Shown piece by piece: positions 1-64,000 of a stretch of 64,000 bases of DNA (its first letter is position 1; each line of letters starts with the position of its first letter). Below the pieces are notes generated by a model. It was given only the letters and a program-made list of their open reading frames with translations, was not told the origin of the DNA and did no database searches. Both the position numbers and the translations under genes were made by a program. Origin of the DNA: Elusimicrobiota bacterium (GTDB lineage Bacteria; Elusimicrobiota; Elusimicrobia; UBA1565; UBA9628); contig JACRDN010000005.1 of NCBI GenBank assembly GCA_016218575.1, positions 124,001 to 188,000 of the forward strand, in the 5' to 3' direction.

Positions 1-900
1 CTCCTGCGCCTGCGCGAGGAATTCCCCTCCCTGGACATGGAGATAGTGATCTCCAAGAACCGCATCGGCTTCAACCCCAAGATCAACAATCTCTCCAACA
101 CCGCCGCCTTCATCCGCCACGACGTTCTGCTCATGTCGGACTCGGACATCCGAATAGCGCCGGATTTCCTTAAGCGCAGCGTGGCCCCCTTGCGCGATCC
201 TCGGGTGGGCCTGGTGACCTGCTTTTATCAGTCCGCCGTCCCCAAGGGCCTCTGGGCCGGGCTCGAGGCCCTTTCGGTCAACTGCAATTTTCTCCCGCAG
301 GCCTTGACCGCAGGCGCCTTCGGGATGCGCTTTGCCATGGGGGCCGCGATGCTCATCAGGAAATCTGTCTTGGAGAGGACCGGGGGCTTTCAAAATCTCT
401 CCGCGCATCTGGCCGATGACTATGTCCTGGGAGAATCGGTGAAGGCCCTGGGCCTGGAGATTGCCTTCTCAACCGTGGCCGTGGACTCCATTCCCTGCAT
501 TTCGAGCGGCCGCGAGCATCTCGAGCACCAGGCACGCTGGGCCAGGACCATTCGCCTCTGCCAGCCGTGCGGTTATTTCGGCGCAGTGCTCCTGCACGGC
601 TTTTCGCTTCTTACCATCAAAATGCTCTTCTTCGGAGCCTCCTCGGGGGATTGGCGGCTGGCAGGCGCCCTGCTGGCGGCCAAGGCTCTCAATAAATTGG
701 CGGTGGCCCGCCTGTTGGGCGGAAGGCAGAGCCATGCCTTCCTGGCGATCCTTCCCCTCAGCGAGTGGATAGCTTTTTGCGCGTGGCTGTCGGGATTCGG
801 CTGCGGCCGGGTAAGCTGGCGAGGCCAGATATACGTGGTGGAGGCCAAGGGAAGGCTCGTCCCCGCCGAGATGCAACAGCCCCTGGCCGTGGAGAACTAG
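1..900 (+). CDS. hpnI: HpnI-type hopanoid glycosyltransferase (5' end outside window)
   Basis: The frame is open from base 1 and ends with a stop at 898-900, leaving about 299 codons of a longer gene. It resembles GT2 glycosyltransferases of the ceramide-glucosyltransferase/HpnI group, which are reported to add N-acetylglucosamine to bacteriohopanetetrol at the inner membrane. Visible signs are the DSD metal/nucleotide motif (139-147), a second acidic ADD motif, HQARW (526-540) at the place of the (Q/R)xxRW acceptor motif, and hydrophobic segments in the C-terminal third. hpnL follows after 6 bases and hpnK lies opposite, which supports the HpnI call over a generic GT2 enzyme. Confidence 0.8.
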   Translation, partial: LLRLREEFPSLDMEIVISKNRIGFNPKINNLSNTAAFIRHDVLLMSDSDIRIAPDFLKRSVAPLRDPRVGLVTCFYQSAVPKGLWAGLEALSVNCNFLPQALTAGAFGMRFAMGAAMLIRKSVLERTGGFQNLSAHLADDYVLGESVKALGLEIAFSTVAVDSIPCISSGREHLEHQARWARTIRLCQPCGYFGAVLLHGFSLLTIKMLFFGASSGDWRLAGALLAAKALNKLAVARLLGGRQSHAFLAILPLSEWIAFCAWLSGFGCGRVSWRGQIYVVEAKGRLVPAEMQQPLAVEN

Positions 901-906
901 GGTTTC

Positions 907-1881
907 ATGCGCTGGTTTCGGCGGGCGATTCTGGCGGCGGGCCTGGCCACCATGGCGCTCCTCCTGTGGCGCTTCGAGCCGGCTTTGGTCTGGGCGCGGA
1001 TCCGCGGTCTCGGGTTCGGATTCCTGGCGATCTTGGCCTTCCAGATATTCGACCATATGCTCAACGCCTTGGGCTGGCGGTTCGCTTTCTCCGGGGGCGA
1101 CGCCAAGGGGATCCCCTTTCTGGCGCTGATTCGCGGCCGCGTCGCCGGGGATGGAGTTAATTATCTCACGCCGAGCGGGACCATCGCGGGCGAGCTCATC
1201 CGCCCGGGCCTGCTCGTGGGATTTGCCCCCGAGCCGGTCCGCAACGCGAGCGTGGTGGTCGCCAAACTTTCCCAAGCCTTGGGCCAGGCTCTCTTCATCC
1301 TCCTGGGAATGCTGTTCGTCATTAACGGCAAGCTGAACCTCCTTTCCGGGACCCAACGGGCCTGGGGCATCGCGGGTTCGTCGCTCCTAATCGGCCTGAT
1401 AAGCCTCGCCGTTTACGTCATGGCACGCAAGCTCCCCAAAACCGGGAAGCTCGCCGAGCTGGGGGGACAGCTCCAAGATTATCTCGCCCGCCATCCGGGG
1501 CGTTTTTCCCTCTCGATCCTGTTTTTTATCGCGGGCTACGCCTGGGGAGCCGCCGAGGTCCTGCTCATATGCCATTTCATGGGGCTGAGCCTGTCGGTGA
1601 CCGCGGCCTTGGCCGTGGAGATATTGTCGAATCTGATAGATTCCCTATTCTTCATGGTTCCGGCCAAGGTGGGCACCCAGGAGGCCGGCAAGACGGCTAT
1701 ATTCCACGCCCTTGGCTATGCGCCGGCTCAAGGCCTGGCTTTCGGGCTGATCAGGCACTGCCGGGAAATCCTGTGGGCGTGCTTGGGCCTGCTTCTGTGC
1801 CTGGGTCGCGGGAGGGAGGACTCCCCTCTTCCAGCAAGCGAGCCTCGGCTGAGCGCAAGGCCTCTCGCACCCGCGGACTGA
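907..1881 (+). CDS. hpnL: HpnL-like integral membrane protein (LPG synthase TM family)
   Basis: A 324-residue protein made mostly of hydrophobic helices, of the lysylphosphatidylglycerol-synthase transmembrane/UPF0104 superfamily. The hopanoid-locus member of this family is HpnL, suspected of lipid transport; its activity is not established. The internal VPAKVGTQEAGK segment is typical of the family. It lies 6 bases after hpnI and is probably co-transcribed. The last 40 or so codons, after the final hydrophobic helix, are polar and Pro/Ser-rich and overlap the 3' end of hpnK on the other strand by 131 bases. The name rests on family look and neighbours. Confidence 0.78.
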   Translation: MRWFRRAILAAGLATMALLLWRFEPALVWARIRGLGFGFLAILAFQIFDHMLNALGWRFAFSGGDAKGIPFLALIRGRVAGDGVNYLTPSGTIAGELIRPGLLVGFAPEPVRNASVVVAKLSQALGQALFILLGMLFVINGKLNLLSGTQRAWGIAGSSLLIGLISLAVYVMARKLPKTGKLAELGGQLQDYLARHPGRFSLSILFFIAGYAWGAAEVLLICHFMGLSLSVTAALAVEILSNLIDSLFFMVPAKVGTQEAGKTAIFHALGYAPAQGLAFGLIRHCREILWACLGLLLCLGRGREDSPLPASEPRLSARPLAPAD

Positions 1882-2602
1882 GCAAGGCCTTGAGCTCGCT
1901 CAAAGTGTGGTGGGTCGTGGTCGGGGCGCTGTCCACCTCCGATTCGGGATCCGTCGTTGGGTGGAAATAGATTTCAGTCAGGCCCTCGGGGAGGTTCCGG
2001 AGCAGGAAAACCAGGTAATCCTCCTTCATGAGCCCCGAGCGCAGGAGCCCGAAGGTCCTCTCGGGAATCACGAGGCCCTTGCCCTCCCGGAGCCTCAGAT
2101 ACGCCCCCAACAGAGAAAACACCACTGCCAAGGGGCCGATGGCGAGCCATGAAGACGGCTGGTAGCGCCCGCACAGGGGCATTTCCCCGCGAGGCAGGCG
2201 GGTCCGAGGGATTCGATATTCGCGGCAGAGGCGCGCCAGGACCGGGAAAATGGCGGGATGAACGTGGATGTTGAAATGCCCGTCCACATGGGAGGGTGCT
2301 AGGCCAAGGGAGAGGAAGCGCTCGATCTGGCGCCTGATCTCGGGTTCGATTTTTCTCCGAAAGGCGGGCAGGAAGAAATAGCGCAGGCCCCACAGGGCAG
2401 GCTGCGAGCGGCAAAGCTCGAGATGCAGGCCTACCCCCAGGCCCGGGTTTTTCCTGGCGATCTCGGCGGCTTCGGCGGCGCCCTCCCTGTCGACCATGAG
2501 GCTGGCGTGGCGCAGGACTCCCTCCTTGTAGGCCTTGAGGACCGCGGCGTTGATCCGCCGGTCATAGCCGAAATCGTCGGCCGTCAGGATGAGGCGCTTC
2601 AA
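1751..2602 (-). CDS. hpnK: HpnK-like YdjC/ChbG carbohydrate deacetylase
   Basis: A 283-residue protein of the YdjC/ChbG deacetylase family. HpnK is reported to deacetylate the N-acetylglucosaminyl hopanoid made by HpnI. The metal-site motifs are visible: TADDFG near residue 7, GLHLEL, and SHVDGHFNIH. There is no ATG, so the chosen start is TTG at 2602-2600. It overlaps the TGA of the preceding pilin-like gene (TTGA), and the ADDFG motif then falls at the usual distance from the N-terminus. The gene is therefore the last member of the pilus operon. Its C-terminal 20 or so residues (Pro/Gly/Thr-rich) run into the hpnL 3' end and look like a low-constraint tail. Confidence 0.82.
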   Translation of the reverse strand: MKRLILTADDFGYDRRINAAVLKAYKEGVLRHASLMVDREGAAEAAEIARKNPGLGVGLHLELCRSQPALWGLRYFFLPAFRRKIEPEIRRQIERFLSLGLAPSHVDGHFNIHVHPAIFPVLARLCREYRIPRTRLPRGEMPLCGRYQPSSWLAIGPLAVVFSLLGAYLRLREGKGLVIPERTFGLLRSGLMKEDYLVFLLRNLPEGLTEIYFHPTTDPESEVDSAPTTTHHTLSELKALLSPRVREALRSAEARLLEEGSPPSRDPGTEAGPSTPTGFPGSA

Positions 2603-2952
2603 GGGGATGTGATGGTGAGCTGGCAAAGGCTGCCGGAGAGGGCGGCCACCACGGTGGCATCTCCAGGGCTTGTGCAAGTGCAGGAGCAGGTGCCGGGGGA
2701 TGTCGTGCTGGCCGGAGAGCAAGTGTAGCCGCTTCCGCTCACGTTGGAGCAGACGATGTTGACGCTGTTCCATGAAGAGACGAGCCTGGCCATGGCGGAC
2801 TCTGCCGATTTCTTGGCCGCGGAGCCCTCCTGGGCCCTGGAAATCAAGGTGTGGCGGAGAAGGAGCATGCGCAACAGCCCCGCGGCGATGATGGAGGTGA
2901 TCACCGCTATTACCAGGACATGGATGAGAACCGAGCCTTTCGAGCGCGCCAT
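2599..2952 (-). CDS. PilX-like minor pseudopilin
   Basis: A 117-residue protein with a short basic N-terminus, then a hydrophobic helix (residues 7-30, KGSVLIHVLVIAVI) like the N-terminus of PilX/GspK minor pilins. The usual GFTLIE cleavage motif is degenerate, with Gly6 before Ser-Val. The C-terminal half is small and Ser/Thr/Cys-rich, with five cysteines that could form disulphides. It is fourth in a run of pilin-like genes after pilC, 3 bases after the PilW-like gene, and its stop overlaps the hpnK start. Probably a minor component that primes pilus or pseudopilus assembly; the subtype is uncertain. Confidence 0.65.
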   Translation of the reverse strand: MARSKGSVLIHVLVIAVITSIIAAGLLRMLLLRHTLISRAQEGSAAKKSAESAMARLVSSWNSVNIVCSNVSGSGYTCSPASTTSPGTCSCTCTSPGDATVVAALSGSLCQLTITSP

Positions 2953-2955
2953 GGA

Positions 2956-3573
2956 TCAATCGTAGGTGTTGAGGTAGTTTTTGCGCATGCCGATCTTGGT
3001 ATTGATCTTGTAAGCCGCGGGATTGGGCACGTTCGCGGTCGGGGTCGAGTTTCCGACGATGTAGTGCATCTCCACCCCGCCCACGTCCGAGGCCCTCGCG
3101 AAATAATACGAATAATTGTCCATCAGGTAAAAGTTCTGGTAGACCACGGTCTCGAAGGTTCCTGACCCGCAGGAGGCGGGAGCCGTGTAAGGGCAGGTCG
3201 TTCCCGAGTAGCGCAGCAGGCTGTTGCTCGAGTCCACGCAATAGTAGAAGGAGCTCACGGCAAGGGTTGAGTCGACGCTGGCCCCCCCCGGCGGGCTCAG
3301 GGCCATGGACCAGTTGGCGCAGGCGCTGAGGACGTTCCCGGTGGTCGAGGAATAGGAGGGAAGCTCGAGATGGGTCGCCTCCTCGATCTCCTTCTGCATC
3401 CGGGACAGGGCGAAAAGGGTCTGCCCGGAGACCTTGCCCTTTCGCACGCCTTCATACTGGTAGCGCAAAATCGACGAGGACAGGGAAATGATGCCCAAGA
3501 GGACCGCGATCGAGAGGACCGCCGCGATCAGGAGCTCGATCAAGGTGAATCCCCCCGCCTTGCGTATTTTCAT
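2956..3573 (-). CDS. PilW-like prepilin
   Basis: A 205-residue prepilin. A class III leader (MKIRKAG) is followed by GFTLIELL and a hydrophobic helix, the standard PilD cleavage and N-methylation signature with Glu5. The globular part has a conserved-looking LSRMQKEIEEAT helix, as seen in PilW/GspJ-type minor pilins, and several Cys pairs. It starts 4 bases downstream of the PilV-like gene, in the same operon. Probably a minor pilin of the tip complex; the PilW assignment follows the gene order and size rather than clear sequence identity. Confidence 0.75.
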   Translation of the reverse strand: MKIRKAGGFTLIELLIAAVLSIAVLLGIISLSSSILRYQYEGVRKGKVSGQTLFALSRMQKEIEEATHLELPSYSSTTGNVLSACANWSMALSPPGGASVDSTLAVSSFYYCVDSSNSLLRYSGTTCPYTAPASCGSGTFETVVYQNFYLMDNYSYYFARASDVGGVEMHYIVGNSTPTANVPNPAAYKINTKIGMRKNYLNTYD

Positions 3574-3577
3574 GGGT

Positions 3578-4048
3578 TTAGGGCTCCGTCCAGCTCACGG
3601 TGACGTTGACCAGGGGAACGGTTCCGTTGGCCACGCTGTAGGCCTGGGGGTAGGATACGAAATAGATCGCGCGCGCGCTGTAGGGCGTTGCCTCGAACCA
3701 GGTGGGAAGAAATCCCGTCAAGGTATGGGAGCCCGTGGTGAGGGCGTAGCAGTTGGTGCTGGCGTCTGGGCAGGTGTCCACGATGCTTCCTGAGGTCATG
3801 GACCATTTGTTGGAGCCAGAGCCAGGCCCGGCGATGATGGTGCTGGCGGGGTCGGCGGTGATGTAGGCGTTGAGCTTGGCGGCCAGCTCCCGAGTCGCCT
3901 GGTTGGCCACGATTTTCCTATCGTTCTTGACCTCGCCCTTCTTGGCGGACAAGGCCACGCTCATGATGGCGGCGACCATGATCGCGCTGATGAGCATCGC
4001 CACCACCACCTCTACCAGAGTATAACCCGAACGGCCGTCGTTGGACAT
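3578..4048 (-). CDS. PilV-like prepilin
   Basis: A 156-residue prepilin. The leader (MSNDGRSG) precedes GYTLVEVVVAMLISAIM, which matches the type III cleavage site (Gly at -1, Glu at +5) and the hydrophobic spine helix. The globular domain carries two close cysteines (TCPDASTNC). It begins 3 bases after the major-pilin-like gene and is followed closely by the PilW-like gene. The V(V/A)AMLIS N-terminus resembles PilV/GspI minor pilins, so a minor role is likely. Confidence 0.75.
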   Translation of the reverse strand: MSNDGRSGYTLVEVVVAMLISAIMVAAIMSVALSAKKGEVKNDRKIVANQATRELAAKLNAYITADPASTIIAGPGSGSNKWSMTSGSIVDTCPDASTNCYALTTGSHTLTGFLPTWFEATPYSARAIYFVSYPQAYSVANGTVPLVNVTVSWTEP

Positions 4049-4051
4049 AAA

Positions 4052-4576
4052 TCATTGCACGGGGGTCGGAGTGGACGTTCCCTCGGTGGCGATCACGCCG
4101 TTGGACTGGACTCCGTAAGCCCAGGTGTTGTACGGCGAGATGCTCGTGCTGTTGGTTCCGGAAGTTTTTCGCTTGGCGCAGGCCACGTAAGAGCCGCTCA
4201 TGGACTGGCAGCCGCCCGCGGTGCCGTCGGCAGTCGCGAAAGTGTAGTGCTTGGAGGTCCAATCCTGGGCCGCGAGGTACTTGCAGGCCACCAAGGCGCA
4301 GGCGGTGTAGGGGCCTGAGGTGGGGCAGGAGTCTCCTGCGTTGCATCCCGTTGCTGTGGTCGACAGGGTGCCGGTGGTGTAGGTGCTGACGTGGTCTAGA
4401 TAGAACATGCGGTTGGCGGCCGCGAGCATGTTGCTCACGGCCACCGCGTCGTCGGCCCTGCTGGTTTCTATGGACTTGAGGTAGGAGGGAACGGCCACCA
4501 GGGCCAGCACGCCGATGATCGTGATAACGACCAGCAGCTCGACCAAGGTGTAGCCGCCTTCGGCGTTTCCAGGCAT
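4052..4576 (-). CDS. type IV major-pilin-like protein (PilA/PilE type)
   Basis: A 174-residue prepilin: a short leader (MPGNAEGG), then YTLVELLVVITIIGVLALVAVPSYL, the most canonical pilin N-terminus of the four. Eight cysteines lie in the globular domain. I chose ATG at 4576, which overlaps the pilC stop (TGATG) and sits 5 bases from a GGAGGG ribosome site; an in-frame ATG at 4579 is too close to it. Its position directly after pilC and its pilin-like helix suggest the main subunit, but a separate major pilin elsewhere in the genome cannot be excluded. Confidence 0.8.
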   Translation of the reverse strand: MPGNAEGGYTLVELLVVITIIGVLALVAVPSYLKSIETSRADDAVAVSNMLAAANRMFYLDHVSTYTTGTLSTTATGCNAGDSCPTSGPYTACALVACKYLAAQDWTSKHYTFATADGTAGGCQSMSGSYVACAKRKTSGTNSTSISPYNTWAYGVQSNGVIATEGTSTPTPVQ

Positions 4577-5799
4577 CATTTCCCTCCGAAAGTGGACAGC
4601 TTGAATATGGGCAGGAACACGGCCAGGACGATCACCCCGACGAGCCCTCCAATCCCGACGACGAGAATGGGGTCTATGATGGCTGTGAAGCGCCGGGTGA
4701 ACTGGTCTATCTGTTCGCGGTAGAAGTCCGAGAGGGTCACCAGCATGTCGGGAAGCTTGCCGGACTCCTCCCCCATGTACATCATCTCGGTCACCAGGGG
4801 CGGCAGGACCCCGGTCTTGCGGAAGGCCGCGGAGATGGCCTTGCCGCTGGCCACGTCGTTCTTGACCGACTTGAGCAGGCGCTGGAATATGATGTTGTCG
4901 CCAAAGACGCCCTCGAGGACCGAGATGGCGTTCAAGATGCTGACACCGCTCTCTATCAAAGTCGAAAGGGTGGTTAGAAGCCGCTCCACCATCAGGTTCT
5001 TGAGGAAGGTGCCGAAGAACGGGACTCCGAAGATCAAATTCCAGCGCATCTCCTTGCCGGTTTCGGTGGATGTGTAGGCGTTCCACATAAAGCCAATGCC
5101 CATCACGACGAAAATGACCTGGGCCAAGTGGTGGACCAGGAGGTTCGAGATCATGATGATGACCTGCGTGAGGACGGGAAGCTTTACTTGGAAGCTGTTG
5201 AAGATTTCGGCGAATACCGGAACGATCTTGATGATAAAGAACGCGAGTACGCCCAGCGAGAAGGTGGCCAGCACCGCGGGATAGGCCAGGGCCGTGATGA
5301 CCTTGCCCTGGAGCTCCGCCTGGGCCGACAAGTAGGCGGCGATCTGCTTCAAGACCTTGGGAAGCTGACCGCCCATCTCGCCGGCCTGCACCAAGGAGAC
5401 CCAAAGGGTGTTGAATATGCGGGGGTGCTTCTCTAGGGCCTTATAAAGCGCCATTCCCCCCGCCACGTCCTTGGTGACTTGGCCCAAGGCCAGGTGCAAG
5501 GCTTTGGAGCTTGAATGCTCTCCCAAGAGAGAGAGGGCTCGCACGAGGGGGACCCCCCCGTTGAGCAAGGTCGCCAACTGCTCGGCAAGGAATACAAGAT
5601 CCCGGATGCCGGCCTTGCCGCCGGACTGCTTGCCAGCACCCCGGGCGGTGGAAGTCGTGGATTTGTCGGCGGACAGAGACAGGATGAAATAACCCTTGGC
5701 TTGGAGGCTGTTGATGGCCTCGTTTTCATCGGAGGCCTCCACCACGCCGACGCTGGTGTCGCCCTTGTTGTCTTGGACGGTGTAGGAGAATCGCCCCAT
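4576..5799 (-). CDS. pilC: PilC/GspF inner-membrane platform protein
   Basis: A 407-residue polytopic protein of the T2SS-F/PilC family, the inner-membrane platform that couples the assembly ATPase to pilin polymerisation. It starts MGRFSYTVQDNKG, the usual N-terminal pattern, and holds the two tandem T2SSF domains. Family motifs include FLAEQLATLLNGGVPL in the first domain, MGEESGKLPDML in the second, and terminal hydrophobic helices near residues 170, 220 and 380. Length is normal for the family. It lies one base after pilB and overlaps the following pilin gene. Confidence 0.93.
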   Translation of the reverse strand: MGRFSYTVQDNKGDTSVGVVEASDENEAINSLQAKGYFILSLSADKSTTSTARGAGKQSGGKAGIRDLVFLAEQLATLLNGGVPLVRALSLLGEHSSSKALHLALGQVTKDVAGGMALYKALEKHPRIFNTLWVSLVQAGEMGGQLPKVLKQIAAYLSAQAELQGKVITALAYPAVLATFSLGVLAFFIIKIVPVFAEIFNSFQVKLPVLTQVIIMISNLLVHHLAQVIFVVMGIGFMWNAYTSTETGKEMRWNLIFGVPFFGTFLKNLMVERLLTTLSTLIESGVSILNAISVLEGVFGDNIIFQRLLKSVKNDVASGKAISAAFRKTGVLPPLVTEMMYMGEESGKLPDMLVTLSDFYREQIDQFTRRFTAIIDPILVVGIGGLVGVIVLAVFLPIFKLSTFGGK

Positions 5800-5800
5800 G

Positions 5801-7546
5801 TCAGTCCGCCGTCGTGACGGCCATGACCTCTTCCGGCGTGGTGAGGCCCTTCAAGACCTTCCTCCACCCGCTGGCGCGGATGCTCCACATCCCGGCTTTG
5901 ACCGCGACCTCCTTGAGCCGGGCCAAATCACCGCCGTAGCGGTAGATGATCTCGCGCATCTCGGGGTTGATGCGGTAAACCTCGTAGATGGCCTTGCGCC
6001 CCACAAATCCCGTCCGCGCGCAGTGATCGCAGCCCCGAGGCTGGTAAAAGACCACGGAGTCCGGGTCCGGAGGGTGTTCGAGGAGGGACTCCTTGATGCA
6101 GGTCTCCACGGCCTGCTTGTCGGGCTTGTAGGGCTTCTTGCAGTGGGGGCAGAGCAGGCGCACCAGGCGCTGGGCGGCGGCCAGGGCCAGGCTGTTGGAG
6201 AGCAGGAATGGCTCTATGCCGAGATCTATGAGGCGCACCACGCAGGAAAGGGCGTCGTTGGTGTGCAAGGTCGAGAGCACCAAGTGGCCGGTGAGAGCGG
6301 CTCGCAGGCAGGTCTGGGCCGTTTCCTGGTCCCTGACCTCTCCCACGAGTATGACGTCGGGGTCCTGCCTGAGGAAGGAGCGCAGGGCGGAGGCGAAGGT
6401 GAGCCCGATGTTGGAGCGCACCTGGACCTGATTGATCCCCTCGAGCTTAATTTCCACGGGATCCTCGACCGTCATGAAGTTGAGCTCGGAGGTCTTGATG
6501 GTGTTTAGCACCGCGTAGAGGGTGGTGGTTTTCCCCGATCCGGTGGGGCCGGTGAGAAAGATCAGGCCGTGGGGCATCTTGGCGGCGGTCAGGAAGTCTT
6601 CCTTTTGCTTGGCCTCGAAGCCGATCTTTTCTATGTCGAGCTCGACGGCCCCCTTGTCGAGGATGCGCAGCACCACCTTCTCCCCGTAAACCGTGGGGCA
6701 TATTGAAACGCGCAGGTCGATAGGCCGGTTTTGAAGCTTGATGGAAAAGGTTCCATCCTGGGGGAGGCGCCGCTCGGCGATGTCGAGCTTGGACAGGATT
6801 TTGATGCGCGAGACCACGGCCATGAACACCTTCTTGGGCGGAGGAAGGCGCTCGTAGAGGATGCCGTCTATTCGAAAACGCAGGATGACGCGTTCGTCGT
6901 AGCTCTCGAGGTGGATGTCCGAGGTGCGCTCGGAAATGGCCTGTTTGATCACGGCGTTGACGAGAGCCACGACTTGCTCGCTCTTGATTCCAACGGAGGC
7001 CTGGTCGAGGTCGAGCCGTATGTCCGAGGACTCCGCCTCCTGAACGTCGCTGTCCGGCGTTCCGCTCGGCGCGTTCATGGTCGTCTCGATAAGGGCGGTT
7101 CCCCCGGCCTGGTAGAAATCATCGATGGCTTTGAGTATTTGGGTCTTGGTGGCGACGAAAGGTTGTATCTCCAAGCCGGTCAGGAGCCTTAAATTGTCCA
7201 AGGTGAGGACGTTGTCGGGGTCGGCCATGGCCACGGCCAGGAGTTTGTCGTCCAGGAATAGCGGCAGGGCCAGGTGCTCACGGGCATAATCCTCCGTGAT
7301 GACTTTCTCGAGGTTCTGGTTCTTTTCAACCTTAAGGATCCGGTTTTCCCGCGAGGCATAGGGGATCCCGAGCTGCTTGGAGAAGGCCACGGCTATGTCC
7401 TCTTCCTTGGCAAATCCAAGCTTGACGACGGCTTCGCCGAACAGGCATTTGCTTTGCGCGGCGGTTTTGGCCGCGCGCTGGCGCTGGTCCTCTGTAATGA
7501 CGTTGCTGGCCACAAGGATATCGGCCAACTGCAGTTTTTGGCTCAT
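5801..7546 (-). CDS. pilB: PilB/GspE assembly ATPase
   Basis: A 581-residue hexameric secretion ATPase that powers pilin or pseudopilin polymerisation on the cytoplasmic side. An N-terminal GSPII_E-N domain (residues 1-145) is followed by the ATPase core: Walker A GPTGSGKT (333-340), Walker B with DPDVILVGEVRD (395-406), the His box LTGHLVLSTLHT (418-429) and a C-terminal tetracysteine zinc site (CPHC...CDHC). Length and domain order match PilB and GspE. No pilT-type retraction ATPase lies in the window, so motility versus secretion cannot be told from this gene alone. Confidence 0.95.
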   Translation of the reverse strand: MSQKLQLADILVASNVITEDQRQRAAKTAAQSKCLFGEAVVKLGFAKEEDIAVAFSKQLGIPYASRENRILKVEKNQNLEKVITEDYAREHLALPLFLDDKLLAVAMADPDNVLTLDNLRLLTGLEIQPFVATKTQILKAIDDFYQAGGTALIETTMNAPSGTPDSDVQEAESSDIRLDLDQASVGIKSEQVVALVNAVIKQAISERTSDIHLESYDERVILRFRIDGILYERLPPPKKVFMAVVSRIKILSKLDIAERRLPQDGTFSIKLQNRPIDLRVSICPTVYGEKVVLRILDKGAVELDIEKIGFEAKQKEDFLTAAKMPHGLIFLTGPTGSGKTTTLYAVLNTIKTSELNFMTVEDPVEIKLEGINQVQVRSNIGLTFASALRSFLRQDPDVILVGEVRDQETAQTCLRAALTGHLVLSTLHTNDALSCVVRLIDLGIEPFLLSNSLALAAAQRLVRLLCPHCKKPYKPDKQAVETCIKESLLEHPPDPDSVVFYQPRGCDHCARTGFVGRKAIYEVYRINPEMREIIYRYGGDLARLKEVAVKAGMWSIRASGWRKVLKGLTTPEEVMAVTTAD

Positions 7547-7612
7547 GGTTTCGCGGCCTTCTTTAAGTATAGCGGGAGTGCTCCAAAAATCAAGCCTAAA
7601 CCCGCAGATTTA

Positions 7613-9274
7613 TCAGTCATTGACGATGGTGGGTGTTAGGAACACCACCAGGTCCTCGTTGCGGCGTTGGGCGTGGGTGCTGGTGAAAAGCCAGCCGATC
7701 AGGGGAATGTAGCCCAGGAACGGGACCTTGCGGACGGTTTTTATTTCCCTGGATTCCAGAAGCCCTCCCAGGACCAAGGTTTGCCCGTTCTTGACCCGCA
7801 CGAGGGTGGAGGCCTTGCGGACGACCGGGTTGAACACCCTCTGGGCGGCGGACGAGATGACGGCCTCCTCCACGTCCGTGAAGCTGGGCTGGACCAGCAT
7901 GGTGATGTAGCCGTCCTTGTTGATCTGGGGGGTGACGGTGAGCTTGAGGCCGGTGTCGAAGCGCTCCACGGTGATGCTGGACTGGGTCAAGGAGCCTCCG
8001 CTGGACTGGCTTTGCTGCACCGAGACCCCCTCCCGGCTCGTGGTCTCGATGAAGGCGGCCTTGTTGTTGAGGGTGAGGACCTTGGGCTTTCCCAGGAACC
8101 TGGCCTCGGAGCGGGAGACCAGGGCTCTCAACGTCACCTTGAGCTGGGTCAGATCAATCAAGCTGGTCTTGAGCCCTCCCGTAAATAGCGCGCTGTTGCT
8201 GGCGGCCAAGAGAGCGGTGTTTCCCGACGCCGAGCCCACGGTGGTGACCACGTTGCTGACCGGGTCGAGGAAGCGGAGCTTCGAGAAATTGCCAGGCAGT
8301 TGCATCGGGAAGCTTGTGTCGCGCTGACCGGCCGTAAAGCTCCCCAGCTCCCCATTCGGCCCTCCCCACTCGATGCCGAGATCCTTGCTGCGGGTGGAGT
8401 TGATCATCACGATTTGCGCCTCGATGATGACCTGGGGGGCCTTCTTGTCTAACTCCGCGATGATTTGCTCGACTTGCGGGAACACCTCCGGTATGTCGGT
8501 GACGATGAGCGAATTGGTGCGCGGCTCCATGGCGACCTGACCCGACTTGGACAACACGCTCTTGAGGACGCTCACGATCGCCACCTCGCTGCCGGACGAT
8601 GATGAGGATGCGGCCGCCGCGGCGGCGCCGGAGGCGGACTGATCCGAGGCGGGGGTCGCCAGGGGAATCAGCGGGACGTAGGATAGGGTATAGATGCGCG
8701 TCACAAGGTTCTCGACGGTCTTGGATCGGGGAGTGACGACGTAGGTGTTGCTCTTGCCGATCTGCTGATAAGTCAGTCCCTTGATCTCGAGAAGAACCTG
8801 GAGGGCCTCGCGCACGGTGACGTTTTGCAGGAATGCCGTCACTCTCTTGGTCTCCAGGCCCTCCGTGATGATGAAATTCACCCTCGCCTGGGCCGCTATG
8901 GTGTCGAGAAAGGTCGCCAAGGGAGCGCTCTTGACCCTGACGCTCACGCGGATGTCTAGGGGCGATACTTTTTCCTGGCCGGAGGGCTTTGGAGCCGGGG
9001 ACGTCCCTATCTGCACCGACTCCAGAGCGGACGACGCCGAGGCGGGCGCAGCCTCTTCCTCCGGGGGAGCCGTGGTAAAGGGGGTTCCCGCGGGCGAGTT
9101 TTCCGGGGACTGGAGCTCCTTCTGGAATTGAGGATTGGCCTCGGGCTCGGCCGAGCGGCGCTGGGCCCAACTCGGGGAGGCGTTCGAGAGAGCCAGCCCC
9201 AAGGCAGCGGCCAGGGCCGCCGCCCTTTTGAGGGATTCGCAAAGCCAAGCCAAGATGTCTTTTCTATTTCTCAT
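7613..9274 (-). CDS. pilQ: PilQ/GspD-type secretin
   Basis: A 553-residue outer-membrane secretin that forms the exit pore for the pilus. It has a signal peptide ending near residue 38 (PSWAQ), a Pro/Ala-rich linker, an STN-type domain (about 105-185), an N1-type domain with the IIAELDKKAPQVIIEAQI stretch, and the C-terminal secretin beta-domain ending in VPFLGYIPLIGWLF and VVFLTPTIV. A low-complexity Ala/Ser run near residue 218 separates two strands. It is shorter than many PilQ proteins and no AMIN domain is obvious. It sits between the PilP-like gene and pilB. Confidence 0.9.
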   Translation of the reverse strand: MRNRKDILAWLCESLKRAAALAAALGLALSNASPSWAQRRSAEPEANPQFQKELQSPENSPAGTPFTTAPPEEEAAPASASSALESVQIGTSPAPKPSGQEKVSPLDIRVSVRVKSAPLATFLDTIAAQARVNFIITEGLETKRVTAFLQNVTVREALQVLLEIKGLTYQQIGKSNTYVVTPRSKTVENLVTRIYTLSYVPLIPLATPASDQSASGAAAAAASSSSSGSEVAIVSVLKSVLSKSGQVAMEPRTNSLIVTDIPEVFPQVEQIIAELDKKAPQVIIEAQIVMINSTRSKDLGIEWGGPNGELGSFTAGQRDTSFPMQLPGNFSKLRFLDPVSNVVTTVGSASGNTALLAASNSALFTGGLKTSLIDLTQLKVTLRALVSRSEARFLGKPKVLTLNNKAAFIETTSREGVSVQQSQSSGGSLTQSSITVERFDTGLKLTVTPQINKDGYITMLVQPSFTDVEEAVISSAAQRVFNPVVRKASTLVRVKNGQTLVLGGLLESREIKTVRKVPFLGYIPLIGWLFTSTHAQRRNEDLVVFLTPTIVND

Positions 9275-9288
9275 GGGAACCTCTCCCC

Positions 9289-9972
9289 TTATCTTCCAAT
9301 CGTCTTAGTGAATCTCCTGTTTTTATGGATGAAAATGACGCTTTGTGATGTAATGCGCAGGACCTTGGCCGCCCCGACCATGTCTCCCTCTCCGACGGTC
9401 TCTCCATTGACGATGGCCTTGTTGCGGCCGTCGATGGAAATGATTCCCTGCAGGGAGATGTCGTTTTCGACGGGCGGCTCCCGTTTGGCCTGTATGCGCT
9501 TGACCGCCGCGCGGACAACCCCTCCCTGGGCCGCGGATTTTTCGAGCTCCGCCTGCTGGAGCCGAAGCATGTCGTAAGGAGAAAGAGTGGGGTCTCGCCT
9601 GGGCGCAGCGGGCTGCGCCCCGGCAGGGGCGCTGTACTGGGACCCTTCAGGAGATGCGTTGGGCTGGACAGTGGGGGTGGACTGCTCCACGCTGGCGGCC
9701 GATTCGTCGCTTAGACTCGGCATGGGGGCGGCGATCGCCAATGTTTCCCTTTCCGACTGCTTGGAGGCCTCGGTCATGGGATTATTAAGGCGTCCCCGGC
9801 TGGGAGAATCGGAGAACAAGCCTTGCCCTTCTGGAAGGCGTTTGCGGACTTTCTGTGACATCTGCTGGCGGTTAGTCGTGTCGAGTCTGGCTCGCCATTG
9901 GTAAAACATGAAGCCGGGCACGGCCAGAACCCCGGCCAACACGGCCCAGCTCCAGGAGCCCAAGCCCTTCAT
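9289..9972 (-). CDS. PilP/GspC-like periplasmic linker protein
   Basis: A 227-residue protein with one N-terminal membrane helix (about residues 8-25), a long low-complexity Ser/Pro/Gln/Ala linker and a C-terminal beta-rich module (about 165-227) containing LQGIISIDGRNKAIVNGE, the pattern of the PilP/GspC homology region that contacts the secretin. PilP is normally a lipoprotein; here the anchor is a membrane helix, more like GspC. The start ATG overlaps the pilO stop (ATGA). The place between pilO and pilQ fits either name. Confidence 0.72.
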   Translation of the reverse strand: MKGLGSWSWAVLAGVLAVPGFMFYQWRARLDTTNRQQMSQKVRKRLPEGQGLFSDSPSRGRLNNPMTEASKQSERETLAIAAPMPSLSDESAASVEQSTPTVQPNASPEGSQYSAPAGAQPAAPRRDPTLSPYDMLRLQQAELEKSAAQGGVVRAAVKRIQAKREPPVENDISLQGIISIDGRNKAIVNGETVGEGDMVGAAKVLRITSQSVIFIHKNRRFTKTIGR

Positions 9973-10556
9973 CTGGCTCCGCCCTGCGCGGGAATAATGG
10001 TCGCGATCGTGCAGTTGACGCCGTTTCGGCCCGGCCGATCGGCCTTCTTGCTTAGGTCGAAGGAGGCGATGTGCATCAGCGGCTTGGCATCCTCCATTCG
10101 CGAGAGCCAGGCCACGAGATCGGGGAATTTGAGCTCCAGACTGACCGATACCTTTTGGAACACCAGCCCTGACTGCTCCACCTCATCCGGAGGAAGAATG
10201 GAGTCGGCTAGGATGTTCCCGCTTCTCATGGAATCGAGGATCGCTCCGGTGAGCCAGCGGTCGCGCTCCTTGACCGTGGGAAGCAGGGCCCGAACTTCTC
10301 CCAGCCTGTCCCGGAGGGTCTTGTAATTGTCGGCGTACTGGGAGGTGGCCCGCGAAGCCTCGATTTTCTTGTTGAGCCCGGCCAATTGCCGGCCGGGCTT
10401 CTGATAGACCATGGAATAGCAGATGTAGACGATGATTCCGCCGAAAAGGATCGGCCGAAGGAAGCGGTTTAAGCCTCTCTCGCGGATGGTGGAGTTGATA
10501 ATACGCGCTTCGTTGCGCGCCGATTCCAGCCATTCTCCCAGATCGGCCATGATCAT
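9969..10556 (-). CDS. pilO: PilO-like inner-membrane alignment protein
   Basis: A 195-residue bitopic protein: short cytoplasmic N-terminus, one membrane helix (about residues 34-50), a coiled-coil stretch (LAGLNKKIEASRA onward) and a small alpha/beta periplasmic domain, the PilO architecture. PilO pairs with PilN to link the cytoplasmic ring to the secretin. Both ends overlap neighbours by 4 bases (ATGA with the PilMN fusion upstream and with the PilP-like gene downstream). Sequence conservation is low in this family, so the call leans on architecture and order. Confidence 0.75.
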   Translation of the reverse strand: MIMADLGEWLESARNEARIINSTIRERGLNRFLRPILFGGIIVYICYSMVYQKPGRQLAGLNKKIEASRATSQYADNYKTLRDRLGEVRALLPTVKERDRWLTGAILDSMRSGNILADSILPPDEVEQSGLVFQKVSVSLELKFPDLVAWLSRMEDAKPLMHIASFDLSKKADRPGRNGVNCTIATIIPAQGGAR

Positions 10557-12190
10557 TGCGGCTTCCTCGCTCGGGCGGTGATCACGAATTGAGTCCTGGT
10601 CTCCAGACGCTGCATCAACGCGCCCGGGTCAAGGCCTTGAACGGCGTCGTCGGCGAGGGGTTTACCCGTGACGGATAATTGAATGTCCGAGAAAGTTTTT
10701 CCCACGACCTTGGATTTGATCAACTGCTCCTTGAATTGGAACGCCAGGTCCTGCTCTTGGCTTAGGCTCGGTGCCACGGCGTGACCGGAAAGACGCAGCT
10801 CGAGGCTTTGGCTCCCTTTGACGAGCGGATTGGTGAGCGAAATGTTCGTGATCCAGGTTTTCTCGGGAAGGCTTTCGGCCACGTCCTTCAAGAGGGTCGA
10901 GACCTTGACGCGGTCGATGCCCAACCCCTGGACGGACTCCACCTGGCCTTGCAGGCTTTTGATCATCTCTTCTATCTGCTGGGGCGTTTTCCCTGTGAAT
11001 ACCGCCTCTATCTCCGGATCTCTTCGGAAGCGGGCTAATTCCCTGGATTTATAGCGGTACAAGCCCATGCGGCCCAGGCCCAGGGCCAAGAAGCAAACCG
11101 AGAGGAAGGCCGCGATCATGAAGATGTCCCGGGCCACGCGGTGGTCTTCTTCCGAGACTTTGCCCACCCGGCCCAAATCCAGGTTCATGGTGGCGGGGCG
11201 TAAAAAGCGCAGCCCGGTCCCGATGGAGGCGTATCCGCCCCAGTCTCCCCCCTTTATTCCCAGAAGGGCCGCGGTGTCTTGGAGCCCTGCGGGAAGGCCC
11301 AACTCCTGGGAGAAGGCGGCCTGCCAGCTGGGCAGAGCCTGAGCCGCGCCGCTGACCTTGACCTGTCCCAGGGCCGCGACACCCAGCTGTTTCTGGGCGA
11401 AAGCCACGCAGCCGCCGAGGTCCACCTTCCTGATGTCTCCCATAGAGACGTCTGAACCCAGGAACAGCTCCCTGAAAAACACGGGCAGGCCCTTGTCCGC
11501 CACGAGGATGCGTATGTTCCCCCCGTCGAAATGGACCTGGCAGAGCGGCTTGTCGAGTGGTCCGGGCTCCAGGCTTTGCCAAAGCCGCAGGACGGAGCAG
11601 GGCGCGACCTCCATTCCGACGAGGTTGAGCTCCAAGCCCTGGAGGAGGGTGCTGATGGCCGCTATGTTTTTCTTTTGAGTCACGGCGATCAAAACCCCCT
11701 GGCGGGCCTTGTTGTTGGCGTCGGGCTGGAGGGCAATCACCTGGTAGTCGTGGCTCAAGATGTCCAACGGGATGGGGATGTATTTCTTGGCCTCCAGGGG
11801 TATGGCGGATTTCCAAAAGCGGGGGTTGATTTCCGGCATGGTGAAGTAGCGCAGGAGCCCCAGGTGGTGGGACAGAGTCACCATGACGTTCTTTGTCTTC
11901 CATTTCGTCTGGGACATGGATTGCCGGATGAGCAGCGCCAATTTCTCCCCATCGGAGAGGAAGTCGGTGTTGAGAGACGTGGTGCTGGGGCCGGCTCCCG
12001 GCTGTTTGGCGGCCTCGGCCGGAGCAGGCACCGGGATGCGCACCAGATGGTCCACCAGCGGCTTTCCCTTCTCGATCCGCGCCTCCGCTATGTAGATGAC
12101 CTCGGGGCTGAGGTACATCCCAAGGCAGGCGCTCACCTGGGGCGTGCTGCTGCCGAAGGCCAGCTGGTCTATGAATTCGTCTAAAGCCAT
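10553..12190 (-). CDS. PilM-PilN fusion protein
   Basis: A 545-residue protein that appears to join two pilus assembly proteins usually made separately. Residues about 18-335 look like the actin-fold PilM (TKNVMVTLSHHLGLLRYFTMPE and IPLEAKKYIPIPLDILSHDYQ resemble PilM segments). Residues about 335-545 look like PilN: a short cytoplasmic MNLDLGR lead, one membrane helix (356-376), then a coiled coil and a PilN-like periplasmic fold (ESLPEKTWITNISL). The join has no stop and no obvious internal start. The order then continues with pilO, pilP-like and pilQ, as in a pilMNOPQ operon. Confidence 0.82.
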   Translation of the reverse strand: MALDEFIDQLAFGSSTPQVSACLGMYLSPEVIYIAEARIEKGKPLVDHLVRIPVPAPAEAAKQPGAGPSTTSLNTDFLSDGEKLALLIRQSMSQTKWKTKNVMVTLSHHLGLLRYFTMPEINPRFWKSAIPLEAKKYIPIPLDILSHDYQVIALQPDANNKARQGVLIAVTQKKNIAAISTLLQGLELNLVGMEVAPCSVLRLWQSLEPGPLDKPLCQVHFDGGNIRILVADKGLPVFFRELFLGSDVSMGDIRKVDLGGCVAFAQKQLGVAALGQVKVSGAAQALPSWQAAFSQELGLPAGLQDTAALLGIKGGDWGGYASIGTGLRFLRPATMNLDLGRVGKVSEEDHRVARDIFMIAAFLSVCFLALGLGRMGLYRYKSRELARFRRDPEIEAVFTGKTPQQIEEMIKSLQGQVESVQGLGIDRVKVSTLLKDVAESLPEKTWITNISLTNPLVKGSQSLELRLSGHAVAPSLSQEQDLAFQFKEQLIKSKVVGKTFSDIQLSVTGKPLADDAVQGLDPGALMQRLETRTQFVITARARKPQ

Positions 12191-12203
12191 TCTCTCTTCG
12201 TCC

Positions 12204-14033
12204 TCATTCTCCCCTCACGAAATTCACCGCGGCCTTGGGTTCGGCGGCGTCCGAGACGCTCGAGCTGACCTTGATTTTCTTCGACTCGACCTGGTATTTG
12301 TTTATCAAGAGGCCAGCCAACATCTGCGCCCTTTTTTCGGCCAAGACGGAGGCGTCCGGCTCGGAGCTGCGCGCGTAGCCGGTCACTTGCAGAGTTTCCT
12401 GGGGGTAGTAGACGCTGCGCTCTGCGATCTGCGATAAAATGGGCCCTGAGTTCCCGGCCGTCTTGTAGCCGTCCGGGAGGAAGATTATCTCGTAGTCAGT
12501 GGGGGCCGGCGCCTTGACTGTGGGCTTCTTCACCGGTTTCTGGCGAGTCTTCGCTTTGAGCCCTTTTTTGCGCCTTGGGGAGATCTCGACCTTGGACAAT
12601 CCCGCCCGCGGCCGGGTCTGCGTTTCCTTAATAAGAGAATCTTTGATCAGGGACTTCGCCGAAGAAGACGGGGATCGCGGCATTTCCGGCGAGGGTGCTC
12701 CGCCTCCGGGCTTGGCTTGAGCCGGGCCGGCGGAAGCCCCGGATATCTGTATCCAGCGATGCAGGGTTTTCTGCCGGTTTCTGGAGTCGGTGGCGGTCAA
12801 CACGCACTCATAGCGGCCGGCTGGCAGGGGCGGGCCGGAATAATTGATAGACCCGTTCCAATAGATCTGATGAAAAATAGGGCTCGTTCCCGAGAGCTCC
12901 TGAAGCGGAGCCAAATCCTTGCCGTCCGAGGAAGCTGGCCTCAGGAGCTGGAATTTCCACGAGGCCAGGCCGGAGGGCGGGTCTTGGACCGAGAACTCTA
13001 TGATGGCGCCCCCCTCCGCGGAAGCGGCGCGCACGGCCCGGGGATAAACCCCGAGTGAAATCGCGGGCCCCGCCTCCTCCCCCAACGCGCCGTCCATGTC
13101 CAGCTTCAGAGGCTTGCCGTACTCGAACAGGAGGATGATACCCTTGTAGCTGCGCAAGGCCTTGGGAATTTCCACTTGGCCGTTGAGGAGGTTGACCTTG
13201 ACGCGGGCAGGGGCGATGCCCGCGGAATAGAGATGAGCGGAGATGCCCATGCTGCGCCGCATGTCGAGCACCTTTGCGTCTCCGACGGCCGTTCCCTCCG
13301 GGAGAATGGAGATTTGCGCCGAACCCAGGGCGTAGGTCAGCTGGGTCAACGCGTCGAGAACGCCGCGGGCCTGCCTTTGGAATACCACCCCCGGCTGGAA
13401 CAGCAGGGCGGAGGGGATGGCCAGGGCTTGCGGATCGCCGTTTTCCAGCAGGATGACGCGCGTTTGCTCCCAGGCTTTCAGCTTTCGCAGGGCCGACTCC
13501 TTGAGGGCTTGAAGCTGGGCTCGTATCTCCTGCTTCATCGCGGATTTTTCCGCCGGAGGCTGCCGCGTTTCGTAGAGCGGCCTGGGTGCGGGCTTGGGCG
13601 ACTCGGAAACCGGAGCGGCGGCGACCTCCTCCCCGGGTTCCACCAGCACCTGAACCGGAGCTTGAGGCGGTGCGGGAGCCACCTCTGCCGCCTTCTTCTC
13701 GGGCTCCACGCTCTCGATGGTGGCCGCATGAGGCTTCAAGGCGCTGGGGCGGAGCGGCGTCTTCTCCAGGGTGTTCATGCGCCGGTTGAGGAGATTGATG
13801 TACTCGTTGGCCAGAGATCTCTCCGCGGGGGCGCCGTTGGTGAGAACGTCCATGAAGCGGTCCATGGCCTGCATGTCGTCGCCCTTCTCGAAGAAGTAGA
13901 TGCCCATGCGCATTTGCCGGCTTAAGCCCGCGTCGCGGGGCGCGGCTTCTTCCTCTTGGGCCATGGCGGGCAAGCCCCCCTGAAGGAGCAGGCCTAAGAA
14001 GAGAATCCCGATCGCTTTCATTATCCGTGCCAT
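12204..14033 (-). CDS. exported OmpA-like envelope protein in pilus operon
   Basis: A 609-residue secreted protein (signal peptide ending AMAQ near residue 25). After a Pro/Glu-rich region come a degenerate OmpA-like module (about 195-305), an Ig-like stretch resembling FlgD-type repeats (about 335-435), a Lys/Arg-rich linker and a C-terminal OmpA-like module (about 510-609). The last has the LQVTGYARSSEPDASVLAEK pattern that binds peptidoglycan in this fold, though key residues are not fully conserved. It lies 13 bases before the PilMN fusion, so a role in anchoring the pilus machine to the cell wall is plausible. I do not recognise a named family. Confidence 0.6.
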   Translation of the reverse strand: MARIMKAIGILFLGLLLQGGLPAMAQEEEAAPRDAGLSRQMRMGIYFFEKGDDMQAMDRFMDVLTNGAPAERSLANEYINLLNRRMNTLEKTPLRPSALKPHAATIESVEPEKKAAEVAPAPPQAPVQVLVEPGEEVAAAPVSESPKPAPRPLYETRQPPAEKSAMKQEIRAQLQALKESALRKLKAWEQTRVILLENGDPQALAIPSALLFQPGVVFQRQARGVLDALTQLTYALGSAQISILPEGTAVGDAKVLDMRRSMGISAHLYSAGIAPARVKVNLLNGQVEIPKALRSYKGIILLFEYGKPLKLDMDGALGEEAGPAISLGVYPRAVRAASAEGGAIIEFSVQDPPSGLASWKFQLLRPASSDGKDLAPLQELSGTSPIFHQIYWNGSINYSGPPLPAGRYECVLTATDSRNRQKTLHRWIQISGASAGPAQAKPGGGAPSPEMPRSPSSSAKSLIKDSLIKETQTRPRAGLSKVEISPRRKKGLKAKTRQKPVKKPTVKAPAPTDYEIIFLPDGYKTAGNSGPILSQIAERSVYYPQETLQVTGYARSSEPDASVLAEKRAQMLAGLLINKYQVESKKIKVSSSVSDAAEPKAAVNFVRGE

Positions 14034-14060
14034 TTTTGTCCCGATGCAATCGCGGCTCCC

Positions 14061-14083
14061 AAAGGCCCTGAAAAAGCCTTTGG
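14061..14083 (-). repeat. small inverted repeat ahead of the OmpA-like gene
   Basis: An 8-bp perfect stem, CCAAAGGC / GCCTTTGG (arms 14059-14066 and 14076-14083), with a 9-base loop lies in the 72-base gap between the ligase-like gene and the OmpA-like gene. There is no T-run on either side, so a simple terminator is unlikely. It may be an mRNA processing or stability hairpin within the operon. Confidence 0.35.
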
Positions 14084-14105
14084 AAATCTGCCTAATGTTA
14101 GACTG

Positions 14106-16403
14106 TTATCGTTGCTGATTTATTACAGGATTGCCGGGAGGGATTCGGGGGGGATTCTGGAGCTGCCGGCGCAAAAGAGGCAGGCGCTCCACGATGGGGT
14201 GGATCGGCCTCCCGCTTTGGCGAGCCAGCGCCAAGAGGTTCCTCTCGGCCGCGGAGAAGTTGGGGTCCAGCCGCAAGGCTTGGGCGTAGGCCCTTTCCGC
14301 CGCCGGATAATCGCTGCTCAAGGCGCGCAGGAACCCGAGGTTGTTCCAATGGCTGGGGTTTCCCGGGTGCAGGGCGAGGGCGCGCTTGAGGAGGGCTTCG
14401 GCCCGCTCTGCATGGCTTTGCGGATCGCCGAGGTAAATGTTCTGCAGTTGGTTGTGCGCCTCGGCGGAGAGGGGATTGATGCAGAGGGCGGCCTCGAGGA
14501 AAGGGATGGCCTGCCGGGGACTGCCCAAATGGGCGGCTTCGATCACGCCGATGTTATAATAAATCTCGTCATAACCAGCGTTGGCTTGCAAGGCCGCAGC
14601 GTATGCCTTACGGGCCTCCTGGAAACGCTGGGCGCGGGCGTAGGAGTTGCCGAGCTCATAGAGGCTGTTGACCTCCGGCGGCCCCCAGTCCCGAGCCTTT
14701 TCGAGCTGTTGGGAGGCCTGGGCCAGCGCCGAGTGGCGCAGAAGCTTGAATCCGGAGAAATACCGCCACTCCCGGTTGAAGACCTTGGTCCAATGCCAGG
14801 CTATTCCAGCCACTAGCGCGGCAGATGCGAGGCCGACGGCCACGCCGCTCCATCGGCGCGGCTGGCGAGCGTCTTCTTGCCGCCCCGGCAGGCTCGCCAA
14901 GGCCGCGCCCGCGCACCACCAGAACACGAAGGCCGGCACGGGAAAATGCAGGGAGACGTTCAAGAGGTTGTCGGCGAGCATGCCGAAGGCGCCCGCCGCA
15001 GCCGCCAACGGCAGGAGAAAAGAGCGCGGGGCGTTTTTGGCGGCCTTGAGCATAGGCGTGAAGAAGGCCGTCCAAAACCAGAGCCAGACCCCCAGCCCTA
15101 AAACGCCGGTTTGGGCCCAGACCTCGAGGATTTCATTATGGGAGTTGTTGGCGTGGGTGCGCAGCCCGCGAAAGACCTCCAGGGCTTCCACCAAGGGGCC
15201 CTGGTAGAAGGGGTAAAAGAGCTCGAAGAGCCCGTACCCCGCGCCGGTGGCCGGGTTCTCGGCGCCCATGCTCCAAGACGCGGTCCAAATGAGCAGTCTT
15301 TGGTGCCAAGGGCCGTAGATGGTCCGGGCTTGGGCGGCCTGGCCGATCTCCGCCAGGCGCCCGATGACGGTCGGGGTGTAACCGCTCTTAATCGAGCTAT
15401 GCGGCCAGAGAAGGGCCAGGGCGAGCCCGAGGGCCAGCATCAAGCCCTGCGGGCGGGGGTTTTGGCGAAGCTGGCGGCGCAGCTCGGGCGCCGCCAGGAG
15501 TGCCGCAAGCCCGGCCAAGGCTCCGAGCCACGAGGAGCGGGTGAGGCTGCAGAGGAGGCCGGCCTCCATGGTCAACAGGAGGGTTGCGTAAATCCAGCGC
15601 CGGCTTGCGTTGCTCAGGAGGAACAAGACGGCGGCGGACGGAAATAGCACCACGTTGAACGAGGACATGAAGTTGGGATTTCCGAAAGTCGAGACGGAGC
15701 GCCCGCCGTAGGGGTTGAGTACGTTGGGCCATATCCATTCGATGTTGAAATATTGCAGCACCCCGTAAGCCGAGGCCAGGAAGGCCGTGCCCAGGGCCAG
15801 GTGCAGGAAGTCGATCGCCCGGCCCTTTCGACAGAGTCGGCAGGCTCCGGCCAGCCCCAGGGCCCAGAGCAGCGCCCCGTAGGGGTCCCAGAAATTGCCG
15901 ATGAAATCCACGGCTCCCCCGCCCGGGCGACGAAGGGCCGGAAATCCCATCCAAGCCAGCCCCCAGCCCAAGATGAACCAAGCCCAAGCCCCGGCGGAAA
16001 CCGGAGCGGACCAATCCTCGGCCTTGACGCGGTGCAGCGCCAGCAGAAAGGGCAGGAAGCAGTTGACGCCCAGGAAGAGGAAGGCGCGAGACCCCTCGGC
16101 GGCGATGGCGGGTCTGAAAAACGGGGTCCGGCCCCAATAGGATACGGCCCAGCTGACCAGGCATGCCGCCAGCCAGCCAAGCCAGGGCAGATCCAAGGGA
16201 CTGCGCGGCCGCCAGGGCCGGCCCTGGGACAGCGCCTCATGGATGCAGAGAGCCGAGGCCGCGGCCAGGCAGACGTTGAGCAGGACTATTTGCGCGACGT
16301 AGGGGTTGCGGGTGAGGTTGGTGAAAAACAGCAGGGGACAGGCAAAAAAGCACGCGGCCAGGAGGGCGGATCCGAGCGTGGCGGCCATGGTGATGAGAAT
16401 CAT
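14106..16403 (-). CDS. O-antigen-ligase/PglL-like membrane protein with C-terminal TPRs
   Basis: A 765-residue protein. The first 550 or so residues hold about 12 membrane helices and the WaaL/PglL/Wzy_C signature loop with THANNSHNEILEVW, whose His is the conserved catalytic-loop residue. The rest carries TPR-like repeats (EVNSLYELGNSYARAQRFQEA..., NPSHWNNLGFL). Proteins of this type move glycans from lipid carriers to lipid A or to proteins, including pilins, at the periplasmic face. I chose ATG at 16403; a TTG at 16460 would extend it. It is the first gene of the pilus operon, so pilin glycosylation is a reasonable but unproven guess. Confidence 0.75.
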   Translation of the reverse strand: MILITMAATLGSALLAACFFACPLLFFTNLTRNPYVAQIVLLNVCLAAASALCIHEALSQGRPWRPRSPLDLPWLGWLAACLVSWAVSYWGRTPFFRPAIAAEGSRAFLFLGVNCFLPFLLALHRVKAEDWSAPVSAGAWAWFILGWGLAWMGFPALRRPGGGAVDFIGNFWDPYGALLWALGLAGACRLCRKGRAIDFLHLALGTAFLASAYGVLQYFNIEWIWPNVLNPYGGRSVSTFGNPNFMSSFNVVLFPSAAVLFLLSNASRRWIYATLLLTMEAGLLCSLTRSSWLGALAGLAALLAAPELRRQLRQNPRPQGLMLALGLALALLWPHSSIKSGYTPTVIGRLAEIGQAAQARTIYGPWHQRLLIWTASWSMGAENPATGAGYGLFELFYPFYQGPLVEALEVFRGLRTHANNSHNEILEVWAQTGVLGLGVWLWFWTAFFTPMLKAAKNAPRSFLLPLAAAAGAFGMLADNLLNVSLHFPVPAFVFWWCAGAALASLPGRQEDARQPRRWSGVAVGLASAALVAGIAWHWTKVFNREWRYFSGFKLLRHSALAQASQQLEKARDWGPPEVNSLYELGNSYARAQRFQEARKAYAAALQANAGYDEIYYNIGVIEAAHLGSPRQAIPFLEAALCINPLSAEAHNQLQNIYLGDPQSHAERAEALLKRALALHPGNPSHWNNLGFLRALSSDYPAAERAYAQALRLDPNFSAAERNLLALARQSGRPIHPIVERLPLLRRQLQNPPRIPPGNPVINQQR

Positions 16404-16489
16404 ACAAAAAACTTCGGGCGCTGCCGGTCGCGCCCGCCTGCGAATAAACGCGCAGCGCAAGCTGGAGATTTACCCCCTTGCTCATCCCA

Positions 16490-16528
16490 GTTATCCACAG
16501 AACTTCGCAGCGAAGTTCTGTGGATAAC
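16490..16528. repeat. 39-base palindrome with DnaA-box ends
   Basis: Two 19-base arms, perfectly complementary around a single central A at 16509. Each arm begins with TTATCCACA (16491-16499; inverted copy at 16519-16527), an exact match to the DnaA-box consensus TTATNCACA. It is noncoding, between the SnoaL-like gene and the start of the pilus operon. No T-run follows, so it is not a standard terminator. A related palindrome lies at 57302-57338. Confidence 0.8.
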
Positions 16529-16626
16529 CACAGGACGATCGCGTGGGGCTTCGTCCCGCGAGGCGTTCGATCACCAACAGCAAACGTCGCGGCGATTTCC
16601 CCGCCATAGATTCCAGGCGGAATGCA

Positions 16627-17052
16627 TCAGCGTCGGCCTGCAAACGGATCGATTCCCATCTGAACGAGCATGCCGACTGTGTCGGCCTCACCCCAATGCT
16701 CCACAATTTTTCCACCCGCAAGACGGTCGATGTTCATGCCGCGCAACTGAATCAACGCTCCTGTCGGAGGGATGCCCTTCCACTCCCCGAGGTGCGTACC
16801 ACGTCCGCTGACCCGGGTTGCGACCCGGTCTCCTTCAGCGACCATGTCTTCGATCTGGAGCGTGAAGTCCGGGAATGTGCGACGGAGCGCTGCGAGATGG
16901 CGGCGGACCATCTCCGGCCCCCGCCCCGCCGCGAGTCCTGCGTTATGGTCAACATAGTCGGCCCCAACAAGAGACTCGACATGCGCGAGTTCCCCGCCTC
17001 CAACCGCTTCCAAATAGAAGCGCCGTGCGACCGCCTTATCATGCGTGGTCAT
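16627..17052 (-). CDS. SnoaL-like ester cyclase/polyketide-cyclase family protein
   Basis: A 141-residue single-domain protein of the SnoaL-like NTF2 fold: ADYVDHNAG near residue 31, then RRTFPDFTLQIEDMVAEGDRVATR, and the GGKIVEHWGEADTVGMLVQMG end, all typical of SnoaL-like or ester cyclase family proteins. The substrate is unknown. The ATG overlaps the stop of an integrase-like fragment frame (ATGA) and lies about 180 bases downstream of the Fic gene, so it is probably cargo of the decayed element next to tRNA-Thr. Confidence 0.85.
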   Translation of the reverse strand: MTTHDKAVARRFYLEAVGGGELAHVESLVGADYVDHNAGLAAGRGPEMVRRHLAALRRTFPDFTLQIEDMVAEGDRVATRVSGRGTHLGEWKGIPPTGALIQLRGMNIDRLAGGKIVEHWGEADTVGMLVQMGIDPFAGRR

Positions 17053-17231
17053 CGTCCGAAGCTCTCGCGGCTCACCTTGCGCACGTGGAGGAAGCGATTC
17101 TTGGCCAGCTCCAACTTGCGCTTGGCCAGGACCGACTCGGCGAGCTTCTTGCTCGGCCCGATCTTCTCGCGAATGCGCCGCCCTCCGGCGCGGTAGTCGA
17201 TGAACCAGTTGTCGCCCTTCGTTTGATCCCC
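17049..17231 (-). pseudogene. N-terminal fragment of a tyrosine-type integrase
   Basis: On the minus strand a frame without its own start reads NWFIDYRAGGRRIREKIG, then SKKLAESVLAKRKLELAKNRF, and stops at 17049. This is the look of the arm-type DNA-binding N-terminus of phage and island integrases (W-x-hydrophobic-DYR, GRRIREKIG, SKKLAE...LAKRK). The SAM-like and catalytic domains are absent; the SnoaL-like gene begins where they should follow. A remnant of a former integrase, about 60 codons. The assignment is from pattern memory only. Confidence 0.6.
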
Positions 17232-17232
17232 A

Positions 17233-18480
17233 TCACCCCTCCCGCGCCTTCACCCCGCGCGCCGGCGGTCCGTCCGGCACGATACGGGTCGATTCCTCCA
17301 GTATGTCGAAGATCGCCTGCGCGCAGTACACTCGGCCGCGCCTAGCCTTGTTCGCTTGGCGGAGCACGCCGAGCCTCTCCAGCTTCTCGATGCCGCGTTG
17401 CGCCGTGGTGAAGGCGACGCCGAGTTGCTCAGCCGCCTTATTGATCGTGATGAAAGGGTTGGCCGCCAGCATGTCCACCAGGCTCAAGGGAACCTGGGTC
17501 AGACGGCCGCCTTCCGCTAGTTCGCCCTTGCCTCTGCGAGGCATGGCGAACCCCCCGGCCTTGACCCGCCATTCTTCCAAAAGCTTGTTGATCCGCCCGG
17601 CTCTTCCAAGCGCGTCCTCGGACTGTCGGGCAGCGCCGTTGAGAAAGTACGTGAGCCACGATTCCCACTCGTTGCGCGCCGTGACCGCGCCCAGGAGGTC
17701 GTAGTAGTCGCGGCGAGTGGCCTCGAAGAAGGCGCTCAAGTAAAGGAGCGGCGTCGGCAGAATCCCCCTTTCTACCAAGTAGAGGGTTATCATCAGGCGT
17801 CCTACACGGCCGTTGCCGTCCAGGAAGGGATGGATCGCCTCGAATTGGTAATGCGCCAGCGCCACTTGAACGAGCGGCGGCAGACTAGATTCATGGAGAA
17901 ATTTCTCCCAAGCCCCCAAGCAGTCCATGAGGTCCGCCGGCGGCGGAGGCACGTACGAGGCCTGCGACAGAGTGCATCCTGGGGCTCCGATCCAATTCTG
18001 AGACCGCCGGAACTCGCCCGGCGTCGCGCGCTCTCCGCGAACGCCCTTCATCAGGCGCTCGTGCAGCTCCCGGACAAGCCGTAGCGACAGCGGGAGCTGT
18101 TTGAGCCGCTTGATACCGTACTCCAGAGCTATGACGTAATTCCCGACTTCCCGGAGATCGTCCGGACTCCGGTCAACAGAGCCGCCGGCCTCAGCCTCCA
18201 GCAGTTCGCCCAAGGTGGCTTGAGTGCCCTCGATGCGGCTGGAGAGCACGGCCTCGCGCTTGATGAAGGGGCGCATCAACAGATGCGGATTGGGCAGGCG
18301 CCCGCCTTCGCCCGCCAAGCGGCCGATCAGTTGGTCCGCATCGGACAACGCGCGCACCAAGCGCGGCGTCCAAGTGATTTCGGGCGGCAATGGGTCGGGA
18401 ACGAAGGCGGAATAGCCCCCTGGGCAACGCAGCCAGCGTCCGGGCGGCTTAGGGCCAGCCGCAGCCTGCTTTCGGATCAT
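17233..18480 (-). CDS. Fic-domain AMP-transferase with N-terminal inhibitory motif and C-terminal wHTH
   Basis: A 415-residue Fic protein. Residues 80-85 (SSRIEG) match the (S/T)xxxE(G/N) inhibitory helix motif placed N-terminal to the Fic core (class II). The catalytic loop HPFLDGNGRVGR is at 217-228, complete with His, Phe, Asn and Arg. The C-terminal part (about 330-400) looks like a winged helix-turn-helix (INKAAEQLGVAFTTAQRGIEKLERLG). Such proteins transfer AMP from ATP to target hydroxyls and may regulate their own promoter. It lies in the element beside tRNA-Thr, with its own strong promoter upstream. Confidence 0.93.
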   Translation of the reverse strand: MIRKQAAAGPKPPGRWLRCPGGYSAFVPDPLPPEITWTPRLVRALSDADQLIGRLAGEGGRLPNPHLLMRPFIKREAVLSSRIEGTQATLGELLEAEAGGSVDRSPDDLREVGNYVIALEYGIKRLKQLPLSLRLVRELHERLMKGVRGERATPGEFRRSQNWIGAPGCTLSQASYVPPPPADLMDCLGAWEKFLHESSLPPLVQVALAHYQFEAIHPFLDGNGRVGRLMITLYLVERGILPTPLLYLSAFFEATRRDYYDLLGAVTARNEWESWLTYFLNGAARQSEDALGRAGRINKLLEEWRVKAGGFAMPRRGKGELAEGGRLTQVPLSLVDMLAANPFITINKAAEQLGVAFTTAQRGIEKLERLGVLRQANKARRGRVYCAQAIFDILEESTRIVPDGPPARGVKAREG

Positions 18481-18499
18481 CGAAAATAGCGCCTCATCT

Positions 18500-18530
18500 T
18501 ATTATCGGATAGTATAGATTGACGATAATA
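18500..18530. promoter_or_regulatory. inverted repeat overlapping the fic promoter (putative operator)
   Basis: Arms TATTATCG (18500-18507) and CGATAATA (18523-18530) are perfectly complementary with 15 bases between them, about two helix turns centre to centre. The -10 box of the fic promoter lies between the arms. The arrangement suits a dimeric repressor, possibly the wHTH part of the Fic protein itself. That link is inference. Confidence 0.5.
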
Positions 18531-18539
18531 GTCTGTCAA
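18511..18539 (-). promoter_or_regulatory. sigma70-type promoter for fic
   Basis: On the minus strand TTGACA (18539-18534), a 17-base spacer and TATACT (18516-18511) form a near-consensus housekeeping promoter. It points at the Fic gene, whose ATG is 30 bases downstream of the -10 box. It is the best-matching promoter of the window. Confidence 0.75.
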
Positions 18540-18679
18540 GCCGTTATCGAAACCTCGGCCTTCGGTTCGACCGTATTTGAGCGAATCCAGGTGTCAATGT
18601 GCTCCTCCGGGAACCGCGTCAGCCGCCCGACCTTCGTATACGGAATCCGCGGTTCTTCGGAGACTGGATTGGTGAGAAA
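18536..18679 (-). pseudogene. C-terminal fragment of an excisionase-type HTH protein
   Basis: A minus-strand frame reads IPYTKVGRLTRFPEEHIDTW and stops at 18536. This is the usual C-terminal half of small HTH_17/excisionase (MerR-like) proteins. The N-terminal helix-turn-helix half is missing; the frame runs back instead into the tRNA gene. With the integrase fragment it marks the remains of an integrative element. No intact start or upstream half was found in the other frames of this strand. Confidence 0.5.
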
Positions 18680-18733
18680 CAAGGACGCGGCAACAGTTGA
18701 GCGCCTGGTTTCCAGGAACCTCAAAAAGAAGAA

Positions 18734-18805
18734 AGCCGGAGATGGGACTCGAACCCACAACCTATCGCTTACGAAGCGATTGCTCTACCGTTGAGCTACC
18801 CCGGC
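18734..18805 (-). tRNA. tRNA-Thr (anticodon CGT)
   Basis: The minus strand folds into a full cloverleaf: acceptor arms 18799-18805 and 18735-18741 (7 bp with one G-T), D arm GCTC/GAGC, anticodon stem ATCGC/GCGAT with loop TTCGTAA and anticodon CGT (reads ACG, Thr), 5-base variable loop, and T arm with TTCGAGT. The 3' CCA is not encoded. Downstream of its 3' end lie the excisionase and integrase fragments, so this gene is the likely integration site. Confidence 0.95.
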
Positions 18806-18826
18806 AAGGAAAACGATTTTAGCAAA

Positions 18827-19549
18827 TTACTTGAGACCCAGGTAGGTCTCCTTGACGGATGGGTCGTTGAGAAGGGCCTCGGCCGCGCCGGAGAGCGCGA
18901 TGCGCCCGGTCTCAAGGACGTAGGCCCTTCGCGCCGCCTTGAGGGCCCTCCTCGCGTTCTGCTCAACGAGGAGGATGGTCATGCCCTCCTGACTGATTCG
19001 CGCTATGGCGTCGAAGACCCTGTCCACGATCACCGGCGCTAGCCCCATGGAAGGCTCGTCCAGGATCAGGAGGCGCGGCCGGCTCATGAGGGCACGGCCC
19101 ATGGCCAGCATCTGCTGTTCTCCCCCAGAGAGAGTTCCGGCCAGCTGGGAAGCGCGCTTCTCTAGAAGCGGGAAAAGCTCGAAGACCCGGGCATAATCGC
19201 GACCCAGATCCCTGTCGGGACGCGCGTAGGCCCCCATCTCGAGGTTCTCCCTCACCGTGAGCCGAGGGAAAATCCGGCGCCCCTCCGGCACCAGGGAAAT
19301 GCCCAGGCGCATGACGCGATGGGACGCAAGGCCCCTTATTTCGGCGCCGTCAAGGCGGATGGAGCCTCGCTCGGGCTTGAGCTGCCCGGCGACTGCCCGC
19401 AAAAGGGTGGTTTTCCCCGCCCCGTTGTTGCCGATGAGGGCCGCGATTTCTCCCGGGAAAACCGAGAGGGAGACGCCCTTGAGGGCCTCAATCTTCCGGC
19501 CGTAGACGACAGCGAGCTCCGAGACTTCGAGCAGCGGGCGTTGGCTCAT
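18827..19549 (-). CDS. livF: branched-chain amino acid ABC transporter ATP-binding protein LivF
   Basis: A 240-residue ABC ATPase. Walker A GNNGAGKTTL is near residue 38, signature LSGGEQQMLAMGRAL near 140 and Walker B LLILDEPSMGLAP after it; the last is a typical LivF stretch. It works with LivG on the cytoplasmic face to drive uptake of leucine/isoleucine/valine or related compounds. It is the last gene of the operon, starting within the end of livG (ATGA overlap), and ends 22 bases before the tRNA-Thr gene on the same strand. Confidence 0.93.
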   Translation of the reverse strand: MSQRPLLEVSELAVVYGRKIEALKGVSLSVFPGEIAALIGNNGAGKTTLLRAVAGQLKPERGSIRLDGAEIRGLASHRVMRLGISLVPEGRRIFPRLTVRENLEMGAYARPDRDLGRDYARVFELFPLLEKRASQLAGTLSGGEQQMLAMGRALMSRPRLLILDEPSMGLAPVIVDRVFDAIARISQEGMTILLVEQNARRALKAARRAYVLETGRIALSGAAEALLNDPSVKETYLGLK

Positions 19550-20322
19550 GATCCCTTTCCCAGGTAGGCCTCGATGACGCGGGCGTCCTCGACCACTTGG
19601 CTGGGGGTGCCCTGGGCGATTTTCACGCCGTAGTCCAAGACCGCGACGCGGTCCGAGACGTCCATCACGACCCTCATCTGGTGCTCGATGAGAAGGACCG
19701 TGATCCCCGTGTCGCGAACGCGCCGCGCCAGGTCCACCAGCCCCTGGCTCTCAGTCGGGTTCATGCCCGCGGTGGGTTCGTCTAAAACCAGCAGCTTGGG
19801 CTCCGTGGCCAGAGCCCGGGCGATCTCCAGGCGTCTCTGGCTTCCGTAAGGCAGGTTCTTGGGCAAAGTGTTCGCGACACCCCGCAGACCCACGAAGCCA
19901 AGGATGTCCTTGGCCTTGGCCTCGATGGCCGCCTCCTCCCGCCTAAAAGAGGGCAGCCGCAGGAGCGCTCCCGGCATTCCTTCCTTGGAGCGGCAGTGCC
20001 GCCCTACCATCACGTTCTCAAGGGCGGTCATCGCGGGGAACAAGCGTATATTCTGAAATGTGCGCGCGATTCCCAGGGCCACGATTTTGTGGCTCGGCAG
20101 GCCCAGGATGGGGCGGTCTTGGAAAAGAATGCTTCCCGCGCTTGCGGGATAGACCCCGGTCAGGACGTTGAAGAAGGTTGTCTTGCCCGCCCCGTTGGGG
20201 CCTATCACGCCCATGATCTCGCCCTTGGCCACGCTCAAGTCCACTCGATCGAGAGCCTTGAGGCCGCCGAAATGCTGGGACAGGCCGGACACCACAAGAA
20301 GCGGCTTCTCCGAGAGGGTCAT
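19546..20322 (-). CDS. livG: branched-chain amino acid ABC transporter ATP-binding protein LivG
   Basis: A 258-residue ABC ATPase with Walker A GPNGAGKTTFFNVLTG, signature LPYGSQRRLEIARAL, Walker B LLVLDEPTAGMNP and the C-terminal IEAYLG end typical of LivG. I chose ATG at 20322, which overlaps the livM stop (ATGA) and places the ABC domain at the usual distance; a longer frame upstream lies inside livM and is not needed. Partner of LivF. Confidence 0.93.
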   Translation of the reverse strand: MTLSEKPLLVVSGLSQHFGGLKALDRVDLSVAKGEIMGVIGPNGAGKTTFFNVLTGVYPASAGSILFQDRPILGLPSHKIVALGIARTFQNIRLFPAMTALENVMVGRHCRSKEGMPGALLRLPSFRREEAAIEAKAKDILGFVGLRGVANTLPKNLPYGSQRRLEIARALATEPKLLVLDEPTAGMNPTESQGLVDLARRVRDTGITVLLIEHQMRVVMDVSDRVAVLDYGVKIAQGTPSQVVEDARVIEAYLGKGS

Positions 20323-21263
20323 TCCAAGAGCTCCGCTTGGCGCCGCCGCGAGGGCCATAGGCCCTGGGGGCGGAAGATGACGCAAGCCACCAAAGTCGCG
20401 CCGAAAAAGAGGTAGCGCAAATTAATCCACTCCGGAGAGAGGCAGGCTTGGAGGACGAGGGGCGCGCCGCTCAAGATGGCGGCGCCGAGGAGAACTCCGG
20501 GAACCGAGCCCATCCCTCCCAGGACCACCACCGCTACGACAAGTATGGATTCCCAAAACACGAAGGATTCGGGGGTCACGAAGCCCTCCCAATAGGCGAA
20601 TAGCGCCCCTGCCAGGCCCGCGGGTACCGCGCTCAGGATGAAAGCCAAGAGTTTGAGCGAGCCCACGGCCACGCCAGAGAGCTCGGCCGCGGCCTCATCC
20701 TCGCGGATGGCGACCCAGGCCCGTCCCAAGCGGGAGTTCTCCAATCTCAGGGAAGCGGCCGCGACCAGGAGGACGCAGGCCATGATGAGGTAATAGAACT
20801 GCCAATTGGCGGCGAGGAGCCAGGGACCCAGGCGCAGGGCCGGGACCTGCAGACCCTTGGGGCCATTGGTCAATCGGTCAAGGTTGTTGATGGTGAGTCG
20901 CGCCATTTCCCCGAAGCCGAGGGTGACCACGGCCAGGTAGTCCCCCCGCAGGCGAAGGATAGTGAGACCGAGGAGGGCTCTCAACCCCACGCACAAGAGG
21001 ACCGCGAACAAAGCCGCCGCGGGGGCCGGCCAGCCCCTGGCCGCGGCCAAGGCCGCGCCGTAGGCGCCGACGCCGTAAAAGGCGATGAAGCCGAGGTCGA
21101 AGAGGCCGACGTAGCCCAAGGTGAAGTTGAGCCCGAGCCCCAGAAGCATGAGCAGGCCCACGATGCCGCCCGCCCGCACCAGATGCTCCAAGTGCGTCCC
21201 GCGCACGGCCCAGGGAAGGGCCAGGACCGCGGCGGCGAGAAGAAAAGGCGGGAGTCTCCTCAT
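20319..21263 (-). CDS. livM: branched-chain amino acid ABC transporter permease LivM
   Basis: A 314-residue permease with 8-10 hydrophobic helices. It has the LivM hallmarks GLNFTLGYVGLFDLGFIAFYGVGAYGAAL and LRGDYLAVVTLGFGEMARL, plus the VVVLGGMGSVPGVLLGA loop. I chose ATG at 21263, overlapping the livH stop (ATGA), rather than an earlier start that would lie inside livH. It forms the membrane channel with LivH. Confidence 0.93.
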   Translation of the reverse strand: MRRLPPFLLAAAVLALPWAVRGTHLEHLVRAGGIVGLLMLLGLGLNFTLGYVGLFDLGFIAFYGVGAYGAALAAARGWPAPAAALFAVLLCVGLRALLGLTILRLRGDYLAVVTLGFGEMARLTINNLDRLTNGPKGLQVPALRLGPWLLAANWQFYYLIMACVLLVAAASLRLENSRLGRAWVAIREDEAAAELSGVAVGSLKLLAFILSAVPAGLAGALFAYWEGFVTPESFVFWESILVVAVVVLGGMGSVPGVLLGAAILSGAPLVLQACLSPEWINLRYLFFGATLVACVIFRPQGLWPSRRRQAELLE

Positions 21264-22156
21264 AGCTTGTCGGCTATTTTTTCGCCAAGAATTCCAGAAG
21301 GGCGGCATAAGAGGACCAGGATCAGGACCCCGAAGCTGATGACGTCCCGCCATTGGGCGCCGCTCGGGAGGTAGCCGGCGGCCAGGACTTCCAGCGCTCC
21401 CAGGAGAAAACCGCCCAGGACCGCGCCGTGGATGTTGCCGATCCCCCCCAGGACGGCGGCGGTGAAGGCCTTGATGCCGGGAAGAAATCCCATGTTGTAC
21501 TTGATGGAGCCGTAATTCATGCCATAGAGGACGCCCGCGGCCGCGCCCAAGGCCCCGCCCATGAAAAATGCCAGCGCGATGACTTTGTTGGCATCGATCC
21601 CCATGAGCCCGGCCGCCTCCAAATCATCGGAGCAGGCGCGCAAGGCCTTGCCCATCCTGGTCTTCTGGATGAAGAAATGAAGCGAGGCCATGAGGCAGAG
21701 GGCCGCGGCCAGGATGGCGATCTGCAGGGAGGAGGCGGTCGCCGGTCCGAGGCGGTAAACACGAGAGGCGCCCAAAGTGGGGAAAGGCAAAGATTGGCTA
21801 CTGATCCACAGGAAGGCCGCGTTCTGCAGGACGATCGAGACGCCTATGGCCGAGATCAATGGCGCTAGACGAGAGAGCTGCCTCAGGGGGCGGTAGGCCA
21901 GGCGCTCGATCGCGAGATTGAGAAGCCCAGCCGCGGCCATGCTCGAGGCCAGGAGCCAGAGCATGAGGCCCCAGCTGCCGGAGCGCACGCCGGCCGCCTT
22001 GGCCGAGAAGAGAGCCATGAAGGCGCCCAACATCAAGACTTCGGAATGGGCGAAGTTGATCATGAGGAGGATGCCGTAGACCAAGGTATAGCCCAAAGCG
22101 ATCAGGGAGTAAATGGCCCCCAAGGTGAGGGCGTTGACTATTTGCTGGGCGAGCAT
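21260..22156 (-). CDS. livH: branched-chain amino acid ABC transporter permease LivH
   Basis: A 298-residue permease. The start MLAQQIVNALTLGAIYSLIALGYTLVYGIL is the family's typical N-terminus, and the AFTAAVLGGIGNIHGAVLGGFLLG loop (the EAA-like region contacting the ATPases) is near residue 235. It begins 16 bases after livK. Together with LivM, LivG, LivF and LivK it makes a complete uptake system. Confidence 0.93.
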   Translation of the reverse strand: MLAQQIVNALTLGAIYSLIALGYTLVYGILLMINFAHSEVLMLGAFMALFSAKAAGVRSGSWGLMLWLLASSMAAAGLLNLAIERLAYRPLRQLSRLAPLISAIGVSIVLQNAAFLWISSQSLPFPTLGASRVYRLGPATASSLQIAILAAALCLMASLHFFIQKTRMGKALRACSDDLEAAGLMGIDANKVIALAFFMGGALGAAAGVLYGMNYGSIKYNMGFLPGIKAFTAAVLGGIGNIHGAVLGGFLLGALEVLAAGYLPSGAQWRDVISFGVLILVLLCRPSGILGEKIADKL

Positions 22157-22172
22157 GGCCTTTGCGCGGACT

Positions 22173-23321
22173 CTAGTTGACGGCGGGGAAAGAGCGGTCC
22201 CTGGCCCGAGCCTGGGTCATGGTGATGGTCTTGTTGAGAGTATCGCCCTTGGCATCGAAGACCGTGGTCCCGAGAAGCCCCGAATGCTTGGTCCGCCGCA
22301 AGGCGTCGATGAGCCTTTCCCTGTCCGGCCCGGCCCGCTCCAGGGCTTCGAAAAGAATTTGCGCCGCCTCGTAGGCGAAGTGGTCGAAGGGCTTGAGCTC
22401 CTCGGAGCTTCCCTGCCAGCGCTTCTTGTAATGGGCCACGAATTCCCTCGCGCTGGGCAGGGCCTCGACCGGGGTCCCGACCATGGACAGGTAGGCGCCG
22501 TCCGCGGCGTCGCCGGCCACGTCAAAGAAGCCGGTGGTCTTGGAGCCGTCGCCGGAAAGGAAGAGCGACTTCATCCCGAGCTCGCGCATCTGCTTGACGA
22601 TGAGGCCGGCCTCGGTGTAGAGCCCGCCGAAATAGACGGCTTCCGGGTTGACTTGCTTGAGCCGGGTAAGCAGGGCCTTGAAGTCCTTGTCGCCCACCGA
22701 TATACCGTCCTCGCTCAGGATTTGCCCTCCCAGCGGGACGAAAGTTTCCTTAAATTCTTCAGTCAAGCCTTGGCCGTAGGATGTTTTATCATGCAGCAAG
22801 GAGATTCTTTTTTTTCCAAGATTGCGATAGACGAACTGAGCCGCATAGGGCCCCTGCACATCATCGGTTGGAACCACTCGGAAGACCACGAGCGGGCCCC
22901 TCCAGTCGGGACTCAATTGCTGCCGTGTGACGTCGGGATTGGTGGCCGCCGGGGTTACGAAAGGGATCGGAGCCCTGGCGTAAACCTTCGCCGCGGGGAT
23001 GGCGCAGCTTGAGTTATAATGGCCGATCACGGCCACGATCCTGGGGTCGGAGATGATGAGGTTGGCGACGTTGACGGCCTCCTTGGGATCGGCGCGGTCG
23101 TCGTAGGGCAGGGCCTCGATTTTATAAGGGAAGCGCTTGGCCGCGTTGGCCTCCTCCACGGCGAGCTCCACTGCCCGGCGCAGGCCTTGGCCCTCGGTCC
23201 CCATGTCTCCGGTCAAGGGCACGGCCACGGCGATTCTCACGGCTTTGTCCTTGGAGGCGCAGCCCGCCGAAGCCAGGAGTGCCGCCAAAACCGCGAAAAA
23301 CGGCGATCTTGCAAATCTCAT
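22173..23321 (-). CDS. livK: branched-chain amino acid ABC transporter substrate-binding lipoprotein
   Basis: A 382-residue periplasmic binding protein of the LivK/LivJ (peripla_BP_6) family: IAVAVPLTGDMGTEGQGLRRAVELA at the mature N-terminus, then IGHYNSSCAIPAA and the VYFGGLYTEAG hinge region. The signal peptide MRFARSPFFAVLAALLASAGC carries a lipobox, so it is likely anchored as a lipoprotein. I chose ATG at 23321; a strong promoter (-10 at 23333-23328) places the predicted transcript start on this ATG, implying a leaderless mRNA. The ligand cannot be told from sequence. Confidence 0.9.
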   Translation of the reverse strand: MRFARSPFFAVLAALLASAGCASKDKAVRIAVAVPLTGDMGTEGQGLRRAVELAVEEANAAKRFPYKIEALPYDDRADPKEAVNVANLIISDPRIVAVIGHYNSSCAIPAAKVYARAPIPFVTPAATNPDVTRQQLSPDWRGPLVVFRVVPTDDVQGPYAAQFVYRNLGKKRISLLHDKTSYGQGLTEEFKETFVPLGGQILSEDGISVGDKDFKALLTRLKQVNPEAVYFGGLYTEAGLIVKQMRELGMKSLFLSGDGSKTTGFFDVAGDAADGAYLSMVGTPVEALPSAREFVAHYKKRWQGSSEELKPFDHFAYEAAQILFEALERAGPDRERLIDALRRTKHSGLLGTTVFDAKGDTLNKTITMTQARARDRSFPAVN

Positions 23322-23327
23322 GGCATG

Positions 23328-23356
23328 ACTATAGCGATTCTTGGTATAATTATCAA
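23328..23356 (-). promoter_or_regulatory. livK promoter, leaderless
   Basis: On the minus strand TTGATA (23356-23351), a 17-base spacer and TATAGT (23333-23328). Six bases separate the -10 box from the livK ATG at 23321, so transcription should begin at or next to the start codon. The spacer contains the -10 box of the oppositely directed shc promoter. Confidence 0.7.
23342..23350 (+). promoter_or_regulatory. extended -10 promoter for the hopanoid operon
   Basis: TGGTATAAT: a perfect -10 hexamer (23345-23350) with the TGn extension and only a weak -35 match near 23321-23326. It gives a leader of about 30 bases that contains an AGGAG ribosome site before the shc start. It overlaps the livK promoter on the other strand. 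Confidence 0.65.
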
Positions 23357-23375
23357 TCATTTTTCGCTGAATATC

Positions 23376-23380
23376 AGGAG
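23376..23380 (+). promoter_or_regulatory. ribosome binding site deciding the GTG start of shc
   Basis: AGGAG, 6 bases before GTG at 23387. It decides for the GTG start over the earlier in-frame ATG at 23279, which lies within livK and upstream of the promoter, and over the later ATG codons. Confidence 0.7.
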
Positions 23381-23386
23381 AGAAAC

Positions 23387-25438
23387 GTGATCAGAAACCT
23401 CATGAGCGGTTGGATGGATCAAAGCTTCCGGCTCTACCGCAAGCCCAAGGATTGGGCCGAGAATTTGCGTCCCCCCTTCGCCTGCCTGGAGCCGGGCGAC
23501 TCGATTCCCGAGGCCCTGCGGCGCGCCGTGGCCAAGGCCCAGGAAGCCCTGCTTCACCGCCAGAACCACGATGACGGCTACTGGTGCGCGCCTCTCAGGG
23601 CCGACACCACCTTGGAATCGGACACCATCATGCTCCTCAATTTCCTGGGCCGGGGAAGCTCGATTAAGGTGAGGAGGCTGGCCAACCAAATCCTGAGCCG
23701 CCAAATGCCGGATGGAGGCTGGCCCATCCACCCGAGCGGCCCGGCCGACATCTCCGCCACCGTCAAGGCTTATTGGGCCTTGAAGTTCGCCGGATACTCC
23801 GCCCAGGAGCCGCGCATGGCCCTGGCTCGGCGCAAGATCAAGGAGCTGGGCGGCGTGCATCGGGTCAACACCTACACCAAGTTCTACATGGCCCTGTTCG
23901 GCCAATACGATTGGCGCGGCGTGCCCTCCATCCCCCCGGAGCTGATGCTTTTCCCGAACTGGTTTTACTTCAACATCTACCAGATGTCGGCTTGGACCCG
24001 CTCCATAGTGGTTCCCTTGAGCATCGTCTGGGCCTACCAGCCGGCCGTTGCTTGCCCGCCCCACGCCGTGCTCTCCGAGCTTTTCCCCGACTCCAAGCGG
24101 CACATTCCTCTCGAGGAGGCGGTGGAGCCCCACGACTGGATTTCGTGGACCAAATTTTTCCTGCTCTGGGACAGATTCCTAAAGACGGTCGAGGGCCGCG
24201 GCGGCCATTGGATCCGGCTCTGGGCCCTGCGCCTGGCCGAGGACTGGACGCTCAAGCGTCTGCAGGAATCCGACGGGCTCGGGGCGATTTACCCGGGCAT
24301 CATCAACACCATCATGGCCATGAAATGCCTGGGCTATGCCGACACCGACCCCAGACTCGTGGAGCAACTCGAGGTCCTCGAGCGCTTGGAGCTGCCGGTG
24401 GATGCGGAGAGCCTCGAGTACCAGCCTTGCCAGTCCCCCGTTTGGGACACGGCGATCGCCGTCATCGCGCTGGCCGAGTCTGGACTGCGGCGAGACCACG
24501 CGGCCCTGCGGGGATCTGTTCGCTGGTTGCTCGAGAGGGAAATCAAGATAGAGGGAGACTGGAAGGTCAACAACCCTGACGGCCGAGCGGGCGGCTGGGC
24601 CTTCGAGTTCAAGAACGACTATTACGCCGACGTGGACGATGCGGCCATGGTCATGCTGGCCCTGCGCCACGTCCACCTCGAGGAGCCCCAGGCCCTGGCC
24701 CGGGAGAGGGCGTGCCTGCGGGGCCTCAACTGGATTCTCTCGATGCAGTCGGCCAACGGAGGCTGGGCGGCTTTCGACAAGGACAACACGAAATTCATCC
24801 TGACCAAGATTCCCTTCGCCGATCACAACGCCATGATCGACCCCCCCTACGCCGACATCACGGCCCGGGTGCTGGAGCTGCTGGGCTACATCGGCTACGA
24901 CCGGAGGTTCCCGAGCGTGGCCAAGGCCGTGCGCTTCCTTAAAAGCGAGCAGGAGGCCGACGGCTCCTGGTTCGGTCGCTGGGGCGTCAACTACATTTAC
25001 GGCACCTGGCAGGTCCTGCGCGGGCTAGCGGCAATCGGCGAGGACATGGACCAGCCCTGCGTGCGCCGGGCCGTGTCGTGGCTCAAGTCGGTTCAGCAGG
25101 CAGACGGCGGCTGGGGAGAGACCTGCGCCACTTACGCCGACCCCAGCCTCAAGGGGCGCGGCCCCTCCACTCCTTCCCAGACGGCCTGGGCCGTCATGGG
25201 CCTGATGGCCGCGGGAGTCTGCGACGAGTCGGTGGAGCGCGGGATACAGCATCTGGTGAATACCCAGCGCCCCGATGGCGATTGGGACGAGTCCGAGTGC
25301 ACCGGCACCGGGTTCCCCAAGGTCTTCTATCTTGAATACACCATGTACCGCCTCTACTTCCCCCTTCAAGCCCTGGGCGTCTATCAGAAGGCCCTGGAGG
25401 GGCGCAAGGAAACCGCCTCGGCGTCTTGGAGACAATAA
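23387..25438 (+). CDS. shc: squalene-hopene cyclase
   Basis: A 683-residue class II triterpene cyclase that turns squalene into hopene/diplopterol at the inner membrane. The catalytic DVDD motif (the DxDD acid) is at residues 415-418. Several QW repeats are visible (QMPDGGWPIH, QSANGGWAAFD, QQADGGWGETC, QRPDGDWDE), and the C-terminal GTGFPKVFYLEYTMYR segment is typical. Length is normal. GTG is the start, set by the AGGAG site. It heads an operon with hpnH, hpnA, hpnG, ispA, dxs and ispH, divergent from livK. Confidence 0.96.
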   Translation: MIRNLMSGWMDQSFRLYRKPKDWAENLRPPFACLEPGDSIPEALRRAVAKAQEALLHRQNHDDGYWCAPLRADTTLESDTIMLLNFLGRGSSIKVRRLANQILSRQMPDGGWPIHPSGPADISATVKAYWALKFAGYSAQEPRMALARRKIKELGGVHRVNTYTKFYMALFGQYDWRGVPSIPPELMLFPNWFYFNIYQMSAWTRSIVVPLSIVWAYQPAVACPPHAVLSELFPDSKRHIPLEEAVEPHDWISWTKFFLLWDRFLKTVEGRGGHWIRLWALRLAEDWTLKRLQESDGLGAIYPGIINTIMAMKCLGYADTDPRLVEQLEVLERLELPVDAESLEYQPCQSPVWDTAIAVIALAESGLRRDHAALRGSVRWLLEREIKIEGDWKVNNPDGRAGGWAFEFKNDYYADVDDAAMVMLALRHVHLEEPQALARERACLRGLNWILSMQSANGGWAAFDKDNTKFILTKIPFADHNAMIDPPYADITARVLELLGYIGYDRRFPSVAKAVRFLKSEQEADGSWFGRWGVNYIYGTWQVLRGLAAIGEDMDQPCVRRAVSWLKSVQQADGGWGETCATYADPSLKGRGPSTPSQTAWAVMGLMAAGVCDESVERGIQHLVNTQRPDGDWDESECTGTGFPKVFYLEYTMYRLYFPLQALGVYQKALEGRKETASASWRQ

Positions 25439-25441
25439 ACC

Positions 25442-26497
25442 ATGCCATCACCCTTTCAATTGCAGATGTCGGTTTTCAAATACCTGGTCCGGCAAAAGAT
25501 CAAGGGCGTGGAGAAATATCCCTTGGTCATGATGCTGGAGCCGTTGTTTGCCTGCAACCTGGAGTGCGCCGGCTGCGGGAAGATACAGTACCCGACGGAC
25601 ATCCTGCGCAAGAGGCTCAGCCCGCAGGAGGTCTTTGATTCCGTCGAGGAATGCGGGGCCCCCATCGTTTCCATCGCCGGAGGCGAGCCCCTTATCCATC
25701 CAGAGATACAGCAGATCGTGGAGGGCCTCATCGCGCGCGGGAAGTTCATCTACCTCTGCACCAACGCCATCCTTCTCGAGAAAAACATCCAGAAGTTCAA
25801 GCCCTCCCCCAACTTGATCTTCTCGATACACCTCGACGGCCTCGAAAAAACCCATGACCGGATGGTGTGCAAGGAGGGCGTCTATAAGGTGGCAGTGGCC
25901 GCGATCAAGCTCGCCAAGTCTCTGGGCTTCCAGGTCATGACCAACTCCACGATATTCCAGGGAGAGGACGCGGAGGAATTCCGGCGATTCTTCGACGCTC
26001 TCATGGAGATGGGCGTGGATGGGATGATGATTTCCCCGGGCTACGCCTATGAGAAGGCCCCGCAGCAGGACATCTTCCTCAAGAACGAGCAGACCAAGGC
26101 CTGGTTCAACAAGGTGCTCAAGGATTGGCGAAGGAATGGCTGGGATTTTAACCACTCGCCCTTTTACATGGACTTCCTCCAGGGTAAGCGAGACTACGAC
26201 TGCACCCCCTGGGGCAACCCCCTGCGCAACGTCTTCGGCTGGCAGAAGCCCTGCTATCTCATGGCCGAGGCCGGCTACGCCAAGACCTACAAGGAGCTCC
26301 TGGAAACCACTGACTGGTCGAAGTACGGCCACGCCTCCGGCAACCCCAAGTGCGCCAACTGCATGACTCACTGCGGCTTCGAGCCCACCTCCGTGACGGA
26401 CGGTTTCTCGAGCTGGTCCAAGTTCTTCGAGCTGGTGCGAGATTACGCGACGATTCACGGGCCCCGCAAGGCCGAGCTGGCCTACCCCCGCAGCTAA
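25442..26497 (+). CDS. hpnH: adenosyl-hopene transferase HpnH (radical SAM)
   Basis: A 351-residue radical SAM enzyme. Cys38, Cys42 and Cys45 (CNLECAGC) hold the 4Fe-4S cluster; the following GKIQYP is characteristic of HpnH. The C-terminal part has the CxxC-containing [14 protein letters not shown] stretch seen in the family. HpnH joins the 5'-deoxyadenosyl group to diploptene, the first step of C35 hopanoid formation. It starts 3 bases after shc, and its stop overlaps the hpnA start (TAATG). Confidence 0.95.
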
Positions 26498-27489
26498 TGG
26501 ATTCCGTGTTCGTCACGGGCGGGACGGGCTTCGTCGGGGCCAACCTCGTCCGGCTTCTGCTCGAGAAGGGCTTCCGGGTCCGGGCTCTGGCTCGCCGCGG
26601 GGGCGACCGCAGGAACCTGGAGGGCCTGGCCGTCGAGATAGTGGAGGGAGACCTCGGAGACGGAGGGGCTCTGCAAGCGGGGGTTCGCGGCGCGCGCTAC
26701 GTTTTCCACGTGGCCGCCGATTATCGAATCTGGGTGCCGCGGCCAGATGAGATGTACGCCACCAACATCGCCGGGACCATCAGAGTGCTCGAGGCCGCGG
26801 CGGCCGCCGGGGCCGAGAAAATCGTGCATTGCTCGAGCGTGGCCGCGGTGCGCCCCGCCCGGGACCGCCGGGCGGTTGACGAAACCTCCGAATATCCGGG
26901 CCCCGAGGCGATCGTCGGCCCCTACAAGAAGTCGAAATTCCTAGCCGAGCGCGCCGCCTTGGAGCTGGCGGCCAAGGGGGCGCCGATCGTGGTGGTCAAT
27001 CCCTCGGCTCCCATCGGCCCTTACGACATCAAGCCCACTCCCACCGGAAAAATCGTGGTGGATTTCCTGAGGGGCCGCATTCCTTCTTATATAGATACGG
27101 GCTTAAACGTGGTGCACGTGCTCGACGTGGCCCTGGGACACTATCTGGCCGCCCTCAGGGGACGTCCGGGGCAGCGCTACATCCTGGGCGGCGAGAACCT
27201 CACCTTGAAGGCCCTGCTCGAGACCTTGGCAGAGATCACGGGCCGGCCCGGTCCGCGCTTCAAGACCCCGTACGCCGTGGCCTGGGTTTTCAGCGCCTTG
27301 GACAGCGCCCGGGCCAGGGCCTTCGGCGCAGAGCCGCTGGCTCCCCTGGACGCCGTGAAAATGGCAAAATATTACATGTGGTTCGATTCCTCAAAAGCGG
27401 GCCGGGAGCTTGGATTCTCGCCCGCCGCCGCGCGTCAGGCCCTGGTTGACGCGGTAGCGTATTTCACATCCCATGGCTATTCCAACTGA
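26497..27489 (+). CDS. hpnA: hopanoid-associated sugar epimerase HpnA
   Basis: A 330-residue extended SDR/NAD-dependent epimerase-dehydratase. TGGTGFVGANLVR binds NAD at the N-terminus, and HVAADYRIW is the HpnA-type segment. The active-site triad is plausible as Ser (HCSSVAA), Tyr and Lys (YKKSKF, with YKKSK replacing the usual YxxxK). I chose ATG at 26497, overlapping the hpnH stop, because earlier ATGs lie in hpnH. The exact reaction of HpnA is not established. It overlaps hpnG by 17 bases. Confidence 0.92.
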   Translation: MDSVFVTGGTGFVGANLVRLLLEKGFRVRALARRGGDRRNLEGLAVEIVEGDLGDGGALQAGVRGARYVFHVAADYRIWVPRPDEMYATNIAGTIRVLEAAAAAGAEKIVHCSSVAAVRPARDRRAVDETSEYPGPEAIVGPYKKSKFLAERAALELAAKGAPIVVVNPSAPIGPYDIKPTPTGKIVVDFLRGRIPSYIDTGLNVVHVLDVALGHYLAALRGRPGQRYILGGENLTLKALLETLAEITGRPGPRFKTPYAVAWVFSALDSARARAFGAEPLAPLDAVKMAKYYMWFDSSKAGRELGFSPAAARQALVDAVAYFTSHGYSN

Positions 27490-28171
27490 GACCAAGAGTT
27501 TCCTGCTCTGCGCGGCCACCGCCTGGGAGGCCCGCCCCCTGGCCAAGTCCCTCGGGCTCGGCGAGGCAGAGGGCGCCCTGCGTTCCGGAATTCTCGCCGG
27601 CGGGGCGAAGGCGACTCTTTTGAGAACGGGAATGGGGCCTGGGCGCGCCGCCGTGTCATTGGAGGCCCTCAAGGCGGAGGACTTCTCCATGGTCCTGAGC
27701 GTGGGCCTGGCCGGCGCCCTGCAGCCGGGCCTTAAATCCGGGGATTTGGTCGCGGACCTTCAGGGTTGCGATCTTCAAATCTTGGAAACCATGCGCGCCG
27801 CGGCGTATGCCAGGAGCGCGCCCATTTATTTCGGCAGGGTCCTGCATTCGGATCGGATACTTTGCGAACCGGGCGATAAATCAGACTTGGGGCGCAGGGA
27901 GAGGGCCATCGCCGTGGACATGGAAAGTGCTGCGATCAGGGCCTGGGCCGGGCGCAGGGGCGTGGCAAGCCTGGTCCTGAGGGCTGTCCTCGACGAAGTC
28001 GAGGATCGGCTTCCGAGCGAACCGCCGGTTTGCGAGTCCTGGTCGGCCGGGGTCGCCTATCTGGCGCGGCATCCCGCGCAAGCCCCTTGGCTCGTGAGTC
28101 TGGGGCTCAAGCAGAAAAAAGCCCTGAAGGCTTTGGCCGCGTTTTTGGCCGAGCTTCTGGGCAAGCTATGA
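27473..28171 (+). CDS. hpnG: hopanoid-associated phosphorylase/nucleosidase HpnG
   Basis: A 232-residue protein of the purine nucleoside phosphorylase/MTA-SAH nucleosidase fold. TGMGPGRAA lies near residue 44 and GLAGALQPGLKSGDLV further on, and VDMESAA carries the catalytic Met-Glu pair. HpnG is reported to remove adenine from adenosylhopane to give (phospho)ribosylhopane, the step after HpnH. It begins inside the end of hpnA and its stop overlaps the ispA start (ATGA). Confidence 0.92.
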   Translation: MAIPTETKSFLLCAATAWEARPLAKSLGLGEAEGALRSGILAGGAKATLLRTGMGPGRAAVSLEALKAEDFSMVLSVGLAGALQPGLKSGDLVADLQGCDLQILETMRAAAYARSAPIYFGRVLHSDRILCEPGDKSDLGRRERAIAVDMESAAIRAWAGRRGVASLVLRAVLDEVEDRLPSEPPVCESWSAGVAYLARHPAQAPWLVSLGLKQKKALKALAAFLAELLGKL

Positions 28172-29079
28172 ATCCCATCCTGGAGCGCTATCTGGCCTCC
28201 CGCGGCCGCATGGTGGACGGGGCTCTTAAGGAACTGCTCCGCGAGAAGCCTCACGAGCCCAAGAGCATCCGCCGGGCCATGAGCTATTCCCTTTTCGCCG
28301 GCGGCAAGCGCCTGCGCCCTGCCCTGGTGATCGCGGCCGCGGAGGCCTGCGGCCTGCGGGCACGGCGCGTGCTCAAGGCCGCGGCCGCGCTGGAGATGAT
28401 CCATACCTATTCCCTCATTCACGACGACTTGCCCGCCATGGACGACGATGACCTCAGGCGCGGCAAGCCCACCAACCACAAGATCTTCGGTGAGGCCGTC
28501 GCGATCCTGGCCGGCGACGGGCTGTTGACCTACGCTTTCGAAGTGCTCGCCGAGAACGCCTCCGAGCTTGGCCTGGATGCCCGCGGCTCCCTGGAGCTCG
28601 TCCGCGTCGTGGCCAGGGGTGCGGGGACCCGGGGCATGGTGGGCGGGCAGGTGGCCGATCTCGAGGCAGAGGGCTGGCGCAAGCGCAACGGCGGCTTTAA
28701 CCCGGGGAAGGCCCTGGAATACATCCATCTCCACAAAACCGCCGCCCTCATCACGGCGAGCCTGGAGGCCGGGGCGCTGCTCGCGAGGGGGAGCTCCGCC
28801 CAGCGCGCCGCCCTGCGGCGCTACGGGCGCTCCATCGGGCTCGCCTTCCAGATCGCCGACGATATCCTGGACGTGGTGGGAGACAAGAAGCTGCTCGGCA
28901 AGAACGGCTCGGACGCCAAGAACCGCAAGCTCACCTACGCCTCCCTTTACGGACTTGAGAACGCCCGCGGGAAGGCCGCGATTTTGATTCGGGCCGCGCA
29001 CCGGGCCCTGCGGCCTTTCAGGGACAATGTCCCGGTGCTCCACAGCCTCGCGGATTACATCGTGGAGAGGGACAAATAA
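28168..29079 (+). CDS. ispA: farnesyl diphosphate synthase-type polyprenyl synthase
   Basis: A 303-residue trans-prenyltransferase. GGKRLRP lies at residues 45-51, the first Asp-rich motif DDLPAMD at 86-92 with a Tyr at position -5, and a second motif DDILD in the FQIADDILDVVGD stretch. The DDx4D form and aromatic residue point to a bacterial FPP (C15) synthase, which would feed squalene and thus hopanoid synthesis; GGPP synthase is a weaker alternative. ATG at 28168 overlaps the hpnG stop. Followed 4 bases later by dxs. Confidence 0.88.
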   Translation: MNPILERYLASRGRMVDGALKELLREKPHEPKSIRRAMSYSLFAGGKRLRPALVIAAAEACGLRARRVLKAAAALEMIHTYSLIHDDLPAMDDDDLRRGKPTNHKIFGEAVAILAGDGLLTYAFEVLAENASELGLDARGSLELVRVVARGAGTRGMVGGQVADLEAEGWRKRNGGFNPGKALEYIHLHKTAALITASLEAGALLARGSSAQRAALRRYGRSIGLAFQIADDILDVVGDKKLLGKNGSDAKNRKLTYASLYGLENARGKAAILIRAAHRALRPFRDNVPVLHSLADYIVERDK

Positions 29080-29083
29080 GACC

Positions 29084-31015
29084 ATGGAATTTCTGTCCAA
29101 GATCGAGTCTCCGGAGGATTTGCGCAAGCTCCCGCCGGAGAGCCTCCCCCAGGCGGTGTCGGAGCTGCGCCAGTGCATCATCAACGCCATCTCCAGGATC
29201 GGCGGGCATTTCGGCTCGAGCTTGGGCGCTGCCGACATCACGGTGGCCCTGCACTACGTCTTCAATACCCCCCAGGACAAGTTGGTCTGGGATACCGGGC
29301 ATCAGACCTATGGCCACAAGATATTGACCGGACGCCGGGACTCCCTCGGCCGCATCCGGCAATACGGCGGCATCTCGGGCTTTCTGCGTCGCGCCGAGTC
29401 TCCTTACGACGCATTCGGGGCGGGCCATGCCTCCACCGCTATCTCGGCGGCCCTGGGACTGGCCGCGGCGCGCGATCTCAAGGGCGAGAAGCACAAGGTG
29501 GTGGCCATAGTCTCCGATGGCTGCATGACCGGAGGGGAGTCCTATGAGGGGCTCCAGAACGCGGGAATGCTGCAGAGCGATATCGTGGTCATCTTGAACG
29601 ACAACCAGATGTTCATCTCCCACCGGGTGGGGGCTCTTGGAACCTTCCTTGCCAAGCTCCTGACCTTGGGTGCTGTGCGCAATGCCGAGGACCAGATAAA
29701 GAAATTCCTCACTCGCTTCAGGTTCTGGGGCGCGAGCATCCTGCGGGTGGCCAAGAGGACCAAGGTCCTGCTTTTTCCGGGCATGCTTTTCGAGGAGATG
29801 GGGTTCGCCTATTTCGGCCCGGTGGACGGGCACGACGTCAAGCAGCTGGTGCGCATCCTCAAGCACGTCAAGGAGCTCAAAGGGCCGATACTTCTGCACT
29901 GCGTCACCAAGAAGGGTAAGGGCTACGCCCCGGCCGAGGCCGACGCCATCGCCTGGCATGGCCCCGGGAAATTCGACGTGGCGAGCGGCAGGTTCCTGAA
30001 GGCGCCGGTCGCCAAGCCCGCCCCCCCCAATTACACCGCGGTGTTCTCGAAGGCCCTCCTGCGAGAGGCCGAGCGGGACCCGCGCATCGTGGCCATCACC
30101 GCGGCCATGCCAGAGGGAACAGGCCTTGACGCCTTCAGGGATAAATTCCCCCGCCGCTATTTCGACGTGGGCCTGGCCGAGCAGCACGCGGTGACCTTCG
30201 CCGGGGGGCTGGCCTGCGGGGGCTACCGCCCGATCGTGGCCATATATTCGACTTTCCTCCAGAGGGCCTTCGATCAGATAGAGCACGACGTCTGTCTGCA
30301 GAACCTTCCGGTGATCTTCTGTCTTGACCGGGCGGGCCTGGTCGGGGAGGACGGCCCGACTCACCATGGAGTGTTCGACTACTCCTACCTGCGCACAATA
30401 CCAGGCATGACGATCATGGCTCCCGCCGATGAGAACGAGCTCCAGCACATGCTGAGGACCGCGATTGAGCTCGGGGCTCCGGTGGCCCTGCGTTACCCCA
30501 GGGGAGCGGGAGTGGGGGTCTCTATGGATTCGGAGCCCAAGCTCCTGCCCGTGGGAAAGGGCGTGCGCTGCAAGGAGGGCCGCGACGTGACCTTGCTCGC
30601 CGTCGGCAGCAGGGTCCATCCCGCGGTGGAGGCAGCGCAGATCCTCGCTGACAGAGGCATCTCCGCGGGGGTCTTGAACATGAGGTTCGTAAAACCCATT
30701 GACGCCGAGCTCCTGCTCGAGGCCGCGGCCAGGACTCCCCGCTTGGTGACGGTGGAGGACCATGTGCTCGACGGCGGCTTCGGCAGCGCGGTGCTGGAGG
30801 CCCTGGGGCGCGGCAGCGGCCCCGCGCTGGGCCCCGCTGGGGCCCGTGTGTTGCGCTTGGGAATCAGCGACCACTTCGTTGAGCACGGGGCTCAGGCGTT
30901 GCTGTACGACTCTCTCGGGTTGTCCGCTCCAAGAATCGCGGAACGCGTGGCGGAGTGGATCGGGCGCAAACCCGCGGCTTGCGACGGGACCGCGGCCGCC
31001 GCGCAGGAGATTTAA
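29084..31015 (+). CDS. dxs: 1-deoxy-D-xylulose-5-phosphate synthase
   Basis: A 643-residue thiamine diphosphate enzyme that condenses pyruvate and glyceraldehyde 3-phosphate, entry step of the MEP pathway. Visible motifs are HFGSSLGAADITVALH, GHQTYGHKILTGR, FGPVDGHDV, the pyrimidine-domain GLAEQHAV and DRAGLVGEDGPTHHG. The cofactor motif reads SDGCMTGG where DXS normally has GDG; the metal-binding Asp is kept. I chose ATG at 29084, 4 bases after ispA. It overlaps ispH (TAATG). Confidence 0.94.
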   Translation: MEFLSKIESPEDLRKLPPESLPQAVSELRQCIINAISRIGGHFGSSLGAADITVALHYVFNTPQDKLVWDTGHQTYGHKILTGRRDSLGRIRQYGGISGFLRRAESPYDAFGAGHASTAISAALGLAAARDLKGEKHKVVAIVSDGCMTGGESYEGLQNAGMLQSDIVVILNDNQMFISHRVGALGTFLAKLLTLGAVRNAEDQIKKFLTRFRFWGASILRVAKRTKVLLFPGMLFEEMGFAYFGPVDGHDVKQLVRILKHVKELKGPILLHCVTKKGKGYAPAEADAIAWHGPGKFDVASGRFLKAPVAKPAPPNYTAVFSKALLREAERDPRIVAITAAMPEGTGLDAFRDKFPRRYFDVGLAEQHAVTFAGGLACGGYRPIVAIYSTFLQRAFDQIEHDVCLQNLPVIFCLDRAGLVGEDGPTHHGVFDYSYLRTIPGMTIMAPADENELQHMLRTAIELGAPVALRYPRGAGVGVSMDSEPKLLPVGKGVRCKEGRDVTLLAVGSRVHPAVEAAQILADRGISAGVLNMRFVKPIDAELLLEAAARTPRLVTVEDHVLDGGFGSAVLEALGRGSGPALGPAGARVLRLGISDHFVEHGAQALLYDSLGLSAPRIAERVAEWIGRKPAACDGTAAAAQEI

Positions 31016-31998
31016 TGACCACGCAAACGCCGTCGAAAATCAAGGTGGACAAGCTCATCCTGGCCAAGCTCCGCGGCTTTTGCGCGGGCGTGGTCCGGGC
31101 CATCGACATCGTGGAGAAGGCCTTGGACGTCTGCGGCGGCAAGGTTTACGTGCGCCACGAGATCATCCACAACCGCTACGTGGTCGACGAGCTGCGCGCC
31201 AAGGGCGCCGTCTTCGTGGAGGATTTAAGCGAGGTTCCCCCCGGCTCCTGGCTGATCTTCTCGGCCCACGGGGTGAGCCCGGCCGTGGTCCAGGAAGCCA
31301 AGGACAGGAAGCTCAACATCATAGACGCCACCTGCCCCTTGGTGACCAAGGTCCATCTGGAGGCCCTGGCCTACGCCAAGAGAGGCTACACCATCATCCT
31401 CATCGGCCACGACGACCATGTCGAGACCATCGGGACCATGGGCTACGCCCTCGAGAGCATTCGAGTGGTGGGAAGCGTGGAGCAGGCAGAAAAAGTCGAG
31501 CTGCCCAATCCCGAGAAGGTCGCCTACCTCACCCAGACCACCTTGAGCTTGGACGACACCCAGGAGATCGTGGGCGTGCTCCAGCGGCGATTCCCGCATC
31601 TCAAGACCCCGTCCAAGGACGACATCTGCTACGCCACACAGAACCGCCAGAACGCGGTCAAGGCCATGGCCCCGGCCATAGACCTCCTGTTGGTTCTGGG
31701 AGCTCCGAACAGCTCCAACTCCCTGCGCCTCTGCGAGGTCGCCAAGTCCAAGGGCCTGCCCTCGTATCTCATCGAGCGGGCCTCCGACATTAAGGACGAG
31801 TGGCTCTCCGGAGTGCGCAACCTGGGGCTCACCGCCGGCGCCTCCGCCCCCGAAATACTGGTGCAGGAAGTGATCAAGCACTGCCAGGCCCGTTACGGTG
31901 TCGGCCGGGTCGAGGAATTCGAGACGGTCGAGGAGGACGTCCATTTCTCCCTCCCCTACGAGCTCGAGCAAATCATCAAGAACAGGCAAGTCCCATGA
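31015..31998 (+). CDS. ispH: 4-hydroxy-3-methylbut-2-enyl diphosphate reductase IspH
   Basis: A 327-residue iron-sulphur enzyme, last step of the MEP pathway, giving IPP and DMAPP. The three cluster cysteines are seen in GFCAGV, DATCPLVTK and DDICYATQNRQ, with the substrate histidines in EIIHNRYVV and SAHGVSP. The LVLGAPNSSNS loop is the family's C-terminal substrate site. ATG at 31015 overlaps the dxs stop. The presence of ispA, dxs and ispH in the hopanoid operon suggests coupled precursor supply. Confidence 0.95.
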   Translation: MTTQTPSKIKVDKLILAKLRGFCAGVVRAIDIVEKALDVCGGKVYVRHEIIHNRYVVDELRAKGAVFVEDLSEVPPGSWLIFSAHGVSPAVVQEAKDRKLNIIDATCPLVTKVHLEALAYAKRGYTIILIGHDDHVETIGTMGYALESIRVVGSVEQAEKVELPNPEKVAYLTQTTLSLDDTQEIVGVLQRRFPHLKTPSKDDICYATQNRQNAVKAMAPAIDLLLVLGAPNSSNSLRLCEVAKSKGLPSYLIERASDIKDEWLSGVRNLGLTAGASAPEILVQEVIKHCQARYGVGRVEEFETVEEDVHFSLPYELEQIIKNRQVP

Positions 31999-32294
31999 CA
32001 ACAACCATAGAAGAGCTTTTGGAAGAAGCCATTGACAAGAACGCCGTCCCCATTGAGGAGGATGAGCTTCAGAACGAAAAAGACGTCAAGAAGCTCAAGC
32101 AGCGCAAGCCCCCCTCGGACGGCCTCTGCCGGCGCTGCGGGCAGAACAAGCCCGTCAACCGACTCATGCTCTGCTACCCCTGTTGGGTCAAGGCCGAGCT
32201 CGAGAAACGCGGCTGGCGCGAGGGCGAGCCCCACCCAGACTGGTGCGCCTGCGAGGGCTCCTCAGACCATAAGCGTCTTTCCGACGGCAATTAG
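31995..32294 (+). CDS. small Cys-motif protein at the end of the hopanoid operon
   Basis: A 99-residue soluble, acidic-then-basic protein with CRRCG (Cys45, Cys48) and CYPCW (Cys60, Cys63), spaced like a treble-clef or zinc-ribbon knuckle, plus CAC (84, 86) near the end. No hydrophobic segment or signal. Its ATG overlaps the ispH stop (ATGA), so it is translated with the operon. I do not recognise the family; a zinc-binding regulatory or adaptor role is possible. Confidence 0.7.
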   Translation: MTTTIEELLEEAIDKNAVPIEEDELQNEKDVKKLKQRKPPSDGLCRRCGQNKPVNRLMLCYPCWVKAELEKRGWREGEPHPDWCACEGSSDHKRLSDGN

Positions 32295-32329
32295 CCCGCG
32301 CAGAGGGCGGTCTTTCCGAGATACTCCAC

Positions 32330-32872
32330 CTATTTGAACACGGTCCGCCGGTAATGGGAGAGCTCGGCGATTGATTCGTAGATGTCCGCCAAGGCTTGGT
32401 GCTGCTTGCTCTTGGAGTAGACGTACTTCTCGTTGGGATACCAGCGCCGCACCAACTCCTTGATGGAGCTTACGTCGATGCTGCGGTAATGGAAGTAGTC
32501 GTGCAGGCGCGGCATGTACTTTATGAGGAAGCGGCGGTCCTGGCCGATGGTATTGCCGCACAGAGGCGCCTTCTGCGGCTGGCAATGGCGGGAGACGAAC
32601 TCCAAAGTGCGGGCCTGGGCCTCCTCCAAGGTGACCGCGGAGTTCCGGGAGCGCTGCGTGAGGCCGGTCTTGGCGTGCTGCTCGATGCACCAAGGGTCCA
32701 TCTGTGCTAAGACCCACTCGGGCTGGGAGATGGCCAGGCACGGCCCTTCAGCCAGGATCTTGAGCTCGCTGTTGGTCGCCACGGTCGCGATTTCCAGGAT
32801 CACGTCCCTTTCTGGGTCGAGGCCCGTCATCTCCAAGTCAAGCCAAACCATGTTTTTTTCGTTGGCTTCCAT
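32330..32872 (-). CDS. orn: oligoribonuclease
   Basis: A 180-residue 3'-5' exoribonuclease of the DEDDh family that degrades 2-5 nucleotide RNAs and pGpG. The acidic residues are in WLDLEMTGLD (Asp12, Glu14), IGQDRRF and the terminal HQALADIYES (His and Asp). The length matches Orn, slightly shorter than the E. coli enzyme. It is monocistronic, convergent with the hopanoid operon, and has an extended -10 promoter 11 bases before its ATG. Confidence 0.94.
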   Translation of the reverse strand: MEANEKNMVWLDLEMTGLDPERDVILEIATVATNSELKILAEGPCLAISQPEWVLAQMDPWCIEQHAKTGLTQRSRNSAVTLEEAQARTLEFVSRHCQPQKAPLCGNTIGQDRRFLIKYMPRLHDYFHYRSIDVSSIKELVRRWYPNEKYVYSKSKQHQALADIYESIAELSHYRRTVFK

Positions 32873-32883
32873 TTTCCGCTCTC

Positions 32884-32892
32884 ATGATACCA
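32884..32892 (-). promoter_or_regulatory. extended -10 promoter for orn
   Basis: TGGTATCAT on the minus strand, 11 bases upstream of the orn ATG, giving a leader of only about 4-5 bases. The 13-base sequence TTTTTGGTATCAT (32884-32896) recurs exactly at 57352-57364 in front of the radical SAM gene. Confidence 0.5.
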
Positions 32893-32927
32893 AAAATAAG
32901 CTGTGACCAAGTTGTGGCGCGCTTGTC

Positions 32928-32956
32928 TTGACAAGAAAAGGACGGTCTGTTAGACT
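32928..32956 (+). promoter_or_regulatory. sigma70-type promoter for the LPP20/LpoB cluster
   Basis: TTGACA (32928-32933), 17 bases, TAGACT (32951-32956). A 14-base dyad CTTGTC-TT-GACAAG (32922-32935) covers the -35 box and could be an operator. The leader of about 43 bases includes AAGGAGGGTG (32991-33000), 5 bases before the ATG at 33006. Confidence 0.7.
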
Positions 32957-33005
32957 ACCCCCAGTTCCGTGGGTTGGCGAATCATGTTTTAAGGAGGGTG
33001 CATCT

Positions 33006-33590
33006 ATGCGAAGCGCGAACGCGGTAACCGCAAAATTCAGTTCCTTTTTATTCGCGGCGGCCTTGGCCCTGGCGGCCGGCTGCGCCACGAGACACGTCCC
33101 GGGCCCCATCGCCGAAAAGGGGCCGGAGTGGGTCAATAAAGGGAACGGAGCCTTCAAGGACGGCGGACAGGGCGCCTTCTACGGCGTCGGGATCGCCCAG
33201 GGCATCCGCAATCGGGCCCTGGCCGTGACCGCCTCCGACGACCGAGCCCGGGCCGAGATCGCCAAGATCATGGAGACCTATATCGCGGTCCTGACCAAGG
33301 ACTACATGGCTTCCACCACGGCCGGAGACATGTCCAAATCGAGCGAGGAACAGCATGTGAGCTCCACCTTGAAGAGCTTCGCCAAGGTCACTTTGCGCGG
33401 GGCCATGATCATAGATCACTGGAAGGATCCCTCGGACGGCACGCTATTTGCCCTGTGCAAGCTTGACCTGGCTGCGGTCAAGAGAACCTTGGAGGAATCC
33501 AAGGAGCTGGACAATAAAATGAGGGATTTCGTTCGGGCCAACGCCGAGAAGGCCTTCGACGAGCTTTCCGCCGAGGAAGCCAAGCACTAG
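33006..33590 (+). CDS. LPP20-family lipoprotein
   Basis: A 194-residue lipoprotein (lipobox LAAGC near residue 24). After the anchor comes an LPP20 domain: FYGVGIAQGIRNRALAVTASDDRARAEIAKIMETYI, the stretch in which a periodic Ala/Arg helix follows a GVG strand. LPP20 proteins are envelope proteins of unclear function. The start is set by a very strong ribosome site. It is first in a four-gene cluster and has a larger relative at 35667. Confidence 0.82.
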   Translation: MRSANAVTAKFSSFLFAAALALAAGCATRHVPGPIAEKGPEWVNKGNGAFKDGGQGAFYGVGIAQGIRNRALAVTASDDRARAEIAKIMETYIAVLTKDYMASTTAGDMSKSSEEQHVSSTLKSFAKVTLRGAMIIDHWKDPSDGTLFALCKLDLAAVKRTLEESKELDNKMRDFVRANAEKAFDELSAEEAKH

Positions 33591-33625
33591 AACGCGGCCG
33601 GATCATTCTCCAGGGAGGAACGGAC

Positions 33626-34228
33626 ATGGCTCATTCTGGCAGGGGATTTATGCTCTGCGCGGCGCTGGCCGCGGCGGCGGGATGCGCTTCGACCTCGGTC
33701 CAGCGCATGGACGTGGGCGAAGTCAAGGACATCAGCGGCCGCTGGAACGACACCGACTCGCGCTTGGTCGCCGAGGAGATGATTCGGGACTGCCTGGCCA
33801 GGCCCTGGCTCCCCAAGGCCGCCTCGGAGAAGGGGGCTTCCCCCACCGTCATCGTGGGCACGGTGAAAAACCAGAGCCACGAACACATCGCCACCGACAC
33901 CTTCGTGGAAGCCCTCCAGCGCGAGCTCATCAACTCCGACAAGGTCGAGTTCGTGGCCAGCAAGGGCGAGAGGGGCGAGGTGCGGGAGGAGCGTCTGGAC
34001 CAGGACACAAACTCCTCGGAGGAAACGCGCAAGGCTCACGGCCAGGAGGCCGGCGCCGACTTCATGCTGAGCGGCACCATCAATTCGATCCAGGACAAGG
34101 AAGGCGGCAAGGAAGTCGTCCTTTACCAGGTGAACCTCAAACTCCTCAACATGAAGTCCAATAAAATCGCCTGGAACGGCCAGAAGCAGATCAAGAAGTT
34201 CATCAAGAGAGCCAGAGCCTCCTGGTAA
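33626..34228 (+). CDS. LpoB-like penicillin-binding-protein activator
   Basis: A 200-residue lipoprotein (lipobox AAAAGC, Cys20) of the LpoB/YcfM family. Features are the ISGRWNDTDSRLVAEEMIRDCL start, TVIVGTVKNQSHEHIATDTFVEALQREL and ADFMLSGTINSIQD, all typical of that fold. LpoB activates the class A peptidoglycan synthase PBP1B through the periplasm; in other phyla the partner is unproven. It is preceded by a GGAGG-type site and followed 6 bases later by the COG3014-like gene, a pairing known from other Gram-negatives. Confidence 0.85.
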   Translation: MAHSGRGFMLCAALAAAAGCASTSVQRMDVGEVKDISGRWNDTDSRLVAEEMIRDCLARPWLPKAASEKGASPTVIVGTVKNQSHEHIATDTFVEALQRELINSDKVEFVASKGERGEVREERLDQDTNSSEETRKAHGQEAGADFMLSGTINSIQDKEGGKEVVLYQVNLKLLNMKSNKIAWNGQKQIKKFIKRARASW

Positions 34229-34234
34229 GCCGTC

Positions 34235-35602
34235 ATGAGGCACCGCAGCCGGCCTTGGCCCTTGGCCGCCGCCGCATGGACTCTCGCCCTGCTTGGTCTG
34301 GGCTGCGCCGGCCCTTCCGGAGCCACCAAGAAGGGTCTTAACAGCCTCATCGCGGCGCGGGACTACGCCGGGGCGGAGAAGTTCCTGGAAAGCGCCAAGC
34401 TCACCCAGTACGGCAAGAAAAATCTGGTCCTCTACTACCTGGACAAGGGCGCGGTCCTTCACGATGCCGGCAAATACAAGGAAAGCGACGGCAGCTTCGA
34501 CATGGCTGAAAAGCGCATGGAGGAGCTCTACACCAAGAGCGTAAGCAAGGCCGCGGGGACCATGCTTCTCAACGACAACACCGTGGACTACGCGGGCGAA
34601 CCCTTCGAGAGGGCCATGACCAACGTTTACCGCGCCCTTAACTATGTTTTTTTGGGCCTGCCGGAGGAGGCCCTGGTCGAATCCAGGAAAGTCGAGACTT
34701 TCCTGGAGGAGCTCGGCCGCAAGCTGGAAAAAAAACCCGTCTACAAGGATGACGCGTTCGCCCGCTACCTGGACGCGCTCCTTTATGAGGATGCCGGGAA
34801 ATACGACGACGCCCGCATCTCCAGGGAGGCGGCCGAGGCCGCCTATGCCTGGTACGCGTCCGCTTACGGGACTCCGGCTCCCAGGTTCGATCTCCCTCCC
34901 GATCCGGGCAAGGATCTGGGGGAGGTGGTCTTCATCCACTACAACGGCGTGGCTCCGCGCAAGATCTCGAAAACCGTCCAGGTCGCCTGGGGGCAGGCCG
35001 CGGCCCTGGTGCAGTCGAGTCCAGACTCTGACCGGGAGGATCCCCGCTATAAAAATGCCGTCGCCGCTGGGTTCCTGGGCAAGGCCGTGACCGTGGCCTT
35101 CCCGGACTATATCCAGGACTCCTACGCCATCGTCTCCTCCGAGATCGACGCCGGAGAGGGACTCAAGGCCGAGAGCCGTCTCATGGAGGACGTCTCGGCC
35201 ATCGCCATGAAGAATTTAAAGGACCACCAAGGGGCCGTCAAGGCCCGGGCCATAGTGCGGGCGACGGTCAAGTACGTGATCGCAGAGTCCGCCTCCCGGG
35301 CCGCGGCCGACGCCTGCGACAAGCAGTACGGCAAGAACACCTGGCAGTCCTCCCTGTGCCGCGGGATGAGCCGGGGGCTCGCCCATGGGGTCGCGGCCGC
35401 GACCGAGATCGCCGACACCAGGGCTTGGTCCTCGCTTCCCTCTCAAATACGCATGGCCCGACTCAAGCTCCCTCCCGGAAGCCGAACCATCACGGTTTAC
35501 TTCAAGAACGCTTCCGGCACTCAGCTCTCAAGCGCGGTTTTTAAGGATGTTCAGGTGCCCAAGGGCAAAAGGGTCTATCTGCACTACCGGACCGCGATCT
35601 GA
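34235..35602 (+). CDS. COG3014-like TPR-containing lipoprotein
   Basis: A 455-residue protein with a lipoprotein signal (LLGLGC, Cys24). The N-terminal half is helical and TPR-like (LVLYYLDKGAVLHDAGKYKESDGSFDMAEKRM, DNTVDYAGEPFERAMTNVYRALNY). The C-terminal half has beta-rich stretches (GEVVFIHYNGVAPRK, PPGSRTITVYF). This matches the uncharacterised family COG3014, often next to lpoB. The function is unknown; an envelope-assembly role is inferred from context. Confidence 0.8.
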   Translation: MRHRSRPWPLAAAAWTLALLGLGCAGPSGATKKGLNSLIAARDYAGAEKFLESAKLTQYGKKNLVLYYLDKGAVLHDAGKYKESDGSFDMAEKRMEELYTKSVSKAAGTMLLNDNTVDYAGEPFERAMTNVYRALNYVFLGLPEEALVESRKVETFLEELGRKLEKKPVYKDDAFARYLDALLYEDAGKYDDARISREAAEAAYAWYASAYGTPAPRFDLPPDPGKDLGEVVFIHYNGVAPRKISKTVQVAWGQAAALVQSSPDSDREDPRYKNAVAAGFLGKAVTVAFPDYIQDSYAIVSSEIDAGEGLKAESRLMEDVSAIAMKNLKDHQGAVKARAIVRATVKYVIAESASRAAADACDKQYGKNTWQSSLCRGMSRGLAHGVAAATEIADTRAWSSLPSQIRMARLKLPPGSRTITVYFKNASGTQLSSAVFKDVQVPKGKRVYLHYRTAI

Positions 35603-35604
35603 AA

Positions 35605-35628
35605 AGTCCCCGCGACGTCGCGGGGACT
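35605..35628. repeat. 24-base perfect palindrome after the COG3014-like gene
   Basis: Twelve-base arms meet without a spacer: AGTCCCCGCGAC followed by its exact complement. It starts 2 bases after the stop codon at 35602. RNA would fold into a very stable GC hairpin, but no U-run follows, so it is more likely a 3'-end protection, processing or Rho-related structure separating the first three genes from the last. Confidence 0.75.
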
Positions 35629-35666
35629 CGGTGAGGGGTTCCGTTGCATTTTAAGGAGGAAAATCA

Positions 35667-36680
35667 ATGAAAAGCATTGCACTCGCCGCGATGTCCCTGG
35701 CGGCCGCCGCGTCTCTCTGGGCCGGAGAGCCTAAGAAGGAATGGGCCGATGGCTCCAGCATCGAATTTCCGAATGAGAAATACATTATTGGAGTGGGCGT
35801 GGCCGACAGCCGGGCCGCGGCCGAGGATAGGGCGCGCGCGGAAATCGCGAAGATATTCTCGGCCCAAGTCACGGTCAGCGACGCATCAAGCGCCCTGGAG
35901 GCGAGCCGCCAGGAGGGCGCCAAGAAAGAGTCGAGCTTCTCCCAGGCCGTCAGCCAGAGCGTGCAGACCACGTCGCGCAAAATTCTCGAGGATGCCCCGA
36001 TCAAGGACCATTGGCAGGACCCCGCAACCAGGGAGCAGTACGCCTTGGCCGTGCTCGACCGGGGCAAGGGCATGCTGGCCGTTCAGGAAAAGATATCGGA
36101 TTTCGACCGCCAAATCGCGCAATGGAAGGCGGAGATGGAGAAGGCCCAGGAAAAATTCACCCTCGTCAAATCCGCCATGAAGCTCATGGCCTTGCTCAAG
36201 GCCCGGGCGGACGTCAATTCCGAGCTGCGCATCCTCGATCCGGAGGGAAAGACCATCCCCAGCCCGGTTGACGAGGCGACCTTGCGCATCCAAGCCGGCA
36301 AGGCCCTTGCCGAGCTCGAGGTCATGGTGGACGTTGGAGAGGGCTCAAACCGCGTGGAAACGGGCATCATCCAGGGGCTCAACAAGGCGGGCCTCCAAGC
36401 CCGGGCCGGGGCTGCCGGGGCTCCCGCCGACATCGCGGTCGAGGGGCGCTTTGAGACCAAGCCCGTGGAGGGCGGCGATCCGCGCTGGAAATGGGCGCGG
36501 AGCACGGGCTCCTTCAAGCTCAAGGACAAGGCGGGCAAGATTTTCCTGGCTTTCGAGGTGACGGACCGCCAGGCCTCGGCCGACTACAGCGAGGCCCTGC
36601 GCCGCGTCCAGGTCGAGCTCGCCAAGAAAGCCTCGTCCCAGGTGAGTTCGGCCGTTACGGAATACTTCGAGAATCAGTGA
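35667..36680 (+). CDS. second LPP20-domain periplasmic protein
   Basis: A 337-residue exported protein (signal peptide ending LWAGE, no lipobox). The N-terminal half repeats the LPP20 pattern seen at 33006 (YIIGVGVADSRAAAEDRARAEIAKIFSAQV). A coiled-coil stretch (about 138-175) follows, then a C-terminal beta-rich domain. It is preceded by AAGGAGG. Probably a paralogue of the first gene of the cluster that kept secretion but lost the lipid anchor. Confidence 0.78.
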   Translation: MKSIALAAMSLAAAASLWAGEPKKEWADGSSIEFPNEKYIIGVGVADSRAAAEDRARAEIAKIFSAQVTVSDASSALEASRQEGAKKESSFSQAVSQSVQTTSRKILEDAPIKDHWQDPATREQYALAVLDRGKGMLAVQEKISDFDRQIAQWKAEMEKAQEKFTLVKSAMKLMALLKARADVNSELRILDPEGKTIPSPVDEATLRIQAGKALAELEVMVDVGEGSNRVETGIIQGLNKAGLQARAGAAGAPADIAVEGRFETKPVEGGDPRWKWARSTGSFKLKDKAGKIFLAFEVTDRQASADYSEALRRVQVELAKKASSQVSSAVTEYFENQ

Positions 36681-36704
36681 GACCGAGCCCGGAAAAAGAC
36701 CCAG

Positions 36705-39700
36705 CTATTTGCGGAAGATGTTCTCGATGAGCTGCTTGGCGGGCTCGGCCAGGAACTTGCCGACCTTGAGCTTGGTGGAGGGCGAGGAGAAGGTGCCCTT
36801 GACGTCTATGTCCATGGGGGCGATATTGGCGACCTGGGCCGTGACAGTGAGGTCGAGCTTCTCGGCCGGCAGGTCGATCCGGCCCTGGGAGTTTACGTTG
36901 GCGGCGTCGCTGTAGAGGTGGCTGTCCTGCAAAGTCATGACCCCTTCCTTGAAGGCGTAGTCTCCCGCGATCTCGCTGAAATCGATGTTGTTGAAGTCCG
37001 GGAAGAGCCTGATCCCCCCCAAACTTCCGATTTTTTGAAAAATGAGGAGAGGAAATATCAGCACCTTGACCAGCGGCGATTGGGTGGCGAGCATCCCCAA
37101 GTTGTTGAATTTTCCCCCGGCCACCTGCATCTTGGCCCAGCCCCCAAGCTTGCTCATGTCCGGAGAAATCCCCCCCAGGTCCCAGCTCAGGCGCAGGTCC
37201 CGGCATTCGGCGTTGGGGTGGGTGAGCTTAGCCACGGCAAACCTTCCCTTGGCGTTGATGAGGGGACGCCCTTCTTCTTTGTGGGGTTGCGCGGTCTCCT
37301 GGGCGAGAGCTCCCGAGGGATGTTCGGCCGCGGCCTTCAAGGCGGCTTTCGCGGCCAAGAATTTCCCCAGGTCGAATTGGCTTAAGGAAGCGTCGAGGTC
37401 GATGTCCGGGGCCTTACCGTAGTTCTTAACGGTCAGATCCATGCTCAAGGCTCCATCGGCGACTTGCCCCTTGAGGTTCGGGATGTCGATGCGCTTCTCG
37501 TCGAACTTGACCGTGCCGGTGAAATCCGAGAGCTTGAGCCCGGCCACGGTCGCGCCCAGACCCTTGAACTGCATCTTCCCCTCGAGAACCGGCTTGTCTG
37601 GCTTGCCTGAAATCGCGATGGCTAAAAATCCCCGGCCGGAGAGCTCCATTTCCCTCGTTTTGGGCGTAAGTTTCGTGAGCTCTTCGAGCACGAAGGAACG
37701 GCACTTCACTAGGAGGTCTAGACTGGGCCTGGGCGCGCGCAAGGCGGAGATCTTGCCGGAGAGTTCAACATCATTGCTTCCGATGAGAATTCTCAAGGAC
37801 TTGATCTTGGCCTCGTCCAAAGTCGCGGAGAGCGCCCCGTCCCAACGGGAAGGCGGAAGCTCAAGGCCCGCGGGAAGGCCCGCAAACGGGATATCGGCGG
37901 CACGCAGAGCGGGCAAAGAGAGCTTGGCCGTAACGTCGAGGTTGGGCTTCGGGCGCCGCGAGAAGGCCTTCTGCACCACCCCCGACACCGCGACCATTCC
38001 GGCCTTGTTCTTGGCCTCGAGGCTGTCAACGCTCAAAGTGTCGCCCTGGAGACGAACCCGGCCCGCGATGGCGGCCGCGGGGGTGATGAAGCTCGGCGGA
38101 AGCTTCAAGAAAGGAATCTCTCCGGCCTTGAGCTCGGGCAAGTCTAGATCGACGGAAAGGGAGAGATCGGGGAGCGGCTTGTCTCCCAGCGCCTGCCTGA
38201 CCACGCCCGTGGCGGCCATTTTTCCCCAGCCCGTCTTGAGGTTGAACCTGGAAATCCGCGCGTCGGTCCCCTTAAGGGTGACCTGGGCGTCAAGGGAAAA
38301 GGGCGGCACGCTCAGGCCGGGCGGGATCTGCGCAACGGGCACAGGGAGGGCCGAGGTATTAAAGGCGGGAATGGAAAGGTTGGCCGCCATCTCGAGGTCG
38401 AATTCCGGCTTGGGAGAGGTCGCTTTTTTCACCGTTCCCGAGGCCTGGAAAGATCCTTGCCGCGTTTCCAGGCGCAAGCGAGAGAGGCTCAGGTCCTGCC
38501 CTTTTATCCCGGCCTGAAGGTCTACCTTGGCCGCGGGCATGACGAGCTTGGGCGCAAGTTTGAGCAGGGGAATGTCTTCGGCCTTAAGCTCCGGCAGGTT
38601 CAAGCGGGAGGCGATATGGATATCCAGGTCCGGCTTCTTGGCTTTCCAGCCCGAAATCCGCCCAGAAATATCCATGATACCCGCCGAGCCTTCAAGTTTG
38701 AGGGGAGAAAGCTCGAGCGCGTCCCCTTTAAGGGCGGCCCTTCCGGAGGATTTGAAGGCGGGCACGCGCAGTCCCGGAGGAAGGGATGCCACCAGGCCGC
38801 TCAAGGCATTCCCTTTGAAGCCGGGGGTCTTCACCTGGAAATCCCCCTCGAAAGCGGCCTGGGCCTCGGGCCCGGGCAGGACGGCGGCGCCGGAAACTTC
38901 ACCGCTCAGTATTTCAGCTTCCTTCGATAGGAAGCTGAAAGCCAATTGCCCTTTCGGCTTTTTGAGATTTTCGATCTTTCCCTCGGCTTGGGCTCGCCAG
39001 TCAAGATAGCGGACGGTGAGTTGTTTTATGTCGGCCGAGATTCTCGCCGGGTCCTGGTTTCCCAGGTCCAGCGAGCCGGAGAAAGACAGCCCCCCGCGGA
39101 CGGAGCGCTTGAAGAGCCTCCCCGAGCTCTTGAAGGAAAGCTCCAGCTCGAAAGGCCCGCTCAGGCGGAAATTCTTGATCACGGCCTCGAGCCCCGAGAT
39201 TTCCGCATGCTCGCCTTGAGCCAAATCCTGGTAAGTGAAGCGGCTGCCCGAGATGTGGGCGCGGTTGACGTCGAAGGAGAGCGGAAGGGCCACGCCCGCT
39301 CCGGCCGCGGCCCCGGCGGAGGGCTGGGGCTTGGCCGGAGCGCTCGAGGCCGACAAGTCCGTGAAATTGTAGGAGCCGTCGCTGCGTTTGACCACGGACA
39401 GGGCCAAGCCCTCGATTCTGACCCGGTCCACGATAAGTTTCCGGCGCAGGAGCGGCAGAATCCGGACCTTCAGGTCGAAGGAGCGCATCTGCGCGAAGGT
39501 GCCCGCCTTGAAGTCGGGGAATTCGGACACGGCGAGGTCCCTGGCGGAAAGTCCCTTGACCAGGCTCCAGGAGACCTCCCCCAGGCGCAGCTCGCGTCTC
39601 AGGGTTTTTTGCGCCTGGCCGACGAGCAGGGCGCGGATTTTCTCCGGAGGCAGGTACTTCCTGAGCAGGAAAGGAGCCAGGGCCGCGATGAGCAGGGAAA

Positions 39701-39758
39701 GCCCGAGGAACGCCGCGGCGATTCCAACCAGAATCTTCAATTTCCCGCGCATGGCCAT
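36705..39758 (-). CDS. AsmA-family inner-membrane-anchored protein with internal repeats
   Basis: A 1017-residue protein. One N-terminal membrane helix (residues 9-33) is followed by an AsmA-type start (ALLVGQAQKTLRRELRLGEV) and ends with an AsmA_2-like C-terminal domain (PDIDLDASLSQFDLGKFLAA ... FSEIAGDYAFKEGVMTL). Between about 316 and 682 there are five diverged repeats of about 75 residues (LPELKAEDIPLLKL, LPELKAGEIPFLKL, LPALRAADIPFAGL and others). AsmA proteins are thought to be bridge-like periplasmic lipid carriers. Own extended -10 promoter. Confidence 0.85.
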   Translation of the reverse strand: MAMRGKLKILVGIAAAFLGLSLLIAALAPFLLRKYLPPEKIRALLVGQAQKTLRRELRLGEVSWSLVKGLSARDLAVSEFPDFKAGTFAQMRSFDLKVRILPLLRRKLIVDRVRIEGLALSVVKRSDGSYNFTDLSASSAPAKPQPSAGAAAGAGVALPLSFDVNRAHISGSRFTYQDLAQGEHAEISGLEAVIKNFRLSGPFELELSFKSSGRLFKRSVRGGLSFSGSLDLGNQDPARISADIKQLTVRYLDWRAQAEGKIENLKKPKGQLAFSFLSKEAEILSGEVSGAAVLPGPEAQAAFEGDFQVKTPGFKGNALSGLVASLPPGLRVPAFKSSGRAALKGDALELSPLKLEGSAGIMDISGRISGWKAKKPDLDIHIASRLNLPELKAEDIPLLKLAPKLVMPAAKVDLQAGIKGQDLSLSRLRLETRQGSFQASGTVKKATSPKPEFDLEMAANLSIPAFNTSALPVPVAQIPPGLSVPPFSLDAQVTLKGTDARISRFNLKTGWGKMAATGVVRQALGDKPLPDLSLSVDLDLPELKAGEIPFLKLPPSFITPAAAIAGRVRLQGDTLSVDSLEAKNKAGMVAVSGVVQKAFSRRPKPNLDVTAKLSLPALRAADIPFAGLPAGLELPPSRWDGALSATLDEAKIKSLRILIGSNDVELSGKISALRAPRPSLDLLVKCRSFVLEELTKLTPKTREMELSGRGFLAIAISGKPDKPVLEGKMQFKGLGATVAGLKLSDFTGTVKFDEKRIDIPNLKGQVADGALSMDLTVKNYGKAPDIDLDASLSQFDLGKFLAAKAALKAAAEHPSGALAQETAQPHKEEGRPLINAKGRFAVAKLTHPNAECRDLRLSWDLGGISPDMSKLGGWAKMQVAGGKFNNLGMLATQSPLVKVLIFPLLIFQKIGSLGGIRLFPDFNNIDFSEIAGDYAFKEGVMTLQDSHLYSDAANVNSQGRIDLPAEKLDLTVTAQVANIAPMDIDVKGTFSSPSTKLKVGKFLAEPAKQLIENIFRK

Positions 39759-39769
39759 AAAACAAGGTG

Positions 39770-39778
39770 ATTATAGCA
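39770..39778 (-). promoter_or_regulatory. extended -10 promoter for the AsmA gene
   Basis: TGCTATAAT on the minus strand, 11 bases before the ATG at 39758. The -35 region is poor. The predicted leader is only 4-5 bases long. Confidence 0.5.
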
Positions 39779-39891
39779 CAGCTCGGAGGACCCATATCGA
39801 GCCCTGGTTTTTCCGCCGGTCAGAGAGCCGGCTCAGTTCCGGGGAGTGGGTTTTCAGGAACGAGGTCCTCCGTCTCAAGTTCTAAGTTCTA

Positions 39892-39919
39892 TTGACAAAG
39901 TCGCCGCCCTCTGTTAAAT
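39892..39919 (+). promoter_or_regulatory. promoter of the protease gene, leaderless
   Basis: TTGACA (39892-39897), 16 bases, TTAAAT (39914-39919). Seven bases separate it from the ATG at 39927. No ribosome site is visible, so the mRNA is predicted to start at the ATG. Confidence 0.6.
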
Positions 39920-39926
39920 TCAGGCT

Positions 39927-41660
39927 ATGAGAAAATTAAGCCTGATTTTCGCCTTGCTGTCGCTTTCCCTCCCCAATCCGGCCCATTCCCGGAAGGCGGC
40001 CCAGCCCTCGGGGCTGAGCCGCTTGGCCGCCCAGGTTTCGAGCTACCTGAATTCGGAGCCAGTGCGCAAGGCCCGGGTGTCCGCGGCCGTGGCCGCGGTG
40101 AGAGGCGGCATTCCCATGGATCAGGGGGAGAACCTTGATCAACGCCTTCTTGACAATGCCTTCCTGTTGCGCCAAGGGCTCTTCTCGGATTCCCGCTCAA
40201 GCCAGGATGAGAACCGGCTCAGGGCCATTTACCGGGCCTTGGCCGTGTCACAGTGGGTGCAGGCCCTGGAAAGGAGCCAAAAAAGCGGGTTTAAGTCCGA
40301 TGTCAGGCGTTCCTTGGCGCTTTGGGCCGGGTCAGGGAGCCAGGACGCCATCCCCGAGAAATTGAAGGCCTTCCTGGGCTCTTCATCCTCCGATCTCAGC
40401 GACGCAGGCTTGGTCGCTGCGGGTTGGGGAGAGTATTGCCGGGCCTTGACTCCCCCCTTGGAGTCGAAACCTGCGGGCGAGGGCCGGGCCTTCGATCCAG
40501 CCACGCTTTCCATCGACGAGATGCTCAAGAACCTGCAGAGTTCATGGCAGGAGAAGAATCTTCCAGCCGAGCAGGAGGCGAGGGCCCACCTCTTGGCGGG
40601 GCAGGCCTATCTGGAACTTTCGAGGGCCCCCCTGCGGACCGCGTCGGCCGCTCCCGCGGGCAAGACCGCCTCCCTGAACTCCACGATCGAGCTTCCTACA
40701 TCCCGCGATGCCGTGACCGATGGAGAATTCGCTCCGCGGAAAATTTACGGCGCCGCATCGAGGGCGGTGGTGTTCATCCTGGCCTCAAGTCCAGAGGGCG
40801 TTGGTGAAGTTGGAAGCGGAAGCGTGATAGACGCATCTGGCAGGATTTTGACCAACGCCCACGTGGTGGTCCGGGATTCGACCCGCCAGCCTTGGCCGGC
40901 GATTCACGTCTATTTCAAGCCTTCCAAGATGACGGGAAGCCCCAAGGAGGACCTGGCCAACCCCGTGGAAGCCAAGATCCTGGCCTGGGATCCGGCGCTG
41001 GACCTGGCCCTGATTGAGCTTAAGGGCGGAGTCTCCGCCCCTGCCGCCCTTTCTCTGGGAGACCCGGCACAAATCGAGGTGGGCGAGCGAGTCGCCGCAA
41101 TCGGCCATCCGGAGCAGGGCGGGCTGTGGACCCTGACCACGGGGGTGATCAGCAGCGTGGTCGCCGATTTGGGCGGGGTCAAGGGCAAGCACGCCTTCCA
41201 GACCGACGCCAGCATCAACCGAGGCAACTCCGGGGGACCGCTCTTGAACGCCGCGGGGCAAATCATCGGCGTCAACACCTCCATGGCCAGGAAGGCCGCG
41301 GACGGCCTGGCCATCACGGCCGTTAACTTCTCGGTGAAGGCCGACGTGGCCAAGCGCTGGCTCGAGAAGAATGGGGTGAAGTTTGCCTACGCCCGACCCC
41401 AAGCCGCCTCGGCGCCCCGCCCCTCGGAGCCGCTTGGGAATGCGTCGAGCCCCAAGGTTGTCGCCGCGCCTTCAGCTCCAGCCCTCGCCCCGAGCGCGGC
41501 CCCGGCGCCCTCTCGGCCCGCCGGGGCCACCGTCTTCAAACGTGAAATGGTCACGGAAAGCAAGCCCTACGACCGCGAGCGGCTGATCCTCGAGGAGATC
41601 AAGAGCATGGAGGACCTCGAACAGGAAATGCACGAGGAAGTCCTGCGCAGGTCCCGCTGA
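39927..41660 (+). CDS. periplasmic trypsin-like serine protease (DegP/HtrA fold, no PDZ)
   Basis: A 577-residue exported protein (signal peptide ending AHSRKA near residue 22). The first 250 residues are helical and not recognised. The chymotrypsin-fold protease follows with His312 (TNAHVV), Asp359 (DLALIEL) and Ser435 (GNSGGP), a full catalytic triad. After the protease comes an Ala/Pro-rich linker and a charged coiled end; no PDZ domain is visible. Probably an envelope protease. The NlpC/P60 gene follows 3 bases later, suggesting joint cell-wall work. Confidence 0.88.
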   Translation: MRKLSLIFALLSLSLPNPAHSRKAAQPSGLSRLAAQVSSYLNSEPVRKARVSAAVAAVRGGIPMDQGENLDQRLLDNAFLLRQGLFSDSRSSQDENRLRAIYRALAVSQWVQALERSQKSGFKSDVRRSLALWAGSGSQDAIPEKLKAFLGSSSSDLSDAGLVAAGWGEYCRALTPPLESKPAGEGRAFDPATLSIDEMLKNLQSSWQEKNLPAEQEARAHLLAGQAYLELSRAPLRTASAAPAGKTASLNSTIELPTSRDAVTDGEFAPRKIYGAASRAVVFILASSPEGVGEVGSGSVIDASGRILTNAHVVVRDSTRQPWPAIHVYFKPSKMTGSPKEDLANPVEAKILAWDPALDLALIELKGGVSAPAALSLGDPAQIEVGERVAAIGHPEQGGLWTLTTGVISSVVADLGGVKGKHAFQTDASINRGNSGGPLLNAAGQIIGVNTSMARKAADGLAITAVNFSVKADVAKRWLEKNGVKFAYARPQAASAPRPSEPLGNASSPKVVAAPSAPALAPSAAPAPSRPAGATVFKREMVTESKPYDRERLILEEIKSMEDLEQEMHEEVLRRSR

Positions 41661-41663
41661 GTC

Positions 41664-42914
41664 ATGGGCCCGCGCGGAATGCTGGCGCTGATCTTCTGCC
41701 TCTGGGCGCCGTCCCTCTGGGCCCAGGGCCGTCAAAACGTCGTGGAATATCTCGCGGCGGCCCTTGAGAAAGACAGGGGCTTTTCCGCCGATGAGAGATC
41801 GGAAATCCTCGAGGCCGTTAAGGAGCGATTCGCGAGTTACGCCCTCCAGGTCGTGCCCAAGGATCGCCCCGACGCCGCGCAAGCGGCCCTCCACATGCTC
41901 GTGGAGGGCTCCCTTGACGCCGCCCCGGCGGAAAGAATCGCGGAGGTGGCATTCTCCGCTTATCAGGCCATTTCGCGCGGGGCTCCCCGCGAGGTGGTGG
42001 AAGGGATCGCGCTTTACGGCTATCGCAAGAAGGTCTCGGCAGAGAGCTTGAGCGTTTGGGCCAATGGCTACCAGCAGCTGGTGGAGAACCGGGTTCCAGG
42101 CGACGTGGCCGCGGACTTGGTTCGAAACGCCATGGAGGGCGAATGGGAGGATTCATCCTTCAACACCCTCAAATGGGCCTTGGTCCAAGGAATCAAGGAG
42201 AACTTCGAGATCCGGGATTACGCGGTCTATCTCTTCGGAAACATGGCTAAAAATGGGCGCAAGCCCGGAGCTCTTTGCGAATCGGCGCGGGCCTATTTTC
42301 GCAAGCTGAAGACCTCGGGCGCCAAGCCGGAGCTGCCCTCCTACGAGGGAGCCTTCTCGCGCAAGCCGGCGGAAAAATTCGTCTACGAAGCCAAGCCTCA
42401 ATCCGAGCCGGTTCCCCGGCCGGCTGTTGAGGCGCCGAAGAAGGCGGAGCGGGGGGCCGTGGAAAAACCGGCGCCAGTAAAGCCGCCCATTGGGCCCAAG
42501 GGCCGCGCCGCGCCAGCAGCGCCGCCGCCCGTCTTGTCCAGCGTCTGGCCCGGGCTCAAGGGAAGCTCCTACTCCTACTTGGGCACCCCCTATGTCTGGG
42601 GAGGGACCACGCATAACGGCATAGACTGCTCCGGCCTCACCCAGAACACCTACAGCGAGAACCTGGTGGGAATTCCACGTGTGAGCCGCCAGCAATGGCA
42701 AACGGGACTTCCCGTGGAGTACGCGAGCCTGCGTGAAGGAGACTTGGTTTTTTTCAACACCATGGGAGTCGGCGTTTCCCATGTGGGCATGATTGTTTCT
42801 CGGGAGGGCCCGCGCTTTATCCACGCCTCATCCTCGCGCGGCGTGGTGATCGCCGAGCTCGAGAAGAAATATTATAAGGCCCGCTACCTAGGCGGTCGCC
42901 GAATTATTCCCTAA
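41664..42914 (+). CDS. NlpC/P60 peptidoglycan endopeptidase
   Basis: A 416-residue exported protein (signal peptide ending LWAQG). The first 230 residues are helical; a Pro/Lys-rich linker follows, then an NlpC/P60 domain (about 290-416) with the catalytic Cys in GIDCSGLTQ, His in VSHVGMIV and the third polar residue His in RFIHASSS. Likely cleaves peptide stems of the cell wall. It is translated right after the protease. The 3' end overlaps that of the MFS gene on the other strand by 27 bases. Confidence 0.92.
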
Positions 42915-44114
42915 TCGAGACAATAAAGGAAGACAGCACAAGGTGCTCGCCGTCCCGATCAAGGTCAGGGCCGCCATGGCCTGGTAGTCGGCGTGGGAGC
43001 CCGTCGCCCAATGGCCGCGCAGGACGTCGTAGAGCTTCCCCCCCGCCATGTTGGAGGCCCAGGCCGCCAGGTTGAACACCGACATGTAGAGCGCGAAGCT
43101 GGAGGCCTCGGCATGGTCGGGGCAGGACTGCGCGGCCAGATCCATCAGGGCCAGCCTAAAAACCACCCCCGAGAATCCGAACAGCAACGTGAGGGCCGCC
43201 GCGGAAATCGGGCCCAGGTAAAGAAGATAAAGAAGGCTTAAAGGCCCTCCTGCTAAAACTCCGACCCGGAGCAGGAGAATGGGCGAGATCAACTTGCTGG
43301 CACTTCTTGCGTAAAAGCCCGCTCCCATGGCTCCGGCCAGCCCCGCCAAGGTGCTCAACGAGCCTATGAATATCGGGCTCAGCTTCAGGAATTCGCTTTG
43401 ATAATAGAACTGGGCCGTGCCCAGGAACGGGTAAAAATTAAAAAGAAAGATAAAAAGGCTCAAAGCCCAGAAGCGGCCGCCTTTGAGCAGGGAAAGAATC
43501 CCCGAGAGCCCCCGGCGCGCCGGCGCCGGGGCTAATCCCTCCCGGGACCAGCGGCTCGACCAAAGGATCATGAGCGGGAAAATCGAGGCCATGAGGAAAA
43601 TCCTGGCTATGGGCATGTGCGCGGAAAGCCAGCCGCCGCCCAGGCCCGTGAAGACGAGAGAGGCGTAAAGGACTCCGATTTGGACGGCCTGATAGATTCC
43701 CGTCTTTCGGGTTTTCTTCCCCTGCTCCACCATGACCGCGTCGCAGGCCACGTCAGCGGCCACCAGGCCCACGTTGGCCATGATGAGCGCGGCCAACAAA
43801 GGCACGTAGCTGTGCCGCCCCCGGAGCGCCAAGCAGATCCATGCGAGCGCGGCCAGGCCAGAGAGCAGGCGCAGCAAGGGCCTGCGGCGGCGCCCTTTAT
43901 AAGCGCAGAGATCGGAGAGGACGCCGAACAAGGGCTTGAGGAGGAATGGGAAGGTCATCCAGCCGATGAAAACCGCGCTTTGCCCCGCGGAAAGGCCGAG
44001 GGAGTCCTTGAGCAGGTAGGAAATCGGCTCATAGACGATTCCGCCCAAGCCCTGGGCCAAGTAGTTCAGGGCGAAGAAAAGATAGAGCCCGCGGTCGCCA
44101 TGGTCCTCAGGCAT
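42888..44114 (-). CDS. MFS transporter, BT1/AmpG-like
   Basis: A 408-residue polytopic protein with 11-12 helices. The N-terminal segment [22 protein letters not shown] followed by [24 protein letters not shown] matches the pattern of folate-biopterin (BT1) and AmpG-type MFS carriers. The substrate is unknown; folates, muropeptides or others are possible. Its start overlaps the end of tatC by 8 bases, so it is the last gene of the Tat operon. Confidence 0.75.
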
Positions 44115-44820
44115 CGCGGCGCATCAGAAGAAGGGAAAGCTCGTAGAGGAGCGCTGCGGGCAGCGCCAGACTCGCCTGGGAAATAACGTCGGGGCCCGGC
44201 GTCAGGAAGGCCGCGGACACGAAGCACAGAAAATACGCGGGCCTGCGCCAAGAGGCGAGCTGGGTCCGGGAAACGAGGCCGGCCTGGTTGAGGAGGTAAA
44301 GCACCAAGGGCAACTGAAAAGCCAGGCCGAAGGAGAGGGCCAGTCCCAACGCAAAATCAAGGTAGGCGCCGAGGCTCAGGAGGGGCTTTAAGTTCTCCGT
44401 TCCGTAGGCCAGCAGGAACCTCATCGCGGCCGGAACCACGACGGTCAGGCACAATCCGCTTCCAAGCAGGAAAAGGAAGAACGAGGCGGGCAGGATCGGG
44501 ACCAGCTTGCGGCGCCAGTTCTTGTCGAAAGCGCGGGCCACGAACAGCCAGGCCTGGCTGAATATAAAGGGAAAAGCGAGCATGAAGCCGCCGTAGCAGC
44601 CGACCTTGAGCCTGGTCATGAAGGCCTCGGTGGGCGCCAGGAACACCAAGGTGCCGGCGGGGCGCACCAGCCAAGAGAGGGCCGCGCCAGAATAGCGGTA
44701 AACCGCAGCGGCGGCTACACCCCAGGCAAGCAGGCAGAGGATTAGGCGCTCGCGCAGTTCAATCAAGTGCTCGGCCAGTGGCATGGGAACGTCAAGATGC
44801 GCTTCCAGAGGCGGGGTCAT
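44107..44820 (-). CDS. tatC: Sec-independent translocase TatC
   Basis: A 237-residue membrane protein with six helices. It has MPLAEHLIELRERLI at the N-terminus (the conserved HLxELRxR), FLAPTEAFMTRLKVG and FLTPGPDVISQ, which are TatC hallmarks. TatC binds twin-arginine signal peptides of folded exports. The start ATG at 44820 overlaps the stop of the nucleotidyltransferase gene (ATGA). Confidence 0.95.
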   Translation of the reverse strand: MTPPLEAHLDVPMPLAEHLIELRERLILCLLAWGVAAAAVYRYSGAALSWLVRPAGTLVFLAPTEAFMTRLKVGCYGGFMLAFPFIFSQAWLFVARAFDKNWRRKLVPILPASFFLFLLGSGLCLTVVVPAAMRFLLAYGTENLKPLLSLGAYLDFALGLALSFGLAFQLPLVLYLLNQAGLVSRTQLASWRRPAYFLCFVSAAFLTPGPDVISQASLALPAALLYELSLLLMRRDA

Positions 44821-45200
44821 GGGATACGCTCCTCCTTGCCCGGGAACCACGGAAGGACCTTGATTTCCACCCCGAGCTCGGCCGCCGCCTTCTCTGTCTC
44901 GGCGTCCGGCAGGCGCTGGTCGTAGCCGAGAACCAGGATGTCCGGGCGAACTTGGCGCAGGGAGCGGGCGAAGCTGTCCGGGCGCCCTATCAGGATCTCG
45001 TCGGCCACGCCCAGGGCCTTCAGGCGCTTGCGGCGCAGCTTCGCGGGAACGGCGTTGGGCTTTCTGTTGTGCGCGTCATGGGACAGCACCACGACCAGGC
45101 GGTCTCCCATGGCGCGGGCAGCGCCCAACAGGCGCAGATGGGCCTTATGAAGCCTGTTAAAGCATCCGGCCGTGAATACGGTCTTTTTGACTCCTGCCAC
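44817..45200 (-). CDS. cytidylyltransferase-like nucleotidyltransferase
   Basis: A 127-residue protein with the nucleotidyltransferase start VFTAGCFNRLHKAHLRLL, in which HKAH replaces the usual HxGH, and the second motif region DILVLGYDQR, typical of small cytidylyl/FAD-synthase-like (TagD, RibL) enzymes. It would transfer a nucleotidyl group to a phosphate-bearing substrate. The gene sits between tatA (5 bases upstream) and tatC (overlap), where no metabolic link is obvious. Confidence 0.82.
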   Translation of the reverse strand: MAGVKKTVFTAGCFNRLHKAHLRLLGAARAMGDRLVVVLSHDAHNRKPNAVPAKLRRKRLKALGVADEILIGRPDSFARSLRQVRPDILVLGYDQRLPDAETEKAAAELGVEIKVLPWFPGKEERIP

Positions 45201-45205
45201 CTATG

Positions 45206-45379
45206 TTATTCGGATTTTTTTTCCGGCCCGTCCTCATCGAGGCCCTCGCGCAGACCCTTCTTGAACATATTGACCGCCCGGCCGCATTGGCGGGCGAATT
45301 CCGGAATCTTGTTGGGCCCGAACAAGATGAGGCCCACCACGAGAATGACTAGGAGTTCCCCATATCCCAAGTTCCCCAT
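45206..45379 (-). CDS. tatA: TatA/E-type translocase subunit
   Basis: A 57-residue protein: a short N-terminus (MGNLGYGELLVIL), one membrane helix, the FGPNKIPEFAR hinge and an amphipathic helix with a charged C-terminal tail. This is the TatA/TatB pattern; FGP and the short tail favour TatA. I chose ATG at 45379 because AGGAGG (45388-45383) precedes it directly and the membrane helix then starts at residue 6. tatC follows two genes later. Confidence 0.92.
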   Translation of the reverse strand: MGNLGYGELLVILVVGLILFGPNKIPEFARQCGRAVNMFKKGLREGLDEDGPEKKSE

Positions 45380-45382
45380 ATA

Positions 45383-45414
45383 CCTCCTGGCTGCTGATTG
45401 GCTTAATTTTATCA
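45383..45414 (-). promoter_or_regulatory. promoter and ribosome site of the Tat operon
   Basis: An extended -10, TGATAAAAT (45414-45406), and an AGGAGG ribosome site (45388-45383) lie in the 51-base divergent gap. The -10 is back to back with the promoter of the di-haem cytochrome gene on the other strand. Confidence 0.45.
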
Positions 45415-45426
45415 TTTTTATAGAAT
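45398..45426 (+). promoter_or_regulatory. promoter of the first di-haem cytochrome gene, leaderless
   Basis: TTGGCT (45398-45403), 17 bases, TAGAAT (45421-45426). Seven bases later is the second of two adjacent ATG codons (45434), so a leaderless message starting there is predicted. It overlaps the tatA promoter. Confidence 0.5.
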
Positions 45427-45430
45427 CTGA

Positions 45431-46123
45431 ATGATGCCGAATTGGCGCTCCTGGACTTGCGTCCTCCTCCTCGCGGCCCTGGCCTCCTGCCAGAAAAAGA
45501 CCCAAGAGCCGGGCGGGGGCGCGGCTTATTACAAAGCCCTCAATTGCAGGGTCTGCCACAAAATCGCGGGCCAGGGCGGCAGCGGCGGCCCTGATCTGAC
45601 TTTCGTGGGCTTCCGACATAGCAAGGCATGGCTCGAGGCGTGGCTGCGAGATCCCCGTGCCTGGAAAAGCGACGCCTTGATGCCCAACCCCCGCCTATCG
45701 GACGAGGCCCGCAAGGCCGTGGCGGACTACCTCTCCACCTTGCGCGGCCAGGGTTACCGCGAGGGCTCCGCGCCTTGGGACCAAGAGGGCCTCTCCGGGG
45801 CAGAGAGGGGGAGGGTCCTGTTCAACCGCGCCGGCTGCTCTGCCTGCCACGGCAAGGGCGGGCTAGGAGGTTTCCCCAACAACAACGTCGCGGGAGGCCG
45901 TATTCCGGCGCTCCTGGATACGTCCAAAGGCTATACGAAGGAAGAGCTTGCGCGCAAGATCCGTGCGGGTTCGGCGCCCCAGAAAGCCGATCCGAAAGGC
46001 CCCCAGCCTCTGGTGTCCATGCCGGCTTGGGGCCAGGTATTGAAGGAGAGCGAGCTTGACTCCTTAGCGGAGTACCTTTTCTCTCTCAAGTCCGAGGGGC
46101 CCGGGTCTAAGGACGCCTGGTGA
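45431..46123 (+). CDS. di-haem cytochrome c lipoprotein
   Basis: A 230-residue protein (228-229 if the second ATG at 45434 is used) with a lipoprotein-like signal (LAALASC, Cys20) and two class I cytochrome c domains, each with a CXXCH: CRVCH (39-43) and CSACH (136-140). Likely Met ligands are in LMPNP and SMPAW. It should act as a membrane-anchored periplasmic electron carrier, probably to the oxidase. A close paralogue ends the locus at 52330. The 3' end overlaps that of the next minus-strand gene by 17 bases. Confidence 0.88.
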   Translation: MMPNWRSWTCVLLLAALASCQKKTQEPGGGAAYYKALNCRVCHKIAGQGGSGGPDLTFVGFRHSKAWLEAWLRDPRAWKSDALMPNPRLSDEARKAVADYLSTLRGQGYREGSAPWDQEGLSGAERGRVLFNRAGCSACHGKGGLGGFPNNNVAGGRIPALLDTSKGYTKEELARKIRAGSAPQKADPKGPQPLVSMPAWGQVLKESELDSLAEYLFSLKSEGPGSKDAW

Positions 46124-46667
46124 ACGGCGCGGGCCTCAACACATAATCCTCACGCACCACGCCCGCGAGCGTGTAATGGATTCTCTTCTCGGAAGCAGGC
46201 TGACGATAGAGCTTGCTCCAGACAACGGCGCAGGAGAGTCTGGGGCCGTTTTCATCTTCTTGCCGCGCGCAGCGCAAGTCCGCTCGGAGCCGGAATTTGC
46301 CGTCGTCATCCAAAAAGAATTTCGAGCGCAAGGAGAATATTACCTGGGCAGTGTTTTCAATCGATTCGACAGGACTTACCAGCTCCAGGCTCCCGCCTAT
46401 TCCTATGTTATTGGCATTCACCTTGCCCGCCTCGATGAATTCAATGAGGCCGGCCGTAGCCCTGCTGTTTTGGACCCGCGCCTCCAAGGGGAAAAAAAAA
46501 GCGAGCTGACGCGAGGTCATTTTCGAGATGTCGTAAATCAAGCCGGTTCTCTCCGCCACCCTCCATCGGCCCCAGAGCTGCTCGAACGGCAGTTCTCCCC
46601 ATGCAAAGAGCCTCGAAGCGCCCGCGGTCAATAGCAGCGCCGCAAGACAATAAGCCTTTGGGAGCAT
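46107..46667 (-). CDS. exported protein of unknown function
   Basis: A 186-residue protein with a signal peptide (MLPKAYCLAALLLTAGASRLFA). The mature part is soluble and predicted beta-rich (WGRWRVAERTGLIYDISKMTSRQLAFFFP, then IEFIEAGKVNANNIGIGGSLELVSPVE). I recognise no family. ATG at 46667 is chosen because it begins the signal peptide; upstream codons in frame are polar. It is divergent from coxB and sits inside the oxidase locus, so an oxidase-related role is possible but unsupported. Confidence 0.6.
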   Translation of the reverse strand: MLPKAYCLAALLLTAGASRLFAWGELPFEQLWGRWRVAERTGLIYDISKMTSRQLAFFFPLEARVQNSRATAGLIEFIEAGKVNANNIGIGGSLELVSPVESIENTAQVIFSLRSKFFLDDDGKFRLRADLRCARQEDENGPRLSCAVVWSKLYRQPASEKRIHYTLAGVVREDYVLRPAPFTRRP

Positions 46668-46693
46668 GGCGCCGATAGTATGGGTCGAGACTC

Positions 46694-46711
46694 GCCGGCT
46701 GTCAAGCCGGC
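46694..46711. repeat. inverted repeat in the coxB divergent region
   Basis: GCCGGCT (46694-46700), 4 bases, AGCCGGC (46705-46711). It lies between the divergent starts at 46667 and 46768 and upstream of the coxB promoter. Possible operator; no U-run for termination. Confidence 0.4.
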
Positions 46712-46725
46712 TCGTGGACGAAAAG

Positions 46726-46753
46726 TTGCAAAGGCGGCCGCGGATTTGATAAT
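46726..46753 (+). promoter_or_regulatory. putative coxB promoter
   Basis: TTGCAA (46726-46731), 16 bases, GATAAT (46748-46753), with the coxB ATG 14 bases on. An alternative TATAAG at 46758-46763 lies only 4 bases from the ATG and is less likely. Confidence 0.45.
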
Positions 46754-46767
46754 TTGTTATAAGTTCG

Positions 46768-47547
46768 ATGAATTCCAACTACAGCATGGGGCTGCCGATC
46801 GCGGCCTCAACCTTCGCCAAGGACATCGATTTCGGACTCAAGCTCATTCACGTCGCGATGCTTGTCATATTCGTGCTGTGGGGTATTTTTTTCGCCTATC
46901 TTCTGGTCCGTTATCGGCGCCGCGAGGGCGTGGCGGCCCAGCGGGAGGACGACCATGGTTTGTTTTCCACGAGCCTGATTCCGGATATCGTCGTCCTGAT
47001 CTTCGAGATCGCGCTCATCTCCCTGTACGCCATTCCGGTCTGGTCTCGGATTAAAATTCACTCCCCAAAATCCCAGGAGTCGAACCAGGTAGCGCTCGTC
47101 GCCGAGCAGTTCGCCTGGAACGTGCATTATCCCGGCCCGGACGGCAAATTTGGCCGCAGAAGCCCGGATCTGGTGCATTTTTCCAATCCCATAGGGCTAG
47201 ACCGCGACGATCCCGCCGCCCAGGACGACGTGGTGGGCGCCAACGAGCTTCATCTCCCCCTGGGCAAGACCACTCTCATCCATCTCAGCTCCAAGGACGT
47301 CATCCACAGCTTTTTCGTGCCGGAGTTCCGCTTGAAGCAGGACGCCGTGCCGGGCCTCACCATCCCGGTTTGGGTGGAGCCCAACAGGGTTGGGCACTAC
47401 GAGATCACCTGCGCCCAGCTTTGCGGATTTGCGCACAGCTTGATGAGAGGCGAGGTGTTCGTCGAGAATCCGGAGGAATACCAAGGCTGGCTCAAGGCCC
47501 AGGCCGCGCAAGCCCCCGAGCCCGCCAAGGCCCCATCAACATGGTAA
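46768..47547 (+). CDS. coxB: cytochrome c oxidase subunit II
   Basis: A 259-residue subunit with two N-terminal membrane helices and a periplasmic CuA domain. The CuA ligands are His180 (DVIHSFFVPEFRLKQDAVPG) and Cys215, Cys219, His223 and Met226 in CAQLCGFAHSLM; the bridging position is Gln217 rather than the commoner Glu, a variant known in other oxidases because it ligates through its backbone. No cytochrome c domain is fused, so a separate c-type donor is needed. It overlaps coxA by 7 bases. Confidence 0.95.
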   Translation: MNSNYSMGLPIAASTFAKDIDFGLKLIHVAMLVIFVLWGIFFAYLLVRYRRREGVAAQREDDHGLFSTSLIPDIVVLIFEIALISLYAIPVWSRIKIHSPKSQESNQVALVAEQFAWNVHYPGPDGKFGRRSPDLVHFSNPIGLDRDDPAAQDDVVGANELHLPLGKTTLIHLSSKDVIHSFFVPEFRLKQDAVPGLTIPVWVEPNRVGHYEITCAQLCGFAHSLMRGEVFVENPEEYQGWLKAQAAQAPEPAKAPSTW

Positions 47548-49283
47548 CCCACGACGCAGCCCACGACCAACACGCCCAAGCCCCCTCGGGGTGGCTGCGC
47601 GCCTACGTTTTCTCGGTGGACCACAAGGTCATCGGCCTGCAGTACCTGATGACCTCCATGCTCTTCCTCTTGGCCGGGTTCGGTCTCATGCTCCTGATGC
47701 GCTGGCAGCTGGCTTTCCCGGGCCAGCCCATCCCCATAATAGGGAAACTTCTCTCCCCTAGCCTCGCCCCCAACGGAGTGATGACCGGCGAGTTTTATAA
47801 CGCGCTCGGCGCCATGCACGGCACCATCATGGTGTTTTTGGGCATCGTTCCCTTGGCCGTGGGCGCCTTCGGCAATTACGTTCTTCCCCTTCAGATCGGG
47901 GCGCCCGACATGGCCTTCCCGAGGCTTAACATGATGTCGTACTGGCTTTATCTTCCCGGCGGGCTTCTCATGCTTTCGTCCTTCATCCTTCCGGGTGGGG
48001 CCGCCCAGTCGGGCTGGACCTCTTATCCCCCGCTTTCCATCATAAATCCCGGACAGACCGTCTGGCTCCTGGCCATGGTCATCATCATCACCTCCTCGCT
48101 TTTAGGCGCCATCAATTTCCTCGTCACGACCTTGAACATGCGGGCTCGGGGCATGAGCCTCTGGCGCATGCCGGTCTTCGTATGGGCCCAGCTGGTCACC
48201 TCCGTGCTCCTGCTCCTGGCATTCCCCCCCCTTGAGGCGGCCGCCGTGCTTCAGTTCATGGACCGGGTGGCCGGAACCAGCTTCTACATCCCCTCGGATC
48301 TAGTGGTCTTGGGGCTGAGGCACCGGGCCTCCGGGGGAGGCCAACCCCTGCTGTGGCAGCATCTGTTCTGGTTCCTCGCGCATCCCGAGGTCTATGTCCT
48401 CGTGCTTCCCCCCATGGGCATCGTGGCAGAGATCATGGCCGCCAACACCCGCAAGCCCCTGCATGGTTATAAAACGATAGTCCTGGGGATGATATCCGTG
48501 GGGGTCATGTCCTTCGTGGTTTGGGCCCATCACATGTTCATCAGCGGGATGAGCCCAATCTTGAGCAACTTTTTCCTCGTCACCACCATGATCATCTCGG
48601 TGCCCTCCGTCGCCATTTTGACCTGCCTCATTTACAGCCTGCGGGGGGGCTCGATTCGCTTCACGACCCCCATGCTCTTCGCCCTGGCCTTCCTGCCCAT
48701 GTTCGGCATCGGCGGCCTCACCGGGCTTCCCCTGGGCCTGACCGCCACGGACATTTACCTCCACGACACCTACTACGTGATCGGGCATTTCCACTACGTG
48801 GTGGTGACCGGCTCCATCATCGGTCTCATGGCCGGGGTCTACCATTGGTTTCCCAAATGGTTCGGCCGCAAAATGGACGACAGGCTCGGACGGATTCATT
48901 TCTGGGGCACCTTGCTCTCGATGAACGGCGTGTTCTTCCCGATGTTCATCATGGGAATGGCCGGGGTTTCCCGCCGCCTATGGGATCCCACGGCCCAAGC
49001 CCACAACCTCACCACCCAGCATCTCAACGTCGTGAGCACGGCCTCGGCCTACCTTCTCCTCCTGTTTCAAGCGCCGTTCATTTACAACTTCTTCCACAGC
49101 ATTTTCAAAGGCCAGAAGAGCGAGGAGAATCCCTGGCAGGCCACGACTCTTGAATGGGCCTGCCCTTCCCCTCCTCCGCACGGCAACTTCGAGAAACCCC
49201 CCTGCGTCTACCGGGAGCCTTATGATTACTCCCCTCGCGGCTGCGAGCGGGACTATATTCCCCAAAACGTGGAGGCCGCATGA
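47541..49283 (+). CDS. coxA: cytochrome c oxidase subunit I (aa3 type)
   Basis: A 580-residue haem-copper oxidase subunit. Visible residues: the low-spin haem ligand in AMHGTIMVF; AHPEVYVLVLPPMG with the CuB His, proton-gate Glu and cross-link Tyr; the His pair in VWAHHMF; and YYVIGHFHYV with the haem a3 and second haem a ligands. APDMAFPRLN carries the D-channel Asp, so it is an A1-type pump. The start is ATG at 47541, inside the coxB end. The extended C-terminus (ENPWQATTLEWACPSPPP) is typical of caa3/aa3 enzymes. Confidence 0.97.
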   Translation: MVTHDAAHDQHAQAPSGWLRAYVFSVDHKVIGLQYLMTSMLFLLAGFGLMLLMRWQLAFPGQPIPIIGKLLSPSLAPNGVMTGEFYNALGAMHGTIMVFLGIVPLAVGAFGNYVLPLQIGAPDMAFPRLNMMSYWLYLPGGLLMLSSFILPGGAAQSGWTSYPPLSIINPGQTVWLLAMVIIITSSLLGAINFLVTTLNMRARGMSLWRMPVFVWAQLVTSVLLLLAFPPLEAAAVLQFMDRVAGTSFYIPSDLVVLGLRHRASGGGQPLLWQHLFWFLAHPEVYVLVLPPMGIVAEIMAANTRKPLHGYKTIVLGMISVGVMSFVVWAHHMFISGMSPILSNFFLVTTMIISVPSVAILTCLIYSLRGGSIRFTTPMLFALAFLPMFGIGGLTGLPLGLTATDIYLHDTYYVIGHFHYVVVTGSIIGLMAGVYHWFPKWFGRKMDDRLGRIHFWGTLLSMNGVFFPMFIMGMAGVSRRLWDPTAQAHNLTTQHLNVVSTASAYLLLLFQAPFIYNFFHSIFKGQKSEENPWQATTLEWACPSPPPHGNFEKPPCVYREPYDYSPRGCERDYIPQNVEAA

Positions 49284-49870
49284 ATTCCGCCATGGCCGCC
49301 TCCGCGCCGCAATGCGCCGGCAGCGGAGTTTCCAACGCCAAGCTCGGCGTCTGGCTCTTCCTGGCCTCGGAGGTCATGCTTTTCGCGACCTTGTTCACCA
49401 CCTACCTGGTCCTGCGGCTAGGGTCGGCCTCCTGGCCGCGCGGCTGGGAAACCCTCAATGTGCCCTTGGCCATGATGAACACCTTCGTTCTCATCACCTC
49501 GAGCGTGACCATGGTCTTGGCCTATGCCAAGGCCGTGGAGCGGGATTTGGCGGGCTTTAGGAAGTTCATGGGGATCACGATACTGCTCGGGTTCGCCTTC
49601 CTCGCCGTCAAGTCCGTCGAGTACGGCACGAAGTTCCATCACCACCACTACCCCTCCACCAACATCTTTTTCGCGATCTACTTTACCATGACCGGCCTGC
49701 ATGGCCTTCATGTGATCGGCGGGATCATCGTCAACAGCGCGCTGTATTATTTGAGCGGCAAGGAGTGGGATCATCCTCTCTTTGTCGGGCGGGTCGAGGG
49801 GGCCGGCCTTTACTGGCACTTCGTCGACATCGTCTGGATATTTCTCTTCCCGGCCCTATACCTGCTATAA
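49280..49870 (+). CDS. coxC: cytochrome c oxidase subunit III
   Basis: A 196-residue five-helix subunit III, the short bacterial form. It starts SNAKLGVWLFLASEVMLFATLFTTYLVLR and ends WHFVDIVWIFLFPALYLL, both family signatures, with the FTMTGLHGLHVIGGI loop. The start overlaps the coxA stop (ATGA). Confidence 0.95.
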   Translation: MNSAMAASAPQCAGSGVSNAKLGVWLFLASEVMLFATLFTTYLVLRLGSASWPRGWETLNVPLAMMNTFVLITSSVTMVLAYAKAVERDLAGFRKFMGITILLGFAFLAVKSVEYGTKFHHHHYPSTNIFFAIYFTMTGLHGLHVIGGIIVNSALYYLSGKEWDHPLFVGRVEGAGLYWHFVDIVWIFLFPALYLL

Positions 49871-49872
49871 AC

Positions 49873-50223
49873 ATGAAGGGACACTCCCAAGCCGACGTGA
49901 AGCTTTACCTCGCGATATTCGGCGCGCTGATGGTGCTGACCGTCGTGACCGTCCTGGTCTCATACCTCCATCTCCCCATCGCGGCCGGCGTGGCCGTGGG
50001 CATGGCCATCGCCACGCTCAAGGCGGGGCTGGTGGCCGCGTTTTTCATGCACTTGAAGGGCGAGAGGATCGTCATCTATGGCCTGCTGGGCGTCACCATC
50101 TTCTTCATGTCCTTCCTTTTTTTGGCGCCCATCAAAGACAGCGTCTCCATCGCCGACCGCAGGGCCCGGATTGCGGTCTCTGTCGCCTCCGAGGAGAGCC
50201 CCTCCGAGACGCGCATTCGCTAG
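49873..50223 (+). CDS. coxD: cytochrome c oxidase subunit IV (COX4_pro type)
   Basis: A 116-residue protein with three membrane helices: VKLYLAIFGALMVLTVVTVL, then ATLKAGLVAAFFMHLKGER, a stretch typical of prokaryotic subunit IV/CtaF/CyoD-like proteins. I chose ATG at 49873, 2 bases after coxC. The tail is polar and ends at 50223. Confidence 0.85.
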   Translation: MKGHSQADVKLYLAIFGALMVLTVVTVLVSYLHLPIAAGVAVGMAIATLKAGLVAAFFMHLKGERIVIYGLLGVTIFFMSFLFLAPIKDSVSIADRRARIAVSVASEESPSETRIR

Positions 50224-50418
50224 ATGTCTCTCAAGAATTTCCATCTCTTTTTCATCTTGACAAGCCTGGCGCTGATGGGGTTTCTGGGCTATTGGTCGTT
50301 AGGCCAGCTCTCGCGCGGAGAGCTGGCCTGGATGATGGCGGGCTCGTCCGCCCTCGGCCTGAGCCTCGGGCTCTTCTATTTGCGATGGTTCATGCGAAGG
50401 CACAAGGAACTCTTATGA
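50224..50418 (+). CDS. small two-helix membrane protein in the oxidase operon
   Basis: A 64-residue protein with two hydrophobic helices (about 7-27 and 34-54) and a basic tail (RWFMRRHKELL). It starts right after the coxD stop. Small membrane proteins are common in oxidase operons; this one has no family name I can give. It overlaps the next gene by 4 bases. Confidence 0.65.
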   Translation: MSLKNFHLFFILTSLALMGFLGYWSLGQLSRGELAWMMAGSSALGLSLGLFYLRWFMRRHKELL

Positions 50419-50642
50419 AAAAGGCGCTCGCGCCAGCCGCGGTCCTGTGGCTTCTCTCGCCCGCCGCGGCTCACGCCTGCGCGGTCTGTTTTGGGCAGCC
50501 CCAGCAGAGCGGGCTGTTCCGCGGCCTCGGCTGGGGGCTCGTCGTCCTCTTGGGATTTACCTTCTCCATTCTGGGGGCCTTGGCCTGGACCATGTGGCGG
50601 ATCGAAAGAAACCGCGCGGCCAGCGAGGCCCGCTCCGCGTGA
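50415..50642 (+). CDS. small secreted/membrane protein with CAVC motif
   Basis: A 75-residue protein: signal-like N-terminus, HACAVCFGQPQQSGL immediately after it, then one membrane helix (GLGWGLVVLLGFTFSILGALAW). The paired Cys facing the periplasm could take part in copper or haem handling. Similar small CxxCFG proteins are seen near ctaA/ctaB in other phyla, from memory. Its start overlaps the previous stop (ATGA) and its stop overlaps ctaA (TGATG). Confidence 0.65.
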   Translation: MKKALAPAAVLWLLSPAAAHACAVCFGQPQQSGLFRGLGWGLVVLLGFTFSILGALAWTMWRIERNRAASEARSA

Positions 50643-51490
50643 TGCCCCCTCTTCCTCTTTGGATCCATCCCCTGGCGGAGCTCACCGCGGTTCTGGCTTT
50701 CTTCCTGATCCTAGCCGGAGGCCTGGTCACCTCGACGGGCTCGAGCCTGGCCGTTCCGGACTGGCCACTCTCCTTCGGCCAGTTTTTCCCGAGGATGGAA
50801 GGCGGAGTCTTCTTCGAGCACGGGCATCGCGTGATCGCAGGCCTGGTGGCGATTCTGGCCTGCGCCCTGGCCTTGGGACTGCGCCTCAAAGAAACTCGAG
50901 CTTGGGTCAAGAGCTTGGCTTACGCCGCCGCCGGCGCGATTTTGCTGCAGGCGCTTCTGGGAGGAATTACCGTGCTCTGGGGCCTGCCCCACCCGGTCTC
51001 GATTGCCCACGCCTGCCTCGGCCAGGCCGTGTTCTGCCTTCTTTTGGCTTTGGCGCAGGCGACGTCTCCGTGGTACGCGGGCTCTGCTCCCGAGCCCGCG
51101 GAAAGCGGCCTCTGGAAGGCGGGCGCCTGGGCGCTTGGGGCCGTCTACCTCCAGATTCTTTGGGGCGCCTTGGTGCGCCACGCCCGCTCGGGGTTGTGGC
51201 TGCATTTTCTCTGGGCCTTCGCCGCCTCGGCCACCCTTGGGAACCTCCTCTACCAGACCTGGGCCCGGGGCGGGGACCGCGCGGCCCTGGCCAGGCCCGC
51301 GCTTATGCTCGCTTTCCTTCTGCCCCTCCAGTGGTTTCTAGGTTTCGAGTCGTTTAGGGCCCGCTTCGTGCTGGACTTGGGGCGCGCCATCAACTTCTCG
51401 GCCGCTCTTACCGCCTGCCATGTGGCCGCGGGGGCCTTGATTCTGGGCACTTGCGTGATTTGGACCTTGCGGTCCCTGCGCCAGCCATGA
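50642..51490 (+). CDS. ctaA: haem A synthase CtaA
   Basis: A 282-residue eight-helix protein that oxidises haem O to haem A. The N-terminal repeat has GGLVTSTGSSLAVPDWPL and FEHGHRVIAG (His ligand); the second has the IAHACLGQAVF His, and another lies in TACHVAAGALIL. The two-fold repeat is visible. It starts inside the stop of the preceding gene and its stop overlaps ctaB (ATGA). Confidence 0.92.
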   Translation: MPPLPLWIHPLAELTAVLAFFLILAGGLVTSTGSSLAVPDWPLSFGQFFPRMEGGVFFEHGHRVIAGLVAILACALALGLRLKETRAWVKSLAYAAAGAILLQALLGGITVLWGLPHPVSIAHACLGQAVFCLLLALAQATSPWYAGSAPEPAESGLWKAGAWALGAVYLQILWGALVRHARSGLWLHFLWAFAASATLGNLLYQTWARGGDRAALARPALMLAFLLPLQWFLGFESFRARFVLDLGRAINFSAALTACHVAAGALILGTCVIWTLRSLRQP

Positions 51491-52329
51491 CCAAGGACAT
51501 TCTCGCGCTCTTCAAGGGCCGCATCGCCCTCATGGTGATGTCGACCTCCGGGCTTGGGTACTGGCTCTCGGGAGCCCGGGATGCGCGGCCGCTGCTCTGC
51601 CTGCTTGCCGGCACCGCCCTTTCCTCATGCGCCTGCGGCGTCCTCAATCAGTACCTGGAGCGCCGCGAGGACCGGCTCATGCGCCGCACGAGTTCCCGCC
51701 CCCTCCCCGCGGGCTCCGTAAAACCGGAGGCCGCTTTGGCCCTGGGCGGCGCGCTTTCGGCCGCCGGAATCGGCCTCCTGGCGGCGGGGGCGGGAGGCCT
51801 GGCGGCAGCCCTAACGGCTTTAACGTTGATTCTCTATTTGGGACTATACACACCGCTCAAAAAGATCACTCCCCATACTACTTGGCTGGGGGCCGCGGCC
51901 GGAGCCATGCCCCCATTGATCGGCTGGGCCGCAGGAATGGGCCATCTTGAGCCTCGCGCCTGGGCTCTGTTCGCGATCCAGTTCTTGTGGCAGATCCCAC
52001 ACTTTCTTTCCCTGTTTTGGATCTATCGCGAGGAGTACGCGGCCGCGGGCTTTCGCGTCATGCCGGTGGTCGATCCCAATGGAGGCCTGACGGCCTTCCA
52101 GATGGCGCTCCACTCCTTCACGGTGCTCTTGGCCAGTCTCTTCCCCCTATTCTTGGGTATGGCGGGGCTGGGCTACGCCATCGGAGCTTTGCTCTTAAGC
52201 ACGGCTTATCTGGGGCTTGGAATGCGCGCCAGTTGGACCTTGGCCGCCTTGGACACGCGCCGCCTGTTCATGGCCTCATTGGCCTATTTGCCTCTCCTGT
52301 TCGGAATGCTTTTGTTCGGAGGAGTTTAA
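51487..52329 (+). CDS. ctaB: protohaem IX farnesyltransferase CtaB
   Basis: A 280-residue UbiA-family prenyltransferase that attaches farnesyl to protohaem to give haem O. The NQYLERREDRLMRRTSSRPL stretch is the conserved N-D-x-x-M-x-R-T-x-x-RPL motif with the Asp residues binding Mg-diphosphate. A second site appears near FWIYREEYAAAGFRVMPV. I chose ATG at 51487, overlapping the ctaA stop. The di-haem cytochrome gene follows at once. Confidence 0.95.
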   Translation: MTKDILALFKGRIALMVMSTSGLGYWLSGARDARPLLCLLAGTALSSCACGVLNQYLERREDRLMRRTSSRPLPAGSVKPEAALALGGALSAAGIGLLAAGAGGLAAALTALTLILYLGLYTPLKKITPHTTWLGAAAGAMPPLIGWAAGMGHLEPRAWALFAIQFLWQIPHFLSLFWIYREEYAAAGFRVMPVVDPNGGLTAFQMALHSFTVLLASLFPLFLGMAGLGYAIGALLLSTAYLGLGMRASWTLAALDTRRLFMASLAYLPLLFGMLLFGGV

Positions 52330-53022
52330 ATGAGGTTGAAAACTTCCGCTTGTCTCGTGATCTTAGCCGCCGCGGCGCTGGCCGCCTGCCAGAGAGCCTC
52401 CTCTCCCGAAGCCAGAGGCCAGGCCTATTTCAACGCCTTGGGCTGCCGCCAATGCCATCAAGTCGGCGCGGTCGGCGGCTCCTACGGACCCAATCTGACT
52501 TTTATCGGTTTCAGAAAGAGCCCACAGTGGCTCGACGCCTGGCTCAAAAACCCGCATTCCTGGCGCAAGCAAACCGTCATGCCCAATTTCAACCTCAACC
52601 AGGAGATGCGTGCCGCTTTGGTGGCCTATCTATCCACCCAGAAGGGGCAGGCCTGGGAGGGCGGCCGACCCTGGAATCATCCTGAAATCCTCCAGGATCC
52701 GCTCAAGCGCGGGGAGATGATCTTCAATTTGGCGGGCTGTGTCGCCTGCCATGCCGAGAAGGGGCGCGGGGGCTATCCCAACAATAACGTGGTCGGGGGG
52801 CTCATCCCCTCCCTCACCAAGGTCGCGGAGGGCTACTCCAAGGAAGAACTGGAAAAGAAAATCGCGGGAGGCGTTTTCCCCGCTCCAGCCGACCCCAACG
52901 CTCCCCCGCCCATGATTTTTATGCCGAAATGGGCGGAGGTGTTGAAGCAAGACGAGATCTCGGCCGTGGCCGACTACTTGATTTCCCTCGCCCCCAAAAA
53001 AGGTCCGACTAGCGAGTGGTAA
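52330..53022 (+). CDS. di-haem cytochrome c lipoprotein, paralogue of the 45431 gene
   Basis: A 230-residue protein with a lipoprotein signal (ALAACQ), CRQCH and CVACH haem motifs, and the same block order as the gene at 45431: GGSYGPNLTFIGFRKSPQWLDAWL against GGSGGPDLTFVGFRHSKAWLEAWL, and GGYPNNNVVGG against GGFPNNNVAGG. It is the last gene of the oxidase operon, starting right after ctaB. Likely donates electrons to CuA. It overlaps the next minus-strand gene by 14 bases. Confidence 0.9.
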   Translation: MRLKTSACLVILAAAALAACQRASSPEARGQAYFNALGCRQCHQVGAVGGSYGPNLTFIGFRKSPQWLDAWLKNPHSWRKQTVMPNFNLNQEMRAALVAYLSTQKGQAWEGGRPWNHPEILQDPLKRGEMIFNLAGCVACHAEKGRGGYPNNNVVGGLIPSLTKVAEGYSKEELEKKIAGGVFPAPADPNAPPPMIFMPKWAEVLKQDEISAVADYLISLAPKKGPTSEW

Positions 53023-53434
53023 GGACCCCAACTCCATAGTGGAAGACGAGCTCTCCTCCGTGGTAGGCCGCCGAGAATAGCAATCCCGTCGCGGCAAGCC
53101 ATGCCGCGAGAAAAAGCCGCGGTCCGGCCGAGGGCTTGAGCCAGCGCCACGCGGAAAGGAGGCTGAAAACCCCTGCAGTCCATAGGCCGAGGCTCTTGTG
53201 CTCGGCGAAGGTCTCCCAGGCCCTCGGAACGTGCGGGACCGTTTTCTCGGCCAGGAGCCCAAGTCCCGCGGCGGCCAAGGCCGCCGCGGTCCCCAGCCAT
53301 AGCAGCGCGGAGGAAGCCCTGGCGAGGTTTCCTGAGCCCCGGCTCAGGAAAGAGGAGAGCTCCGCCGCAAGCCCGAGCGACAGAAGGGCGATCGGAAAAT
53401 GCACGAAGGCCGGGTGCAGGAGGAATAATTCCAT
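53009..53434 (-). CDS. DUF2231-type membrane protein
   Basis: A 141-residue protein with four hydrophobic helices, starting MELFLLHPAFVHFPIALLSLG. The HPxxVHFPIAL motif is the signature of DUF2231 proteins, which often lie next to cytochrome genes and may bind haem. Its 3' end overlaps that of the di-haem cytochrome gene on the other strand. It lies downstream of the Cys/His-rich periplasmic protein on the same strand. Confidence 0.85.
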   Translation of the reverse strand: MELFLLHPAFVHFPIALLSLGLAAELSSFLSRGSGNLARASSALLWLGTAAALAAAGLGLLAEKTVPHVPRAWETFAEHKSLGLWTAGVFSLLSAWRWLKPSAGPRLFLAAWLAATGLLFSAAYHGGELVFHYGVGVLTTR

Positions 53435-53458
53435 CGCGGGTCCGGCAGCCGCCGGGGC

Positions 53459-53857
53459 TTATTTCTCGATCTTATCCACAATCAGGGCCTGCACCCCGCC
53501 GCGGCTGGCGATCGTGCCGGAGAGCTTGGCGCTTTTCCCGGCCAAGTCCTTGGCTTGAACGTAGGCCTCCTTCTTGTCGTGGTTTTCGACCAGCAGGTAA
53601 ACCCCGCCCTTCTCAGTGACCAGGCCCATGGGGGCTCCGCCCAGGATGCATTGCTTGGCGCAGTCGGAGTGTTTTTTCCCCATGGCGCCGTGGCCCATGT
53701 AGCAGGCCATGTCCACGATCTCTCCGGAAAGGGTTCCAGGGCCAGCGGTCTTGGCCGCCTCATGCTTGGCGTGGGCCTTGGCGTCGTGGCCCTCATGGGC
53801 CAGAAGGGGCGCGCTTGCAAGCGCGGCCAGCAGCAAAGAGAATGGGACGAATTTCAT
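53459..53857 (-). CDS. periplasmic Cys/His-rich protein
   Basis: A 132-residue protein with a signal peptide ending LLAHE, then a His-rich start (HEGHDAKAHAKHE) and the motif MACYMGHGAMGKKHSDCAKQCI with three Cys and several Met/His, likely metal-binding. A small OB-like beta-domain follows (VYLLVENHDKKEAYVQAKDLAGKSAKLSGTI). The ATG at 53857 follows AGGAGG by 9 bases. Seen near oxidase loci in other phyla, from memory. The function is not established. Confidence 0.72.
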   Translation of the reverse strand: MKFVPFSLLLAALASAPLLAHEGHDAKAHAKHEAAKTAGPGTLSGEIVDMACYMGHGAMGKKHSDCAKQCILGGAPMGLVTEKGGVYLLVENHDKKEAYVQAKDLAGKSAKLSGTIASRGGVQALIVDKIEK

Positions 53858-53883
53858 GATGGAGTTCCTCCTAAAATGCGGCA

Positions 53884-55251
53884 TCATTTGATCCTAGCAA
53901 ATAATCTCAGCAAGCTCCCTCCCCAGGCAAGGAGGATGCCTTTCTCCGGCGCGGCCCGGGGGAGAGCCTGGGCGAGCTTCAGGTAAAACCGCCCGGCGTC
54001 CGCGTTAAGCGCTGGGATGAGAACCCCATCTCCCGGCCGGTCCCGCAATCCCCGCGAGACGGGGTCGGCGAGATGTCTCTCGGCTCCCCGAAAGATGGCA
54101 ACGCATGCCTTGAGATAGGCGGGGTCTCCGGTCCGCTGGTATCCGGTGAGAAATGCCTCCCCCATGGCCGTTTGGTCTTGGAGAAAACAAGAGGCCGGCC
54201 CCCCGAGACGGTGAACAACACAGCCCCCCAAGAGGTCTTCTTGGCGCCAGCGCCGCAAGGTCTTGAGGGCCTGCTCGCGGTCCTGCCCCCGGGCATGGGG
54301 CGAGGCGAGAACGCTTGCCGCCATGGCCGCGTTGGGGGCCGCGAAGAGGCGCTTGTCCACGGCGGGAATTCCCAAACCCCGGCGCTTGGCCTCGGGGAGG
54401 GAGAAATAATAGCGCCCCTCCACGATCCGGCCGTCCGGCCGCAGGAGCTCCCCGGTTTGGGCGTTGAAATAACCTCCCGCAGGGGCTGAAAGGAAATGCC
54501 GCACATAAGAAAGCGCTCTGGAGGCTCTCTGGGGTTCTGATTCGGCCTCCAAAGTGCGGGCCTGATCTGCCAGCAATTTCTCGTATTCCACCGCCGACCT
54601 ATGAACCCCGCCCCAGACCGGATCCTCAGGACCCAAGACGGCAGAGTCCAGAGGAGGGCGAAAGCGCGCGCCCTCGCGGCGCTTCTTAAGCGCCGCGTCA
54701 ATGGCCGCGGGATTTCTGCGGTAAGCCGCCTCCAATGCCCTGGCCCAGTTGAGGAAAAGCCCGGGCGAGCCCGCGGCCGAGGCCCCGAGAACCTCTCCGG
54801 AGGGCGTGATGAGGGCGAGGCTTGCGCGAAGGCCGGCGCCGAAGCGCAGCTGCAGGTCCGGTCTTTCGTCGAGGTCTTCCTTCACGGCAATGGCGCGACC
54901 CTCGATCCATGACTCAACGCGGGAATCGTTGAAGACTTCCTCCTGCACCTGGGAAGCCCGCGACGACGGGCTTGCCAGGTGCAGGAGAATGAGGCAGTTT
55001 CGTTTTCGTGCTTCCTCAAGAACCTCAGAAGTTAAGGAGCGCCATCTCATTTCGGAATGCTTCGCAATTCTTACCACCGGCCCGCCTGACGGCGGGCCTA
55101 GCCGCCGCCAATGGCCAAAGAAAAGCGGCGGCATACTGCCCCCCGGCCCGAAGGCGAGATAGGCCGCGGCCAAAGCGAAGGCTGTGATCATGAGGCCGAG
55201 CATCATCATGACCCGGCGGTGGATTTCCTTGCCCCGCGCCGGATCCTTCAT
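53884..55251 (-). CDS. DUF255-related protein without the CxxC motif
   Basis: A 455-residue protein. A membrane helix (about 15-35) precedes a thioredoxin-like stretch ([31 protein letters not shown]) that aligns by eye to the DUF255 domain of the next gene, but the CHWCH site is replaced by SPSSRAS. The rest follows the alpha/alpha-barrel pattern of the DUF255/YyaL family. The start overlaps the stop of the upstream paralogue (ATGA). Likely an anchored, redox-inactive partner of the other protein. Confidence 0.7.
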
Positions 55252-57269
55252 GCCTTGGGAAGCAATGCGTCGAGAGTTTTTCTCAAGAGAGCGGCGTCCA
55301 TGATGGGAAGTTCGCAGACTCCCCCCGCGCAAATGTAGATGAGCGTCTTGCCGTCCTTGGGCGCAAAAGCCTCGGGAAAGGGCATGTGCCGGGCGAGGGC
55401 CGTGATCTTCTCCGGCAAAAAGCGGGAACGTATGGTCCGGAGCATTTCCTCGTAGCCGGGCATCCCGGGAGCGCCCGCGATCACGATCTGCCGTGGCTTC
55501 GAGAGATGGAAGCTTAGAGCCGAGAGCATGGCCGCCAAGGACAGGGGGCGCCGCTCCATAAGCGGGCCGAAGCGCCGAAGGGTTTTCTCCGCCGCCTCCA
55601 GGAAGTCCTTACGGCGGGTAAACTGATGGAGGCGCAGAAGGTTCAAGGCGCCAATAGAGCTGGCGCTAGGCTCCACGTTGTCGGAGTCGTCCATGGCGCG
55701 CAGGATGAGGTTCTTATCGTGGCCCTCGGCCGTCAAATAAAATCCTCCCTGATCGGCTAGGAACAGGCGGTTTTGCTCCTCGGCGAGCGCCATGGCCCAG
55801 TCTAGCCACGAGTGGTCGAAGTCCGCCTCGTAAAGATCGAGCAGGCCCTGGGCGAGGAAGGCGTAATCGTCGGCCATCGCCGGCACCCCGGCCTCCCCTC
55901 GCCAACGCCGCCAAAGGTGCTTGGAGTCTGAATCGTAGAGGCGCTTGCGGATGAAGCCCGCGGCGACCTGGGCTGCCGCGAGATACTGGGGCTCCTCAAG
56001 AATCAGCCAGGCCTTGGCGAAGGCCGATATGGCGAGCCCGTTCCAGGAGACGAGGACTTTGTCGTCCAGCCCCGGCCGAGGCCTGGCGGCGCGGGCGGCC
56101 AATAGCCTGGCCTTGGCCTGGCCAAGGTCGGGGCGGGGTGAGGATGGCCCGGCATGGAGGATACGTTTGCCCGAGGGCTCGACTCCGAAATATCGGATGA
56201 AAGGCTCCGTGTCCGCTCCCAGAACGTTTCGCAGCTCCACTTCGCTCCAAAGATAAAACGCCCCCTCCTCTTTACGCCCGGTTTCAGGCTCTAGGCTATC
56301 GGCGTCCTCGGCGGAGAAAAATCCCCCCTCGGAATGGCGCATGTCGCGCAGGAGATAGTCCAAAGTTTCCCGCGCCACCAAGGCCATTTCGGGATCGCCG
56401 CTGACCTGGAAGGCCTCCAAATAGACGGCGGCCAGCTGGGCGTTGTCGTAAAGCATCTTCTCGAAATGGGGCACGCGCCACTCGGCGTCCGTGGAGTAGC
56501 GATGGAATCCCCCCCCGATCTGGTCGCATATCCCTCCCCGGGCCATGCGGCGCAAGGTTACGAGGCAAAGGTCGAGAGCTTCCCTGTTCCCCGTGCGCGC
56601 GTAGTACCTGAGGAGGAAGTGGTGGTAGACCGGCATGGGAAACTTGGGAGCGCTGCCGAAGCCCCCGTGCTCGGGGTCGAAACTTCCCCGGTAGGCCGCC
56701 AAAGCTCTGTCCAGCCATTCGGCGCGGAGTTCCGAGGGCTTCGCCTCCCCGGCCACGTAAGCCCCGACCGCCGCGGTGAGGGAGCCGGCGTCCTTCTCTA
56801 AGTCAGCCCGCTGGGTGCGCCAAAGCTCGGCGATGCGCTCAAGGAGCCGGGCAAATCCCGGCTGGCCCCGGCGCGGCTCCGGGGGAAAGTATGTCCCGCC
56901 GTAAAAAGGCTTGAGCTCGGGCGTCAAGAAGACGTTCAAGGGCCAGCCCCCCTGCCCGGTCATGGCCTGCACCGCGGTCATGTATATCTTGTCCACGTCC
57001 GGGCGCTCCTCGCGGTCGAGCTTGATGGAGATAAACCACTTGTTCATGAGCCCGGCGATGCCGGGATCCTCGAAGCTTTCCTGCTCCATGACGTGGCACC
57101 AATGGCAAGTCGAGTAGCCGATGGATAGGAGGATGGGCTTCTCCTCTGCCCGGGCCTTGGCGAAGGCCTCTTCCCCCCAGGGATGCCAGTCCACGGGATT
57201 ATGCGCGTGCTGGAGAAGATACGGGCTCTTCTCGCGTATCAGGCGGTTGGGCGCGCCATGCTCTGTCAT
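55248..57269 (-). CDS. DUF255 thioredoxin-domain protein (YyaL/SSP411 family)
   Basis: A 673-residue protein of the YyaL/spermatogenesis-associated 20 family: N-terminal thioredoxin fold ([43 protein letters not shown] with the CHWCH site at about 50-54) joined to a six-hairpin glycosidase-like domain ([41 protein letters not shown]). Its biochemical role is not established. I chose ATG at 57269, which has an extended -10 box 7 bases upstream (leaderless). Cytoplasmic, no signal. Confidence 0.88.
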
Positions 57270-57276
57270 TGGTTTT

Positions 57277-57285
57277 ATTATAACA
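57277..57285 (-). promoter_or_regulatory. extended -10 promoter of the DUF255 pair, leaderless
   Basis: TGTTATAAT on the minus strand, 7 bases before the ATG at 57269. The -35 area falls on one end of the palindrome at 57302-57338. Confidence 0.6.
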
Positions 57286-57301
57286 ATGAGAGGGGTTCGA
57301 G

Positions 57302-57338
57302 TTATCCACCAAAGCTTCCCGGGAATTTTGGTGGATAA
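57302..57338. repeat. 37-base palindrome between divergent promoters
   Basis: Arms TTATCCACCAAA (57302-57313) and TTTGGTGGATAA (57327-57338) are perfectly complementary, and TTCCC/GGGAA extends the dyad across the centre with one extra base. It resembles the 16490-16528 element in size and in its TTATCCAC/GTGGATAA ends. Its ends fall on the -35 areas of both flanking promoters, so it could work as an operator. Confidence 0.75.
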
Positions 57339-57355
57339 GTTCGCGACGGCGTTTT

Positions 57356-57364
57356 TGGTATCAT
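57356..57364 (+). promoter_or_regulatory. extended -10 promoter of the radical SAM gene, leaderless
   Basis: TGGTATCAT, 8 bases before the ATG at 57373, preceded by TTTT; the 13-base block (57352-57364) is identical to the one before orn. No ribosome site lies between it and the ATG. Confidence 0.55.
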
Positions 57365-57372
57365 ACCGACTC

Positions 57373-58332
57373 ATGGCTGTCGACTGGCGCTTCATCTTGA
57401 CCGGAGCCAAGAGGGTGGTGGATTCCAAGGCCATGTACGCCCAGGTGGTCGTGACCGACGACTGCAACCTCACCTGCGCCTACTGCGACGAGTACACCCC
57501 CGGAGCTCCCGTAATCCCCCTGGCCGTCCTAAAGGAACGGATAGACCGGCTCGACAGGCTCGGGGTCCAGGTCTACGACTTCCTGGGCGGGGAGACCTTG
57601 CTCCACCCCGAGATCGCGGCCCTCGTCGCCTACGTCAAGGCCAAGCGCGGGGGCTCGAACCTTGCCACCATCATCACCAACGGCTTTCTCCTGACCGAAA
57701 AGGCAATCCAAGAGCTCAACGCCGCGGGGCTCGACTTCATGCAGGTGTCCGTGGACTCCCTGGAGCCCACCGCGCTCTCGGACAAGAGCCTCAAGTCCAT
57801 CCTGCCCAGGCTCAAGCTTCTGGCCCGGGAGGCCAGGTTCAAGGTCGAGATACAAACCGTGCTCAACGAGGCGACCTTGGCCGACTACGCCCGGTTCCGG
57901 GAGGCCCTCAAGGATTTCCCCTTCACCTTCGGCTTCTCCGTCATGCACGGCAAGGGCGGGCAGATCGCCATCCGCGGCGAGAAGTACCTCGAGCTTTTGC
58001 GCAAGTACGGGGTCTTCGAGGGCGTCAATTTTTACGGCGAGCACTTGACGGAGATGCTGGCGGGCGACTTCTCTAGGCCCTGGAAATGCCTGGCGGGCTT
58101 CAAGTTCCTCTACGTCAACGCCAAGGGAGGCGTGCAGTGGTGCGCCCAGCAGCGCGACTACATGTACCCCTTGGACCAGCTCGACTCCAATATCCTCGCC
58201 CAGAACGACCGCCACAAGCCCTGCGAGGCCGGCTGTTCGCTAGGCTGCGTGCGCATGATCTCCCACACCTTGGGCGAGCCCATGAAGACCTTCGGCGCCA
58301 GCGTGAGGCTCGCCTTGGGCATGCGCCGGTAG
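57373..58332 (+). CDS. radical SAM protein with C-terminal Cys cluster
   Basis: A 319-residue radical SAM enzyme. The CxxxCxxC site is CNLTCAYC (Cys31, 35, 38), with the GGE motif in [13 protein letters not shown]. The C-terminal part (about 235-310) adds further cysteines ([26 protein letters not shown]), suggesting an auxiliary cluster like SPASM-type enzymes. The substrate is unknown. I chose ATG at 57373, next to the predicted transcript start; an earlier in-frame ATG at 57285 would include the promoter and palindrome. Confidence 0.85.
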
Positions 58333-58364
58333 GTCGTCTACCGCAAATAACCGCTCCGTACCTC

Positions 58365-58386
58365 ACCGGCCCCTTGCCCGGTTTTA
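58365..58386 (+). terminator. weak terminator after the radical SAM gene
   Basis: Stem ACCGG/CCGGT (58365-58369 and 58378-58382) with an 8-base loop, followed by TTTA. Short stem and short T-run. The T-rich end also forms the -10 region of the next gene, so it may only partly stop transcription. Confidence 0.35.
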
Positions 58387-58392
58387 TATAAT
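58387..58392 (+). promoter_or_regulatory. -10 box for the diiron oxygenase gene, leaderless
   Basis: TATAAT, 6 bases before the GTG start at 58399. The -35 match is poor. No ribosome site is seen between them, so a leaderless message starting at the GTG is predicted. Confidence 0.45.
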
Positions 58393-58398
58393 TATCCG

Positions 58399-59403
58399 GT
58401 GAAGAGGCTCGATCCGGACGACGAGCAGGCCCTGGCCAAGGTCTTGGAAAGGCAGAAAAGGCTTTCCTGGGATTTCGAGAAAGGCCTGCCCTGGGAGCGG
58501 GGCATAGACCTCGGGCGCTTTTTCGTCCCCCTCGATCAGGACAACCTGGTGTTCCCGGAGGCCTCCCACGAGCAAAGGCTCATCATCAGCCAGTACCTGG
58601 GTCTCGTGATCGCCCAGACCTTCTCCGAGATGGAGACGGCCCTCGTGCAGGCCAAGGAATTGGTATGGGAGAGGAACCTCGCCCTTTACCCGGTGGGCCC
58701 CGAATTCGAGGCCATGGGCGAACAGTTCTTCTCCGAGGAGGAAAAGCACTCCCGGGTGTTCAAGCGCTTCCTCGTGGCCTTCGCGGAGCAAACCGGCATC
58801 GAGCACAAGGACCTTCTGACCATACTCCCCACGGTGTCCGGGACCTTGCTCCACAGGACGCTTAAGCTAAACTCGCATTACGGCGGCCACGCCCTCTGGT
58901 GGGTCCTAACCTTGGTGGAGGAGGTCTCCATCCTCATCTACAAGCAGATGCAGCCCTTTAAAAAACAGCTCGACCCCCTCTATTTCGACATCCATCGCAG
59001 GCATTTCGAGGAGGAAATCCGCCACAATCCCTACTCCTATTGGATGCTCGAGCATCTCTACCGCCGGAACAAGTCCTGGGCCAACGTCTTCTGGCGCAAG
59101 ACCGATCTGCCCCTGGCCCAAGCCCTCGAGGTCTCCTGGGCGTTCTCGTCGCTCTCCCGGATACGGAATACGTATTGGCTAAGGAAAAAGCACCCCTTTT
59201 ACGCATCCCTCTACTCCTGCATGCCCCTCTTGCGCAAGCTCTCCCCCATCGAGATCATCCGCCGCCTCTTCGTGGCGGCCCCCTTCGTGAGCCTGCTGCT
59301 CAACCCCAACTACCACCACGACTACCAGGGCTTGGTGGAAAGGCTCCGGGCCCTGCGCATTCCCACGCCCAAGCCCCAGCCCCTGCCTCTGAGCGCGGAC
59401 TGA
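58399..59403 (+). CDS. AurF-type diiron oxygenase
   Basis: A 334-residue helical protein with the ligand set of AurF-like diiron N-oxygenases: Glu79, Glu114-x-x-His117 (SEEEKH), Glu174/175 (LVEEVS), and His202-x3-Glu206-x2-His209 (RRHFEEEIRH). The spacings (35 between the first two Glu, 60 to the third, then the H-x3-E-x2-H block) match those I recall for AurF. Such enzymes use O2 and two irons to oxidise amines or C-H bonds. The start is GTG at 58399. Its stop overlaps the next gene (TGATG). The substrate is unknown. Confidence 0.82.
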   Translation: MKRLDPDDEQALAKVLERQKRLSWDFEKGLPWERGIDLGRFFVPLDQDNLVFPEASHEQRLIISQYLGLVIAQTFSEMETALVQAKELVWERNLALYPVGPEFEAMGEQFFSEEEKHSRVFKRFLVAFAEQTGIEHKDLLTILPTVSGTLLHRTLKLNSHYGGHALWWVLTLVEEVSILIYKQMQPFKKQLDPLYFDIHRRHFEEEIRHNPYSYWMLEHLYRRNKSWANVFWRKTDLPLAQALEVSWAFSSLSRIRNTYWLRKKHPFYASLYSCMPLLRKLSPIEIIRRLFVAAPFVSLLLNPNYHHDYQGLVERLRALRIPTPKPQPLPLSAD

Positions 59404-60272
59404 TGATCACCTTAGCCGGGACGGCCGCCAAAAGCACCCGCTTTCGAGAATTAAAGACCGCCTGGCTCGACAACGACAACGCGGCAGGAGAGATACTTCT
59501 CTTCATCCACGGCTACCTGGACACGCCCGCCACTTGGAGCCCCCAGGCCGCGGCCTTCGCGGACAAATACCGCGTGATTCTCCCCTTCGCCCGCGGGGTG
59601 GGCCCCTCCGAGCCCCCCAAGGACCTCCGGCGCTACGGGGCTTACTCCATTCTCCTCGACCACCTCGAGCTCTTGCGGGCCGTGGATCCGGCGGGAGAAA
59701 GGCCCATCCACGTGGTGGGCCACGACGTCGGAGGCGTGCACGCCTGGATGCTCGCCTGCCACCCCCACCCCCGCATCAAGACCGTCACCATTCTCAACAG
59801 CGCCCACCCCAGGCAGTACCTGCGGCGCCTGCTCTGGCCGCGCCAGCTCTTCAAAAGCTGGTACATGGGGGCCTTCCAGGTGCCCTACGTCTGCGAGGCC
59901 CTCCTTTGGCTCTTCCATAAGGAGTTTTTTAAAATCCTTTCGCGCGAGGGCTGGGAGCCCCCCCAAGGGGAGCTGTCCTTGGATGACTTCGAGGGGGCCG
60001 TCATCAACGCCATGAACCAGTATCGGCAATTCGTGCGCGACATCCCCCATTTCATGAAGGAGAAGGCCAAGCCCGTCCAGGTCCCGGTCCTGGTCATATC
60101 AAGCGAGCAGGACCGCTATCTGGAGGCTCCCACGGCCCTGGAGCTTAAGGACATCGCGGCCAAGCCCACCCTCCGGGTCGTGCGCGGCAAGCATTGGCTC
60201 CACCGCGAGCAGCCGGAGCGCATCAACCGTCTCTTGGCGGAGTTTTGGGCTCAAAACCACGGATCGGTATGA
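59403..60272 (+). CDS. alpha/beta hydrolase with Asp nucleophile (epoxide-hydrolase-like)
   Basis: A 289-residue alpha/beta hydrolase: oxyanion HG (36-37) in LLFIHGYLDTPATW, nucleophile elbow VVGHDVGG with Asp108, acid Asp in SSEQDRYLEAP and base His264 or 267 near the C-terminus. Asp in place of Ser at the elbow marks epoxide hydrolases and haloalkane dehalogenases, and the GHDxGG form favours the former. The start overlaps the stop of the diiron oxygenase gene; the stop overlaps the next gene (ATGA). It may open an epoxide made by the neighbour. Confidence 0.88.
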   Translation: MITLAGTAAKSTRFRELKTAWLDNDNAAGEILLFIHGYLDTPATWSPQAAAFADKYRVILPFARGVGPSEPPKDLRRYGAYSILLDHLELLRAVDPAGERPIHVVGHDVGGVHAWMLACHPHPRIKTVTILNSAHPRQYLRRLLWPRQLFKSWYMGAFQVPYVCEALLWLFHKEFFKILSREGWEPPQGELSLDDFEGAVINAMNQYRQFVRDIPHFMKEKAKPVQVPVLVISSEQDRYLEAPTALELKDIAAKPTLRVVRGKHWLHREQPERINRLLAEFWAQNHGSV

Positions 60273-61093
60273 ACCCCCTCAAGGCTCTGCTTTACCGAGG
60301 CAAAAAGGGACGAACTCTCGACCGCGAGGTCCTGGAGGGACTGGCGCGCTCCCAGGACCTTGCTTACCGCTGCGCCAAGGCCATCGCCCGGGAGATGCGC
60401 GAGGGCTGGAGCGAGGCCCAGACCGCGCGCCTCATGGATGTATGGCTGGCCGACCACGGGGTTCGGGTCTTCTTCCACAAGTCCTTCGCCTGGTTCGGGG
60501 AGAGAAGTAGATTCGACGGAATGCGGCGCTGGGCCGATTTCCTGCCCGGAAAGCGCGCCCTAGGTTCAGGAGACTGCGTGATCTTGGACACTGCCCCGGT
60601 CTTCAAAGGCTATCCCGGAGACATCGGCTACTCTTTCTCGCTCGGACCCGACCCGGAGCTGGGCAAGGCCGCTGCGGTCCTGGAGGAGCTGCGTGCGACC
60701 GTCCTGCGGTTGTTCGAGCAGGCCGTGAAAAATCCGGGCCGGACCACGGGAGGCGACATCGCCTCCGCCATAGCCCGCCATATCGCGGCCGCGGGCTATG
60801 AACCCGCCCATCATAAATATCCCGGCGGGGTCCTGGGGCACCGGCTCCATCCCATGCCAGAGTCCCGGCGCCCTCCCACCTTCATTCCGTTCAGCTGGCA
60901 AGCCTTGAGCCGCTTCCTGAGGGAGGGATTGCTCCCGGATCTTCTCAATGAGGAGCACCGCGGCGAGCTGTGGGGAGCCTGGGCCATCGAGCCGCACTTG
61001 GGAGGCAAGGGTTTCGGGGCCAAATTCGAGGAGATACTGGTCGTGGAGGAAACGGGCGTCCGCTGGCTTTCCGAGGAAATACCTTGGCGCTAG
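60269..61093 (+). CDS. M24-fold (methionine aminopeptidase/creatinase-like) protein
   Basis: A 274-residue protein of the pita-bread fold. The five metal ligands expected for M24 enzymes can be placed: Asp107 (VILDTAP), Asp118 (YPGDIGYSF), His191 (GVLGHRLH), Glu241 (AIEPHLG) and Glu255 (FEEILVVEE). It lacks the usual pre-proline peptidase N-domain and is small. It may be a metalloenzyme in the operon's pathway rather than a housekeeping peptidase. Start overlaps the hydrolase stop. Confidence 0.82.
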   Translation: MNPLKALLYRGKKGRTLDREVLEGLARSQDLAYRCAKAIAREMREGWSEAQTARLMDVWLADHGVRVFFHKSFAWFGERSRFDGMRRWADFLPGKRALGSGDCVILDTAPVFKGYPGDIGYSFSLGPDPELGKAAAVLEELRATVLRLFEQAVKNPGRTTGGDIASAIARHIAAAGYEPAHHKYPGGVLGHRLHPMPESRRPPTFIPFSWQALSRFLREGLLPDLLNEEHRGELWGAWAIEPHLGGKGFGAKFEEILVVEETGVRWLSEEIPWR

Positions 61094-61911
61094 CCTTGGC
61101 CGGAAAAAAAGCGGTGGTGACCGGTGCGGCCGGGGGCCTTGGTCGGGCTCTCGTCTTCGAGCTCCTGCAGGAGGGGGCGAAAGTCTTGGCCGTGGATAAG
61201 AATGAAAAGGGACTCGCGGCTCTCGCTAGAGAGGCGGAGGGTAGGGCGTTCTCTCTGGCTACTCTTCAAGCCGACGTTTCGGCCAAGGAATCCTATTTAA
61301 CGACTCTTACCAGCAGCTGCGGCGAAAAGGACCCGCCGCAGCTGTTCATCAACAACGCCGGGCTTGCCCGAATAGAGGCGCTGGAGAAAATGGACCTCGC
61401 CCATTTTGAGGAGATCATGAGGGTCAACCTCCTCGGGACGGTTTACGGCAGCCATTTCGCGCTTTCTCGGATGAAGCCGGCGGGAGAGGGGCTCATCGTG
61501 AACGTCTCCTCCATGGCGGGGCACATCCCCGCCGGGTTCATGACCGCTTACGCCGCGTCCAAGTTCGGGGTCGTTGGCTTTACGAGGGCTCTCCAGGCCG
61601 AGCTGCGCCTTTCCCGCAGTCCGGTGAGGGCCTGCCTGGTTTCCCCTGGATTCTTCGACACGCCTCTCATGCGGCAGAAAAACGCGCCATTCCCGAAATT
61701 CCTCGAGTGGATGGTGGCCCGGCCGGAAGCCGTAGCGGCGCGGATCGTGAACGGGATAAAAAAAGGAAAAGCGGAAATTTACCCGGATTTAAGCGCGAAA
61801 ATCATGAGAAACCTCCACAGGGTCTCTCCAGCCCTGGCCCTGCGGGCTTCCCGCCTGCTCGCGGCCAGGTCTTTGGCCGAGGCCCTGGGCCTCACGCCCA
61901 TCTCCTTTTAA
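61084..61911 (+). CDS. short-chain dehydrogenase/reductase
   Basis: A 275-residue classical SDR: TGAAGGLGR (NAD(P)-binding) near residue 12, INNAGLAR, NVSSMAGHIPAG with the catalytic Ser, and Tyr156/Lys160 (YAASK). No ATG fits; TTG at 61084 has GAGGA 6 bases upstream and overlaps the M24 gene by 10 bases. TTG at 61096 is a second choice. The C-terminal extension (MRNLHRVSPALALRASRLLAARS) may touch the membrane. Last gene of the operon. Confidence 0.88.
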   Translation: MALALAGKKAVVTGAAGGLGRALVFELLQEGAKVLAVDKNEKGLAALAREAEGRAFSLATLQADVSAKESYLTTLTSSCGEKDPPQLFINNAGLARIEALEKMDLAHFEEIMRVNLLGTVYGSHFALSRMKPAGEGLIVNVSSMAGHIPAGFMTAYAASKFGVVGFTRALQAELRLSRSPVRACLVSPGFFDTPLMRQKNAPFPKFLEWMVARPEAVAARIVNGIKKGKAEIYPDLSAKIMRNLHRVSPALALRASRLLAARSLAEALGLTPISF

Positions 61912-61922
61912 AGGAAGCGCGA

Positions 61923-62522
61923 CTACTTCTGCGCCTGGGCGTCCTTTGGGGCGGCTTTCCCTTCGATTTCAATCTCTATCTTCACGTCATCGCCCAGCAT
62001 AAGGCCCCCGTTGTCCAAGGTCTTGTTCCAGACGATCCCGAAATCCTTCCGGTGGAGCGTGCCCTCGGCCGAGAATCCGGCGCGCACGCCTCCCCAGGGG
62101 TCCTTGCCGATCTCCCCCATCTTTACCTCGAGGACAACCGGCTTGGTCACGCCGTGCATGGTAAGAGTGCCCGAGAGCTTCCCCTTTTTGCCGTCGAACA
62201 ACGACAGCTTCTTGCTTTTGAACTCCAGGAAGGGATGCTGGACCGCGTCGAAGAAATCCGGGCTTCTCAGGTGTCCGTCCCTTTTCTCGTTGCGGGTGTT
62301 TATGCTGGCGGCGTCTATCTTGGCCCAGGCCTTGGCGTCTCCGGGCTTCTTGGGGTCGAAGTCGAAGCTCCCCTCGAATCTGTCGAAGGCCCCTCCCACG
62401 TTGCCCACGAGATGATGTATTTTGAAGCGCACCTCGCTGTGGTCCGGGTCTATTTGGTATGTTTCTGCGCAGATGCGGGGCGCTGCCGCCGCCAGAAGAG
62501 CCAGAGCCAAGGCCGTTTTCAT
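61923..62522 (-). CDS. YceI-family periplasmic lipid-binding protein
   Basis: A 199-residue exported protein (signal ending ICAET) with the YceI lipocalin-like fold: YQIDPDHSEVRFKIHHLVGNVGGAFDRFEGSFDF, RDGHLRSPDFFDAVQHPFLEF, and HGVTKPVVLEVKMGEIGKDPWGG. YceI proteins bind polyprenoid chains such as octaprenyl groups. The ATG overlaps the stop of the permease gene (ATGA), so both are co-transcribed. A link to isoprenoid lipids is possible but is not shown by the sequence. Confidence 0.93.
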   Translation of the reverse strand: MKTALALALLAAAAPRICAETYQIDPDHSEVRFKIHHLVGNVGGAFDRFEGSFDFDPKKPGDAKAWAKIDAASINTRNEKRDGHLRSPDFFDAVQHPFLEFKSKKLSLFDGKKGKLSGTLTMHGVTKPVVLEVKMGEIGKDPWGGVRAGFSAEGTLHRKDFGIVWNKTLDNGGLMLGDDVKIEIEIEGKAAPKDAQAQK

Positions 62523-63802
62523 GAGTAAACCTCCGTAGGAACGCGCGATTTCATTGCCAGCTTTAAAATCAGGCCGAAGGAGAGAAAGCCCAAGGTCCAA
62601 GCGATCTCGGCCAAGCCCCCTTGGGCTCCCAACCATAGAGTGGCGGCCACGCCCAAGCTCGGGACGAGCGCCCCCCCGGGAATTTGAAACGGGCCGGCCC
62701 CTCCCCGTCTCAACAGGGGAACGGCCGCGCAGGTGGCCAGGTATTGGGCACAGACCACGATGTTGGTGACGTCCACGAGCTTGCCGAAGTCAACCAGGAC
62801 CGCGGCGAGCAACGACAGCCCCGCCGTCCAAGCCACGGCCTTGGACGGGGTGCCGAAGCGTTCGTGGAGCGCGCCGAGGCTTGGGGGCAGATGAGCGTCC
62901 TGGGCCAGGGCCACGAGGTAGCGCGGCGAGCCCAAGGCGCAGCCCGCGTTGTAGCCGATCATGGACAAGACCGCTCCGGCCACGATGACGGAGGCTCCCA
63001 CCGGGCCCAAAAGACGGGCCGCGGCCTCGGCCAGGGGGCGTTCGGAGCCCGCCAGGCCGGGATAGGAGCCGACGGCGGCCAACTGGACCAGCATGTAGAG
63101 GACCGTGGCCAGGGCCATGGAGAAAATCACGGCGAGAGGAACATTCCTCTGCGGGTTCTGGGCCTCGCCGGCGGGGACCGGGATGGACTCGAAGCCCTGG
63201 AAGGCGAAATAAGCGAGAAAGCAGGCTGGGCCCATGGAGCGCAGGCCTGTCGGCGCAAAGGGATGCAGAGCCGAAGCGTCGAAACGCGCCAGGCCCACCG
63301 CCGCGAACAGGAGCAAAGGGACAAGCTTGGCCATGGTGAAGAAATCCGAGGTCCAGGCCCCCATCTTCACGCCTCGGTAATTGATGGTTCCCATGAGGAG
63401 GATCACGGAAGCGGCCACGGCCTTGACCAGCCATTTCTGGGTGAAAAGCGGGCCGAAATAGCCGAGGTAGACCGCGATGCCGTTGGCAACCGCGGCCCAG
63501 GACAATATCTGGGTCACCCAGCACATCCAGCCCACCCCGTACCCGGCCCAGTCCCCGAAGGCGTCCCGGGTGTAGAGGTAGGCCCCTCCGGGGCGCTCGT
63601 AGCGGCTGGCGGCCTCGGCAAAACACAGGGCGACGCTGGAAAGCAGGAGGCCGGTGAAGGCGAAGGAAAGCACCGAGGCCGGACCCAGGAACGCGGCGAG
63701 CTTTCCCGGAAACAGGAAAATGCTCGAGCCCACGATGGCGTTGACGCCGACGCAGGTCATGTCGAGGAAAGTTAGCGGCCTTTGGGAGTGTTCCTGGGCC
63801 AT
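62519..63802 (-). CDS. APC-family amino acid permease
   Basis: A 427-residue transporter with about 12 helices. The start MTCVGVNAIVGSSIFLFPGKLAAFLGPASVLSF has the APC helix 1 G-(S/A)-G-like unwound segment; RYERPGGAYLYTRDAFGDWAGYGVGW and FAFQGFESIPVPAGEAQNPQRNVP are family signatures. The substrate is an amino acid or polyamine, not known. Its ATG overlaps the stop of the upstream outer-membrane protein (TAATG). Confidence 0.92.
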   Translation of the reverse strand: MAQEHSQRPLTFLDMTCVGVNAIVGSSIFLFPGKLAAFLGPASVLSFAFTGLLLSSVALCFAEAASRYERPGGAYLYTRDAFGDWAGYGVGWMCWVTQILSWAAVANGIAVYLGYFGPLFTQKWLVKAVAASVILLMGTINYRGVKMGAWTSDFFTMAKLVPLLLFAAVGLARFDASALHPFAPTGLRSMGPACFLAYFAFQGFESIPVPAGEAQNPQRNVPLAVIFSMALATVLYMLVQLAAVGSYPGLAGSERPLAEAAARLLGPVGASVIVAGAVLSMIGYNAGCALGSPRYLVALAQDAHLPPSLGALHERFGTPSKAVAWTAGLSLLAAVLVDFGKLVDVTNIVVCAQYLATCAAVPLLRRGGAGPFQIPGGALVPSLGVAATLWLGAQGGLAEIAWTLGFLSFGLILKLAMKSRVPTEVYS

Positions 63803-64000
63803 TAAAATCTCAAACTGGCCCCCAAGCCAAAATAATTGCGATCGGCCCGCCCGGACTGCGCGTAGCGCTGGTAAGAAGCCGAGACTTCCACCATCATGAG
63901 CTCGGCATAGGCCCCGAGCGCGTAGGCGTTCAGGGAGGGCTCTCCAAGCTCGAAGGTCGTGCGCGTGTAGGAGACAAAGGGCGAGACCAGAGGCAGCATT
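63802..64000 (-). CDS. C-terminal end of an outer-membrane beta-barrel protein (cut by window)
   Basis: The last 65 codons of a gene that begins beyond the window. Alternating polar/hydrophobic strands (VSPFVSYTRTTFELGE, NYFGLGASLRF) ending in Phe form the C-terminal signature of outer-membrane barrels recognised by the BAM machinery. The family cannot be named from this part. The stop overlaps the start of the permease gene. Confidence 0.6.
   Translation of the reverse strand, partial: MLPLVSPFVSYTRTTFELGEPSLNAYALGAYAELMMVEVSASYQRYAQSGRADRNYFGLGASLRF

Follow-up and report, generated by a model that had tools for sequence, protein, structure and literature searches.

What do the five enzyme genes at positions 57373 to 61911 of the window, the 64,000-nucleotide stretch of an Elusimicrobiota contig analysed here, make together, and do all five belong to one unit? 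The first-pass annotation had read them as a single operon for a radical SAM protein, an AurF-type diiron oxygenase, a hydrolase, an M24-fold protein, and an SDR. All five reading frames proved to be open as described there, and Pfam confirmed the class of each (Radical_SAM, 67.5 bits; AurF PF11583, 38.0; Abhydrolase_1, 69; Peptidase_M24, 65; adh_short, 155).

The four-gene unit and its distribution

The last four genes lie on the plus strand and encode, in order, an AurF-family (PF11583) diiron protein (58399..59403, 334 aa, GTG start), an alpha/beta hydrolase of the epoxide-hydrolase type (59403..60272, 289 aa), a single-domain M24 (pita-bread) protein (60269..61093, 274 aa), and a classical SDR (61084..61911, 275 aa, TTG start). 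Successive reading frames overlap by 1, 4, and 10 bases, and the radical SAM gene (57373..58332, plus strand, 319 aa) ends 66 bases before the AurF gene; both the overlaps and the gap agree with the first annotation.

An alignment of M24 proteins (A1) was scanned against the genome collection, and the best 80 of at least 562 loci were taken. Among these, the order AurF–hydrolase–M24–SDR is complete and uninterrupted in eight other loci (L017, L019, L020, L021, L023, L024, L025, and L028; the AurF gene of L020 is cut by the contig end), which lie on sufficiently long contigs of Bdellovibrionota, Myxococcota/'Deltaproteobacteria', and Pseudomonadota. Four further cases are cut or split. The contig stops after the M24 gene in L026, two gene pairs lie about 6 kb apart in L034, and for L016 and L018 a contig break separates the hydrolase and M24 genes, the AurF–hydrolase pair being at the end of another contig of the genome. 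Of 32 M24-bearing genomes, the AurF profile picks out exactly the 12 that have this architecture and is missing from the remaining 20. The proteins of these copies are only about 27-47% identical to those of the window, so this gene order is an old one. The flanking genes vary from locus to locus, and none is assembly-line-like among the loci listed.

It is near certain that the AurF, hydrolase, M24, and SDR genes form one conserved operon, and this unit very probably encodes one oxidative pathway, perhaps acting on a fat-like molecule. Its order, kept across several phyla, together with a fused form in Streptomyces, Pseudomonas, and Burkholderia, implies a selectable function. The proposed five-gene operon therefore stands in part: its last four genes co-occur in order across genomes, whereas the radical SAM gene is absent elsewhere.

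Plasmids were searched with the AurF protein, and none matched. In a sister family, L010/L011 (the same as L111/L112) match AurF weakly but belong to a different cluster, with a GH3-family neighbour in L111. The window's own genome has a second weak match (C17:176244), which falls below the cut-off and has no hydrolase, M24, or SDR relative nearby.

Active sites of the four enzymes

The diiron protein was assigned by Pfam, an 11-member alignment, and a structure model. It matches PF11583 at 38.0 bits against a cut-off of 29.6, and 10 of 11 relatives match the same family. The diiron ligands are E79, E114xxH117, E174, and H202xxxE206xxH209; in the alignment of 11 family members, E79 is nearly invariant and the other six (E114, H117, E174, H202, E206, and H209) are fully so. 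Their spacing (35, 3, 57, 28, 4, 3) nearly equals that of the seven ligands of AzoC (E102, E137, H140, E198, H225, E229, and H232; 35, 3, 58, 27, 4, 3) (PMC6783550, PMC8840469). The alignment and the AzoC comparison thus bear out the seven-ligand set with AurF-like spacing noted at first pass. In the AlphaFold2 model (pLDDT 85), the ligands are positioned on four core helices (57-84, 101-132, 165-190, and 193-209). In the comparison with AurF-type structures that had been suggested, CmlI has the top TM-score (0.58/0.66) among the Foldseek matches listed, but the E-values are weak, CmlI ranking third (0.013) after ribonucleotide reductase R2 entries. The fold assignment is for this reason based on ligands, Pfam, and TM-score together. 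The window protein shares with AurF, CmlI, and AzoC the family match, the seven-ligand set, its spacing, and the helical fold, whereas it reaches just 38 bits to the Pfam model, has no sequence match to a solved AurF, and is encoded in different gene company. NCBIfam, and phmmer against the PDB, yielded no useful match to this protein, and the family profile found nothing real in the PDB.

The hydrolase was assigned through its PDB relatives and an alignment of 70 proteins. Among solved structures it is closest to epoxide hydrolases (5ng7, E 4e-46), and alignment with 5ng7 identifies D108 as the nucleophile, D237, H264, and the lid tyrosines Y154 and Y207. All 70 relatives, split and fused, keep D108, Y154, Y207, and H264, and 69 keep D237, which is E in one. 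The lid tyrosines activate the oxirane in epoxide hydrolases. Asp108, named earlier as an epoxide-hydrolase-like nucleophile, does occupy the nucleophile position.

The M24 protein was assigned by Pfam, alignments, and a model (pLDDT 88) that matches prolidase and MetAP folds. Like methionine aminopeptidase, prolidase, DddP (DMSP lyase), and creatinase, it has the pita-bread fold and five metal ligands (D107, D118, H191, E241, and E254, invariant in the alignments). In contrast to these enzymes, it has no N-terminal domain and appears to lack a conserved second His at the peptidase spacing (GHGIGxxxxH), a region in which the profile alignment to 2zsg is ambiguous. Because this His is not conserved in the M24 alignments, the protein may hydrolyse or cleave a non-peptide bond. 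In an Acidobacteria contig with a related M24 gene (L022), two cytochrome P450 genes lie upstream instead, placing an M24 gene again near an oxygenase. A DUF1302 gene occurs near a more distant M24 gene (L033), which we take to be a hint of a hydrophobic substrate, weaker than the desaturase gene of L025 described below.

The SDR, assigned by Pfam and an alignment of 12 proteins, carries the motifs TGxxxGxG, N115, S143, Y156, and K160. All 12 proteins have an Asp where the second beta strand ends (Asp38 in the window protein). An Asp at this position marks NAD preference, usually meaning oxidation, and we therefore favour oxidation over reduction; the reduction step originally assigned to the SDR is probably wrong. 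By sequence, all four active sites (diiron, epoxide-hydrolase, dimetal M24, and SDR) are intact, and epoxide hydrolase activity is predicted.

A second architecture with a hydrolase–SDR fusion

A plasmid search with the M24 protein led to loci of Burkholderia, Embleya, and Dietzia in which the M24 gene is followed by a hydrolase–SDR fusion. An M24 gene with a fused EphD-like hydrolase–SDR gene, often accompanied by a PF10118 gene, occurs in Actinobacteria and Proteobacteria, including Streptomyces, Pseudomonas, Burkholderia, Dietzia, Embleya, and others. A PDR/VanB reductase gene lies beside PF10118 in three actinobacterial loci, and many Streptomyces loci have no adjacent PF10118 gene. In the M24 tree, the fusion clade has support of 99/96 (100/99 with two unassigned rows). 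The M24 protein, hydrolase, and SDR of these clusters are homologous to those of the window, and the diiron protein is probably so; they differ in that hydrolase and SDR are fused, PF10118 replaces AurF, and a VanB-type reductase is sometimes present. The fusion, a Rosetta-stone arrangement, supports coupling of hydrolase and SDR.

The invariant residues of PF10118 (E59, E89xxH92, E150, and H182xxxE186xxH189) mirror the AurF ligands in the alignment. Comparison of PF10118 with the AurF group by hhalign gave an E-value of 1.2e-4 and a probability of 55%, with the ligands in register from E114 on, and two members of the AurF group match PF10118 in Pfam (best 2.2e-5). Of the genomes tested for PF10118, the six of the AurF type all lack it, and eight of the nine remaining ones have it; the copy number reaches 14 in one genome. 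There is moderate support for the view that PF10118 and AurF are homologous, interchangeable diiron oxygenases of one system. The residue pattern suggests that PF10118, named 'predicted metal-dependent hydrolase', is a diiron oxygenase and not a hydrolase. If this is true, the family is misnamed; its re-annotation would be cheap to test and would touch many bacteria.

The window hydrolase and SDR each match one half of EphD (Rv2214c) and of the fusion model PRK05855/NF004514. Their scores (122.7 bits for the hydrolase and 127.4 bits for the SDR) are far below the cut-off of 455; the two activities form one polypeptide there, whereas here they are separate genes with M24 between them, and a mycolic acid context is lacking. 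The mycobacterial fusion protein EphD acts on 9,10-cis-epoxystearic acid, opening its epoxide, and cells that overproduce EphD contain less epoxymycolate (PMC7998700). The hydrolase and SDR pair thus has a precedent on a lipid epoxide.

The first-pass annotation knew no named pathway with this gene set, and none was found in the open-access literature searched. Each enzyme family is known, and the combination is not described in that literature, nor is the cluster of M24, fused hydrolase–SDR, and PF10118. Searches for the gene combination, PF10118, COG3687, and PRK05855 returned nothing relevant there, an absence that is no proof of novelty. The second architecture offers genetically tractable hosts for substrate discovery.

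The proposed pathway, its alternatives, and the origin of the operon

We propose that 58399-61911 is a horizontally acquired operon whose products form an epoxide by oxygenation, open it to a diol, and carry out an NAD-dependent oxidation, with the M24 enzyme acting before or after these steps, and we hold this reading at about even confidence. With O2 and donor electrons, the AurF-type protein would oxygenate a hydrophobic, lipid-like substrate that is unsaturated, giving an epoxide. Ring opening by the hydrolase would pass through an ester on Asp108, with the oxirane activated by Tyr154 and Tyr207, and yield a diol, one hydroxyl of which the SDR would oxidise using NAD+. The M24 enzyme could hydrolyse or cleave a bond of the substrate or product. 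The order of oxidation, opening, and SDR step put forward at first pass remains plausible, although inferred; what changes is the direction of the SDR step. A fatty-acid desaturase gene lies directly downstream of the operon copy in L025, and this, together with the EphD precedent, suggests that the substrate is hydrophobic. Elsewhere, an M24 protein, an EphD-like hydrolase–SDR fusion, and a PF10118 protein would do the same job. More tentatively, and short of even confidence, we extend the proposal to a widespread system: a diiron protein, of AurF type or from PF10118, would epoxidise a lipid-like alkene, and the hydrolase, SDR, and dimetal M24 enzyme would process the product.

Against epoxidation, the window operon holds no reductase gene, and the characterised AurF relatives (AurF, CmlI, and AzoC) are mainly N-oxygenases (PMC6783550). 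The latter fact, with the ligand set and the CmlI-like model, points to an alternative in which the AurF-type protein oxidises an amine of a small specialised metabolite to a hydroxylamine, nitroso, or nitro group and the hydrolase, M24 enzyme, and SDR tailor or degrade it. We consider this route rather unlikely, given that the varying flanks hold nothing assembly-line-like in the loci listed and that the full epoxide-hydrolase residue set, needless for an amine route, is kept.

The EphD-like precedent on lipid epoxides would also fit a module for detoxification or repair, clearing lipids that are oxidised or electrophilic (for example, epoxides arising from oxidative stress); the diiron protein would then serve as an oxidase or peroxide scavenger and would not itself make the epoxide. 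Another diiron oxidase-like protein, DtpC, shields dried Acinetobacter from oxidative stress (PMC13232832), but its fold is haem-oxygenase-like and not that of AurF. Nor would detoxification explain why the AurF gene is so strictly tied to its three partners, and we consider it unlikely. An olefin (Ole) pathway is not supported, as no neighbouring gene resembled OleA or OleC in the operon copies inspected.

The radical SAM gene is a resident of the lineage and not a member of the operon. Orthologues with 65-77% identity were found in 23 of 56 other related genomes searched (24 of 57 with the window's own), none of these 23 relatives carries the AurF gene, and the radical SAM gene is missing from every other operon locus. 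In two relatives (G014, locus L140; G007, locus L143), the order is DUF255–radical SAM–YceI, and the radical SAM and YceI genes adjoin with no intervening gene. The same resident genes bracket the four-gene block in the window, where a DUF255/thioredoxin-like gene (PF03190; 55248..57269, minus strand) and the radical SAM gene precede it and a YceI-like gene (PF04264; 61923..62522, minus strand) follows; both outer genes are syntenic in relatives. The block 58333-61922 is thus an insertion between the radical SAM and YceI genes. This synteny and distribution rule out the radical SAM gene as an operon member and contradict its suggested role as supplier of a modified precursor, so that a five-gene pathway, for which the shared strand and the 66-base distance speak, is very improbable. 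A hairpin, a candidate terminator, lies between the radical SAM and AurF genes; such sites are no commoner than chance in the region, and we give it no weight.

In the M24 tree, the window protein is nearest the AurF-operon group, on a long branch and without firm support, and for that reason we name no donor. An M24 gene together with a close AurF relative was found in one of 341 genomes searched in the phylum, which argues that the four-gene operon was probably gained horizontally, the simplest reading.

A second AurF-hydrolase pair, a more distant AurF-family gene and a PF10118 expansion

One genome that carries the AurF–ABH–M24–SDR operon (G353) also has another AurF-type gene, and this diverged gene (27% identity) overlaps an additional hydrolase gene (locus L116, 3-1762). 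On that short contig, the pair is accompanied by neither an M24 nor an SDR gene. A sister family within the same order carries an AurF-family gene that is more distantly related and sits near a gene of the GH3 family (acyl-adenylate type; L111, 4390-8038), and this neighbourhood is a different cluster from the operon. The PF10118 family, annotated as predicted metal-dependent hydrolases, has undergone a large expansion in a gammaproteobacterial genome (G370, locus L073), with 14 matches in this single genome.

Surroundings of the M24 relative and the rSAM-YceI junction

On an Acidobacteria contig, two cytochrome P450 genes are located upstream of a relative of the M24 gene (L022, 72-2491); an AurF search of that genome returned no match. 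Synteny comparison revealed that two relatives (L141 and L147) hold approximately 5 kb of other DNA, not the operon, at the same junction between the radical SAM (rSAM) and YceI genes, suggesting that this site may be prone to insertions.

Probable respiratory genes in the window

Within 49765-53022 of the window, translations judged by eye include ORFs resembling the cytochrome oxidase assembly genes ctaA and ctaB, together with a two-haem cytochrome c-like ORF. As read from sequence, these ORFs are consistent with an oxygen-respiring host.
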